Assembly (NCBI RefSeq): GCF_949628265.1
Contig: NC_088788.1
Span: forward strand, 9,982,001 to 10,046,000
From: Cloeon dipterum
Taxonomy: Eukaryota > Arthropoda > Insecta > Ephemeroptera > Baetidae
Direction of reading: 5' to 3'
Length of the DNA stretch: 64,000 nucleotides
Shown here in pieces: positions 1 to 64,000 of this stretch; position 1 is the first letter of the stretch; every line of letters starts with the position of its first letter. The translations under genes were made by a program, and so were the position numbers. A model generated the notes under the pieces. The model was given only the letters and a program-made list of their open reading frames with translations, searched no databases and had not been told where the DNA came from.

Positions 1-3000
1 GAGGAAGACGGTCTTGAAGAAGGTGAGGAAGATGTAGCTGCCGGCCCAGTAGAGCACCATGACGCCGAGGATGGTGCTCATGGCGCCCTGCATGATGGGC
101 AGGCCGAGCGCGTAGAGGCACTCGCGGACCCGCTCCTCGGGCTCCTTCGCCTTGGACGACATGTACGCGTAGCAGATGTGCGCCGTGAAGTCGACCGAGA
201 AGCCGATGCACATGATCAAATTGATCATGCTGATCGAGTCGAGGCTGACGCCCCAAAGGGCCATGTAGCCCACCACGCCGGTCTCGATCGAGATCACCGA
301 GAACGCCACCCAGAAGCAGCACAGCACGTTCGGAATGAACAGCAGCGACACCACCATCATCACCAGCGCGGCCAGAACCATGCACTGGATCGACGTCGGA
401 CGCACCAGCTCAAACTGAAATAAATAAAACCGAAAATTATATTAATTTAATAATTTTGGAAATAATTTACAAGAAAGAAATTATTTCAAGCGGCAATGAA
501 AAGACTTTCTGTTAACTTTTCCTTATTAAAACACACTTGATCCCCTTTCAGGCACCGGAAGTCGTGATTTTTAGCAATTATTAGACTTTCAACTCCAGTT
601 AGTAGCACAAACTCGCTCTTCAGTCAGTTAAAACCCAAATTTCATACCTGATCAAAAAAGACAAAGTAGGGGTGGAAGACGGTGGCATTGAGGCTCGATT
701 CCCTGCAGATTTTCCTCAGATCAGTGACCATTTCCTCTTCGTGATTGGCATCAGTGATGTTGACAGCCTGGATGAGGAACCGGGAGGCGATGATGTGCTT
801 TTCGTCATCGCTGAACTTGATGTCCAGAGAGAACGGATTTGGGGAGGACAAGTAAAGCTGCAAAAACAACCAAAAACACATTCAGTAAAACTATATTAAA
901 AAATTGCATCGATAGTAAACCGCGCAGGTTGAAGGCAAATAAATTTTCCCTCTTTTTTTCTCCATCTCGTCTGATAGGCAGTGCTAAAATTTTTCTCATT
1001 CGTTACGACCCCTTTGCAGCGGGGAGTGCGAATCCTTACCTTTTTCAGGGTCTTGATGAAGTCCTCCTCGGTGTCGATGGACATGTTGAGGTAGTCCTGG
1101 TTGCGGTCCACGTAGTTGACGAACGAGCGCAGCCACGACTCTGAGTAGATCGGCGACGTGATGTACGACGTGTTCTCCAGGGTCGTCATCAGGTTTTCAA
1201 TCTCCGCTTGCACAGTCCTGTTCGAGTAGTTCAGCGGACCGTCAACCACAACCTGAAAAATAGTCCGTAAAATCCATATATTGAAAACTGTTTGAGTAAA
1301 AAATTAACTTTCAGATTTTTCAGAACGAAGAAAAATAAATACAAAAATTTTGGCTTGTGTTTTTTCTGCAAAATTGGGAAATAATTCAAATGTCTAATTT
1401 TTATTTTTAAAAATTTCTTTATTTATTGAGGCTATACATTTATGTATTTAAGATTTTCAAAACAGAAATAAACAATAAAAAAATTTGTATTAAAATTCGT
1501 ACCTCTTAAAATAATTTTTTAAATTTTCCTTAAAAGTCTGTGGCTCTAATTAAAGTTTTTTAACCCTCGGGCAGTTTCAACGAGTTTTTCCAGTGTTTAT
1601 TTAATTTAATTTATAATAAAATGACCCCACGCTAAACTGAAGCAATAAAATTCAAATTTTTAACTGACATAATTAACAGGAAATTCCGGTGATGAAAAAT
1701 TCCAACTGACCTGAATTCTGTAGGGGAACTCCCTGTAGTACTCGTCCTCGAGGTCGTAGAACTTGATGGAGTAGGAGTCCTCCTTTGAAAGGTGGCGGCG
1801 CTCGAGGCCCTCCTTGAGGTTGGTGATGCCGTAGCAGGCGCCGGCGAGGTAGGCGGCGAACACGACGATGATGATGGCCTTGATGGGTCCGTAGTTGAGC
1901 GCCCTGGCCACATAGTCCCTGAAGAAGGCCATGGCCACGTGCTCCTTGTTGTCGCGCTCGTTGTACGCGGCGTTGCGGTTGATGCCGCCCGTGCAGAAGA
2001 GCCGGTACAGCCACGACTCGTCGTCAGACTCGGACACAGGTTTCACCTTCATCCCGGTGATCGAGTGCAGGTTGCGCTCCTCCGCGTACCCTGACAGCGC
2101 CACGCACGCCGCGAAGAACGTGATGTGCCACAGGAAGGTGAACAGAACGGCGGTTCCTGAGAAAATGGGTTGAATTATATATTTGAAATTAGTGATTGGA
2201 CATTTTCCTAGGCGTTTGTGGACTTCGTCGCATTAAATTAGAATTAAGTACGTAGTTTTAATTAATAAATTCGTTTTAAATCGTTGTGAACTTTAAAAAA
2301 AATCGAAACTATTCGCTTTTAGACAGTTTTGGCGATTTCCAAAGCTACTTCTAAGCAGCTAAATTTTTCAACAGGTTAAATTTTGAAAGTTGCAAATTCC
2401 AAACGTGTTTTTGTAATTTCTAAAGAGGCAGTTCAGGTTGCAGACAGACGAATCCATTGATGAATTTGCGATCATTTTAGTTTCTCTCTCAATACCTACT
2501 TATTTTGCTTAAATAAATTATTATGTAACGCTCCTAAAGCCATAGTTTAGTAAATTTTTCATTCCAGAGATAAATCAATAACCACGTCCTATCTTTAAAT
2601 TAATTTTTAAAGCCTCATCTCAATTTGAACTACTCCTTTTTAAATAATATTGGAGATCAGTATTTCGAGACACCCTAGACTAAGAAGACATTTAAAAAAG
2701 GCGTCATTATATTATGTGAAATATCCAAATAAATATAACTAAAATAAAAATATCTAAATAAATTGAAAAATAAAATTGAAATATGTATGTATTTTTCTTA
2801 TCCTTTTCCTATGTGTATTATTAAATTTTGAGAATGTATGCAAAAGATGACACCAGCGGGGGACAGATGTGCGATAAAATTGGTTCCCTCTGCGCAGATC
2901 CAAAATGCGGCGTCCGAATATGGGAAACAAAAAGCTCTCTTTGGATTGCCGTACGAGTGTCAAGAGTTTGTTTTTACGATCCGAAAGACACAATTAGTTA

Positions 3001-6000
3001 AGAGTAATCCAAATTATGTCACAATATTGACCGAAACTTGGTTCTTTTCGCGCATTTTCACTTGACCGTTTATTCGCGTCATACTCCACCGGATGCCATA
3101 TCTGCGCGTCGCACGAATCTGGTCCCCGCTGGATGACACTGACAAAATTTACTTTACAAAAACAGATAAAAATATTTTACCCAATTTTCCCTCAATATTT
3201 TTCATCCACACTAGCGGGGAATTCTAATATTTAATAAAGAATTTTCTGAACAATAGTAAATTGTAATTATCCAGTTTGTTGCTGGCAAAAAAAAAACTCA
3301 ATTCTACAATATGAAAATTTCCTAAAATTCCCAATTATTTCATGATTTCAAATTCGAGTTTATTTCCTCCAGCAATATAAACTCTGATTATGACTGCTGT
3401 CCTATAAAGCAAGGTTTACGGTGGCAGATTTGTTTTATTGCTGTGCTCGATCATGCCTTCATCTAGCTGTACGATATAGATTTTATGCTTTTCACGCATC
3501 TGTAGATGCAGGTCGTTAGTTATTTTTCATTTCTTTCTTACCTGTGTAGAGGCAGAAAATCTGTACGGACGGGAAAGTGGAGGCGAGGCCGATCCAGAAG
3601 CTGAGCACGTCTGTGACCGAGGTGATGGTGATGGAGACGGCGGCCTCGGCCAACATGCGGCCCATGCGCTCCGGCACCGGCAGGGTCACCGGCGTTCTCC
3701 TCCACGCGGCCAACATCACGAACGTGTCGTCAATGCCGATTCCTGTTAAACGAATCAATCAAATCTGATTAAACAATTTTTTATTTAATTAAATTGACGC
3801 AGAAAATTTATTTTTGAAATACTTATTATTTTTAATAATGGCTGATGAAGAATTTCTATTGGGAATAAATTTCTAAATTAATATTAGTTAAAATAAACCC
3901 ACGATATGCACATTATTTTATAGGTCTCAAGCCTAATGTTTTTCTTAGCTTTCCTGGTGATGTAATTTTTTTTAAATTTTTTAGTGATTTCAACGATTTT
4001 ACGTCATTTGAAGAGAGCAGTGGTTGTAATTCATGTGAAAAACATGATTGATCCGATAGCGGTATATTGTGTAGTTCACTTCCCACAGGCGCGGTTTTAA
4101 ATCCTTTCTCTTTAAATCTGAAACTGCACGTTCACCGCGGAAGTTTCATTGTCAGTCAGACTAAAAAGTGCAACCAACAATCATTGAAAGTAATTTTTTT
4201 TTAAAAAAAATCCCTTTATCCCTAATACTAAAAAAGTGGAGAGCCAAGCGCAAAGAGAGCATTCATAAAAATTATGCAAAAATTCATCGAGCTGAAAAGA
4301 GTTGTTTTCAATTCAGCTTTAGTTTCGCAAATCGACTGCTCGAATTTTCCAGACGCATTGAGCATTTAACGACAGTGCTCTGTGCACATTCTGAAAAGAG
4401 GCTTTCGCAAAAGTTTCGACGGCAGTTGGCCTGCGCTGGACAATTGAGCACCATCAAGAATATAAAGAGACTTTCCGCCGGGCAGAATCAGAGCGTGGAC
4501 GCAACGCTGAAAATTAAAAAGCTCTTTGCGAACCGTCGCGAATGGCTGCTTATAATCATAATAAATGCAACACTCGGCGCGGCACTCGTACAATTGCAGA
4601 CCATTGCACTTTTGCCTGCGATTCGAGATAGTTGCGAAAATGAAAGGGTTGCGCAAAAAAGGTAATTTTGCGTAGTCGATTCGATGGTTTGACGGCTGCG
4701 GCAGCTGCGGTTTGGCAAGACAAAAACGAGCGTGTGAAAGAATTATACATTACAGAACACCTGTTGCGTGACAAACAAATAGCAGCACGACTAAAAACTG
4801 AATTGACACAGTGGCTTATTTTTGTTTATTAAAAACGTAAATATTAGCAAAGAGAAAAACAGAGAGAACCTGGTACTGGAAAATAATATAAAAAGATAGA
4901 AAAATGACCCTACAAGTAACGTAAGTAAATTTGCATATTTTATTAATTTCTTTGAAAAATGGTGTAAAATTTTAAAGCACAATTTTTAAAATAGTAGCAA
5001 AACATTTTAAAATAAAGCTCATAAGTTTAACAAAAAGCAATATTTTAATTAATTATATTTTTAAAATTTGTACATCATTAATTAGAATTATTTGAATAAT
5101 TAAATAGTTAAAGAATAATAGTTCAATATAATTTAACTTATTAAATTTTAAAAATTCACAAAGCTTTATGATATAATGTAAAACACTATTGTGCAATATA
5201 AACATCTTACATCTTACATCTATACTATAATCAATAATCAAAGGACGGGACGGAAAAATTGTAAAAATTATAATTAGTTAAAATAACAAGCAAGTAAATA
5301 AATATCATTGATATTCATCACAGCCCTATAATTAATATTTAAATTAAAAAATAAATAAAACATCGTCTTAAAAATAAAATTAGTTACGAGTTTAAAAAAA
5401 TAGTGAACTGACCGACAAGGAGGAAGGGCGCGGCCAGGTTGATGCCGATGAACTTGACGCCGCAGTAGCAGATGAATCCGAAGCCGGAAAGGGTGCCCGC
5501 GATGGCGCTGACCGTGCCGAGCAGCCCGAGGATGGGCTTGGAACGCACCCAGTCACCCATCATGCACGAGGTGACCGAGAACAGCACCATGATGATGAAC
5601 GTCGTGCTGAAGTAGGGCACCACGGTGCGCGTGTTTTTCTCCAGTTCGAGATCGAGGGTGCGAGACGCGAACCGCGCCACCGAGATGTGCTCCCAGATGC
5701 CGCTCTCCTCCGCCTCGCCCACCGCGTCCAGGAATGATTCTTCCCACCTTGCACCCCTGAAATACAAAGAGAAAATTTTGTTAATAAAAAAATCAAATTC
5801 AAAATATATAAGACACGATTTTTTTTTATTTAATTTCATGTTTTCTGCTTGGGGATATTTTTAAATTTAAAGTTTATGTATTTTTCATAGATTATTTTAA
5901 CAGCATTAAGTTAGTTCAACATTGCTACGTAAATTTAATTTATTTTTAATTCTACTGGTAAACAAATTCTTGTTGAATGGAAAGGAATATTTTAAATTTT

Positions 6001-9000
6001 AAATTTCCCCGGCTAGGAATTTAAGGATTTTTATTTATATATTTTAAATAATGATAAATGAACATTTATATATTCAATTATTTCAGCTCAAGCCAATATC
6101 ATTTGAATATTTTTTCAAGTTGTTTTCAATTTTAAAAATTCTTAAAAATGACAAATTAAATCTTATTGAAATCAGACGCGCAATTATTTTTGGTTTGCTG
6201 TTTTTTTTAAAAATAACAACAAGATTTAATTTAGTAATTTACTAAATCAGGTGTTTAAATGGTGATAAGTGGCCCTCAGCAGACATAATTTTTAAGCCTC
6301 CTTTGCGTTTTTGTAAACAACTGGGTTAAAGAGCGGTATTTTAACCATTATTTCCGTTTTAAAGACGCGAGAATCGTCTTCCTCCTCGCGCAAATTATCT
6401 GATTCAGCCAGCAGCTGTTCGCTTCGTACAAAAAATACGATTTAATTATAATTGTCAAGTGGCAGGCCGCCTGCATAGCTCGCGTGTGCGGCGGCGCAGT
6501 TGCAAACACTGCTGCAGGCGCTTTGCACAGTTTGCACGCATTCAAATCTAACGCTTTGTTTTTAGTGCAGTCAATATTTAATTTAAATCGTAAAATTAAA
6601 TTATATTTTCATTTATTTAAACAACATCTTCTGTACCTCTCTTTGTGGAAGCAACCCCACTGCAGCCTTTGATTATTAAAAAATAAATAAAAATTTATTT
6701 CTTTGGAAAAACGATATCCTTTTCAAATTCTTTATTGCTTCAATTTAATTTTATTTTAAATTTTGGACTTCAGCCCCATTATTTCGATTTTCCGAGCATT
6801 ATGAAGATAATTCTCAGTGAGTCAAGCACCAAAGTGAGGCTATAGTTGGCATGGTAACCCACATACTTGCGAGTACCGGAGCCACTCCTCTAGGCAGCGG
6901 ATGAATGTGGCACGTATTAACATGCACAATGCCTCTTCTCGCTTCAGCCACGTGCAATCACGGCAGTATTACGAGTGAGCCAGGCAAAGCACCCGGCGGG
7001 TCATTTCCTCTATTAGTTGCGTCACGCACAAAGAAATTGCGCTTTGGAAAATCTCTCGTTTATTTATTTTTAACCTCGAAGAGAAAATTACTCTGCAGAG
7101 AAAATGTTCTGAAAAGGTCTTTTTGCGGTCGAAACAGTTCTGCAATTAAACAAAGTTTGCTAATCCAATACTGACCGCAGTATTCTTGTAAGAATCACGT
7201 CAAGCTTGGACCGAGCGGACGCGGGAGAGATTTTCATCAACAGAAAATAACGCGACCTTCGCCGCTTGTCCTTAACCCTGGCAGGGAACAACCGAAAGTG
7301 ATCGATGAACACACACTCGAAAAATGCCTTTTTCATGACGGCATGAATGGACAAATTTGTTTGCAGGAAATGTTATTTTTTGTGATTAAAAATTCTCCAT
7401 ACCGAGATGTGTTAATTTGACAGCAGAGAGCGAATGGTTAAAAAATAGAAAAAAGCTGACGGATAGATTTTGTTAAAATTGAAATTTAAATGCTTTCAGT
7501 CACTCTGACAAATTTAATTCTAACAATTAAACAAAAATAAACAACCGAATAGACAATTTCTTAGTATTCAATTGTTTCCTGAAATAAATATCGATTTTGA
7601 ACATTTTATCTTTACATTAATTTTTAAATTCAAAATTTTCAGTAAAAATATCGGTAAAATGAATAAATTTTAAGAGACTCAATTCTCACGTATGAGCCTT
7701 AAATAATGTTTAGCCGATGACCTAACCTGGCAACTTCTATTATAAAATACATATTTGAAAAATGGACATGGAGGAAATGAATGAGTGCGATTACATCACA
7801 GAGAGGCAGGCAGACCATTTCACCGCGACGGAGAAAGTGGTCTGGGGAAGAAAGAGCTAGTCGTAGCGTGGGACGGGTCCAGCCGCGCAGAGAAAGTCAA
7901 TGAGCTGGCCGGCCGGACGATAAAATTCATAAACTCATCCACTGTGTGTGATGTAACTCTTGAAATTTCGAGCACTCAGCGCACACGCGTCTGCTTTGGG
8001 AGGGAAATCGACCGATTCATCTCGCCTTGAACACCCGCTTTAATACCGATTTGCCAGCATAATAGCCTTGTTCTTAATTTTTATAATATGTGAGTGAAAA
8101 TGAGGATTAAAGCAACCATCGTCTTCGGACATTGCACAGCCGACGCCTATGGATCAGCAGATATTCAAGGAAATAACTTTTGTTTTCGCGGCTTTAATTG
8201 TTCCACTCTGATACGCTGATTGAGCAAATCCTTCATGGAGATGTCAATCAGCAGTTTTGATCTGATATAAAAAGGCTTTAAAGTACTGCAGTTAAATAAT
8301 TAAGGTTTAAAATTCGGCTTTGTCCTCCAGGGCAGGGTCTTATAGTCACATGTTTTCCTGGAGTGCCGCCCTTTCTCACACGATTTCCATTTGAAAGTGA
8401 CTTGTGAATGTATATTTATGAAAAGTGTGAGAGTTTACATCCAATTAATTTAAAAAAATGCATACATACAAAATCGTATTATTTAACTTTTAATTTCCCA
8501 TTAAATTTTTGGTTTATTAAATTTTATTTATTGTTAGATTTAGTCATTCTTGTTTTAATATTACGCCCATCGATGATTTAATCTAAAAGAGATGCAATAA
8601 ATGTTGAGCCTCACAATAATCCGTACACAAAAATAAAATTTGTCTAAATACAGCATATGCTAAAAATAGAATTAATTAATTAATTATATATCTAACCAGA
8701 AAAGGGCCGGGGTTTGCAGCAAAGTGCTGCAATAAAAGCGAATCTAGCTGCTTCCGCGAAAATTCTTCGGCTAATCTCACACTTTTATCGCAGCCTGGCG
8801 ACGAGGAAGCAAATTTTTCGCGAACTGACCGACTTTTAATGATAATTATTCCAATTCCCATTCGCCTTGAGTCGAGACTTCGAGAGCAGGATGAGCTCCA
8901 CAAATTAATTTCTCTTTTTCTCGATCGTCTCCGCCCAAATTTTCTGCATGCTGCTCGTCAGCAACAAAACGTTTAATTTTTATTTGTTTATCAAGGACGT

Positions 9001-12000
9001 CAACATTTTTGCGCCAGTCTCGGAATTGCAATCAGCATGTTCTGGAAGCTTGTTATCCTTTTTTTTCTTAAAATAAATATTTTTAATAATAATAGAATTG
9101 TCAGAAAGATTTCCTCTCGAGAGCCTAGTAATTGTAAGAAAAATGTTGAAGTAGTGCAAACAAAATCAGCTCTGGTATCAAGGGCGAAGCATTCTCTCCC
9201 TTGAAAAACTCGATTAGTTAACAAGAACAGATATAATAATAAAAAGTTGTAAGTATCACACGTCATGCCCACATTTCCCGACTCTTTTACGTCAAATGGC
9301 AGGGAAATCCTTGGACGTGATACATTTACGCAAAGAAATTGCAACGGGAGGATGACAATAGGCGCGACTATTATAACAATTTCGCATCCTAAAGTAATCG
9401 CTCGACGACCTTTTCGGGGGAGCGGTCGCCGATTGTGCCTCTCCTTTTGTTTCCACCGACACAAGGTCAAGGGTGCGAAATGCGAAATGCGATTTTAATG
9501 GGCAGGTGACTCAAGATGGCCTAGTTTCCATCTAGGACAAATTAGGTTCCTGTTCACCTACACCCGTCAATTGTAAGAAAATGATTCAAATTAACTAAAT
9601 AATTTTCCTTTGATTTTGCGATGTATTACTAAGTAAATTTGAACAACAATTTCAAATGTTGGAAATTTTGAAGCAAGAAACAAATTTGTGGAAGAGGGTA
9701 GTTTTGGAGGCGGTTGCAATGGAATGCTCAGAAAACGTTATTAGTAACCCAAGCCACCTGCTTTGTGATGTGTGGAAAAATATTTTACGCGCTGAAAGGG
9801 GAAAATTTAGCTCACGGAACAAAAAGGTTCCCTACCACCTGTGAGATGTGCGTGTTATTTAACAAAGGGGTGGCTTAGAATTTGTTACATTTGGTCTTTG
9901 GAGCTTGCCTCAAGTGCCTCATGAATAGGTGGGTGTTTTTTTAAAAATTGTATGGAATTTATATGATTTTAGATGTGACATTATTGTATTGTTTGTTATT
10001 TGATTGTAATTGTAACTCATGATTAGGACGTACTTGGTGACGTCGAAACTGGTCGAGAAATAAAGAAGACGAATTTCTCTTTAATTTGACAACGAGGATG
10101 AAGCCTGGTTTTAATTATATTCAACATGAAAACAACCTCGAGTGGTCGCACTTTTCAAATATTAATTTCAAATAAATTTAGGAAAATTAAACTCAGGCAA
10201 ATTTTCCCAGCAATAAGCAAGATTTTAATTTAATTTAAAAATAAATTGACTGTAATTTAAAATACACTCAATTTTAGTGGAAATGTTATCATTATATAAT
10301 AACAACAGCAAAGATCAATTTTATTTTTATTATAAACCCACAGGTTAACTGATTATTTTTAACTAAATATCAATTACTTCAGTAATCCATATGGTCGGGG
10401 TTTTATTTTAAGTAGAAAAATTTGGCATACATACAGATTATCCAGACTGAAAATCAATATTCCACTCCAACCGCGCATTTAAAAATCCACGAATATAATG
10501 CAGACGTTTAAAATTCAGGCTCATTTTATTATATCTGCACATCAAAGAGAAAATCATCTTCTCAGAAGTAACAATCGCGAAACTCTACCAGCAGAATTGC
10601 AAGCGGCAACTGTCAGAGTTCATGGGACAATGTTTTATAGCCATAAATAAACGAAATATTTTCCTTTTTCATTTCGCACACCGCCCATGTCGCAAGGTGC
10701 GCTTCGAGTAACGCAAAACGCGAAAATTAAAATTCCACGCACGAGGCTCGGTGCGTTTTCTTTTACGCGTTTAATTGTTCGCATCTCTCCGCAAATCATA
10801 GGCGAGAATTTCAAGGCCCCTCAGCCGGGGCGTTCAACGCACGAAAAAAAAAACAATGCTCGTCTCACACGCGGAAAGTGATTAATCGAGGAATTAAAGT
10901 ACCTCTGACACACACGTCTTAATCATGAATTACTTCAATAAAATTCAGAAAAAGATGTGCAGAAAGTGATTAAAGTTGTTTGAGTTTCAAATTGAGTAAT
11001 TCAATCGATTCAAATTTCACTCGAAACTCTTTTAAAAATTACGGAACACCATTATTTGATCAGATTTTCCGCTCTGAGTCCTTTTCCGCACTTAAACAAT
11101 TTATTATGTCTGCGGAAATCCAATTATCGGGAATTAAAGAACCAAATCCATCCGTAGTTTGATTTTAATGCCTCATTTCCCGAGTAAACTTTCACGCTTT
11201 CTGAGAAACTACTACGGCAGCAATTATGACCCACTGCTTGCCGCTGTTGTGTAACCTGACTGGGAGCATATACATATACTCTCGTATTATAATGTGTGAG
11301 TGTATTGGAACGGGAAAACCGTTGTCGCGCAGCACACACAATTCTATCCTAACGCAATCTTCGCGTACAAAATAACAAACCGCCGACTCTACAACACCGC
11401 TTTCCTTCTAAGGACGGGTGAAATGTCCGCAAAACGCTTGCCGGAATTCAAAGGCGTTAATATATTTGACGGTGTCACTTGCGACCTTTCGCAACAAGGC
11501 GGAAATTTCGTCGCTGAAATATGAGTTATTGAGTATCATTTCACTCGCGTTTTTAATGTGTTTTTAAATCAATTTTCTTGTGTTCTCTCTGATTTTTATT
11601 TTTATTACTAAAATGAAGATGTTTTTTTAGTATTTTCCAAATAAAATACTGAGAAAATTGATTTAATCAGCGGGGACCAGATTCGTGCGACGCGCAGATA
11701 TGGCGTCCGGTGGAGTATGGCGCGAAAAAACGGTTACGTGAAAATGCGCGAAAAGAACCAAGTTTTCGTCAATATTGTGACATAATTTGGATTACTCTTA
11801 ACTAATTGCGTCTTTTGGATCGTAAAAACAAACTCTTGACACTCGTACGGCAATCCAAAGAGAGCTTTTTGTTTCCCACATTCAGACGCCATCTTGGATC
11901 TGCGCAGTGGGAACAAATTTTACCGCACATCTGGCCCCCGCTGGTTTTTAGTATTTTTTCAAATTAAATACAGATTTAATTGGAATATTGCCCTGTAGAA

Positions 12001-15000
12001 AAAATATATTTCTAAACAAATAATAATGATTTAAAATTTTACTGTTTAACTATTTATATTTATTTATTTTTAATCAAGATTTTTTCAATGTTCTAAAGTG
12101 ACGAGACGCTTAAAAATCAATATGAATTTTGTTTCATTCGCAACCTGAAAAAAATCAACTAACGGCCAAAAAAATACCCTTAAACAGTTATTTTACACAA
12201 AATTTAATTTTATTTAATTAACATATTTTTCTGTTTGATGGTTCATCCTTAGGAGTTTTTAATAAAATATATTTTCACTGCCCATTCAATATATGGCTTG
12301 CATCCTATTTGTTTAATTCCCAGATTTAAATTTGAAGAAACTTAAATTGTAAACAATAGTTTTCAGCAAAAATGAAAATTTTGGTTACTGGGCAAAAAGG
12401 ATTATAAATTAAATGAAGTGTGATCTGAATTCCGTGAACAAATGAATTACATTGGATTATATTTTTATATATTTATTTTCAACTCCTTATAAACGTTCTT
12501 GTTTTGTTTGAATTTCCTCTATATTTAAAAAAAATTAATCAACCCCTCAATTTGAAATTACAATTATGGAGTAGGCTTTTTACTGAGTCAATAAAGCTCC
12601 TCAAGTGTTCTCCAAATTTTTAAATTCCTTGAAGCAGACATAAAAATGGAATTGCTTGCTTGCTCTTCTTTTTCTGCGTTTTGTTGTTTTTAATTCATCT
12701 ATTCAATTTTAATATTTTCTTCAATTTATATTTTGATTTTTTATGTTGAGAAAAAAACACGTGACTGACCTGGCGTCCCTGCGTTTGTTGTCGGCGGCGG
12801 CGAAGTAGACGAGCTGGACGGCGGGCACCGTGACGATGGTGCCGTCGCCGTCGACGACCGTGTTGCCGAAGTTGACGGGGAAGATGTGCGTGTCCCACGT
12901 GACTGGGTTGAACATGACGGGGAAGGTGAGCCTGAGGGTGCCATTCTCCACCTCGGGCAGCACGGCGTCCAGCTCGAGGATGTCGTTGCGGAAGCACTCG
13001 TCCTGCCACTTGGCGCAGCAGTCGGCGTACCGGTAGTACTCGCCGTCGTACTCGGCCGTCGCGTTGCGGATGATGTGGTCCAGCACGCGCATCTCGCGCC
13101 AGATGTCGGTGCGCAGCATGGTGCCGCCGTCCTTGGCCACCACGATGACCCGGCCGAAGCGGCCGGCGCGCGTGATGCGGCCCACGTTGAAGCGGGTCGT
13201 GTCGTTGGGCGGGAAGAAGTGCTCCACGATGCGCCGCTCCACCTTGCCGTGCCCGTTCACAGGGCTGAATAGGTACTCGGGGTTGATCTCGTACTCGATC
13301 TGCTGGAATCCCGTGGCGAACAGCGCGGCCAGCAGCGGCGGGATCAGCAGGAAGTAGGCCGGACGCGTGGCCACCTGAATTCCCAGTTTGTAGAACATTT
13401 TGGCCAGGTTCTCGTCCACCCACGTCAGCCGACATCCTTTGCCGCCCTTCGCCTGAAAACACAATCAAAATGGGATATGGATTAATATTAATTATTTTTT
13501 TAAAATTCTGACATTTTCTACACTTGTAACAATGAGAAAAAGTGTGGTGTTCCTGTTCCTAGAGTTTGCAAAAACAGCTAGGAAATCCACTAATTTGGGG
13601 ATTTTACGCATTTTCCCGAATTTTCCCAAAAAGTTACATATATTTTGTGTTAAAATACGATGAATAAGTTTAAAAATTTATTTAAATTATAAAAAAAAAC
13701 ATTTTTTTAAATAAGTAGGCCCTTCTAGGGCTGATTTATTAAAATTTTCATTTTGGTAATCTCTAATATTCAATTTTTTAAAAGCAGGTGTTTTGGAAAA
13801 ATATGCAAAATTGGAGTTCTTGCGAAGCTTTTCTTCCGAAAAAGTGGCGTTTTTTTGTGAACCCTGCAATTGTAAAAATCTATAACGAAAACATTAAATT
13901 TGAAATGAAAGAGTTGGGAAAAAATTCGGCAGTGTGCGATTTTATTTGTAACATTGTAAATTGTGTGGTTTTTTGGAAAAATTAAATTGCAAACTAACAA
14001 TAAGTGTGTTTTTGTGGTAGTTGCGGGCTATGAAACTCCTAGTCGATCATTTTTTAAGGTGATTGAGACAGTTTGACTGTTTTTACGGGGTTTACTTATT
14101 TTTTGGCAAAAATACTTCATTTTCAACTGCTTGCAATTATCTTATGTGCCGTTTAGCTTCTATTAAAAGCTTTTAAGATCACATTTTTATGATTTCACAG
14201 GAGAATTTCGAACATTTTAGTTTTAAAATTAAATCATATAATGCGCAGAGAAATTATAGTCCATCATATCCAATTCCCAACCTTTCATATTTAATTTGAA
14301 AAGGACACAACATGACTCTTTTCGCTTCTGTTTCCGTTTCAGATTAGTTGAGATTGAGAACGAATTAAAATATTTAATTTTTAAGAATTTTTTAAGATAA
14401 CATAATTAACATTTGGTTTGAAATTTGAATTGGGAATAAAAGAAGCGTATCCGTACTACAAATTTAAACCAAAGGAACAAACAAGAGAGATTGGTACATG
14501 TTTAGTAATAACTACTAATACAATGTTATTGTAAAAGCGGAAAAATCTATATAAAATTAAAATTTTAATTCTAAATTATAATCATAAATAAATGGAAAAG
14601 TATTACCTTTAAAATATTAGTATCACTACAATAAACTTTAAAAAATATTTTTGTATTTTCAAACGTCTACTTTTTTGTTAATTTTATCAACTAAATAATT
14701 TTTTCAATTGTTTTGCTTTTTAATAAACAAATTTCAGCACATTAATGTTTACTTACATTATCGTTGTAAGGTTTTACACAACATCTTTAATCAAAACCTG
14801 GTTTAATATAGATTTTCTATGGAATATTTTCATAAAAAAGCCGTATTGTTCATCTAGCATTTATTTTTGAATTTTGTCCTGCTGAGACAAGTTAATTAAT
14901 TTTAATTCCTTCCTCCATATTATGGCAAGTCAAGCACAGCCAAAGCTTCTTCAGACTGAACTACAGCTCAACCTTGAATTAATACATATAGTTCTCACCT

Positions 15001-18000
15001 GTGATCATACTTGTCTATAAATTAATTTGCAGCCTTGAAAATCAATCCATTATCAGGGTGGCGACCGTTTCCACGCCGCAATTCATTGAACTTTCAATGA
15101 GCACAAAGAAATCAACAATATTCCCCGCAGCTTTTTCTTATTTTGTCCGTTTCTTTTTTATTTAATAATGAGAAGTTGTCCATAAGAAATACCTTCTAGG
15201 AGGGTTCGTTTTTTTTAAATTCACCCATCATTTGAGTAAACACGATTCGCCGTGCAGTTTTCACGTGACGGTAGAGGTATGAGGCGATCGTTGTGCAAAT
15301 TTGAGTTTCTATTTTCAGCTGGCTAGATCGAGTTACGGCGATTGGTGGCATTGTTTGAACTGCACAAGAAAAAAAAGCAGCGCGCGCGCTCATTCTCTCG
15401 GCACTTTCAACAAATTTTCCCTCTCTTCCGCTCCGCTGGCCGCGAATCTTTGTTCTTTTCGGCCAACGAGAAAGTGATTATCTGCACTCTACAATACGAA
15501 AAAAACTGTCATCGCAAGTTTGTTTTGGCTAAACCGCTGGTTCAGGCTTCAGGGCCAAATTTTTAAGGGAATTCGTTTAAAGGAACGGCTCTTTACTTTA
15601 ATATTTCGAGTCCATTTATTGCGTAAGTGGCACAAAGATGCTAAATACAGCATCGTCTGCTGAGTAACTGTTGTTTCTTCCCAACTTTCGGGCCACTGAT
15701 CGTCTTGTGTTCTGTGTTCTGTGGCAGCAGGTGTGAGGGTCAAACTCGCTCTGTTATATTTGCTCGAGAATTTGCGGTTTTCGCTGATTGAATAATAATT
15801 TTAAAAAGCCAAGGATGAATCTGACCACATTGCCTAGAGACAAACAATACTTCTTTCTCAACAATACTGAAAAAAACCTTTTGCAAATAATATTTTTACG
15901 TCAACTTAAAAATTAGCTCCTGATGCGTAACAATTTATTAATTTGTTCATTAGTGTAAACATTTTTAAAGTGGAATGATACTGGGCAACAATTGAAAATT
16001 ATTTGAATTGTTGGAAACAATTGATCGATAAACAATTTTTTCAATAATGTGCAATAGTAGAAAAGGGCATTTTTATGGTAAAAATTCAAATTTAGCCAAT
16101 TTTCTCCAAAATTTACAGTGCTTGAACATATTTTCTTGGCATATTCCGATTCCTCTCGTCGAGATCTGTCCAACGGTGTATGCCACTTGGTTTTGAAATT
16201 AAATCGGATTTCAAGTAAGGAGACAGCCATTACCATTTGAAAAGCACGGCAACTTTCCAGCCAATTTTCTCACAAAATCACAGCGCTTCTTAGGTCAATT
16301 TAGGCTTTAACTGGATCATAAGGTATGAATTTATGCATTGGCAACAAGTATTTTCCAGGCTTTTTTGCAGTATCATTACTTTTTAATTATAAACGGTTTT
16401 TACTCTCCATCTTAACACTATATTAAAACTAAATAATTATAATAAATAAATAATTTAAAGAAATCTACATGGAACTCATTGCAAACAAAATAATAAATTC
16501 TCTAAATGATTTACTCGTGACACGCGAAGCCAAGACTCAAAGGTTGCATGATGTGTTGTGTCATGGAACTCATGGAAGGCTCGTTAAACTTTTTGTCACG
16601 CCACGCAAAGAAATGAAATGTATAATTGGTCGATTGTACGAGCTCCTAAGTGTCTATTGTCCCAAGTCAAAAGATGAGCCATTTAAATCGCACCCCGATG
16701 ATGAGACAGGCAAAGTTCCAAGCATAGAATTGAGAAATCAAGCCAGTTCATTCCGTCTAATTGACATTTCCTGTGGCATATTTCTTTTCAAGCTTTCCTT
16801 GCGTTTTGTCGAAAGAGAGGCCTTGACGTGATTTGATGCACCTGATGCGTATCATGCAATAAATAATAGTCCTAAATTTCATCAAATTTTAAACGCTACT
16901 TTATTGCACACTTTGAGCATGAACTAAAAAAATTCTGTCAAAATAAATAAAATTAAAATAAATTTGGAATTTTGTGAATTCTTCGAGGGATGTTGGGATG
17001 TGCAGATTTGCAATTCGAATGTATCGAGTTCAAAACAAACGCTGCTCTGAAATTTAATCACAAGTTTGCTTGAGACTATTTTTAGGATTTTTGGATTCAA
17101 AATTTGATTTTATTCTCCGGATCAGCGGGGTAACTCTACCCCATACATCCCCATGTCCTTTTAAAGGGATTTTTAGATTTTAATAAATTGCAACTCTTTT
17201 AAAATTAGCGAAAACACTCGCAATTTTCCTTTAATTATGTTTTATGACAACGAGAGAACCGGATTGAATATTTTTAATTTTTTTAACAACCATTTTTTCA
17301 AATTTATCGAAAAATTAAGCTGTTTGTAACTCCATTTTAACTTGATTTTGGTTCTTCTCATCGCGATGTAACCTACTATGCGCGAATTTTCCTTCTGACG
17401 AAATAAATAATAATAAAATTCTGGAGCTGATTTGCTCAGAAATTTGAGAAAATCCCAATTTTTACAGAATATTTCAAGTAAAGGTAAAATCGTCTTATCG
17501 CAATTTTCTTGTGAAGCGCTTTCCTTTAAAACTAATCATTCACAGTCAGTGAGTTGAATCAAAACAAGCTTCGAAATAAGTGATTGCAATTTTGTCTCTC
17601 TTCGGTTGAAAGCTAGTTGCGAAAAGCTCCCGCCGGTGCATATTATGAGTTTGTTTCGCAGCACACACGTCACTCACTCACTCACTCATACACTCGAATT
17701 GTTTTGTTCGATACGGCACAATTGAGAGGCGCCCATGGTCGTTTGCCTTTTCCGATTCGGCAGTGTGCTGTGCACTAGCTGCTTTATGTGTCATGTGAGT
17801 CGTTGTCGGAATGGCTTAAGGCAGTGGCCAAGCCGCGCGCCCAACGGTGTGTGCATGCAAATCAGTGTGCACATACCTATGCAGACACCGACGCCTTTGC
17901 CCGATTTCACATCGCCTATTTCGTCAGCAGCGGCATGTGCGGCGCAAATCGAATTTTGTTTGGGCTTAGCCGCTTTAGGCTCGTTTGTCCCTGCGATGAA

Positions 18001-21000
18001 AGAGCGCACCAAAACTTTTGGATTGACATTTTTTGTGCATCTAGTTTTGAATCTTTAAAGATAGTCAATAGGAAAACGTAAAAACTGGTATTGAGTGAAT
18101 GAATTTTTAAGGAAAATGCTGCATTTCAAGCAACCAAAATCATTCTGAAAACAACCCAATATATCAAATTAAGGTACAATTCCCAAAAACCGCAGAAAAA
18201 ATTAAATAGTTCTTCTAAGAAAACTCATTTTCTTTTATTTTCTACCTTAGCCATGTTAGTGTATGTGTTTTTTTTGCATCTAAACAAATTAAACAAATAA
18301 ACAATGCGGTTTGCGTTTTTCTATAAAAATACAGATTTTTTTGGCTGTATCTAAAGAAATTTTAATCTAAAAAATATGCGAGCTGCAACCAAAAATTGCT
18401 ATTATTTACGATTTAAAGCTAAATTTTTGTGGATGACTTCCACTCTTTACGTCAAGGTATATATGTATTTAACGATATATGTGGCTTGTGAAGGATACTT
18501 TCTTCTTTTGGCAATTCTCAGAAAGGCAGAGCTTGCCGCTTAAAAAGCACACAAACATTGAAGCACTTTTTTTAGGTTCTTGAATAAAGATATGGAATAT
18601 TTATAATTTTTCCTTCCTTACTCCTGAAGTGCACGTATTTTAAGAAACAATTATATTAATTGTTATGTTAATATAGTTGCATTTGAACAATCATAAGGTC
18701 TTCCTGACAGTTTAAATACAGTACTATTATTTCCAAATTAAAAATAGCAGCAGTCGTGTTTCTCAGATGGTTTTTAAATTTTTAAAGTTTGCAATGGTTT
18801 TAATTAATTTAAATTTCCTTGTTTACTTGAAGAATGTTTTTATTAACTCAGTAAATATCTTGTTTTGATTATTATTTAAGTGTTAACATGCTTTAGTTTG
18901 TTTGAATATAATATTAATTTTATAATCATATTTTTAACTTTAATAATTTTAATACCTTTTAACATTTTTATTAAGATTAAGAAATTTAGATTTGATTAAA
19001 TTTTCACAATTTTTTAAATTTAACTGTTCAGAAAGATCGAAGCGCTTTACAGACATGCTATACGTTTAATTTTTAGGTTCTCATTAGGTGGATAAATATC
19101 AAAATAATTAAAATCTAAAGCCTTTCTATAAATGCATTTTGCTTGATTTGTGGAGTTTGTAGTATCGCTTCTCGTTGGGATTGTCTCCTACAGATTACAG
19201 AAAATGTTTTACGTGCATTGATTTAAATTTGAATCATTGCAGGGGAGAACAAGGTTGGCTGTATGTGTCCGTGGCTCTTTAGATCCAGTTTCCTTGTTTA
19301 CAGTGACGACGGAGAAAGAAAAAAATTCAAATTGCTTTGGCTAATTCGCCAAGTAGCAACTTTCTACACATACTGGCCGTCGATCTCGTTTCAACACTCA
19401 CCCCATCCGATGATGATTTATATTCAACCTACTACTTTTAGACCTTGGAATTTAATACTAAAAAATCTGCTATATTTAAATCAAATTACTCATTGTTTAA
19501 ACTTTTTGAAAGTCATGATTATTGAACATTTAGAATCATTCATCATTAAAATTTACTGATTTTCAAGCAAATTGTATGTAAAAATGTTTTTATCAATTTT
19601 TAAAACTGTCACTCGAGTTTTTAATTTTTTTCTTGCAATTTATCGACTAAGTATAGAGCTTTTGGTTAAAATTAGACTGTTTTAAGACATTAAAAACAGG
19701 CCTAATAGATTCTGTTGACAGATTTCATAAGCACAAGATGAGAAAAAAATCAAATGACTGAAATTCCAAAGTCTAATTAGTTTGTTACGAGCGGGGAGTG
19801 GACAGAGAGCCGACGAAAAGCCGCAATTAGCGCTCGAGAGGCAGATTATTATATTGAATCCGCTGGACTGTGTGCTTGTCGGGCGTCCTTGTCCCGTTTT
19901 ACGCACGCCAACTCAACTCAATCGTCGTCGCTCTCGGCCCTTTCGACAATACGCAATGCTGCGCTACCGCAGGTGACTTTGCTCGAAAAACGCATATTTA
20001 AAATTTGTAAAGAGAGAGATCTGTCCATGCGACAAACGAGGTGAAATTATAATTTCCCTTCGCTCGATCGTATATATAGTGACGAATGTTATAAAAATAG
20101 AAGAGAGAGAGAGAAACGACAGCGGCGACGGAAGAAAGAAACCAACGACTGCGCTTTTCTGCTTCACCGAGCAACACTTTACTGCTGGTTTTACAATGTT
20201 TCACGGCGTGACAACAAAAGTGCGCACTGCGCACGGAGAAACTTTATTATAAAAGACGCGAACTCTGCGAAAGTCCAATTCCCACGAAACAACCTAGAAA
20301 AGTAAAATTTGCCTAATTTATTTTCCGGTTGGCCGGCTATAGTTTTATGAATATAATTGATCGCGACGAGCGCTTGTTTTTCTGCTAACTGGACCAGCTC
20401 TCTTGCCGAGGTCGCACATTCGCCGCCCGTCACACTCGGATGTTGAAAAAGAAAAGGAAGTAGAAAAACTGCTTTTGGAGATTATTCGCTGATGCCGACG
20501 TGCAAAACAGCTCGACTTCAAAAACAACTTAAGCGATCAATCTTGTTTCGTTTCAGAAAAGGGTTCCTCTATTTGAAGATGTTCGACTGAACTACATTAC
20601 TGATTTCACTCTTATTTTAATTAACAATTAGTTCAGTTCTGTAAAAATTTAAAACTATGATAACAGAGCATAAGATTCACTTTTAATTCTAAGATTTTTA
20701 TCAAATAATTAAAAACAAAAACTCCAGCGGGGTCCAGATTCATGCGACGCGCAGACATGGCGTTCGGTGGAGTATGGTGCGAAAAAACGGTCTCGTGAAA
20801 ATACGCTAAAAGAACCAAGTTTTCGTCAATATTGTGACATAATTTGCATTACTTTTACTAATTGTGTCTTTTGGATTGTAAAAACAAACTCTTGACACTC
20901 GTACGGCAATCCAAAGAGAGGTTTTTGTTTCCTACATTCAGACACCATCTTGGATCTGCGCAGTCTTAACCAATTTTATCCCACATCTGGCCCCCGCTGA

Positions 21001-24000
21001 AAAACTCATGAGTAAAATTTTTACAATCAAATTTAAATTAGCACAGAGTGAACAATTTAAATCTATTTAAATTATGAACAATTACGTCCAAAGGCGATTA
21101 AAAATTATTTAAAGAACTACAGTCTGCCGCAAATCTGTAGAAATTCATAAAAAATCTTTCAAAATTTTACTGCTATCGCCTGAAACAAAAAATAAATTAA
21201 AAATACGATCTGTGAATGCCTGATGTAAATTGAAAAGAGGAATTTTCGGAACGCCGTTCAATAACTGCAGATTTTTAAACATTTAAAAAGCAGTACGTTG
21301 TAATAAATTCAACCGGTTCTGTATTATTTTTCGAGCAAAATCGCGTGCGCGTGCATAAAGAAAGGGAAAAGAGAAAATTTGCGTTTATTCAAATAGGGAC
21401 CTTAGCAATGAGACCGTAAATTTCACCCGCGCTGCCGTTGCGGCGCACATAATGAGACTCGATTATTAGCGTTGTGAAAATCTCGGCGGTGGTCAGGTCA
21501 TCGTCAGGTGCAATACAACTCGCGTGCTGAGTGTGTGTGTGTGTTTGCGTTTTGTGCTGAAGTCATCACGCGGTGAAAGACACACTTTTCCTAATTTGAT
21601 AACAAAAACGCGTGCACCAGCTGCCGTCTTAATCGGTTTCCCTTTCACCAAAGGCGCAAAAAGTGCTGCAATAAATGTATGCTGCGAGTTTTTTCGCGCG
21701 TATAGGCCTTGGATCTGATTCGCGGACATTAATCTGATTTGGCGCGAGTGCACTCGCCGGTATCACTGCTTTCAAGAATGAAGCCAATTGATTTCTTCAG
21801 TTTGGTTAGATTAAATGAATTTGAAAAATTATGTTTGCTCACAGAAGAAAAATGGCAGTAATAATCAGATTTATAAAAGCCAGAAGCGGCAACAAGAATT
21901 TTCTTTCTCACCGAAATCGGGTCTGTCTTCCGAGACATTTGAGCTGCGTTGCGTCTCCGGTGGCGTCCACGAAACAATTAAAACAAAAAACGTGTCTCGT
22001 CGGAGGCCCTATTCTGTTTACAGTCAGTCTTAGGGAGATTTCCTGATTTCAAAACGATTGATTCGAGTGACTGATAATCACCAGAAATGATGCACGAGTA
22101 GAAAAGAAACAAAGAGCGGTGACAATGGTTGCAGAAATGATTCATTGGAAACAGTTCCTTTATATAATTTCAAAGACCGGGAGTTGATTTTGAAGGACAT
22201 ACATAAAATAAATTAAACTAGCTTTCCAATCTGGCATTTTTTAAGGCAAAATGTAGAAGAAATGAAGGATGATATTATTAAAGTATGCGATTTTTTTAAA
22301 AAAAATATCCGCAAAAATTTAATCATGCGATGCTGGTGAATGTAGATCTGATCGACCGCAAAAATGAAATGAAATCGCCTACAAGCTACAAGGTTCCGAG
22401 CGTTTCATTGAGTGTGACTTGGCGTTAGAAAAAGAGCGAAGCAGTGTGTGTTATGTCTCGCCTTGAAAAGTGCACGCTGCCTTTTTGCAATTATTAGAAT
22501 ATAAAGTCTCCGCTTCCTGCTCACGTTTTTGCTACACTTACTGACCGACTTTTTTCTTTCTTTACACGCCAAAACCGCACTCATTGATTTCAGCTCGGGT
22601 TTGGACGGCACCTCAAGGCTTTTATGGCGAAAAAGATGACATTGCGCGCGTCTCCATTGTCAAAACGTGAGATGGAACAAAGGTCGCTCACCTCTTTCAC
22701 TGCCAGGTGGAAAGGTCGCGTACTTTCAAACTTTCTGCTCCACTTAGTCTTTGTCTTTTGCATTTTCAAAATTAGATGTCATCAAGTTTCACTAAAACCG
22801 TCACACCGTGTCTGGCGCGATTACCCTTCATGAAATTTCCCTGGCTTTCGTTACCATTCTTCGTCTTGCTCCAAGATTTTAATAATTCATAAAAATGCAC
22901 CTCAACTAAATACAATCGTGGTATGTATTCTTAATTTAATAACCGCAATATTCTTTTAATAACTATTAATTTTTTTATTATGTAACTGTGCGGCTACAAT
23001 TAAACATTTATTATAAAATAATATTTTGAATAAACTTGAAAAAATTAAAAAAAAATCTTAACAAAATTATTTTAATATATCAATTAAAGAATTGAAAATT
23101 TATATTATTTTTATTCCAAGTTTAAAATTGTTTTTAACGCCTATATATTAAGTAAATTTTGTGTGTGCGGTGCCGCATGATAAAAAGGTTCACATAAATA
23201 TTTTTCTACGTTTCAATCCCATTCACACGTGTCATAAGCCTACTTCGCCGCTAAAATAATAAACTAGATTCGCGCTGAATGCGCAAGAACACCTGTTCGA
23301 GCTAGCCGTGAAGGATGAAACATCTTCGACACGTGGGAATATTGTGCGGTGTGAGCGAGTTGGTTTATCAATGCCATTCCTTTCCAGACCTGCTCTCCTT
23401 GTTATTGGCAAATAGTGAACAACATTGCTCAAAATTTAATTAGCAGCTCTGCACTAGTCCCCGAAATTTGTCAATGTTTGAAGAGAAAAATCAACGCAGC
23501 AAAAATTAAAAAGATGCAATTATTTGGAATATTTTCGAAAAGGCGCAAAAGCTTGGATTTTCATTGAGAAACGTTTAAATTTAAATAATTTTTAGAAAGG
23601 AGATGAAATGTAAAACATCTGCTAAAATTCTGCATTATTCATAAATTAAAAAATCTGCCTAATTTTATTTTTAAATTATTTTCCTATTCCTAGCAAACCT
23701 TGGCCCTGAAAAATTGATTTAATAAATTTAAAAAGGCCAAAACAACGCCAAATGAGTTCCTTTCCAACATTAAATGACCTGAAAAAACCAAAATCTCGAA
23801 ATGCACAGCATCCTAACGAGCTGCGTGGCCTTTGTTTTGCTCGCAAAGATTCGTTTCCGCGTGAGCCGCGGCGAGCGTGTAATTTGCGGGCCATTACCAG
23901 AATTAATAAGGCGAAAGATGGCTCGAGTTAACATTAACAATTCTTCTATAAAACTGCCAGCGACGTGCATTAGACTGCCAGCTGACTGCATAGAACTACC

Positions 24001-26451
24001 GGCTCCATTAAAAATTATTTTCCTCTGCGACAAAGTCGAGTTGCCGCTGAAGGTCGCTCCAAGGACTTTGGAATCTTGTAACTTTTCTTGATCCCCCCGT
24101 CCGTTTCTCGACCGAATACGGGATTAAAGAGCGCGAGAGCGTGACCTGGATTCGCGGTCGGAAAAGCTGTTGTTTAATTGCATGCAAGTGCTCAAAACCG
24201 ACAGTAATTACAAAGATTTCACATTTATTGCTCAGCACTTTGCACGTGGAAATCACTGTCACGGACTCGCATCTTGAATTTTAAAGAGAGATACGCAAAA
24301 ACTATTTTTGAGAGTACATCATGGAATTAATTAGAATTTCGTGCAGAAAATTTTAAAACATATTGTGATAGAATTAACTTCAGAAATTAATTTTAGATAT
24401 AGCCTATGAGTATAATGCTCATAGCTATTTTTAATAAGTTTATTTCTAATTGAAGTTAAAACCCATAAATTCGCACAATCTTGATTCAATTTTCCGCATC
24501 ACGTAATAAATTTTCTCTTTAAACGATGACAACAATGCAATGTTCGTGCTAAGAAGGCATAATAAAAACGTCACGCACAAATATATCATTTGAAATAAAA
24601 AGGATAAAACTTTAACCTTCAGCAGTACGTTTGTATCGTTTCAGGAAAAAAACCCTTATCGTACACACTTGCGAATTGCGTTCATTTCCATTTCATTTGT
24701 TTATTCCAAGGCTGCGTGTGCAACAATTAATCATTCTACGTGTAATTATTCTGGCTCAACGCACAGCAAACAATCCTGTATTTATGGCAGTAAAGTTCTT
24801 TCCAGTTTACTTCCTAAGAAAAATAACGCACAGAATGCGGTACTTGTCGGTTTTTTATGGCGTCCAATTGTTAAAAATCTCAGGTCTAATTTAGGATGAC
24901 GTGTCAGCTTCGTGTGAATAACTGGGTCCAACCAAAAAATTTATTCAGCTATGAGCTATGAGCAGAGGCGTGTGTTGTGTTAATATCAAACTGACTGAGT
25001 ACCGTCTAATGGGTGTCGAGCAGCAAGAACGACTCGATAACGGTCCACTCTCGGCTGCAACGTGTGCACCCTGCAGGCCTTTCCGCCCAACTCACTAACA
25101 AGAAATACATAGTAATCATCGCCGAATTGTTAATGTCAGGACCACTAGGAATTTATAACCAGCCCATCACAGGTTTTTTTTCTGTAATTTTATTTTTCTG
25201 TGAGATCGTTTTGTTAAAATTTTACCCGCCTAGGCTGCTAATATAAAATAAAATAAATAGGAAAATTAAAATAGCACACTGGAATATGATTTTTGACATT
25301 TCCAAACGATTCCTGAGGGTAGAATTAGATTTGGCAGCCAATTCACTATGTCGATTATTCAACACGTCGAATTTTCAACCAAATAATTTTACAGTCTCAC
25401 CTAATTTGACCCTCAATAATCAATTGGCATTGCCAAAAATCAACTTCCATCTTGAGATAAAATTTTTCTTTGTTACAAAATGAAGATATTTTCCTTGAAA
25501 AATTTCCATTCAGTTAAAAATACAAATAACTCGTTATCCTTGAATTTTCATGAGTAATTTTCTTGCCTACGCACACAATAGAAAATAGATTTTGCGACTG
25601 TGCAAAAAGAAGTCGCGCACGGAATTGACTCGTTAAGAAGTCGTAAAAGTCTAGCACAACAGTGCAAATTTGTATTGGTTAGCACGTAGGTTATTATCCC
25701 ATCGGTGTAAAAAAAAAACGAAATGAGATGCGTGTGAGTGCGGCGGAGGAAAAAAAGGCATTACAATGCAACTCGGCGGCACACAATGCGCAAAAGTAAA
25801 AGTGGCAAAGCGTAACACACTGTCTTTCTGCGTGTCATCTCTTTTTCAATGGGCATTAGGATTCTTTCTACACGCAAATTGCTGCTGAATGAAAGTGAAA
25901 AGCTGAATATTTTGTAGCTATAAAATGTATATTAACTGGCAATTGTTTAAAATCATTTATAATATTGCATAAAATTTTTAAAAATAGGTAAGTCTCTGAT
26001 TGCAATGTAAATTTCTGTTAAAATCATGCAAATAAATTTAAATTCACGAGAAATTTGGCAAAATCTCAAATTAAAACCCAATGAACCTGCCACCAATATA
26101 AATTAATAATAATAATTTAATTAATTAATTATAATTTTATTTATTTTTGGCCTGTAAAGCTCTAAAATAAACTCCATATCCATCTTTCTCATGAATTAAA
26201 TTTAAATATTTCTTCACATTTTGCAAATTAAATTTCGCTCAACAAATATTTATACTGAGTTGTTGTAAGTTTTAAATTAACCTTGATTTTCCTCAAATTC
26301 CGACAACCATAATTAATTCTTCCTATTTGAAATTTGGCGCGTTTGATTAATGCTAATCAGGCCGGCACACATTGCAATCGAAAAGGGAATGTCGCAGATG
26401 CCAAAGGTGGCCCGTTAGGTGGTTTAAATGCGAATACAGTTAGATCATCTT

Positions 26452-26490
<39 letters not shown>

Positions 26491-29477
26491 TTCAATAACA
26501 CTTCCTTGGCTCGCACTCACACACACACTCACACAACACACACGCGCGCAGGCTGAGAAAACGAGTTGTTCGCCGCTGCACTTTGCCATACCCAGAGACC
26601 CACTTTTCGCTCGAGACGCTCGCTCCTTGTCCGTTCCGTGGTGTGCGCTTTTAATAGTCAATAATAACGCGCCGAGAGGAAAATGAATAGCCGCAGCAGC
26701 CGCGGCGATCGAGTGAGCGAGCGAGCGAAGGAAAATTGGAACAAGCGGCGTGAATGAAATAAATCGATACACACACACGCGCCACCGTTTTCCTTGTTGT
26801 GCAAATAATTAGATATAAACCTGCCAACCTCGCGGAGATTCTCGGAATGTGTTTATAAGTGGAAGAATTTTATTTTGCTCTGGAATTTCTGGCGGTAAGT
26901 GATTTTTTTTTGGCTGGTATAGGAAGCGCTGCTTTTGTATAAAAATTGAAGGGAAACGTAAAAATCGGAATAATTAGATCGGAAGGCGTCTTAAGAAAGC
27001 TGTAAGAGAGATTGTTCTCGATGTTGTGACGTCACAAGATATATAGACCTTCAAGTGGGTTTTGAAAAAGCTTAGTTTTATGGAAAATACTGTCTGCAGA
27101 CGTTCCACGGTTTTTCCGGATTTTAATTACAATTCATATAATTTTATAAAAATTAAAAAGAGCAATTTTAGCATGTTTTGGTACGTTTTTTGTTTCCAAA
27201 TAATTTTTTAAAAAAATGTCTGACTTTTATTTTTGTATATCATATATTCCTCAGGTTTATAAAAAGATGCAGCTCATTTTTTCTCTCTCATTATGAGATT
27301 GGATTAATAATATTTCAAACAAATAAGTTAACAGTCATAAATTGAAGTGCCTATAAATAGAACTAAAAATTCACTTTAGTTCCAGCGTTAATATCTCTTT
27401 AAAAATATTCATTCCTTAATCATTCTGGCCAATTTTTTATCTGACTGTTTTCAACAGGCTAAAAATTAATATTTATCCTCCGCAGTGTTTATTTTTGCTG
27501 ATTAAATAATTAAAATCTCTGCATGAAGTTCCTTTCTAATAATTTCTCCAGCCACTCATTGAAAGCCAAATTTTGCATTCATTTCATATTTGGCAGAGAG
27601 ATCAGCGAGGAAGATCTAATAATCACCTAACTATCTCCCACCTAATCACAGACAGGAAGCAGAAAATAAAATTAGCTCTCACACGCGCCTAGGTTATGAA
27701 AGTTCTGTGGCCGCAGTCCAAACAATTTCGCACGCGCGAGCTACTTTTGCGCGTTCGGACTCGGACGTCTGCGGAATTGATAAGCAACGACGATTACGAA
27801 ATCTAATTATATTGCAATCGGCCGGAATATATTTCATGCAGAGAGAGAGAGAAAGAGATAAAAAAGCAGCAGCTGCAACCTTGCTTCAATTAATTACAAA
27901 CCGAGCGCTTGCTGTTTTAAAGATTCCCGCACAATTTCTCGCCGGCGCTCGGCGAGAACTGCAATATTATTTCTACTGACCAGCTCTCCCTGACCTGCAT
28001 GCATTTGCGCTCAAAACGACTCGATGTAGCATACACGTTCTCTATACAATCGAGCAAACTCACGTGGATTAATCATATAATTATAAATTTATTTTATTTT
28101 TAAAACCTAAAACCGGTAACGATTTTAATGAAAATATAAATAATTTTAAAATGAAATTAGGATCGGCAAAAGCATATAAATCTTAATTAAATTAAATCCA
28201 AAATGAGATGAATAAATTCAGATAGAGATTTTGGCAGTTCAGATTTTTTTAATAAAAAAATCCAGGCGTTGAAGTCTCCTTTAAAATTGAGCTTAATTTT
28301 TTGTCTGCTTTTTAATGAAATTTTTGTGGCAAAAATCAAAGGAAACTGTGGCTATTCAAACATTTATCTCTTAAACCGCTTGGATTTTTGCTGCAGAATG
28401 AAATCCAAGCCTAAAGTGGCATTTCATTAAAAAGTTACGCAAGAAATATCAACTAAAAAATGCAGTCATGAATGACAAATTCCGTTCATTAGGAAAACTA
28501 AGCCAGTGTGCCGCTAACTAAGCACCTTGTTGTTCAGTTATGTTGAGTTAAATCTAATAGTGCCATCTTTCGTATTATCTGCCGGCAGAGAGGAAGTCGG
28601 TGCGAAAACCACCGATGTAATACAAATGATTCGAAATGAACATAATTCGGCTTGTCGCACGCGCCCATGCCAATTATTGCATCATTTCGGTATCTAAAAA
28701 CGCACAAACGGTTAATTCGTTTGACGAAAAACGAGTATTACAGTTACTCTCGCTTGGTGCCAACGCCGAGCCCGAGGAGACGCATTTCCTGATCTTGAGA
28801 TGGTCACGGTGCTACGATCTGCACAACGCCTTTGCCTCTACTGGCCCACAAACGGGCTTGTTTGCACAACAATCCGGATAATTTGACCTAAAGCTCGAAA
28901 AATTCCTCACGGTAGTAAACTTTGTGATTGTTTAATGACATTTTATATATATTTTACTTGTCAAATTATCTTTAGAGAAACAGAATTTATAAATATTCAT
29001 GAATGTACTAAAAGATACATTTTAATTTATTTGTTATGATGAAAATATTCACGCAGCTCTGTAATTTAAATTAAAATGGCAAAAATAAATTTTATTCGGT
29101 TTAAATATTGTTTTTAAAAATCTGAAAATATTGCTATTTTAATTTAAATATTTTGCTGATTTGTTTGCTCTACTCCAATAAATACCAATATCTCATTAAT
29201 TACCTATTAACTTTAAAATTTTGCATCATACTTGAACAACCTTTATCGCCGATTGTCAACAACATTCCTGAAAATACGTGCAGCTCGGCAAGTCAACCTT
29301 TCGTTCGTTACAGTGACGGGAAAAATAGAAATAAATAAATAAATCGCGCAACACACACGTTTTCCTTCACCTCTCGAGGGGGAGTCGGATAAGGAACTTG
29401 ATGATTCATTATTGACTTGATCAATTTAATAAACAAAAAAAAAATTAATCTAGATAAATAGATTGAAAACTCACCAT
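1..29477 (-). CDS. Patched domain-containing protein (PTCHD3/Ptr-like), 3' end beyond the window
   Basis: Multi-pass membrane protein of the Patched/RND superfamily with a sterol-sensing-type domain; a role in lipid or sterol export or Hedgehog-related trafficking is family inference. Coding exons, in minus-strand order: 29477-29475 (ATG only), 13452-12770, 5756-5413, 3742-3542, 2156-1711, 1252-1040, 857-648, 414-1. All junctions have GT-AG ends and stay in frame, giving 838 residues before the left edge; about 60-120 more are expected. TM1 is near residues 33-50, followed by a large extracellular loop. The first sterol-sensing half ends in GIGIDDTFVM (344-353) and the second TM bundle has GFSVDFTAHICYAY (771-784). 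These are the paired GxxxD motifs of RND transporters, and both keep their acidic residues. The exons are strikingly GC-rich at third codon positions compared with their introns. The family is sure; which insect paralog it is cannot be settled here. Confidence 0.9.
2854..3131 (+). mobile_element. hAT-type MITE, copy 1
   Basis: Non-autonomous element of 278 bp with no transposase. The left end is CAGCGGGGGACAGATGTGCG and the right end, read inward, is CAGCGGGGACCAGATTCGTG. A perfect 8-bp target-site duplication, GATGACAC, flanks it at 2846-2853 and 3132-3139. CAG-starting termini plus an 8-bp duplication are the signature of the hAT superfamily. It is inverted relative to the other two copies and lies in an intron of the Patched-like gene. 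Confidence 0.88.
5757..12769 (-). other. 7 kb second coding intron of the Patched-like gene
   Basis: This is the intron between the large N-terminal-domain exon and the first sterol-sensing exon. It is AT-rich, with no supported gene on either strand. One hAT-type MITE lies at 11668-11943. The other long introns of the gene are 3743-5412 (about 1.7 kb, nothing recognised) and 2157-3541 (carries another MITE copy). Confidence 0.7.
11668..11943 (-). mobile_element. hAT-type MITE, copy 2
   Basis: Element of 276 bp, similar along its whole length to the copies at 2854 and 20725. Termini are CAGCGGGGACCAGATTCGTG and, inward from the right, CAGCGGGGGCCAGATGTGCG. Flanking octamers (GATTTAAT and GTTTTTAG) match at only 5 of 8 positions, so its target duplication is decayed or was never perfect. 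Strand is given relative to copy 1. It lies in the second coding intron of the Patched-like gene. Confidence 0.85.
15967..16384 (+). mobile_element. AATGATACTGG repeat, copy A (putative MITE)
   Basis: About 418 bp. The left end reads AAAGTGGAATGATACTGG; the right end, read inward, is AAAAGTAATGATACTGC, so the ends form an imperfect inverted repeat. It is closely similar over most of its length to 55313-55753. A minus-strand open frame of about 100 codons inside it recurs in that copy and is a product of the repeat, not a gene. The flanks share TTTTTAA, but in such AT-rich DNA this is weak evidence for a target duplication. Confidence 0.7.
20725..20999 (-). mobile_element. hAT-type MITE, copy 3
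   Basis: Element of 275 bp in the same orientation as the copy at 11668. Termini are CAGCGGGG...CCCCGCTG. A perfect 8-bp target-site duplication, AAAAACTC, lies at 20717-20724 and 21000-21007. It carries no coding capacity. It lies in the first intron of the Patched-like gene. Confidence 0.88.
26453..26543. repeat. CT/GA microsatellite followed by CA-rich tract
   Basis: An uninterrupted (CT)n run of roughly 35 bp reaches about 26488. After a short spacer comes a CA-rich stretch from about 26516 to 26543. The region just downstream is GC-richer and ends in a good plus-strand donor near 26894 (GGCG|GTAAGT). GAGA-type tracts can bind GAGA factor near promoters, but that reading is inference. 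Confidence 0.8.
29475..29477 (-). other. ATG-only first coding exon of the Patched-like gene
   Basis: On the minus strand the sequence reads CAAAATG followed at once by the strong donor GTGAGTT. The next coding exon begins at 13452 after a pyrimidine-rich TTTTCAG acceptor, in phase 0, with codons for AKGGKGCRLTW. That exon has no suitable ATG of its own before the conserved N-terminal region, so M + AKGGKGC is the natural start. The 5' UTR would lie above 29478. This join spans 16 kb and rests on splice signals and phase only. Confidence 0.65.
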
Positions 29478-31447
29478 TTTGACAGTCGTCGAAAGAGAAG
29501 TGAAAAGATCGGTTGAAAATAAATTAACGGATCACTCAGACGTTCTAATATTTTTTTGTCTCTTCTTCAACTAATTATCCAAATTGGTTGCTGAGGAACT
29601 AAGCACTGCCAGAAAGGTATCCATGGCTAGCTCTAGCGAGTCATCTCTCGGAGCTCTGTCTCCGACACAACCTGAGCACAGACTGACGACTCAGCCAGGG
29701 AAGGGAGCGAACGAGAAACCTGCGGACCGACCGACCGACCTGCTGCCGCCGCCGCCGACACTCACAATCCATTCACCGTATCGATCACACAAAGTGCTTT
29801 CCTCCGCGGCTCCGGATTCTTCCACACGCAATCACCCTTTATTTCGATGCAGCCACGAAAAATGGGATTTTTATTCGCCTCTCTCGGGCTGCACGCTCCG
29901 ACACTATTGACTAGCGAGTGGCATTGACAGTTTTCCGGAAGTGAAAAGTGGAGTACACACCGCAGAGGAAAGGCCAATGATACCAACGCTGCCAAAATGG
30001 CTGAATTATAAACGAATCTTCTTGAAAAACTCCAACCAGGACATAATCCATGATGAAAATATGAGATTTTTATTTTATTTTTCCTTGTTTTGGTTTTTAT
30101 GAAAAAAATTAAATCGTGAAAAATTTATCTTCTCATTATTTTAATGTTGTTCAGGCATGGTGAAATTTGTTCGCTTTGAGAAAAGTGTCCAGCATTTAAA
30201 ATCGCATTTACGCAGAGGTGAAAATAAATTATTACGGCATAATACCGGAGAAATGTTTTTGGTTGTGTAATCAAATCTACAAATGTTTACAAAAATCTCC
30301 AACATAAACATCGCTGACTCCCTAATTTGCATATTTTTCTGTCTGTTAACATCCCGAATGCTTTCGCTAGATATTTTTCTCTTTCCTCCTCCCCCCTCCT
30401 TTCCTAATTTTACTTTCAATTTATGAAAAAATACAGCAGCTTGTCTTGGTCAATTTCGATAACTGCGTAATCTCTTATTTGAATCTAGGAATGAAATTCC
30501 TCGGCCAAAGTACACAACTTTTCTGTCTGAACTAATTTGAATTTATTTAATTGAAATTCGGAACAAAAAAATTGGCATATGTTTCAAATTTTGTCAGTTT
30601 GTCACAATTTCCAAAACAATCTGTTTATTTCAGGAATATTTACTTTCGGCAATTAAATTAAAATAATTTTAAAGAACTCAAATCCCTTTGGCCAAGTTGA
30701 GAGCTATCAATTTTAGACGACCCATTTTGAGTGTGGGAAAGAGATAAAAATAATCTACTTAAAATAATTTTTTAAGTACAAAACGTTCTTGATCGCACAT
30801 CCTTTGCAAAATGGCACAATGAATTAAAATTAAAAAAAGGGTTTTTTTCGGAGATGCCTTTTCAATAAAAAAAAACGTGTAAATTTGACTAAAATGATGA
30901 GTCAATAACCGTAAAGTTTCCAGGAAAAACAGATTAAAAAAATTGCCAACTTTTTTCGAAAAAAAATAAATAAATACGAAATTAGCTGCAGGCTTCCAAT
31001 CAATCGTTATCATTTGAAATTATGCTTAGTGACAGAGAGCCTCAATCAATATTTTATTTTAACTCTCATCTCTAAAAGAAATATTCCAGCAATTGTAAGT
31101 AGAGTTTTAATTTTCAATTAAAAATATTATAATGCTCATGTTGAGAGAAATTAAGAAAAATTCCATTCTCCGTTTTGACAAGGATCAGTGCGTTTCGAAA
31201 TAATTTAAAAGCCTAATAGCTCCGACCAGACTGATTCCTCATTCTCGAGGGTCCAAACTCCAAAACTAGACAAAAGCGGTTTAAGGACACAATCTTTAGA
31301 GAGAGAAAGTGAAATCCGAAGAGTATATACGCGCATCTGGCTGGGGCCGCGTGGTCAGCCTGCAGCTCCTCGGAAAACCCACTTGCATAAGGATGACGCT
31401 GGCCTACATCAATGCATTTGTGTTCATTTCACCGCTGCCGCCGATTG

Positions 31448-31452
31448 AGTGT

Positions 31453-31493
<41 letters not shown>
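31448..31493. repeat. GT microsatellite
   Basis: A (GT)n run with one GA interruption, about 46 bp. It creates open frames of alternating Cys-Val on one strand and His-Thr on the other, which are not genes. Confidence 0.9.
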
Positions 31494-31494
<1 letters not shown>

Positions 31495-33959
31495 CACATC
31501 CGTGCCAAAGAACTGGTCAAAGGGCTCCGTCCGAACCGAATTGGCGCAAAAGCAGCCGCCGACGCCGGTAATGCTCCACATTCTGCCCACCGGAGAGAGT
31601 ATATAATTTATCTCAGTATGCTGCCGTTTTTTAACAATCGAGTCACGCGTGCTGCCTTTTTTTGGGTTTCTCTTGTGCCGTGCCAACGGAATCTTCGAGA
31701 AAGAAGAAATTCTCGATTGACATTAGTACGAAAGACTGAGTCTTCAATTCAGTAAACAAATTTAAGAAGCCGATAAAATATTAAAATTAATTTTTAAACT
31801 ACAATTTAAGCGGATTTGATATTTAATTTCATGCAATACATTTTAGGCATAGGAAAAGTCATGGACTTTATTTCATTTAAAACTTTTAATTATATTAAAA
31901 TTTTAATTAATTGAAAAACTCAAAACACCTGACATCCATTTCGCAATCCATAGTAAAACGTCTGACACGAGATTAGAAACCCTTTGAATATTTAAAGTAA
32001 GACATGGGAAATAATTTAATTCTTATGTAAATTGAGCAAAAAGTGTTATCCAAAATGTCAGATATTGCAAAATTCATCTTCCATTTAAAATATTACGAAC
32101 ACAGACGGCCAAGGTTGCGGTTTGAACAGATATACCAGACTGTACGTTCAAATAATCGGCGAACAGGCTTAAGAACCAAATCTCAAGTTTAAATATACGG
32201 GAGGGACGCGGCCGGCTGCTGCTCTAGGTGTGTGTGTGAGCGTCAAAAACAAACAGCGCGCAGAAAATCGCCTTGGTGTCTCCGACGTCGGGCCTTAGGC
32301 TGCGTTCATTCAGAGCGAACGCCTCCCTTGACCTCAATTTTATTTCCCATTATAGAGCAAAATTGTGCAGCACTCTCCATTAAATTTGCCGGCGATCATC
32401 TTGTAAAAAAGCGGTGCCCAAGGGACAACATGGATTAAACCCAGTTATAAAAACTGTTCTCCCAATCAAGGAAGCTAATATGATTTAATTTAAAAAATAT
32501 CTGTAAATTTTCAAGATCTGCTATTAAATTATTAAATTGAAAATTAATTGTAAAATATCATTCATAAAGAACGACGTGTTAGTCTTGCTTTAATTTCCAG
32601 TTCCTTGAAAACTTTTGAAAAAAATTCCAACTCTTTTTGCATAAAATCTGAAATTTTAAAATTAAAGGTGGAAAAATTAAAAAAACAGTCAAAGGTCAGA
32701 AATATATAAAAAAATTTGAATTTGATTATAAAAATATTTTGAAACTTGCGAACAAAAAATTCATCCAAACTATGGCTGTAAAATAATAAAAATCGAGGAC
32801 TTACTTACAAAATTGCCATTTACAGCTTCATATATGTGCAAATTTTGCATTAAACGATGCAACATTAAAATTGCCGATCGTATATCCGAGAAAAGAACAT
32901 AGTTCTGGCAGGAATCTAAGGACCTAGATGATTTTCTTTTAGTTAAACTAGACAGTTTTAAGAAACAACCTAATTTTCTCCCATTTTTGGTTTTACGGGC
33001 ACTTGAATTTCAGGTATTTCTCCAAATCCGTTAAAATTGGTCGTTGAACCAAAATTTAGACAACGTTGAACTCGTCTTGTTAAGTGGACCAACTTTCCTG
33101 ATGACCATAAATTGATAGGTCAAGGTATTTAAATCAAATTTTCGAGACGGAACTCAAATTTAAAAATGAATATATCATAATTATGCTCGTCTCCAAAGGA
33201 AAAAAGTTTTTTACTAAATCTTAGCTTCAAATCATCAGATTTACATAAACTGCTCACCGTTAGACTCTCCATGATGTTCCCTAAATGTACAAAGCAAATA
33301 AAGGACGTCAATTGGCCTAAAAAAGTAAAAATTTTGGTTTAAGCCATCTCGAAACTCATTTTAACTTAATTCATTTTGAACATCAGGCCGACACCAAACC
33401 AAGCCACCTTATTTTTTATCCAAAACCTGAGTATTTTTAAATTTTGATCGATAGGAGAAATTTTGTTTTAATTTTACCTAAAATTTTCTGCTTCTGTTGT
33501 TTAAATTTAAAACCTTTATTTAAGTACGATCAAAGAAGCCGCTTGGATGCCCTCCAGGTGGATAAATATTGGAGAGGAAGTCGTTCTTTTCGTCCTCTCG
33601 TCCGCCGGCCGCCGTCTTATCTCTCGGACAAATATATGTAATCCATGGCGGCGTCGCTCGTTTTTCCTTCTTCACTCTCACTCCGCAGGTGATCGTGCCC
33701 AGCGGCGGTCCTTGCACCTTTGTGTCTGCTGCTCCTAATGAGGGTCACATTGCGTGTTCTCGAAGCCATTTTCTGGTCAACCGAACCCATTCATTTGGAT
33801 CTATTTCACTATGTGACGGATAAAGACCTTCACACGCTTCTTATCTAATTTTTCAATCTGGAATATTTCTTTTTTTTCCGAGGTTAAGAGAATTGGTCTC
33901 ACTTTTACTCAGAAAAGGGTTAAAGACCTTTGTTGACGTTCGATGAATTTTTGCCCCTT

Positions 33960-34310
33960 AAAGTTGATTGATAGACAGGAAAAAATTGAAATTTATTGGA
34001 ATTGCTGGATACAATAAGAAGTGTGTCTTATTTTGACAACTTTCTCCAAAATTTACAGCGTTTACCCATATTTTATCGGCAGATTTCGATTCCTCTCGTT
34101 GAGATCTATCTAACGGCATACGTCACGTTTTTGGGAAACTCTTTGTTGCGAGATATAATAAGATTTCAAGTAACGAAACAGTCCTCCATTTGAAAAGTAT
34201 GCTAACACTTTTCTGAAAAATTTACACTACCTCCTAGGCCAATTTTGGTTTTTACTGAATCCTTAAAGGCATTAGTTTATGCAATGGCAACAAGAATTAT
34301 CGCAATATAT
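33960..34310 (+). repeat. AATGATACTGG repeat, diverged copy B
   Basis: Shares ordered blocks with copies A and D: TTTCTCCAAAATTTACAG near 34043, GATTTCAAGTAA near 34160, CATTTGAAAAGTA near 34189 and GCAATGGCAACAAG near 34280. Ends are not defined and the copy is well diverged, so the boundaries are approximate. Confidence 0.5.
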
Positions 34311-37300
34311 CGTTAATAACCAGTATCGAAAATAAAAATTTCCCCATGAGTAGTTTTAACCAGAATTTTTCTTGCTCCGAATTCTAATTACATCCAGTTC
34401 TTGTATCGATTTAAATTTTTTCGACCCTTACGTATTGCCAAATAAGTATTAAGGTGAACCTGACAATTTACCCGCGAATTTAGGGCATATACACGTTTAT
34501 TTCAGTAGAATTCTGGCGTCATTGAAACAATTTTTTTGGCACTTTCGAGCGCAACTTGAAATAAACTTTGCACGTACGCACGGCATCAGGGAAGATTATT
34601 TTGCGCCAAGGCTGCTCTAATTTACCGCTTTTCTTTTCGAAGCAGCGACTGCCGCCGTCTGATCTTGAGCCGAGAAGACTAGTTCTGCAACATATTGACG
34701 TTTCACTCGTCATTTTAAGCCATTTTTTACATTAAATTGCCGCCGGAGAAAGACCTTTTGAATTGAGTTGTTGTTCGTCAGAAATCTCGTCGCAACCGGT
34801 CCAAACCGAAAGGGCATTGCACGCGGACGAAAATATTTTCTGCTCGCTTCCAATGAACAGTTATTGAACAGGAAACACGTTTCCTATATTCTTTAAATCG
34901 TTCTGTTGGCGTTATTTTTGCTAATAATCTGTCCTTAATTTTATAAAACCTTTATTGGAATAGGGTAATATTTATTTAAATCGTGTTCAAGTACTTATAA
35001 ACATAGAAAACAGCAATTATCCGTTCTTGGCATTGACTGTTTGTGCTTGTTTATTCCTCCAGATTGCGATTAAGTCTATCGCACATTTAATTGCTCCTCT
35101 CTGCAGTTATTGTGCGTTGTTTCTCATGAAATATTTATTCACTGACGTCATTTATATCATCTGTGATACTGCAGGGAATTAATAGACCTGACACACTGCA
35201 ATTAAGAAGGAGTAAATAATTACATTCCATTAACATGAAATTTAAAAAGCTTTAATTTTCAAAAGGTCAAAATCAACAAAAATCAATGCTTTCTTTTAAA
35301 TGTTAAAAATAATTAAATAAAAAATCACAAGGATACAGTAACACCCCAGTTTAGACCTTGTCAGGTTTAATGAATTCTATTTTATCGCCAATAAAGCTGT
35401 TTCGTCTCGGAATGAAAATCAACCAAAGGTTTTATGATAGAATTGAGGGTAATTTTGTCACGCGGAAATTCAAAGAAACGTGCCTCTTCTAATTTTTACA
35501 TATTTTGAAACTCATCGCCATTTCCCCTGTAGAATAGAAGGGTTTTTGGAGATGTTCAACCCCTATTTCTCTTTCACCCCTCGGCAATATCACAATGACA
35601 AAAATCATCATTCGTTACTTTGCTTCTTCGGCCGATTACTCACGTCCTCCAACTATTTTAAACCAGTAAACCTTGCCTTTCTCAAGACTGGAAAAGTCAA
35701 AAATCTAATTCATGATAGCAGAATTGCAAATTACATCGCATTTTAATTTTTCAATTTTCATCACAGCAGGGTTTAAAAAAGGCCATTTGGGGTTGGCAGG
35801 CGATCAACCCAAAAATAATTCATTTTTAATTCAAAAGCTTCAGGCTATAATCTAAATTTTAATGTTCTAGCATCATTTGAACTCGAGATATTCTAATTTT
35901 TCACCCACGATTTTCCTGTATAAACTGAATTTAATTTTTCCGACAATCTTATGATTCGTTCAGCACCCTAACAACAACAAAAACCAGGATCGTGCTTGAA
36001 AAATTGCAGACCATTATCAAATCTATTGAGGAAACACCCCTTTATGCCCTTTACTTGATTACTTTAAAAACTCAATTGATTTTAAATCCATATTTGAACA
36101 ACTGCGGGGCAAAAAGGTTAACTAAAACTAACATGCTATTTTTAAAAGACTGTTTTTCAGATTTCCTTCATATCATCTTTCCCTAAAAATAAATCTTACA
36201 AATATTTCTAGACATGATTCTATTTATTTTTTATTTTGTAAGATGCGCACCGTGTGACAAATTGTTCAATTAACAGAAGCTTGGTTGAACTCAGTTGTAT
36301 CCGGGTTTACTTTATAAAAAAATATAATTTATCTGGAATAGTATTTTGATCACCTTCTGCCTGACAGATTGGGAGCGCATGCCTTTGTTAATTGGTTCCG
36401 GGATCGAGCAAAAAACCGACTCAACCCCTTATCCAGACGGGATGCGATGTAATTTTATTTATAATCGAGTGCGGCACGCGTAGATCAGGAGAGCCCTTCA
36501 AAGAATAATCATTCCCTCCCCTCAGAGATCCCGGATCTCCTTTTTTTCATCTCTCCTCCCGACGCATTTTATTCCTTTATTAAAACGCAGGTAAATTCCT
36601 CTGTTTTCACTTTTGTGCTGACGCACTCGAGACTGCGTTGCTGAGGGGAATCCCTTGAGAATTTTCATCGAACTTTCGTTTGGGCGTTCGAAGACCTGAA
36701 GACATAAATAATCTGCTCTTGCGTGGGTACATCCTTTGCGGTTTGCCAATTTAACTGTGCCAAGGCTGCGTTTTGACAAAACCTAGATCACTTGATCCAC
36801 AACCTCAGCACGCAGTCTGTGAAATATACGAGGCTACTGAAATCTGTCGCAAACAATCATCGAAACACGTTTTTCCTTCATCGGAAAAATGATTTTATTC
36901 TAATGCTAGTCAAGGACATTGCTGCAACTGCCTTTTTGTTTATTTGATGCCGATTTTTGTTATATAATAAAATTATTCAAATAAGCGAAAATGGTGTTTT
37001 TGGAGGTGGTTTTTTTAATATACCAAAATAGGTATGCAAATTAAACAAAATCGATTTTGATTTTGCACCAGGTTTTTTATTTCTGCTAAATTTAATGCAA
37101 AAATTTTGTTTTAACGCTGATGTGTACAACATATATTTTTTATATTTGTTTTATGGCTTTTAAAATTATTAATGCAAATTACTTGTAAATAATTTCTAAA
37201 TTTTATATAATTTTAATAATTAAAATTATTTAATTTATTTGCAAAATTTTTAAAATATTTTTTAAATAATATTTTCTTAGCATCTAAAAGGAACAATAAT

Positions 37301-40300
37301 AATTAAATAAATTTTGTACGCACCTGTAAATAAATTGTGTAATTACATTGAAAAATTATTATGAATGGACAAAAACTACAGATTAATCAAAATTAATTCA
37401 GTTTAGAGTTTTTTTTATTTGGAGGTGCTAAAAGAACAAGATAATATAATTAAAAGTGGTTACCTCTGACTGATGGGAACAAATTGCCGACGACAATCAA
37501 TCACACGCCTCAAGTGGAATGCGTGGCCCGAGTCCAATTTTTTTTCAGTATTAAGGCCAAGTTCACGAGGATTATCAATTGTATTCGGGCAACAAAAGTG
37601 TGCCTGCAGCCTGAAAGGCGCACTTTCAGCGTCGCTCGCATTCTCAATCTGTGTCATAACAATTAACAAAAGGGAGAATAGGTTGCAGTCAATTATAAAA
37701 AATATATATGTGAGCGGCTGCAACGCAAGGAAAAAATTGATTGGCGTGCACTGTCCTAGAATTAAATATTTTTCTGATGCATGCAAAAAGCCTTCGATTT
37801 TTCCTCAGCTTGACTTTCAGTTCAAAATCTAAAGGCCATATAAATCTTGATTTCCTTAGTGTAAATTAGCCAGTAAAATTTTTCTTAAAATAGTCGTGTT
37901 TTAATTTTTAAATGCCTGTTTAAATTTAGTTCAAGATGAATCAGTTTTTATGAACCGAAATATTTGGTATTTTGAAAGTCTGTCATCAGTTTAAAAATAT
38001 TGTGAGGGGATTTTTTGAACTTTTTTTCGCACATTAAGTTTCTGATGTAGATCCCATTATGCCAAAATCAAATTGGAAATTGTTATTGTTGCAGGAAAAT
38101 GTTTATAATATCAACCATGTAAAATTGTAATTTTCCTATTTTTATTCGTCTCAAAAACAATTGTAGAAAATAGGACGGTTATTTCCAGAAATTTCCGTAC
38201 AAACCGCTGTCAATTTACCGCCCATTTGTCAAACCCTGATCACTCAAACCGGAACGAAGAATTAAATTTTGTTAAGTAAACGACATTCTAGATTTTTACG
38301 TTAAAAAATGGTGATTTCTAAACTAAAAAAAATCAATATGTTTATTTTCATATTCGAGTTCCACTTCAAAAATGTGATATTTGTGACTTTGAGGTCAACA
38401 GCAAAGTTGTTTATTAGGATGAGACGAATTCAACGGTGTCCGAATTTTAGCTCTACGACCAACCAGATTATAGTTTTAGAGATTAGATTATACTAAAAAT
38501 AACCGGGTTTTGGTCTTTCGACGCCGGTTAAACCAGCAAAAATGGGAATCGTGTGGTTATCTCAACGAATTTACCGATCAAAAAGATATAAGCAAAAAAT
38601 CTTTCATTGAGATTTTGGCTCTGAGCTTTATTTATTTTTTAAATATTTATGAAGAAATCTCTTGCGACAGTCTCTAACGCACTGCGTGAGAATTACCTCG
38701 CTCTCATAACGAGTACGAACGTGCGTCACACGCATATTCAATATTGTTCATTTTCGCACTGGCGAGAGAAAGCACCGAAGATGATTTTTTAATTGTTTCT
38801 GAAAACAAAGGGCGAGCGTGCCGAGATGTCGCAAACGGCGACAAAAATTCAAGTGGGTCAGCATCAGCACACGACGACGGCGCCAATTGCCAATGCTCAT
38901 GCACGAAAAGGTCCTCGCGTACTCTGACGTGTGTGTGCGAGAGAGAGAAATTTTTGCTTTATTGAAAAGGATGCTCGTGAAATGCAACACGGACACACGT
39001 GGGTTTGCCCGGTCGGTCCGAATGGGATGAGATCGAAAGTGAAATCACCGCCTTTGGCGCCGTAATTATATTCGCACACTCTCGCAACTGATCACACACA
39101 CACACAGCATCACATCCTTGAAAATTTTCGGTTGAAATCACGAGCTTTGGTGCACACGGCCGCACCTTGTTTGTTTAGTTTGCAATTACGTCCACACCTG
39201 TATAAAATTAGCTCTTTTTCCTATATTTTTACTGGAATTTATTTATTTAAATAATTTTTTATTTCGTGTTTTTCAAAGATTAGGTAATTGTAAATATTAA
39301 AATCTAATAATTAACTTGGAACTTGGAACTAAAACCTAACCAAGAAACCTCATCGGAAAAAAATTAATGCTCTGCCGGTGCAATCAATGAAATAAAAAGG
39401 AAAATTTTGACTGTTATAATTAATAATTTTAAAAATTAAAAATAAGTCGATGGGTAAGATTTGTCTAGAATTTCACAGAATCGTAAAGGTAGTCAAATAT
39501 TTAATTTATCAATTAGCAGATCAGGTCAAAATTTGTCACAAAATTAGCACAAATAAATATGAATTAACAACAACCTTAACATTTCTTAAAATTGAGAAAC
39601 TACGATTTTTAAAAACGAACTTGAGTTATTATGAGCAAAGAAAATGTTTAAATCTTTCCTTAAAATCCGGAACTAAATTTAATAAAGGATTTAAAAATTA
39701 ACCCATGCATCCATGAGTCATCAGCTTTACAAATTACGCAATTATTAATCCACGTGGTGGTGGAGAGGTTTAGAAATTTAGTCGTCAGTCGGTTATTATC
39801 GGCAAGCAGCGGACATAGCACATAGCAGCAGGTAAGGTTTGAGCCGTGAATGGGAAGACGATGGAATGGAGCTGCGCGCGTATACAATAAATTAGAAAGC
39901 CACTCTTGGTTAGTCAGTCGGACACTCTGGCTGCGCGGAAGTATGCGGAAGAAAGTGTGAATTGATCGTCGCACACGCGTCCGTCCGCAGACTCGATCGA
40001 GTCGGAAAGAGTAGCCGACCCAATCATCGTTGTCGGTGAATCTGAAGGAATTCTGCGCGTATAGAGTAATCACACGGCAAATACAACGGTTTATTACAGA
40101 ATTAGTACTGCCTCCAATTGCTTTCCCCGCCGACAATCTCTGCTGTTGGAAAAAATCCAACAAAAACCTGAGAAATTCGAATTAAGAAAAAGCCAATGGC
40201 AAAAATATTTTAGACTCGGTCTAGAGATTTATTTTCTAAACACCTTAAAATTTTTAATGCTGGTGCGAGTCATTACTTATTAAATTTCCTTTGCAAGCTG

Positions 40301-40841
40301 TGATAAAATTTGAAAACTAAACATAAAAATTACAAAGACCGCTTTATTGTTAAATATTTCAGAAAAATATTCAAGCAAGTTTGACGCTTTTGATTAAGTT
40401 TTGTTTTTCAATTATTAATTTTCTATATAATATTTTTTATTGATGCTACTTCATTTTTAACTAAAATAGTTGTATAACAAACAACAAAAATTAGAATTTA
40501 CTCAATATATTTTAAAATACATGCTGGGATTGATGTAACGTATTAATCTTAAATCTCCTAGTTTACTATCCAATTTTCATGAAGTTTTTCATTACAAATC
40601 AATTGCGTGTGAAATTTCGAAACAATTTTCTTGAAAATTCTGTGGAGGAAAGCAGTTAGTTGTTACGCAACTGGAGAAAATTGCATAAGCCGCGCGCGAA
40701 GAGTAATACGCATTTGAAATGCTTTATTCAGCGCCGGCTGATGATTATTATTCCTAGCTCGGAGAGTTTGTCTCGCGCGCGCTCGCTCGCGTATACACAC
40801 ATATTATACTGGAGCAATAGCAATGCATCCAGCTTTGGCAC

Positions 40842-40862
40842 CTGCTGCTGCTGCTGCTGCTG
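40842..40862. repeat. (CTG)7 trinucleotide repeat
   Basis: Seven perfect CTG units in the non-coding region between the Patched-like gene and eIF5A. No supported exon contains it. Confidence 0.85.
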
Positions 40863-41679
40863 CCCCAAGAGAACTCCGAATGAAAGTGAAAGTCATTGCA
40901 CCGAGAGCGCAATAATTTTATTTATGGATTCTGTTGTTATTCTATACGCGTAACATGCCTGTTGTGACGATCAAATATGGATTTCTGCTAAGTTAATTAA
41001 TCACGTTGCATTTCTATTTTTAAACACCTTGGAATCGGGAGAAACCCATTTTCAGTGTGTTGCAATGCAAAAATATCAGATGTCCTTTAATTTTTGAATT
41101 TTAATTTGATAAATAGCAAAGTGATGAGCTCTGATCAGGATATGGCCCGGGTTTAAAGTGATATAACGATTAAAGAAAAAATTATCCAGAACACGCTATC
41201 GTACTCCAAACAGCAGTCGGTTTCGGGCCTCATTAGCAAAAATTGACAAAATAATCCACGATAGCATAGGATTCTGGGCTGGATCATCATCGCCATCAGC
41301 GGCCGTTGAAAACGATCTAACTTCATTAAATGCGCATAAAAAGAGAGCAAGTGATGAAATCTGATTACAATTTCAACGAGATTTTAATAGGCCAGATTTT
41401 TTTTTAAATGAAGTGATTTTCGTGACCTTGACCTATAGTTTACTAGTTTTTTCACCATGTAGAATATTTCAAAACCAAATTTTTTATATGATATACTTTT
41501 AATCCAGGCAAAAGCTGCAATTTTGTGAACAAATCGCAAACTAAGAGCTCCTGTAATAAAGGCAGTTAAGAAGATTGATATTGCAAAACCCTGGAAAATG
41601 CTTGTTTCCAATGCATAAACCAAGACCTTCGGAATCATTTAAAGGAAAAATTGTTATCAGTAAGTGGTTGCAAATTTAG

Positions 41680-41960
41680 CATATGCTTTTCAAATACTGT
41701 CTCCTTATTTGAAATCCTATTTTAATTCACAACAATAGTTTCCCAAATCGGTTTCATGCGCTGTTGAATAGATCTCGTCGAGAGGAATCGAAATCTACCA
41801 AGAAAATGTGGTCAAGTGCTGAAAATTTGTAGGAAATTTGAAGGTTTTGAATTTTTACTGTAGCAGTAAGGTCCTTTTTTACTATTGAAAATTGTAGAAC
41901 AAATTGTTTTATCGATCAACTGATTATTGCATCCCATAATTTTGAAATGTCTCGCTTTAA
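41680..41960 (-). repeat. AATGATACTGG repeat, diverged copy C (inverted)
   Basis: On the minus strand it shares blocks with copies A and D: GATTTCAAATAAGGAGACAG near 41700, TTTCGATTCCTCTCGACGAG near 41780 and a segment around a TTGATCGATAAAACAATTTG-like stretch near 41900. No terminal inverted repeat remains, so boundaries are approximate. Confidence 0.5.
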
Positions 41961-43351
41961 TAATCCATTTTATGGACCAATATTTACGGTGTGACCCCAC
42001 TAGCATTGATTTTAGGATGTCAACAGTGTTTATTTAGAAACATTCATAACTCTTTTGTAACGTTAGTATGATGTCAATTTTAATAAAATTTGAAATTAAA
42101 ATGAAATAGGTCTCAATTGAGCTGTCAATTATCCTATTTCTTCAATTTTTAATCTACCAATATCTCTTATTTTATTCTATGGTTAATATTATCGGGGGAA
42201 TAGCATCTCTGCACTGGCCTCTAAACTACTTTTGCTTGCAGCACAAAATATTTTCAGTATTGGAAGAGTTTTCGTTTGCTAACTGTTGTGTTTTGCTACT
42301 GGAAATGAAACATTTATTGGGAATGATTACTGATTTTTATTATAACTTGTTATTATCCCACTTCTTTGCTGCTTATGTCGAAAACATGGTTCATCTTAAA
42401 TTGGCAATTAAATTAATGTCATGAACCGATTTGTAGTACAATATTGCTCTTTGCATAGACAAATCAAAGCAAGCCGATCGCATATATTGTAGTCGTCAAT
42501 GGGGTTTTTTGTAAATGCAGGAATTGTATGTTTGTCGCGCAAAAAAGAACCATTCACTGTCCAGGTAAAGAGAGAACACCCTTCACACAAAAAATAGAAA
42601 AATAATAACAGGTGGTTGTTGTTATACCGAGATTTGTGATTTTTCTTTTGACTTGAAAATTGTGTATGTGTGTGTTCGTTCAGTTTGCCGCCTTGCTCCG
42701 GGACGATATATAATATATTTCATTCCAATGACTAAGGTGAGGGTGAGAAAGATTCAGACCAGCTGGAACAACTACTACAACTGCGTACACCTCGATCGTC
42801 ATTGTTTGGTATTTCGAAATAAGTTTCGAAAAGGACAGAGGAAAAAAAACAGGAAAATAAAAATTGAACAAACGGACTGGCGGGAGCAAGTGGTGCAAAA
42901 GTCAGGATTACAGGACAAAAGCAGATTTCGGAAATTTGTGCAGGTGGATTCCAGCTTGCGAAGAAAAATTTGTAGGAAATAAACGTGCGTTATCCGGAAT
43001 AGTGTCACCACTGCCGTACAAATTACAACTTTTACACAACTCGTGACATCACTTGCTTCGATTTCACAATTTTCCTCGCTGGCCGAGACCCCAACGCACG
43101 GAAATTTCGATTTCTGTTAAAAGTTCATGTCCTCAAACGAAAGTAATAACTGTTGTGCTGCAAATGAAATGATGAAAATTGAAACGCAAGGCCGAGTAAT
43201 AGAGAAGCCATTACGAGGCTTGAGAGCGACCGCCTCGATTCAGTGGTTAAGCCATAGAAAGGGGAGCAAAATACATTTTTTTCGAAATAGATGTGTTGAG
43301 GAGAGCCAAAAGCACTATTCTTCCAGGGCCACGTCAATGTTTGCTGACTCT

Positions 43352-43357
43352 TTTATT
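43352..43357 (-). other. Polyadenylation signal AATAAA, eIF5A
   Basis: A minus-strand AATAAA hexamer about 96 nt past the eIF5A stop codon, the nearest canonical signal in that 3' UTR. Confidence 0.6.
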
Positions 43358-43452
43358 AGGTGGTAAATAGGTTTTTTTATATAAAAGTGTGACCGGCAAT
43401 CGGCCGACAAACTTCTTTTTTGGCTCTCTTCCCCCGTCTTTGTTGTGGATGT

Positions 43453-44288
43453 TTACTTCTCCAGGGCGGTGTTGGTCTTGAGGGCAATCACGCACTCCTC
43501 ACCGCAAGATTTGAGAACAGTGCACTAAAATTGAGAAAATATTAAGTGTTACTACCCCGAAAACAACAACATTTTTGGCTAAAGACAACAACGAACACGC
43601 TGCTGATATTTTTCGTTTGACTGGTTTACTAACAGAAAATACAAACATGAAAAACAAGGTTCACAGCTTACTAAAACGATGCATGCAATTCATTATCTGC
43701 TAAAAAGCAAGAGATAAGATTTGACACTCACAAGCAAGTCTTTGCCAGAATCGAAATCAGAGCGGAGCTGTTCTCCGAGCTCTCCATCGGGAACCTTCAG
43801 GTCCTCACGCAGGTCTCCATTGTCGGACATCAGGGTTAGGTAACCGTCATCAGAGATGTCGGTTAGCTGCAAGAGTTTTATGTGTTTCGTGATTCATCCC
43901 AAGAGAAATAGCAATTTTTAATAAAGCAGCAGGGAAATTGAAACCTACTTGGTAGTCCTCTCTTTTGACGAAAGGCACATCCATGTTGTGAGTAGAAGGA
44001 CAAATGTCCTCATACTTCTTGCTTGAAAATATGTCGATGCCGACCAAGTGAACCTTTGCGTGACCGTGTTTGCCGGTCTTTGAAGTGGACATATCGACGA
44101 TTTTGCAGGGGCGACTCTGCGGAATGAGACTCGGAATGAAGCGGAATGACGCGGGTAAAAATTCCTACGCTTACCTTGAGCATTACGAATCCGTTTTTGC
44201 GGAGGGCAGAGCATTGCATGGGGTAGGTCTGTGAAGCGCCGGAATCTCCGGTTTCAAATTGAGTATCGTCAAGCTGGGTATCTGCCAT
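43453..44288 (-). CDS. eIF5A: Eukaryotic translation initiation factor 5A
   Basis: eIF5A binds the ribosomal E site, relieves stalls at proline-rich and other difficult peptides, and promotes termination; it is cytosolic. Coding exons: 44288-44175, 44116-43949, 43866-43732, 43524-43453, all GT-AG and in phase, giving 162 residues (human about 154). The hypusination loop reads [12 protein letters not shown] (48-59), so the modified lysine is predicted at Lys54. The C-terminal OB fold follows, with conserved STHNMDVP and [11 protein letters not shown]. The extra length is at the N-terminus. A strong acceptor (TTTGCAG) 25 nt upstream of the ATG indicates an intron in the 5' UTR; the upstream exon probably lies in the GC-rich stretch 44330-45250. 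Its 5' end faces oskar. Confidence 0.97.
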
Positions 44289-45824
44289 TGTGGTTCAAGG
44301 TGTTTTAACCAATCTGCAAATAAAGACGCAGCGTCTGAGTGAATGTGTTTGTCAACACGACGACGCCGTGCGGAAGATTATGCGTGCGTAGTGGGCGAAA
44401 ACAGACACTGAGGTATTAAAAGGCATGGCCGAAGTGTACACACACGCAGCCGAGGGCGTCGCTGTCCTCTTGCGTGAGCCGCCCACGCACCCCCGTCGCG
44501 GGGGTGCGCCCTTTCGGCGTCCCGACGCCGGAATCGGCGGTGGGACGCCGAACGGAGGGTGGAAACGTGACCGTTTCAGCCGAAATTGGGAAAAGAAAGT
44601 CAACATGGCGGGAAATACGGTGAGGCCCTCGTGCTTCGGCCGTCAACAGGGCGACCGGTTTATCGCCTTTTTCGGGGCAAAACGGCCACGGAAACGTGCA
44701 GGGCTGGCCGAACGCATGAAAATGCGGCTCCGAGTACCGATCAGCGCCACTCGTCGCCGGCCGAACGGCCGAAAAATAGGCGAAAATGGCGAAAAATGTC
44801 GAAGAGGCATACTCACATGTGTCCAAAATGGGAACTGAGGGTCGCGAGAGTCAATTTGCGCAGACGCACCACGTTTCCGTTTCATACAGCAGCGGCGGCA
44901 GCGGCGCGGACGGTCGAGTTACATACTTTTGACACGGTTTCTTTAAAGTTCACCGCTGGATGGCAGCACAAGACAGCGCAAAGGCTGCCTGAATTGATCG
45001 CTCGATGGGCGGGAATTCGTACTGGCGCGCAGGGAACTTCCCGCAAAAGATAGAGTTGAACAGGTTGCAACGCGAAATCGACGAATCAGAAAAAAAGAAT
45101 GTCTGTCTCATCCATTCCTTTATGCATGCATTCTCCGTGGCATTCTCGGCAATTCGTAACTGCATTTTATTGAAGGCAAGGCAGAGGACGTATGGATGGA
45201 CTGACATGAGCTGGAAATAGTCGAAATAGTTAGCTGTCCTTCCCCATTCAGACACTCGCGGTCGTTGTGGTCTTCTTACTTAAAACATTTTACATTCATG
45301 GACAAGAGCTAAGTGACGCAAGGCTGGCTGACTGATTGTTAACGAAGTTTCCCATTTTACATTACATACAGGTAATGAAGCTCGTACAACTCTTTATCAT
45401 TAATTTTGAAACAAAGTTGAATTTGTGGAGAATTTTAAATTGATCTTGAGTTTTATGTAAACATACTTTGGTCATTTTGTAATTAAATTACATACATCAG
45501 TAGAATGTAATTTTTTCCATTTACATAACCAGGTACTTATATATAATATGTATGTACAACAGTGTTCGTCCCATGTACACATGTATATACTAGCATTTTG
45601 AAGAAATTCCCAACATTCTAAATTCTAACCTTTTCTCTTGCTTCCGACATTCCAGTTGTTTGTTTGGTTTGTTGCTTCACCGCCACCTTTCGTACCTTGC
45701 TGCCAAGTTTCAATCACACTTTTAGGCCACTCTTTAGGAAACGTCTGCTCTCAAATGTACGTTGAAAATTCTTAAAATTGTGTATAAGAATTATAATTAA
45801 ATCTTCCCATTTTTAGATACCAAA
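44289..45824. promoter_or_regulatory. Divergent intergenic region between eIF5A and oskar
   Basis: About 1.5 kb separates the two start codons. The eIF5A side (44330-45250) is markedly GC- and CpG-rich, as expected for a housekeeping promoter, and contains long chance open frames on both strands. A donor-like GTGAGT on the minus strand near 44818 could end the eIF5A 5' UTR exon. The oskar side is AT-rich. There, a plus-strand donor (AAAT|GTACGT at 45756) and an acceptor (TTTTTAG ending 45816) would frame a 60-bp 5' UTR intron just before the oskar ATG. Transcription starts cannot be located by eye. Confidence 0.55.
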
Positions 45825-48431
45825 ATGAATCCGCCAAACGAGCAAAAGGTTGTGAAAATGATCACTTCTATTTTGGTGACCGAGAAGAAATGCATGTCAC
45901 CCCACGAGCTGATGAGTGCGTCCAAAATCAAATTATCAGAACGAAATGTAAATCATTTACTTCATTTTCAGGACAGTACAGAGATCAGGTGGGAGAAAAC
46001 ATTCCCTATGTGAAGCTGGGGTACAACAATCTGATAGAGCTGCTGCAAACTATACCTGGAATGAGTGTCACGAGCGGGATGAACAGAGAAACGCTCTTGG
46101 CCTATGACGCATCTCACACGAGCTCTGGACACATCCAGCAGCTGGTGATGCGGCAGAAAAATCAGCCAAAGAAATTTGGCCGGCCCGGCACTTTCAGGCC
46201 TCCCATGCAAATCCGTGTATGTGTCTCTTGTCAAGAGAAATTTTAAAAACTATTTTCATGATTTATTTTCAGTCGACTAGGTACATCAATCCACATTCCT
46301 CTTATGTGGTAAATAAAAACATAATTTCTCTTCTATTTCATTGAATAAATATGCTAAGCTAATCACAACCTAGCACAAATTCCATTTAAGAGTTAAAAAA
46401 TTTATCTGTTAATTTTTATTAAATCTCAAACATGATTTAGCCGCCACCAAGACAAATGCCTGTGATAACCCCGCCAGTGTACCATTCGGTGCAGCCTGTG
46501 CCTCTGTTTGTACCTTCAGTGAGTATCTTTTCGTTCTGTGGCAGGTCAAAAGTTTGTCTTTAATCCCTAGTATGCTCAAAATTTAAAGCAGATGCAGCTG
46601 AAGGCTAGCATGGAAGCTGCGAGGATGCATCCAATGGGGGCCACGGAGAACCTGCAACCGAGGCCGGTGCTGTGTGCTGAGAAACAGCTCGCGCCTGCCT
46701 TCAAGAATCTTAGCACAAATGCTGGTGGCAGGAGTGTCCGCTTTGAGAAGGAGAACGTCTACATTCCGCACTTGAGTGAAAATAAACCAGCCCTAAGTGT
46801 TGCTGATGGCCCTGTTGTAAAAGACTCGGCCCAGCCTCAGCCGCCGCTACTGGTTCCTAAAGTGGAAAAATTTGTGGTTCCTAAAGTGGAAAAAATTGAG
46901 AAATTTGGTGATGTTCTCATGCCTATGACAGATGAAAATCTGGTATGAAATCTATTTGCTGATTGAAAGGCAGCCCTTTCACCCCCAACTGTTTAATTTA
47001 ACTGGATATTAATATTTGGCTAGCATAATCCTTTCTAAGTCCTACAAATTTATGGCTAAAAGTAGTGGTCAAAAATAAGAATAATACAAGAAGTATTTTC
47101 TGACCTACATAGTGGTCATTTTGTGCTTCGTTTAGAATACCACACTTTTTTCTATTGCAGGTTTTCTGAAAGCCATTGTAAATAACTAAATTTAAATTTC
47201 ATTTTTGCTGAAATTTTCTACCCACATGCTCGAATTCTTGAGTTGGAAGTATAATGTGGTTTAGTAGGCTTTGTGCACATTTGTTTCGGCTACTAAATTA
47301 TTCTTTTTACTTTCTAGAATTTAATCACTCTGAAGAAAGAAGATTTGGTTGAATTCGTTGTTAGACCTCGGACAGTTCGGACTGATGAGCCCATGCTGCT
47401 GAATTACCAGTTCCTAGGAGATGATTTCTTGCTTTACTTTGCCTACCGCAACCTCAAAGGCAAAATTAGAAAAGGTTGATTATACTTTTAACTTTCTGAT
47501 ATTTGTTTTAACAAGAACTGGCCTTTTTTATTTTAAATTTTACTTTAAATTTAATTAATTGTATTACAGATTCTAAGTCAATTTGGTGTGGAATGTCCTA
47601 CTCTGGATTAAACACACGCAAAGCCCTTCTTCTGGTGGAGCAAAACAGGAACTCTCAGTGGCACAAAATGATAGTGATGCTTGGCTACATGGACATTCTT
47701 GAGGTATAAATATAAGTCATTCAAACTCTCTTGTATTTTTAATTACATCTTGATCTATTTTAATCTCTAACAATAATTGTAGTAGAGCTTCTGGTGGCTT
47801 TTTTATCAATACGTAATGAGCTTTACTTAAAATAATTCCTCTTGAAAAATAAGCATATTTTGATAACGTTCCAACTAGAGCGTCAACCGGAATTATTTTT
47901 CAATCCTGAGTTAACCTCTTCCCAGAATTCAAAATAACAGTAGCATATATATGTGCCTTACCAGAGTAACTATAACTTTGAGAAGAGCAAGCTCAACATG
48001 CTTCGAATTTTGGACACACTCTCTGAGAAGTGCACCAGTGTTTTTGTCCTCACTCTGCCTATGGTGAACAGCAACACAGAGATAGGGAAGCGGATTGAAG
48101 AGTGGAACAGATGGCTGCAGTCCCTTAAACCAAGCGGTGAAGCTTCGCTTGTTGGAAGGCGACACAAAATCAACAGGCTCGTTGAAGAGGCCCCGAACTG
48201 TGTCACAATCGTCGACCTGAAATACGCTTTCTTCACCAACCTGGCTTGGTGTGGAACTTACAAAAGGTACCTTTCTGGCCTCTAAATTTGAGGGTTGTTA
48301 AGTTAATTGGAGCTTTGTTCAGCCAGCAGCACTGCCCTCAGGGAAAGAACTTCTCTATCGGCATGTGGACTCATTCGACAAGGAAGTTTGTCTACAATTT
48401 CCTGTCGAGGTTGATTTGCCCCCAACAGTAA
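45825..48431 (+). CDS. osk: Oskar (LOTUS + OSK domain germ plasm organiser)
   Basis: In insects Oskar nucleates germ plasm or acts in neural and germ cells. Its LOTUS domain binds Vasa and its OSK domain, a catalytically dead SGNH-hydrolase fold, binds RNA. Exons: 45825-45915, 45972-46216, 46273-46308, 46441-46518, 46571-46942, 47318-47474, 47570-47703, 47965-48266, 48323-48431; all GT-AG, in phase, 507 residues. The LOTUS domain is at about 5-75 (IPYVKLGYNNLIELLQTIPG, 41-60), followed by a basic helix (GHIQQLVMRQK, 83-93) where the extended LOTUS helix should be. A proline-rich linker, 113-274, contains two VPKVEK copies. OSK spans about 275-507: FLGDDFLLYF (306-315) sits where active enzymes have GDS; MIVMLGYMDIL and VFVLTLPM follow, and the C-terminus has GMWTHST (485-491). 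There is no Long-Oskar extension. The small third exon is the least certain. Confidence 0.87.
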
Positions 48432-48448
48432 GGATTCAGATTAATCCT

Positions 48449-48456
48449 TGTACATA
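48449..48456 (+). promoter_or_regulatory. Pumilio-type element TGTACATA in the oskar 3' UTR (first)
   Basis: Exact match to the PUF consensus TGTANATA, 18 nt after the oskar stop codon. PUF proteins repress or localise germline mRNAs. The consensus is short and AT-rich, so a chance match is possible. Confidence 0.4.
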
Positions 48457-48635
48457 AATCAGTTTGTTCGTTTTTACAAAAATTCTGTGCCAAGAAAATG
48501 TGCTTGGTACGGCTTATCACGATGTAAAGCCTTTTGATTGCTTTCAAAGGCCGCCCGTCTTTTTACCCCTAAAATTTAAGTGGGGTGTGTTTATTTTTAC
48601 AGAACAAAGAAGTACTTAAATTTCCGCTATAAATT

Positions 48636-48643
48636 TGTACATA
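48636..48643 (+). promoter_or_regulatory. Pumilio-type element TGTACATA in the oskar 3' UTR (second)
   Basis: A second exact TGTACATA within the presumed 3' UTR, about 190 nt after the first. Two identical octamers in roughly 380 nt are more suggestive than one. Confidence 0.4.
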
Positions 48644-48810
48644 TCTTGAGTACCTCTTAGTCAAATTAACACAAAAGATAAAATTGACGCTTCAAGAAAT
48701 AAGAAGAATCTCCTGATTTTCCATACTCTAACCCTCTTAGATGGCTTAAACCATTGCAATCACTAAAAGTGAAATTTCGTTTCTCAGCAGTTTAATATCT
48801 CGTAAATTTA

Positions 48811-48816
48811 AATAAA
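48811..48816 (+). other. Polyadenylation signal AATAAA, oskar
   Basis: First canonical AATAAA downstream of the oskar stop, giving a 3' UTR of about 400 nt. Confidence 0.55.
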
Positions 48817-48849
48817 GCGGAGAAATAAATAATATAAGTAAAATTATAC

Positions 48850-50164
48850 CTAAATAATAATAATATTGCTTTTATTTGCATTAGGGTTATTTTTGTAGGC
48901 CCAGTGCTAGTAGTGAGATAAGAAATTGAATTGACACTCAATTTGCTATTAAAGTAACTTTTAGTATAGATTCTCTGGACCAAATCATTCTTATTTCTTT
49001 GAGGGTTTTCTGGCTAGTTCTCGCATGGAAGAAATTTAAATAAGAATTGTATGGAAGGAATGCTGTGGAACGATTATAAAAATCCACATTTCTGCTTGAT
49101 CAAGCAACTTTGCAGGAGATTTATTTTGTGTTAAAATTTTGAGAAACAAAGAGGCATTAATAAAAAGATTTTCAGTTCTAACACTCATTTGTTTTAATAT
49201 TACACCCTAATTTGGAACTCGTTGAATGCGTGGGTATGATCAGGGCTTCCCAGTTCCCAGCAATGCGTTAAACCAGGTTAAGCAAACTAGGATGCTGCCT
49301 TCCAAATTTATTTGTTAGCTCACAATCGGTTCTGCAAGTTTGATAATTCGTAAGGAAAATCATTAAAATTTAACACTTATTAATGCAGATTTATTGTTAG
49401 CTGAGTAGCAAATGATTAGAATTTCCCTCGTCGCCTTCACTCTAGCAAACTAGACAAATTCCGGGCTCTTTTCATGCAACTGAAAATAATTCAGTTTAGT
49501 TTCTGAGCTTTGCACAATTTTTCGAATTTTTCCGAAAAGTTTGTTTGAGCTATAGCCAACCATGGTGCATAATTCTCCCTCTGGTCGCTTACATTTATCT
49601 TTACTAATAGCTCTACTGATAGAGTAAAAAATTACTAACTTTGGCAACCACTTACACGATTTGGTGCAATGCCATTCTTATGAAAAAAAAACGAGAGAGT
49701 AAGTAACGATAAGTAAGAAGTGTAAACTTATTAAAATATAAACATGTCAAATATATTTCGCTTGCACCCATAAAAAACTTCACCTGGACTTCTGGACTTT
49801 GCCCCTCAATCGCAGTTCTGATAATGGGAGCAACCGCATTTTCAACGTGGCTTTCGCGTCAACGTTTAAATTCAATCCGCCAATAGAATGTGGGCGCTGA
49901 ACGCTTACCACGCCCCCTCAACATGCTGATTATCTTGTTTTCATTTTCATTAAAGCAGTGAACCTTGTCAACGAAATCCGATTTAAAAATCATTCTCTCT
50001 CACTAAATCAATTTATTCAACATTATAAATTCTTGATATTCTCACCATTAAGGTCTGTAATTTTAATTATTATTGTAATATCACGAAATACAGCTGAAGT
50101 ATGTTATATTTTGTAACTACAGAATTCGCTGAGCCCAAAAGACGGTTGTTCGTGTTGATTCAGA
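48850..50164. other. Intergenic region oskar to PDRG1
   Basis: AT-rich, with no supported gene. It should hold the PDRG1 promoter close to 50100, but I see no core element I would name. Confidence 0.5.
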
Positions 50165-50644
50165 ATGGAATCTCAGTGGCCCTCTGAATTTCCAGTTGAG
50201 CTGCGGCACTTGATAGCCACAAACAGAGCCGCTGAGGAAGTGTTAGCGGACCGACATGCCCTCATCGAGGCGGACAAAAGCCGTCAAAACATGCGAGTTG
50301 CAGCTCGCTCTATTGAGCAAAGTGCGGGTGGCCCTGATGAGCGAATAACGCTGCTGACCGGCGCTGTGATGTTCAAACTGCCCAAGAAAGATGTGCAGAG
50401 CATTCTCAAGAGGGGTAATTTAGATGTTGTGAAATATTTTCAGAGGTTGTAGCATTATGTTTGAACAGATTTGCTGGAGTTGGACATCGAGAGCAACCGT
50501 ATCCGAAGCGAATTGAAAGAAAAGGTCAATCTATTGCAAGAGCTAGAGCTGAAAGACCCGCTCAAGGGCTTCGACTTGAAGCCTCTGTCCAAGGTCGAAA
50601 TGGCTGCGGTTGGGCAGGTCTTGGGGAGATCATCCAGGGATTAA
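50165..50644 (+). CDS. PDRG1: p53 and DNA damage-regulated protein 1 (prefoldin-like)
   Basis: PDRG1 is a small beta-type prefoldin-like subunit of the URI/R2TP (PAQosome) cochaperone complex, which helps assemble RNA polymerases and PIKKs. Exons: 50165-50414 and 50469-50644, a 54-bp GT-AG intron, 141 residues (human 133). The N-terminal helix has AEEVLADRHALIEADKSRQN (23-42), matching the family's 'AEEVLADK..IV.LD..RN' signature. The central beta-hairpin is TLLTGAVMFKLPK. The C-terminal helix is followed by DPLKGFDLKPLSKVEM, the family's conserved tail. The ATG follows an in-frame stop and an A-rich context. A good donor-like AAA|GTAAGT occurs just after the stop codon and could be chance or a 3' UTR intron. 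It converges on CFAP36 with 116 bp between stop codons. Confidence 0.88.
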
Positions 50645-50680
50645 AAAGTGATTCAACAAAGTAAGTGCGAATTATCTTTC

Positions 50681-50686
50681 TTTATT
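50681..50686 (-). other. Polyadenylation signal AATAAA, CFAP36
   Basis: Minus-strand AATAAA about 75 nt past the CFAP36 stop. It lies inside the region the convergent PDRG1 transcript must also cover, so the two 3' UTRs probably overlap. Confidence 0.55.
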
Positions 50687-50760
50687 TTTTCAAAATGTCT
50701 TGGAATACACGTAACATTAATTAAATCATGAAAGCGCCAATCACGTCAGTTAAAAATCGA

Positions 50761-52436
50761 TCACTTCTTGTTGATTATCTCAGCTTTGAGTCGGTTGACA
50801 AGGGCCCTTCGCATCTGCAACGCTTCCTCGGATTCGGTTTGATGCGTTATCTCATGCTCCTCGGTCACTATTTCCACCTTTTTCTTCTCAGCCGCCTCTT
50901 GCGGACGTGTCTTGCCCTTGGCCAGCAGCAGTTTATCCCTCTGCTGGCACAGGTACTCCTTCCTCCGCTTGATCTCCTCTTCTGTGAGGGCTTCTGGTTT
51001 TTTAGGAGCCTCCGTCTTCCTCTCTAATAGGTCCAAATCTTAAATTACCCCCTCTCATGGACGGAATTTTTGTTTCTTACCTTTCTTAGAGGTTGTTGGT
51101 GCTTCCACTTTGCGCGTGTCCTCAGCCAGGCTCAGTCTGTTTAACTTCTTGTTCATCCTCTCCAAAATCTGCGCCTCTTCCATCGAGCGTCTGTTGCATT
51201 TTTTAATTTTTATTTGCAGAATTCGATTTTCGACTCACCGCAGCACATGTTTGAGGAGCCTATCCTCTCCGTTTCCGGTGAGAAGCGTTCCGTCCTCGCT
51301 GTAGTCAAGCGGCAGTGGTGCTCCACTCTGACTCCTGATGGCGCTCAGCGCCTGCAGTTGCAGCTCAAGGTTGTGCAGGCCCATCAGGTGGCTGAAGGCC
51401 GCAAAATCCGAAGCAGCCCAGATTTGCTCCAAAAGGGCGCCCTAATTTTAAATTAATTAATTTTAAGAAAATTATTAAAGAAGAATATTGGTTGAAAAAT
51501 ATTATGGCTTTTGTTGTAGGTTATTGGCTGACCTCAAGAATTCAAAATAATTCCTTTGCAAACCCGGTTTTTTAGTGAAATAAGAAAAATTGGACAAGCG
51601 TGCTTAAATATCTTCTAAAACTGAAACAAATTATTAATTTGCTTTGGACACTTCGGAGTAGGGAGGTTAGGGGTATCAAGAGGTTTTACACGCGACTTTC
51701 TCTTTGTAGACAGGAGGATTTTCAATGCGTTTTGCTTTTAAAAAACCTTCAAGATTTGATTTAAAATATTAAAATTCAATTCAATTGGGATAAATATGAA
51801 ATAGTTTCGTTTCATTGGACAAGTTCACTGACCTATTTTATTACTTCAAAGCCCAATTTCTGACAAATTTTTTATTTAAATTAAGAATCAATTTAATAAT
51901 TAAATTCCCCTATGCCCATAAATTTATGGATTTTAAATTTTTATGTTTCAAAACTTCAAAAATTCAACGAATTTATTTTACTTATTATTGATTTCAATTT
52001 TATTCAGAAACTTACTGGTTGAAATCTGGCCGCGGTATTTGTGTTTTGGTTGCTGACCGCATCCTGAAATTGCACCGGCGTAATTTGCAACTCTTCCACG
52101 AATCCGCCCAGCAGTGAATCAACCTGCCAATATCACAATAAAATTCTCACTATCAATAAAAAACACATCCGGCAGGCGTCATTCTCTCTCTCACCAGAGT
52201 TCTGTACTCGACGTGCACCTGTCGATGGTCCTGAGTGTCGTGCTCGCCATCAGGATCGAATACTGCCATAGATTTTAATTAAAAACCCAGAAAAATAATT
52301 TTAATCACGTACTGGCGCAGTGCTTCTCGATGAAAGCTGCGATTGGCTTGTTCCACACGGGTCCGCTGAGGAACTGAATCAGGGAGTCGATGACCCAGGA
52401 GTTGCCATCGGAAGGGTCGTCCTTTCCACTGCTCAT
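50761..52436 (-). CDS. CFAP36: Cilia- and flagella-associated protein 36 (BART-like domain)
   Basis: CFAP36 (CCDC104/BARTL1) binds the ciliary GTPase ARL3 through its N-terminal BART-like helical domain. Exons: 52436-52313, 52262-52195, 52123-52016, 51441-51239, 51190-51081, 51038-50761; all GT-AG and in phase, 296 residues (human about 342). The BART domain covers about residues 10-130: WVIDSLIQFLSGPVWNKPIA, a VEYRTLVDSLLGGFVEEL helix and a LELQLQALSAI segment. The middle is short and variable. The C-terminal coiled coil has TEEEIKRRKEYLCQQRDKLL and ends RRALVNRLKAEIINKK, matching the vertebrate 'LLKRRLLAEKLKEEVINK' tail. An X-box-like RFX site lies 51 bp upstream of the ATG, which fits a ciliary gene. 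The gene is tandem with DXO and convergent with PDRG1. Confidence 0.88.
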
Positions 52437-52486
52437 TTTGCCAGCAGACTGACCGACGACTGCTCGGCCGAGTTGTGTGGCGGTGC

Positions 52487-52500
52487 GTTGCCATGACGAC
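52487..52500 (+). promoter_or_regulatory. X-box (RFX-type) site upstream of CFAP36
   Basis: GTTGCCATGACGAC fits the RFX consensus RYYNYY-N2-RRNRRY at every fixed position. On the CFAP36 strand it reads GTCGTC-AT-GGCAAC with one perfect GGCAAC half-site. It ends 51 bp upstream of the start codon, close to where RFX sites sit in many ciliary genes. Confidence 0.6.
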
Positions 52501-53641
52501 CAGGCCGGCCAGTGACTAACAAGCAATGCAGCGCGCTAAACTTCCACATGAGTCACTCATGAAAGCTCTCCAATCGTTACAATTAATTAGAAAAAAAAGA
52601 ATGGTTCACACGCATGTTTCAGAGTAATGACCTCAATTATAAAAACATCATTGTTTCAGACTAAAAAATTAACGGATAATTTTATTGAAATCATTTTGTA
52701 TAAAAAGAGATTGTAGATAGTCACGCCGGAGTTGCGATTTTCACGTTCAATCTACATAAATCAGCGAGGAGTTTACATTTCGCTAGCCTTTTTTGTGTTA
52801 CTGTTTAAGAAAGGGATGCCAGCAGTTTATATGACTGCGAACAGAGCACAAATCACCTTTCTTATGGCTGCGTGTGAGAGGAAATAATGTGCTTCATGCC
52901 CTCTCAGGTTTAAAAGGCGATCTGATATTATTGGCCCGGGAGGCGGAAGGCACAATATTTGTTCAACAAGAAAGCTTTCAATTCAAATTAGTTTTGGCCG
53001 AGCTTAGTGCGGGCGGGCGGTTGTTTTGCTTTTTTCAGTCAATCAATCATGATCGATCAAAATTAATAACTTCGATAATTTCGCTCGTGCCATAATAAAG
53101 TGAATAATTGTTCCGCAATCAAAGTCTGACAGCGCTTTCTGTTCTGTCAAAAGGGCACAAACTGACCATGTCTTGGACTAAACCAAAACGTTAGAATGAC
53201 TGAATTCTCTGTTGCCACACTAAAAACAATAACACCTTATGCCGTCAAACAGGGTGGCATAACTCATTGTCAGCTCTGATAGGTATTGCGGCTATTGAGC
53301 AGAATGTCTTATTATAAATAATTTTTTATAAATTCTGGACAACTTTTCTCGCGATGTGCAACAACAAATGATCATTATCCAGGATTCTATAAATACCACG
53401 TATTTTCAAATCACTCCCAAACATAGAAAAAGAAAAGAATTTTCTTTTACAAATGGAATTCGCGTTCAAAAAAGCCGGTCTGATTGAGCTCTACGGCTTG
53501 AGATATTTTAATTCGTCACTTCACTGATAAATTTCCAATAAATCTAAATAATTGAAAACTCGCACTCACAAGGAATGCTAATTTATAAGATAAACTTTTT
53601 AATACCACATTCACGTGCTTAATATTGATTTCAAATTGATC
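52501..53641. other. Intergenic region CFAP36 to DXO
   Basis: About 1.1 kb with no supported gene. The first part is presumed CFAP36 upstream DNA. The right end should carry the DXO 3' UTR, with a minus-strand AATAAA at 53642-53647, 92 nt past the DXO stop. Confidence 0.55.
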
Positions 53642-53738
53642 TTTATTATGTGGTCTGCAGGGCAGCACTGCCCTAGACATTGCAGTTAAAAAAACAACAA
53701 CTTCCACAGTAACATATTCGTCAAAAATAAAATCAAAT

Positions 53739-56282
53739 TTAGGGCACAGTGTCAAGCCAGCTTTGAAACCAGTCAGGCAAGAAGTTGCAATTGTTGCCTG
53801 GCGGCAGTTTCCTGGCTGAGTAGCTCGATTCACCGGGGTACCAAACAAACTCAAAAACGTCACTTTCTGTCGCGTCTTTCATCACGTGTTTGACAAAGCT
53901 CAGGAAGTCTCTCAAAAACACCACACACCTGGGAGCGCTCCATCCCTGAAAATCAAATTAAGTTTAATATGACAATGAGTGAACTGCGTGCTAAGAATTC
54001 GCTTACCTTTGCCATTTTAGGGATGTTTGCCACTGCCATTTGCTCCAAACGCTTCACCATTCCCTCGTCGTTTCTGTATCCGACCACGATCGAGTCGATT
54101 TTCGCCAGCATGCTTTGCGTCCACCACTTAATCAGCTTGTGCCTGGTAAATTATTTTTTATTGAGTTACAAAATAGAACCAGAATAAATTAGTCATTTGA
54201 TTAAAAAGTAAAAAATGGCCTAGGAGAAATATAATCACCTGCAAAACGAGTAGTTGTTGGCATTCTGGTGGCAGGTTTTCAGCTCAATTAGTTTCGCCTG
54301 GTAAAGGTCCTGCAGGTCTTCCTTTTTGGTCAGACCGTCAATTTCGGCGGCGTAAATGAGAGTGTTCGGTCCGAGCATGGACTGGTACACAATGTTGAGC
54401 TCCTCGTACTGGGACATGGGCTGCGTTGCGTCTGGTGGCTTCCCAGGCTCGTCTGTGAAACGTTAGAAATTATATTTCAAGCACTTGACATTTCAATTAC
54501 TTAAATTTATCTTTAACTTACTGTAGCTACAGTTAATATGGAATTATATTGGTAAAATAATTAAACAATTACTGTACAAAAATGATTAGCAGTATTTAAA
54601 TTTAATTCTACCTTCATGATTCAATACAAGCTGAAGGCTTAAACTGAAAAATATGCCTTTTATTAATTAAAAAAATTGTGTAATTTTATTTTTGTTATAA
54701 TTAAAGTAAAATTAAGGAACAAACCTGAAACCATGTAGTGCTCAAACTTGTGCCCCCACTTGGTAAACTTGGCCATGTCGGGGTTCTCTGCCTGCGCCTG
54801 TCTGTCCTTTCTGTTTTCCTCCGTGAAAAATTGGCACAAATACGTTGTCCCCTTGGCTTTTATCGCACAGACCCTGAGACTGTCTTTATTCTGGTACGGC
54901 ACGCACATGAGCTGGTACAAGATCCCGCGGTAGCAGACGAAATCTGCGTCAGGGCTGAAATTTCCAAGTTGCTTTTAAATTTTAAAAAAAGGACAAAAAG
55001 TATCATTTACTTGAAGCCAAATAGATAAATATAATTTAATTATTTTTATCATGCGCAAGCCGTAAGTGTTTAAATGTAAAGAATGTTACGCATTTTTGCT
55101 GCGATTTCCTGCTTCAGTACATTCTTTGAACATAAAATTATTTCTTTGATAGGCTTACACCAAAAAATAATTTAGCCAACTGCTATATGTACTGATTTTA
55201 TATTAGCCCACGAAGAGAAATTATTTTAATTGCAGGATTTGAGTCTAAAATTGAGGCAGATATGCTTTAAAATCAGAATTATTAACCAACGATGCTGTAT
55301 AATGGCGGCCTCAAAGTGGAATGATACTGGGCAACAATTGAAAATTATTTAAATTGTTGGATGCCTTCAACAATTGACCGATAAACAATTTGTTCAACAA
55401 TTTGCAATAATAAAAAAGACGTTCCTACAGTAAAAATTCAAATTTTGCCAATTTTCTCCAAAATTTACAGTGATCGAACATATTTTCTTGGCATATGTAT
55501 TCCGATTCCTCTCGTCGAGTTCTGTTCAACGGTGTATGCCACTTATTGGGGAAACTCTTGGTTTTGAAATTAAATAGGATTTCAAGTAAGGAGACAGCCA
55601 GTACCATTTGAAAAGCACGGTAACTTTCCAGCCAATTTTCTCAAAAAATTACAGCGCTCCTTAGGTCAATTTAGGCTTTAACTGGATCCTAAGGTATGAA
55701 TTTATGCATTGGCAACAAGCATTTTCCAGGCTTTTCCAGTATCATTCCTCTTTAACCGTGAATTAAACCTCAAATAACTAAAACGATAATTTGGAGCACA
55801 TGTCATGAACTGTGAAACTGATCCAATAAGATATTTGGAGCAATTTTTTACCCAAACATTTTTGTATCAGAATGAAAATTAAAAATTGAATTTCCTATAT
55901 TTAAAATGATAATGGCTAGTGGTATTTTAATTTTTTATAAAAATTGGTTTGTCCGTCATATTTTTTACCTTTTAGGCTTGCCTTCAGAGTCTTTAGAATT
56001 TTCAACCACCCATTTGAGAATGGAATCGATGGACTCCTTCATCTCAATTTGCGGCTTGTAAACGTCCTCCTCGTGTTTTTGATTGAGATCAAAGCTGACT
56101 TGCTTCATATTCCTTGGCAGGTACAGGTACTTGGCGTACTGCTCGTCCTTGCAGTAATTTCCGTGCCGATCCTTGTTGTACCACCCCGCGATCTGCTTCA
56201 CCTTGAATAGATCATCCACGTCGCTCAGGTCGTACAGGTCGTCGTCCTCCAGCTCCATCGTGTACTTCGTCTTGGAATCCAT
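53739..56282 (-). CDS. DXO: DXO/Rai1-family decapping and 5'-exoribonuclease
   Basis: DXO/Rai1 proteins remove incomplete or non-canonical 5' caps (pyrophosphohydrolase, decapping, deNADding) and degrade the RNA 5' to 3'. Exons: 56282-55969, 54954-54725, 54452-54239, 54142-54007, 53945-53739; all GT-AG, in phase, 366 residues (human 396). The metal-binding motifs are present: WGHKFE with Glu176, AEIDG with Glu218 and Asp220, and LIELKT with Glu238 and Lys240. Their spacing (42, 2, 18, 2) nearly equals human DXO (42, 2, 17, 2), so the enzyme should be active. The C-terminal WYNKDRHGNY-type N-lobe partner and the FLRDFLSFV and FVWYPG segments are family-like. The first intron carries an AATGATACTGG repeat. 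The 5' end faces TSSC4 across 300 bp. Insects often have one such gene, so DXO versus Rai1 naming is loose. Confidence 0.93.
55313..55753 (+). mobile_element. AATGATACTGG repeat, copy D (putative MITE) in a DXO intron
   Basis: About 441 bp, the best-preserved copy. The left terminus is AAAGTGGAATGATACTGG and the right terminus, read inward, is AAAGAGGAATGATACTGG, an 18-bp inverted repeat with one mismatch. It sits in the first intron of DXO, which at 1,014 bp is the gene's longest. No convincing target duplication was found, so the superfamily is unresolved. Confidence 0.75.
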
Positions 56283-56582
56283 TTCTCTGTCTTAAATAAT
56301 TAAAAACTTTCGAAGAGTGCGCCTTCAAGAAGCAAGCTTTCACGTTTTCGCTTTGTTTTTGTGATTCCCCCTCTTCTTTCAAATTCCCTCTCATTGATTC
56401 AATGCATGCGCATGTTTACCAACAAAAGCCAATCAGCTGATTTGTTTATATACATAACGCTGGTGGCTGGTGACTGAATCTGCGTGAATTTCATGTAATT
56501 TTTACTCTTTAGATCCATCACGGACACTTTTTAACTTCTTAATTTGTATCAGCAGGTGACGCTCGAGGGTTTAAATCAAAAA
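56283..56582. promoter_or_regulatory. Divergent promoter region DXO / TSSC4
   Basis: Only 300 bp separates the two start codons on opposite strands, so 5' UTRs and core promoters must share it. I see no TATA box or other element I would claim. A CAG|GTGACG near 56557 could be a chance acceptor. Confidence 0.6.
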
Positions 56583-57284
56583 ATGTCCGGAGAATTCCGC
56601 CTTTGGGGCGGAGACGCAGAGTTCAACTCGCGCAACAAGAGCGTGTTCGACCAGCTAAGTTCGCTGTCCCCGCGGTCGGCAGCGGCGGCGCCAGCCGTGT
56701 CGCTGAGCGACCTGTCGAGGGCGTCGCCGCGGCGCCGCTCGAAGGAGAAGGAGACAACGCGACAGCTGCGCGGCCAGGAGAGTCTGTTCAAGCGTCCGGA
56801 GCTTCCGCCGCCGCGGCACCAACCGCGACAGCCGCCGGATCACCACAAGAATCCGCACAGGTGGACGCACTACACCCTCGGCGACGTCAGTCGCGACGAC
56901 ATGTCCGACCGGACAAACACCAGCACTGCCCTCTCTTTCCTCGACGAGCTGCGCAAGCGGCGTGAACGCGACGGAGAGGACATGGAGGTGGACGGCCAGC
57001 CGCCGCAGCCTGTCCTGTTTAAAAAGCCCGTTAGGAGTGCTAGGGACAGGAAGAAGAGTCCAGAGCCTAGTAAGAGTGGAGAAGGGCCCGTCTTCCAAGG
57101 CACCAAAAGGGTCATGCCCGAATATGTTGTCGGACAGAAGAGAAGGGGTGTGGGCCGTGAGGCGAAGGAATCGCGGAAAGGAGACAAACCAATGCACTCG
57201 GACAGTAAAAAACTTAAACTGCTCCACTTGTTGAAAGATGACGATGATGATGATCAGGACAATGCAACTGTTGATAGTGACTAA
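56583..57284 (+). CDS. TSSC4: TSSC4-like U5 snRNP assembly factor
   Basis: TSSC4 is an intrinsically disordered nuclear factor that helps U5 snRNP and tri-snRNP assembly in vertebrates. Single coding exon, 233 residues from the first ATG (MSGEFRLWGG). Family-like segments: FNSRNKSVFDQLSSL (16-30), the core QESLFKRPELPPPR and KNPHRWTHYTLGDVS (about 75-115, matching the 'NPERWTKYSLEDV' signature), and TALSFLDELRKRR. The middle is rich in Arg, Ser and Pro, and the protein ends in a basic KKLKLLHLLK stretch followed by a run of Asp. The N-terminal third is very GC-rich, producing long chance frames on both strands. An ATTAAA hexamer at 57318 may be its polyadenylation signal. Low-complexity content lowers certainty, but the WTHY core is distinctive. 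Confidence 0.8.
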   Translation: MSGEFRLWGGDAEFNSRNKSVFDQLSSLSPRSAAAAPAVSLSDLSRASPRRRSKEKETTRQLRGQESLFKRPELPPPRHQPRQPPDHHKNPHRWTHYTLGDVSRDDMSDRTNTSTALSFLDELRKRRERDGEDMEVDGQPPQPVLFKKPVRSARDRKKSPEPSKSGEGPVFQGTKRVMPEYVVGQKRRGVGREAKESRKGDKPMHSDSKKLKLLHLLKDDDDDDQDNATVDSD

Positions 57285-57758
57285 GTAAAGTTTAGTAATT
57301 ACTACTATTGTAAGATAATTAAAAATAATGTATAAAAAAGATTTTTCTCTGTTTGTTTTGTATTTTAAGACGTGGCTATAGGTTTAGAAATATCATTAAT
57401 CATGTAAGTGGAACATCTTGATCTTGATCATATGACTTTTCCTACTTTGAAATCTCAAATTTTCTCTTTAATACAAATCCATTAAAATATTTTTTCAACA
57501 TCTGGACACAAATTGGTCAGCTCAATTAATTGAGAGAATTTAAAGAGCTTTTTACGCTATAGATATGCGCGGAAAATGCAGTAAATAATTTCTTCGCGTC
57601 ACAAAAACATTATTGTAAACAACTAAACATAAAATAGAGCTGAAAAGATGATAAAAGCAGTAATCCAAACTAAAAAAAACGAATTTATTATAATTCATTC
57701 TGGTCTACTGTACTATTAAGTTGGTAACACTGGTAGAGTAGAGTGTACATAAACAAGA

Positions 57759-60025
57759 ATGGCGACCGCTTCAGCGCTGGAGCAATTCGTGAACAGTGTC
57801 CGAAGTCACTCCGCAAGTGGTAAAAAATCCATCCTTCCTCTTGCATATACGTTAATTCGAGTTAAAAATGCAAACTTTCCTTTTCCCGCTGATAAAACGC
57901 CTTTTTCGGACATGCAGTTCTAAGAAATTAACGCTCTAAATCAAAAGTGCCGACACATTGTCGTCATTGTTTTTCTTCCTGGGCTTATTTTCCAATTTAA
58001 ATAAATTAACAAATTTTTCCCAACCAACAGGGAGCTTCAGAGACTTGGCTGAGCTGCTGCCCAAATGCAGCGAGGTGCTGACCAGAAACAGCCAACATCT
58101 GGACAACGTGCTTGAGACGCTGAACGTAAATCAACACTCGCTCGGAATCCTCGCCGTCCTGGTTGCAAAATTTTCCTCGAATCCTCAGCCAGAGCAGGCA
58201 GACAGTCTGTTCTCTCAGTTCCAAGACTTCATTAATGATTTCAACGTCAGCCAAGTCCGCAATGCCATCGACATCTGTTAGTTTTGTATTTTTCTTGAAA
58301 AATACGATTGATAAAAATAACTTTTTTGTTATTTTTCAGTCGCCGAGCTGTGTCACCTGTTCACCAAGTGGATGGTGGAGCGAAAGACCGTCATGAAAGG
58401 CATTGATGTGCTGCGGAGAGCAATTCACCGCATCCAAACCAACGAGGCACAGCTGACCTCCGTGCACGCTGACCTCTGCCAACTCTGCCTGCTTTCCAAA
58501 TGCCTCAAACCTGCCATCCAGGTTAACACAACAACTACATTTTAAGAAGGGGCATGATTATAATATTTTACTGTTAAAATTGTCTCATTCTTTGGGGAGA
58601 AGTTTGAAATAATTCGCTCAACATAATGTGGTATTGCTTTCAAAGGGGATATATTTTCAGTCTTTTACATTTTTATATTAGAAAATGATAAATAATTATT
58701 ATTTCAGGTGCTGGACGTGGACATCACAAGTATTCTCCCCGAATATGAAGCGCCAGTGCAAGCGCACCAATTCGAGTCAGAACACTTTTTGCGTTATTTC
58801 TACTACGGTGGCATGATCTACACAGCCGTGAAGCAATATGACAGGGCGCTCTACTTTTACGAGGTGGCGCTGACCACGCCAGCCTTTGCCGTCTCTCACG
58901 TCATGCTCGAAGCCTACAAAAAGTTTATCCTGGTGTCCCTCATCCTTCAAGGAAAGGTAAAAAATTCGCATGTGTGACTGAAGTGTCCTCCAAATTTTCA
59001 ACAGCATTATTAATTTTAGCCTTAAAAATTTAGAAATAAATTAATCATTTTTCAGCTAAAAATATAAATCTAAAAGAAATTTATAGTTGTACATCTTGTA
59101 GTTTACTTTAAAAAATTCAATTCGCTCCTTAATTTAAGGTTTCAGAAAATTACGATTTAATTATTTTATCTCCATTAATTTCCTCAGCTGAATCCATTGC
59201 CTAAGTACACATCACAGGCTATGATGCGGTTCATCAAGCCTCTGAGCCAAACCTACTTGGACATTGCCACCGCGTACAGCACGAACTCAATCACTGATGT
59301 CCAAGCAGCTGTCAACAAGCACAGAGAAGTTCTTGAAAGGTACCGCATTAACAACTGTCAAATTTATTTTCTGTTTTTCGGTTTCTATTTGATAACTTCC
59401 CCTATTTGTGTCTCTTACACATTGTCTTTAAAATTGAAAAGTAGAAACTTAATTAAAAAAAAACGTTGCAGGGATAACAACCTCGGCTTGGCGAAGCAGG
59501 TGGTTGCGTCGCTGACCAAGAAGAACATCCAGAGGTTAACCAAAACGTTCATCACGCTGTCGCTGTCTGACGTGGCCAGCAGGGTGCAGCTGGCTGGACC
59601 AGCGGAGGCCGAGAGCCTCATTCTGAACATGATCGAAGATGGCGAGATCTTTGCCACGATCAACCAGAGGGACGGCATGGTCGTGTTCAACGAGGACCCT
59701 GAGATGTACAACAGCCCTGAAATGCTGCACAGACTGAGACACGAGGTGACATTATTTTATTTTTCCTTTTATATTAAATTAATTGACTTAATTTTTGTTT
59801 TTGGCATGTCTATCCCATCTGATCACCGCAATAATAATTCAATCTTTGTTTCAGATGACTGTTTGCATGGAACTAGACAGGAAGGTGCAAAGTATGGAAG
59901 AGGAGATCACCACCAACCCACAGTTCGTGAAGAAAGCGGGTGTTGGTGCTGAGGAAGAAATAGCTCCACCAGCCGGAACACAGACTCCCAAGGCTGCAGG
60001 CATCGCCAACACGTACAGTGTTTGA
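57759..60025 (+). CDS. CSN3: COP9 signalosome complex subunit 3
   Basis: CSN3 is a PCI-domain scaffold subunit of the COP9 signalosome, which removes NEDD8 from cullins. Exons: 57759-57819, 58031-58276, 58340-58521, 58708-58956, 59188-59339, 59472-59745, 59855-60025; all GT-AG, in phase, 444 residues (human 423). The N-terminus, [12 protein letters not shown] (4-15), is almost identical to vertebrate CSN3. Helical repeats follow, with [18 protein letters not shown] and [20 protein letters not shown]. The PCI region includes [34 protein letters not shown] and [18 protein letters not shown]. The C-terminal helix contains [10 protein letters not shown]. The stop is followed by AATAAA at 60166. 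It converges with RpL18. Confidence 0.97.
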
Positions 60026-60165
60026 GCTACAATCGCTTATACAAATAATTTGTAAAAAAATCTGAATTACTATGTAATGTCTGACCGAATTAAAACTCAC
60101 AGAAGGAAGGCTAATTTTCAATGAATTAGGTCGTCGTAACATGTGGAAATTTAGGCAAAAAAGAA

Positions 60166-60171
60166 AATAAA
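60166..60171 (+). other. Polyadenylation signal AATAAA, CSN3
   Basis: Canonical hexamer 141 nt past the CSN3 stop codon. Confidence 0.6.
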
Positions 60172-60828
60172 CAATAACGACTATAACAAAAAATACAGAA
60201 ATATTTTTAGTTCTTAAATTAACCTGACACTAAATAATTTGACAAGCAATCAAGTGATCCCTGGACACTTTTGTATTACATCCACTCAGTGTAACAGTTA
60301 AAATTAAAATTGTCGCACAAATAGTTCATTAATTTGAAGTAGGGTTGCACCCGGATTTTATCGCTACTGGTTTTCACCAATTTCTTGCACAAGAAATGAA
60401 TTTATTCCACATTTTTTTGAAAATCTAAAATTTGTGGTCCGAGTGAACAAAATTTCTTCTACTGTGCGGATTTTTTCTTTTAAAATGCCATTGCTGCCTC
60501 AAATTCTCTCCAACAATTTTTCAAGTCAAGTTCATGAGCTAATAATTAGAAAATTAATGAAAACTGAGGTGCAGACATTGCCTGCAAAAACTGGTTAAAA
60601 TTAAAAATCTCTTTTTACCACTGCTCTGCGTTTTTTTAATGGGTTTTTCTGCAACTCTGATTTAAAGTGAATAATGAATACTCTAGATGGGTCAATAAAT
60701 TGGCAGGAAAATTTAGGAATAACGCGAGGCTACTAAGAAGATATTAAGAAATATTCAGAAAGAAGAGTAATAATACAGGTAATTTTCACCGTGGCCGAAA
60801 CAAAGGCGTTGCACTTAACACCTGAATT
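60172..60828. other. Intergenic region CSN3 to RpL18
   Basis: AT-rich DNA between two converging genes, bounded by the polyadenylation signals of CSN3 and RpL18. Nothing else was recognised. Confidence 0.6.
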
Positions 60829-60834
60829 TTTATT
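60829..60834 (-). other. Polyadenylation signal AATAAA, RpL18
   Basis: Minus-strand AATAAA 28 nt past the RpL18 stop, giving the very short 3' UTR usual for ribosomal protein genes. Confidence 0.7.
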
Positions 60835-60861
60835 GATAAATTCCACATCGCGTACAAATGT

Positions 60862-61743
60862 TTACTTCTTGTAGCCACAGCTGCGTCTGCGACCACGGGC
60901 ACGCTCGAATTTCCTACCCTTGGAGCGCACATAGGGCTTAGTGTGGCTGTGTGGCACACCAGGAGCAGGTCCAAAGTGCTTGACAGCCTCACGTGCATTA
61001 CGACGTCCTAAAATTGAACGAACCTCGAATCTCATTCATCAATTATTAAATTTAAAACGAACCTTGCAAAAGTACTGTGTTGTTTCCAGTGGGGGCACGA
61101 AGGGCCAGCTGGTCAAAGGTCAGAATTTCGCCTCCAGCTTTCAAAATGCGGGCACGAGCTCTGTCGGTGACGCGCAGGGCGCAGATCTACCGGCGAACAC
61201 ACGTTTTACGAAACTACCACGGAATTTAATTCAAATCAAACTCACTGTGAGCTTGGGGATGTCGAAGATCCTCTGGTCGTCGGTGACGGTGCCGACAATG
61301 ACGGCAATCCTGCCCTCGCGGCCGGGCTTCTTCATGTACCGCACAATCCTGGCCACCGACATTGGTGGTCTGTTGATCTTGGACATAAACAAACGCTTCA
61401 GCACGACTTTGTCGAACTTGGAGCCAGTCCTACGGGCCAAGAACCTGTAGAGCTGAAAGGAAATAACACGACAGGTTAGAGAATGCGATTATTTCGGCAT
61501 TGTTTTGCTACAAAAATAAATCCACGCTGGGTGCCATACCTTGACAAGAAGCCGCAAGTACACGTCTTGCGACCTCGGCTCTGTCCTGACGACCTTTCGG
61601 TCCCACTTGTGGTTGATGTCAATACCCTAAAATAAAGATCAAACATCCTAGTTTTAATTTTAATTCACGAGAAACAATAATATTAAGGATTAAATAGGAT
61701 GATAGAAGATAAAAATATAGTTTCAGAAAATCGTGCTTACCAT
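60862..61743 (-). CDS. RpL18: Large ribosomal subunit protein eL18
   Basis: Structural protein of the 60S ribosomal subunit. Exons: 61743-61741 (ATG only), 61626-61540, 61452-61246, 61186-61063, 61007-60862; GT-AG and in phase, 188 residues, equal to the family length. The protein begins [18 protein letters not shown] and has [54 protein letters not shown] and an Arg/Lys-rich tail, [11 protein letters not shown]. Splicing directly after the ATG is common in ribosomal protein genes. Introns are 55-114 bp; no snoRNA was recognised in them. Its 5' end faces the FHA-domain gene. Confidence 0.98.
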
Positions 61744-62374
61744 CGCAAGGCCTAGTTAATGAGGGGAGCTGGTAACACAGCACGCAGAGTTCGGCGATTG
61801 GACCAAGTGTACCAACTGAATAAAATTTTACCCAGGTGCTATCAGGATTAGTTTTTGCCGATAATTGTGAAAATTTGAATCATCGTTTATAATTATAAAA
61901 TTAAATTAGTTAATTTGATTGTTCAAGGAATTTAAAGTAGATAAAAACAAAAGCAAAATTATAGAAATTAACTATTTATGTTGGCTTTAATGTCAGAGCT
62001 TTCTCGAGCGTTCTCTATGGCTGATTTTTTAACTCTCTGCCTCACTGGCGCGGGAAAGCCAAAAAGTAAACAGGTGATCACAGTAAACAAAAGCTTTAAA
62101 AGCCGATGTTGTAATATAACGCAGAGACAGAGACACTCTAATTCTCCACTGCGATTTCAAAGGTTTGTTTTGTTGATTTGCAGGAATTTCAGGTTTTCAA
62201 TCGCGTTATATATTTCTGCGTTATTTATAAATTGAGGTTGTATGTGCGGCTCTTGACCTCGGCTCCGGTTTTTAATGTTAAACAGTCCCTTCCACCGAAT
62301 TGTACTGCTTCCGTGCTGCGAGGTGTCCGGATATTGAAATTTAAATTTCATTGATTTTGACAGGAAATGCTGGC
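61744..62374. promoter_or_regulatory. Divergent intergenic region RpL18 / FHA-domain gene
   Basis: A 631-bp gap between opposite start codons. The RpL18 side should hold its short 5' UTR and start site. On the FHA side, TTGACAG|GAAATG (acceptor ending at 62363) just before the three ATGs could be a 5' UTR acceptor. No named core element is claimed. Confidence 0.5.
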
Positions 62375-63697
62375 ATGATGATGGAAACACAAGACATTAA
62401 TTACATTCCTAGCGATGCAAAAACCGCCGCAGCAGACGTATCCAGGGATCGAGACAATCCCGTATGACTCTCTGTTCAGTTTTAAACCATACAATTCGAT
62501 CATTCAAAACTTAGGTTGGCTATCTGATCGTGAACGACCAAGAAGAACCCATATACAAAGAGAAAACCACAATCGGACGAGAGACCACTGCGGACATCGT
62601 CATTGACGCTCCGGTAAGATAACAAATCGAGGCCGTCAGCAGATTTCATGATCTGTGACTTTCAGCAAATATCAAGACTTCACGCCACTGTTAAGGCCAA
62701 TCTAGCTGAAGGCACAATATTCGTTTGTGTATACGGCAAGAACAACTATTTAAAACTGGTAGTCAACCGAAAACTGATCTAATTTATCTCCAATTCATCG
62801 ATGCGAATTATTTTTCAGCTTGAACTCGACCCCGAAGTGTTTTATCAAGTGACTGACGGAGACACATTGGACTTTCGTTCCATCAAGGCGACTTACAAAG
62901 AAAATAAGAAGCCAGATAATGAAGGTAGATTATTATATCGCTTAGCATGCTAAAAATTATATAAAATCGATTTGTTTATTCTTACAGAGGATTCCCTAGA
63001 TGAAGCGATAGGAAACGGACAACTTTCACAAAGCATCGCTGAGGAGGAAGAGAAAGGAAAGGAAAAAGAGGATAAAATGATCGAGGAGGATCAAAAGGAT
63101 GAAGACAAGGAAGATAAAACTGACGAGGACGAAAAGGTCGACGAAGGGGAGTGCACGCAGTTTGAATTTGATTCCCCAGTCAAAGCTGATAAAGAGGAAA
63201 AAGCAGACAAGAGTCTCTCTCCAGCAGCCAGTAATCCCTTTTTGGACGAGTCAGACATGACGCCTCCGAAGCCTCGGGATAGCGGATTCCGCCTGCAGCG
63301 GCTTCCATCCTTTGAGACGCAGGAGCAGGAGGTCTCTGAGCTGGAGACTCAGGCGGTGGATGAGCCGATGCGTCCTCCACCTGAACCAAAGGCCGTCGTG
63401 GAGGAAAAGAAACTAGAGGAAACGCAGAATTCCACTCTCCAACTCTGTGTTTCGCTTGATAATGACTCAGTGACTGTTCTCGACAACGATATCGCCCCAG
63501 AGGACGATAATGAGACTGTAACTGTGCTGGACAACGATACCGTCCCAGAGGAGGATAATGAAGCTGTAACTGTGCTGGACAACGATACCGTCCCAGAGGA
63601 GGATAATGAAGCTGTAACTGTGCTGGAGGACGATACTGCTGCGGAGGAAAACAATGATACCGCGACAGAGCTGGAAAAAACGCCAGACCATACACAG
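62375..63697 (+). CDS. FHA-domain protein resembling MDC1 (DNA-damage checkpoint mediator), 3' end not resolved
   Basis: Probable mediator of the DNA-damage response: an N-terminal phosphothreonine-binding FHA domain followed by an acidic region with S/TQ sites. Exons: 62375-62461, 62515-62613, 62666-62758, 62819-62924, 62988-63697; GT-AG, in phase, 365 residues so far. The start is the first of three consecutive ATGs. FHA spans about residues 30-125: GYLIVNDQ, TTIGRETTADIVIDAP (conserved Gly-Arg) and ISRLHATV (Ser-Arg-x-His). Six S/TQ sites follow (Ser142, Thr185, 239, 249, 274, 364), one in the MDC1-like context ECTQFEFD. A four-unit acidic repeat covers 290-353. MDC1 proteins end in BRCT domains, so further exons probably lie past the right edge. 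An acceptor at 63763 leads to a stop within 40 bp and is not trusted. Another FHA adaptor is possible. Confidence 0.75.
63470..63661 (+). repeat. Coding minisatellite, four 48-bp units
   Basis: Four tandem 48-bp units encode 16-residue acidic repeats based on VTVLDNDTVPEEDNEA. Units 2 (63518-63565) and 3 (63566-63613) are identical at all 48 bases; units 1 and 4 are diverged. This indicates a recent duplication, and copy number may vary between alleles. Confidence 0.93.
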
Positions 63698-64000
63698 GTA
63701 AGAATGAATATTTTTGTAATGAGTTGTTGGTTTTAAGATTTAAATTTCGCGCTTTAATTTTCAGTGTTTCTCTATTTTATCAGCTGGTTTTGACGGTAAC
63801 TGACTAAAACTGGATTTTTTGGCATGATTTGTCGCATTTGTTTTGTATATTTTTTTTTCATAAAATCCTAATTTTTTTCTGTCAGAGATGCGATTAAAGT
63901 TTCCTTGGAGCTTATTAATCAAACTTGAAAAAAACTCAAAAAATAATTTTTTATGTGTTAAATTCACCAGTTGTATGAAAACTTAGTGTTCGAACCCGGC
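63698..64000. other. Right edge: presumed intron of the FHA-domain gene
   Basis: Begins with a good donor (CAG|GTAAGA) and is AT-rich. No exon with family similarity was seen before the window ends. Confidence 0.5.

Follow-up and report, generated by a model that had tools for sequence, protein, structure and literature searches.

oskar is a germ-cell organiser of insects that flies and wasps use to make germ cells. Many orders have lost it or are not known to have it. The mayfly lineage splits off near the base of the winged insects. In the accessible sections of the survey by Blondel et al. (2021, PMC8662646), oskar is recorded in 15 of 29 orders, the earliest being Zygentoma, and its working definition is a LOTUS domain followed by a linker and an OSK domain in one ORF (section 25). 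Drosophila Short Oskar shows this order, with a disordered linker between the two domains. As described in the available part of Jeske et al. (PMC5458760), eLOTUS domains bind the C-terminal domain of Vasa via helices 2 and 5; at residue 162 (Drosophila numbering), TDRD5 has Ser where Oskar and various TDRD7 proteins have Ala, and at residue 228 Oskar has Leu where TDRD5 and TDRD7 have Ile. We analysed a 64,000-nucleotide stretch of the mayfly Cloeon dipterum (the window, C3:9982001-10046000) within an assembly of 190 Mb and 10 contigs. A gene on its forward strand has the same order of LOTUS, linker and OSK as Drosophila Short Oskar, and it is very probably the oskar orthologue of this species (Ephemeroptera), in the short LOTUS-linker-OSK form.

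Rebuilt base by base, the gene model (45825-48431, + strand) comprises nine exons that join in phase to 1524 bases and 507 residues, so that a previous sequence-only reading of the window proved correct in start, end, exon count and length. The eight coding introns, which distinguish the gene from Drosophila oskar, are all GT..AG, and the reading frame is open to the terminal TAA at 48429-48431. Coding exon 1 (45825-45915, residues 1-31) holds the start of LOTUS, and exon 2 (45972-46216, residues 31-112) encodes its remainder together with an eLOTUS-type C-terminal helix (H84, I85, Q92). The linker is encoded by exons 3 (46273-46308, residues 113-124), 4 (46441-46518, residues 125-150) and 5 (46571-46942, residues 151-274). 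The OSK profile match begins in exon 6 (47318-47474, residues 275-327) at residue 297 (base 47384), and this exon also carries GDD at 308-310. Exon 7 (47570-47703, residues 327-371) contributes the OSK core with YSGL at 337-340 and GYMD at 365-368, exon 8 (47965-48266, residues 372-472) the C-terminal half of OSK, and exon 9 (48323-48431) residues 472-507 and the stop codon. An in-frame TAA at 45798-45800, 27 nt 5' of the ATG, excludes a contiguous Long-Oskar extension of the Drosophila type, and an extension spliced on from further upstream could still exist. The lack of Long Oskar says little about the age of the gene, since insects other than a subset of Diptera lack it as a rule (PMC8662646, section 8).

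Scanning the whole protein against Pfam placed LOTUS (PF12872) at residues 8-60 with 30.2 bits (cut-off 23.8, E 4e-7) and OSK (PF17182) at residues 297-471 with 56.3 bits (cut-off 27, E 3.2e-15). The gene thus has LOTUS, linker and OSK in a single ORF with both domains above their cut-offs, which bears out its description as a complete oskar, and the protein match to Cloeon dipterum places it in an insect, in keeping with that name. LOTUS and OSK lie on separate exons, as would also be seen if a short LOTUS gene and a neighbouring SGNH-like one had been wrongly joined across intron 5. We consider such a misjoining most improbable: the intron is just 375 bases long (46943-47317), the phases fit throughout, the domain pair is the signature of oskar, and both annotated Cloeon dipterum proteins, which are annotations rather than reads, join the halves in one gene as the sequence-only reading had done. 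Global alignments with the Drosophila domains speak for the oskar identification, with z 6.5 for LOTUS and z 7.0 for OSK and none of 500 shuffles as good in either case. When cut to its domain region, the mayfly LOTUS scores 33.5 bits against the Pfam profile, compared with 33.8 for the Drosophila LOTUS.

Cut to the domain region, OSK reaches 59.3 bits, and the N-terminal half by itself 43.0 bits, so the real C-terminal half adds 16.3 bits. Joining the N-terminal half to five shuffled C-terminal halves gave 41.2, 41.8, 43.8, 44.0 and 44.7 bits, all five below the real sequence. On this gain, we rejected the idea of a C-terminal half with no relation to OSK. A C-terminal half foreign to the OSK profile would have refuted the sequence-only reading, and this outcome did not arise. 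The C-terminal half alone gave no match to the Pfam OSK profile. Pairwise alignment of this half (from ESNYNF) with Drosophila OSK stayed at chance level (z 0.3, 171 of 500 shuffles equally good), so that the C-terminal part of OSK, unlike the rest, is not alignable to the fly by pairwise sequence. The match to the profile extends as far as position 165-171 of 202, leaving the last ~36 residues without profile support. For comparison, Drosophila OSK scores 328.7 bits against the profile, a figure to be read with the fly sequence likely in the family seed. The closest solved OSK structures were those of Drosophila Oskar, 5a4a (E 3.5e-5) and 5cd9 (E 3.7e-5). A search of NCBIfam gave no match, and AlphaFold2 models had a mean pLDDT of 38.6 with one sequence and 34.6 with two, and were unusable.

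A genome-wide search with the OSK profile returned one match, at window positions 47384-47476 in exon 6, with 22.5 bits; the score falls below the cut-off because the match spans one exon. A second oskar copy was therefore rejected, this locus being the sole OSK match in the assembly. Searching the genome with the whole protein gave 10 matches, eight in the oskar locus and two weak LOTUS-region matches on contig C1, namely L015 (C1:32484831, E 0.034) and L016 (C1:3692351, E 0.13), and at a distance of 2-4 kb from L016 there are Tudor matches on the same strand. When the genome was searched for LOTUS, five places were listed, which form a single cluster at C3:30.12 Mb. The search missed the intron-split LOTUS of the window, which indicates that such searches can miss domains split between exons.

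The protein homologue search returned two proteins, P0001 and P0002, both from Cloeon dipterum. The query alignment included the Drosophila sequence, yet Drosophila Oskar was not returned from the protein collection, so the absence of other Oskars cannot be argued from it. P0001 (NCBI, 501 aa) lacks six residues of the 507-residue model, YAQNLK, where exons 4 and 5 meet, and is otherwise identical to it. Two exon 5 acceptors lie 18 bases apart, of which 46571 gives 507 residues and 46589 the 501-residue form. P0002 (615 aa) is 95% identical by alignment and lacks 27 residues of exon 8. P0001 and P0002 differ at 1 of 95 aligned residues in LOTUS, at 16 of 189 in the linker and at 6 of 190 in OSK, apart from the 27 further OSK residues missing from P0002. 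This pattern, a comparison of proteins rather than a dN/dS estimate, is a purifying one, as would be expected of a functional protein whose two domains are joined by a loose linker.

The NCBI name of P0001 is 'uncharacterized protein tej isoform X2', which would make the gene tejas/TDRD5, whose LOTUS-containing product belongs to the piRNA nuage. The LOTUS domain taken alone fits this name: it shares 18 of 53 residues with Tejas and 19 of 52 with human TDRD5 but only 11 of 48 with Drosophila Oskar, it has the Ser/Ile contact pair of the TDRD5 eLOTUS, and it stands closer to Tejas, TDRD5 and TDRD7 than it does to the Oskar of Drosophila, which counts against the oskar reading. The protein as a whole does not fit, as it lacks a Tudor domain in a Pfam scan to E 10 and carries a significant OSK domain; moreover, L015 and L016 may be the true TDRD5/TDRD7 genes. 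We therefore give the tejas/TDRD5 reading very little credence. Judged by its domains, the gene is oskar, misnamed 'tej' in the public annotation, and the misnaming would conceal it from surveys that go by name. The identification as oskar is firm, and what we say below of its mechanism is inferred from residues.

The residues of the mayfly LOTUS domain suggest that it could dock on Vasa. By sequence alignment alone, the features of the eLOTUS C-terminal helix are present, with H84 at Drosophila H227 and Q92 at Q235, both positions being named as conserved by Blondel et al. (PMC8662646, section 11). In contrast to the fly, which has Ala and Leu at the Vasa contacts, the mayfly has S15 at the position of A162 and I85 at that of L228, and its LOTUS contains four residues (YVKL..) that are missing from the fly domain. 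In L021, an exon of a candidate Cloeon Vasa, the sites that spacing equates with F504 and F508 are occupied by Phe and Tyr. The paralogue L018 looks Belle/DDX3-like and has Ser and Phe at the sites equated in the same way; on this likeness, it was rejected as the Vasa orthologue and L021 preferred as the better candidate. Given the kept H84 and Q92, the TDRD5-like Ser15 and Ile85, and the Phe and Tyr in L021, docking of the mayfly eLOTUS on Vasa is likely.

We take SGNH block I to be GDS and block III to be GxND. The degenerate SGNH-like blocks described by the sequence-only reading are indeed present, with GDS changed to GDD (308-310) and GxND to GYMD (365-368). OSK belongs to the fold family of the SGNH/GDSL hydrolases (PF13472), and unlike an active member it lacks both the nucleophile serine (GDD) and the block III Asn (GYMD); the mayfly domain is thus predicted to be SGNH-like without a catalytic serine. 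A His in a WTHS motif near the C-terminus was considered as the catalytic His and dropped, as the alignment of the His block is too uncertain there. Drosophila Oskar likewise has GDD for GDS and a hydrophobic residue in place of the block III Asn, and the equivalent of its Ser457 is kept in the mayfly. As GDD and GYMD in the mayfly parallel GDD and GSVD in Drosophila, the hydrolase was probably dead before the mayfly/fly split, if the genes are orthologous.

Among the RNA-binding sites of the fly, that of R442 retains a basic residue (Lys323). R436 is replaced by Tyr317, a difference from the fly, and R576 is probably a Gln by hand alignment, which leaves R442 as the only one of the three RNA-binding arginines whose site is clearly basic. 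With these changes, RNA binding by the mayfly OSK is doubtful. Some RNA binding would still be compatible with the net charge of the OSK segment, which is +12 in the mayfly and +5 in Drosophila. Blondel et al. (PMC8662646, section 9) report that Holometabola conserve the charge at the R436, R442 and R576 sites, whereas Hemimetabola do not.

Put together, these residues are consistent with a mechanism in which the eLOTUS domain would use helices 2 and 5 to dock on Vasa, at its C-terminal RecA domain, and would stimulate the Vasa helicase cycle. OSK, as a catalytically dead SGNH fold, would serve as a scaffold and make RNA contacts, and the proline-rich linker would tie the two domains together. 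Oskar could thereby gather Vasa and its bound RNA into granules. By analogy with other hemimetabolous insects, the mayfly protein would be expected to act in the ovary and the nervous system and not in a posterior germ plasm. A rival reading holds that oskar has a somatic, e.g. neural, job in the mayfly and no part in germ-cell formation. The absence of the fly R436 and, probably, R576 fits the hemimetabolous pattern (PMC8662646, section 9), and a 2011 commentary (PMC3084209) notes, in its available part, that hemimetabolous insects, mayflies being mentioned by name, had no reported germ plasm. Against a purely somatic job stand the kept Vasa-docking residues and the gonad expression known from several orders, Phasmatodea among them (PMC8662646, section 7). 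We regard it as a serious possibility that falls somewhat short of even.

The sequence-only reading had further suggested that the gene may keep an older form of oskar, and support for this is mixed. Aligned to Tejas, TDRD5, TDRD7 and the Cloeon locus L015, the mayfly LOTUS scores 89, 88, 78 and 87, whereas the fly LOTUS scores 33, 60, 73 and 17. The mayfly domain thus outscores that of the fly against all four and is nearer to the LOTUS domains of Tudor proteins, and it retains the four residues missing from the fly, with the qualification that by percent identity the fly LOTUS is nearer to TDRD7 (38% vs 32% for the mayfly). The equal scores of the two LOTUS domains against the Pfam profile (33.5 and 33.8 bits) count against an older form. 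The OSK domain is not more hydrolase-like: it scores 13.7 bits against the GDSL hydrolase profile compared with 21.8 for fly OSK, both below the cut-off of 32.9, and on these scores the idea that it is closer to the bacterial hydrolase than the fly domain was rejected. The mayfly protein might be read as an early Oskar that combines a TDRD5-type, Vasa-docking LOTUS with an already dead OSK that had yet to acquire the RNA-binding arginines of the fly. We advance this only tentatively and think it rather unlikely. If true, it would mean that Oskar began as a Vasa regulator and not as an RNA-anchoring nucleator of germ plasm, and that hydrolase loss and Vasa docking both predate the Palaeoptera/Neoptera split.

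A mayfly oskar is an ordinary gene whose value comes from its position in the tree, and it can help to show the role of oskar before its use for germ cells in flies and wasps. The available text of PMC8662646 counts six hemimetabolous orders and names Plecoptera, Orthoptera, Phasmatodea, Blattodea and Thysanoptera; it contains no mention of mayflies, Ephemeroptera, Palaeoptera, Odonata or Cloeon, and the sixth order could be the mayflies. A literature search for oskar with mayflies, covering titles, abstract beginnings and word occurrence, found no paper naming a mayfly oskar. A 2026 screen of 181 species, in its accessible part, describes oskar as 'spanning Pterygota' and may include the mayfly gene (PMC13389597). 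The available portion of a 2026 review (PMC13120685) singles out Palaeoptera (mayflies, dragonflies, damselflies) as a group whose germ-cell data would be of particular use, and embryonic RNA-seq and ATAC-seq have been published for Cloeon dipterum, as stated in the accessible text of PMC11491810. A complete oskar in a mayfly with embryonic datasets makes the pre-Holometabola role of the gene directly testable.

Several other features lie in the window. The divergent upstream neighbour of oskar, on the reverse strand from 44288 to 43453, is eIF5A-like (IF5A-like_N, 29.8 bits over the first 38 residues). Far upstream, a weak Sterol-sensing match lies at 1663-2232 on the reverse strand (17.1 bits, below the cut-off of 22.3). 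The Pfam profile scan found no domain match at 12724-13464, and these two segments are perhaps parts of one larger membrane protein. Downstream of oskar on the forward strand, open frames carry a TSSC4 domain at 56535-57281 (95.5 bits) and a PCI domain at 59179-59949 (56.5 bits). The next gene, from 50165 onward on the forward strand, is prefoldin-like (Prefoldin_2, 18.6 bits, below the cut-off of 27.6) and, as we take it, resembles PDRG1. P0002 is annotated as a fusion of oskar to this gene. At the junction, a GTAAGG donor that overlaps the oskar stop codon (48428-48433, + strand) is joined in frame to 50164, where the acceptor (TTCAG) lies one base 5' of the ATG of the next gene. The fusion could be either a real read-through isoform or a prediction artefact; if real, read-through splicing of oskar into the next gene may provide an alternative C-terminus.
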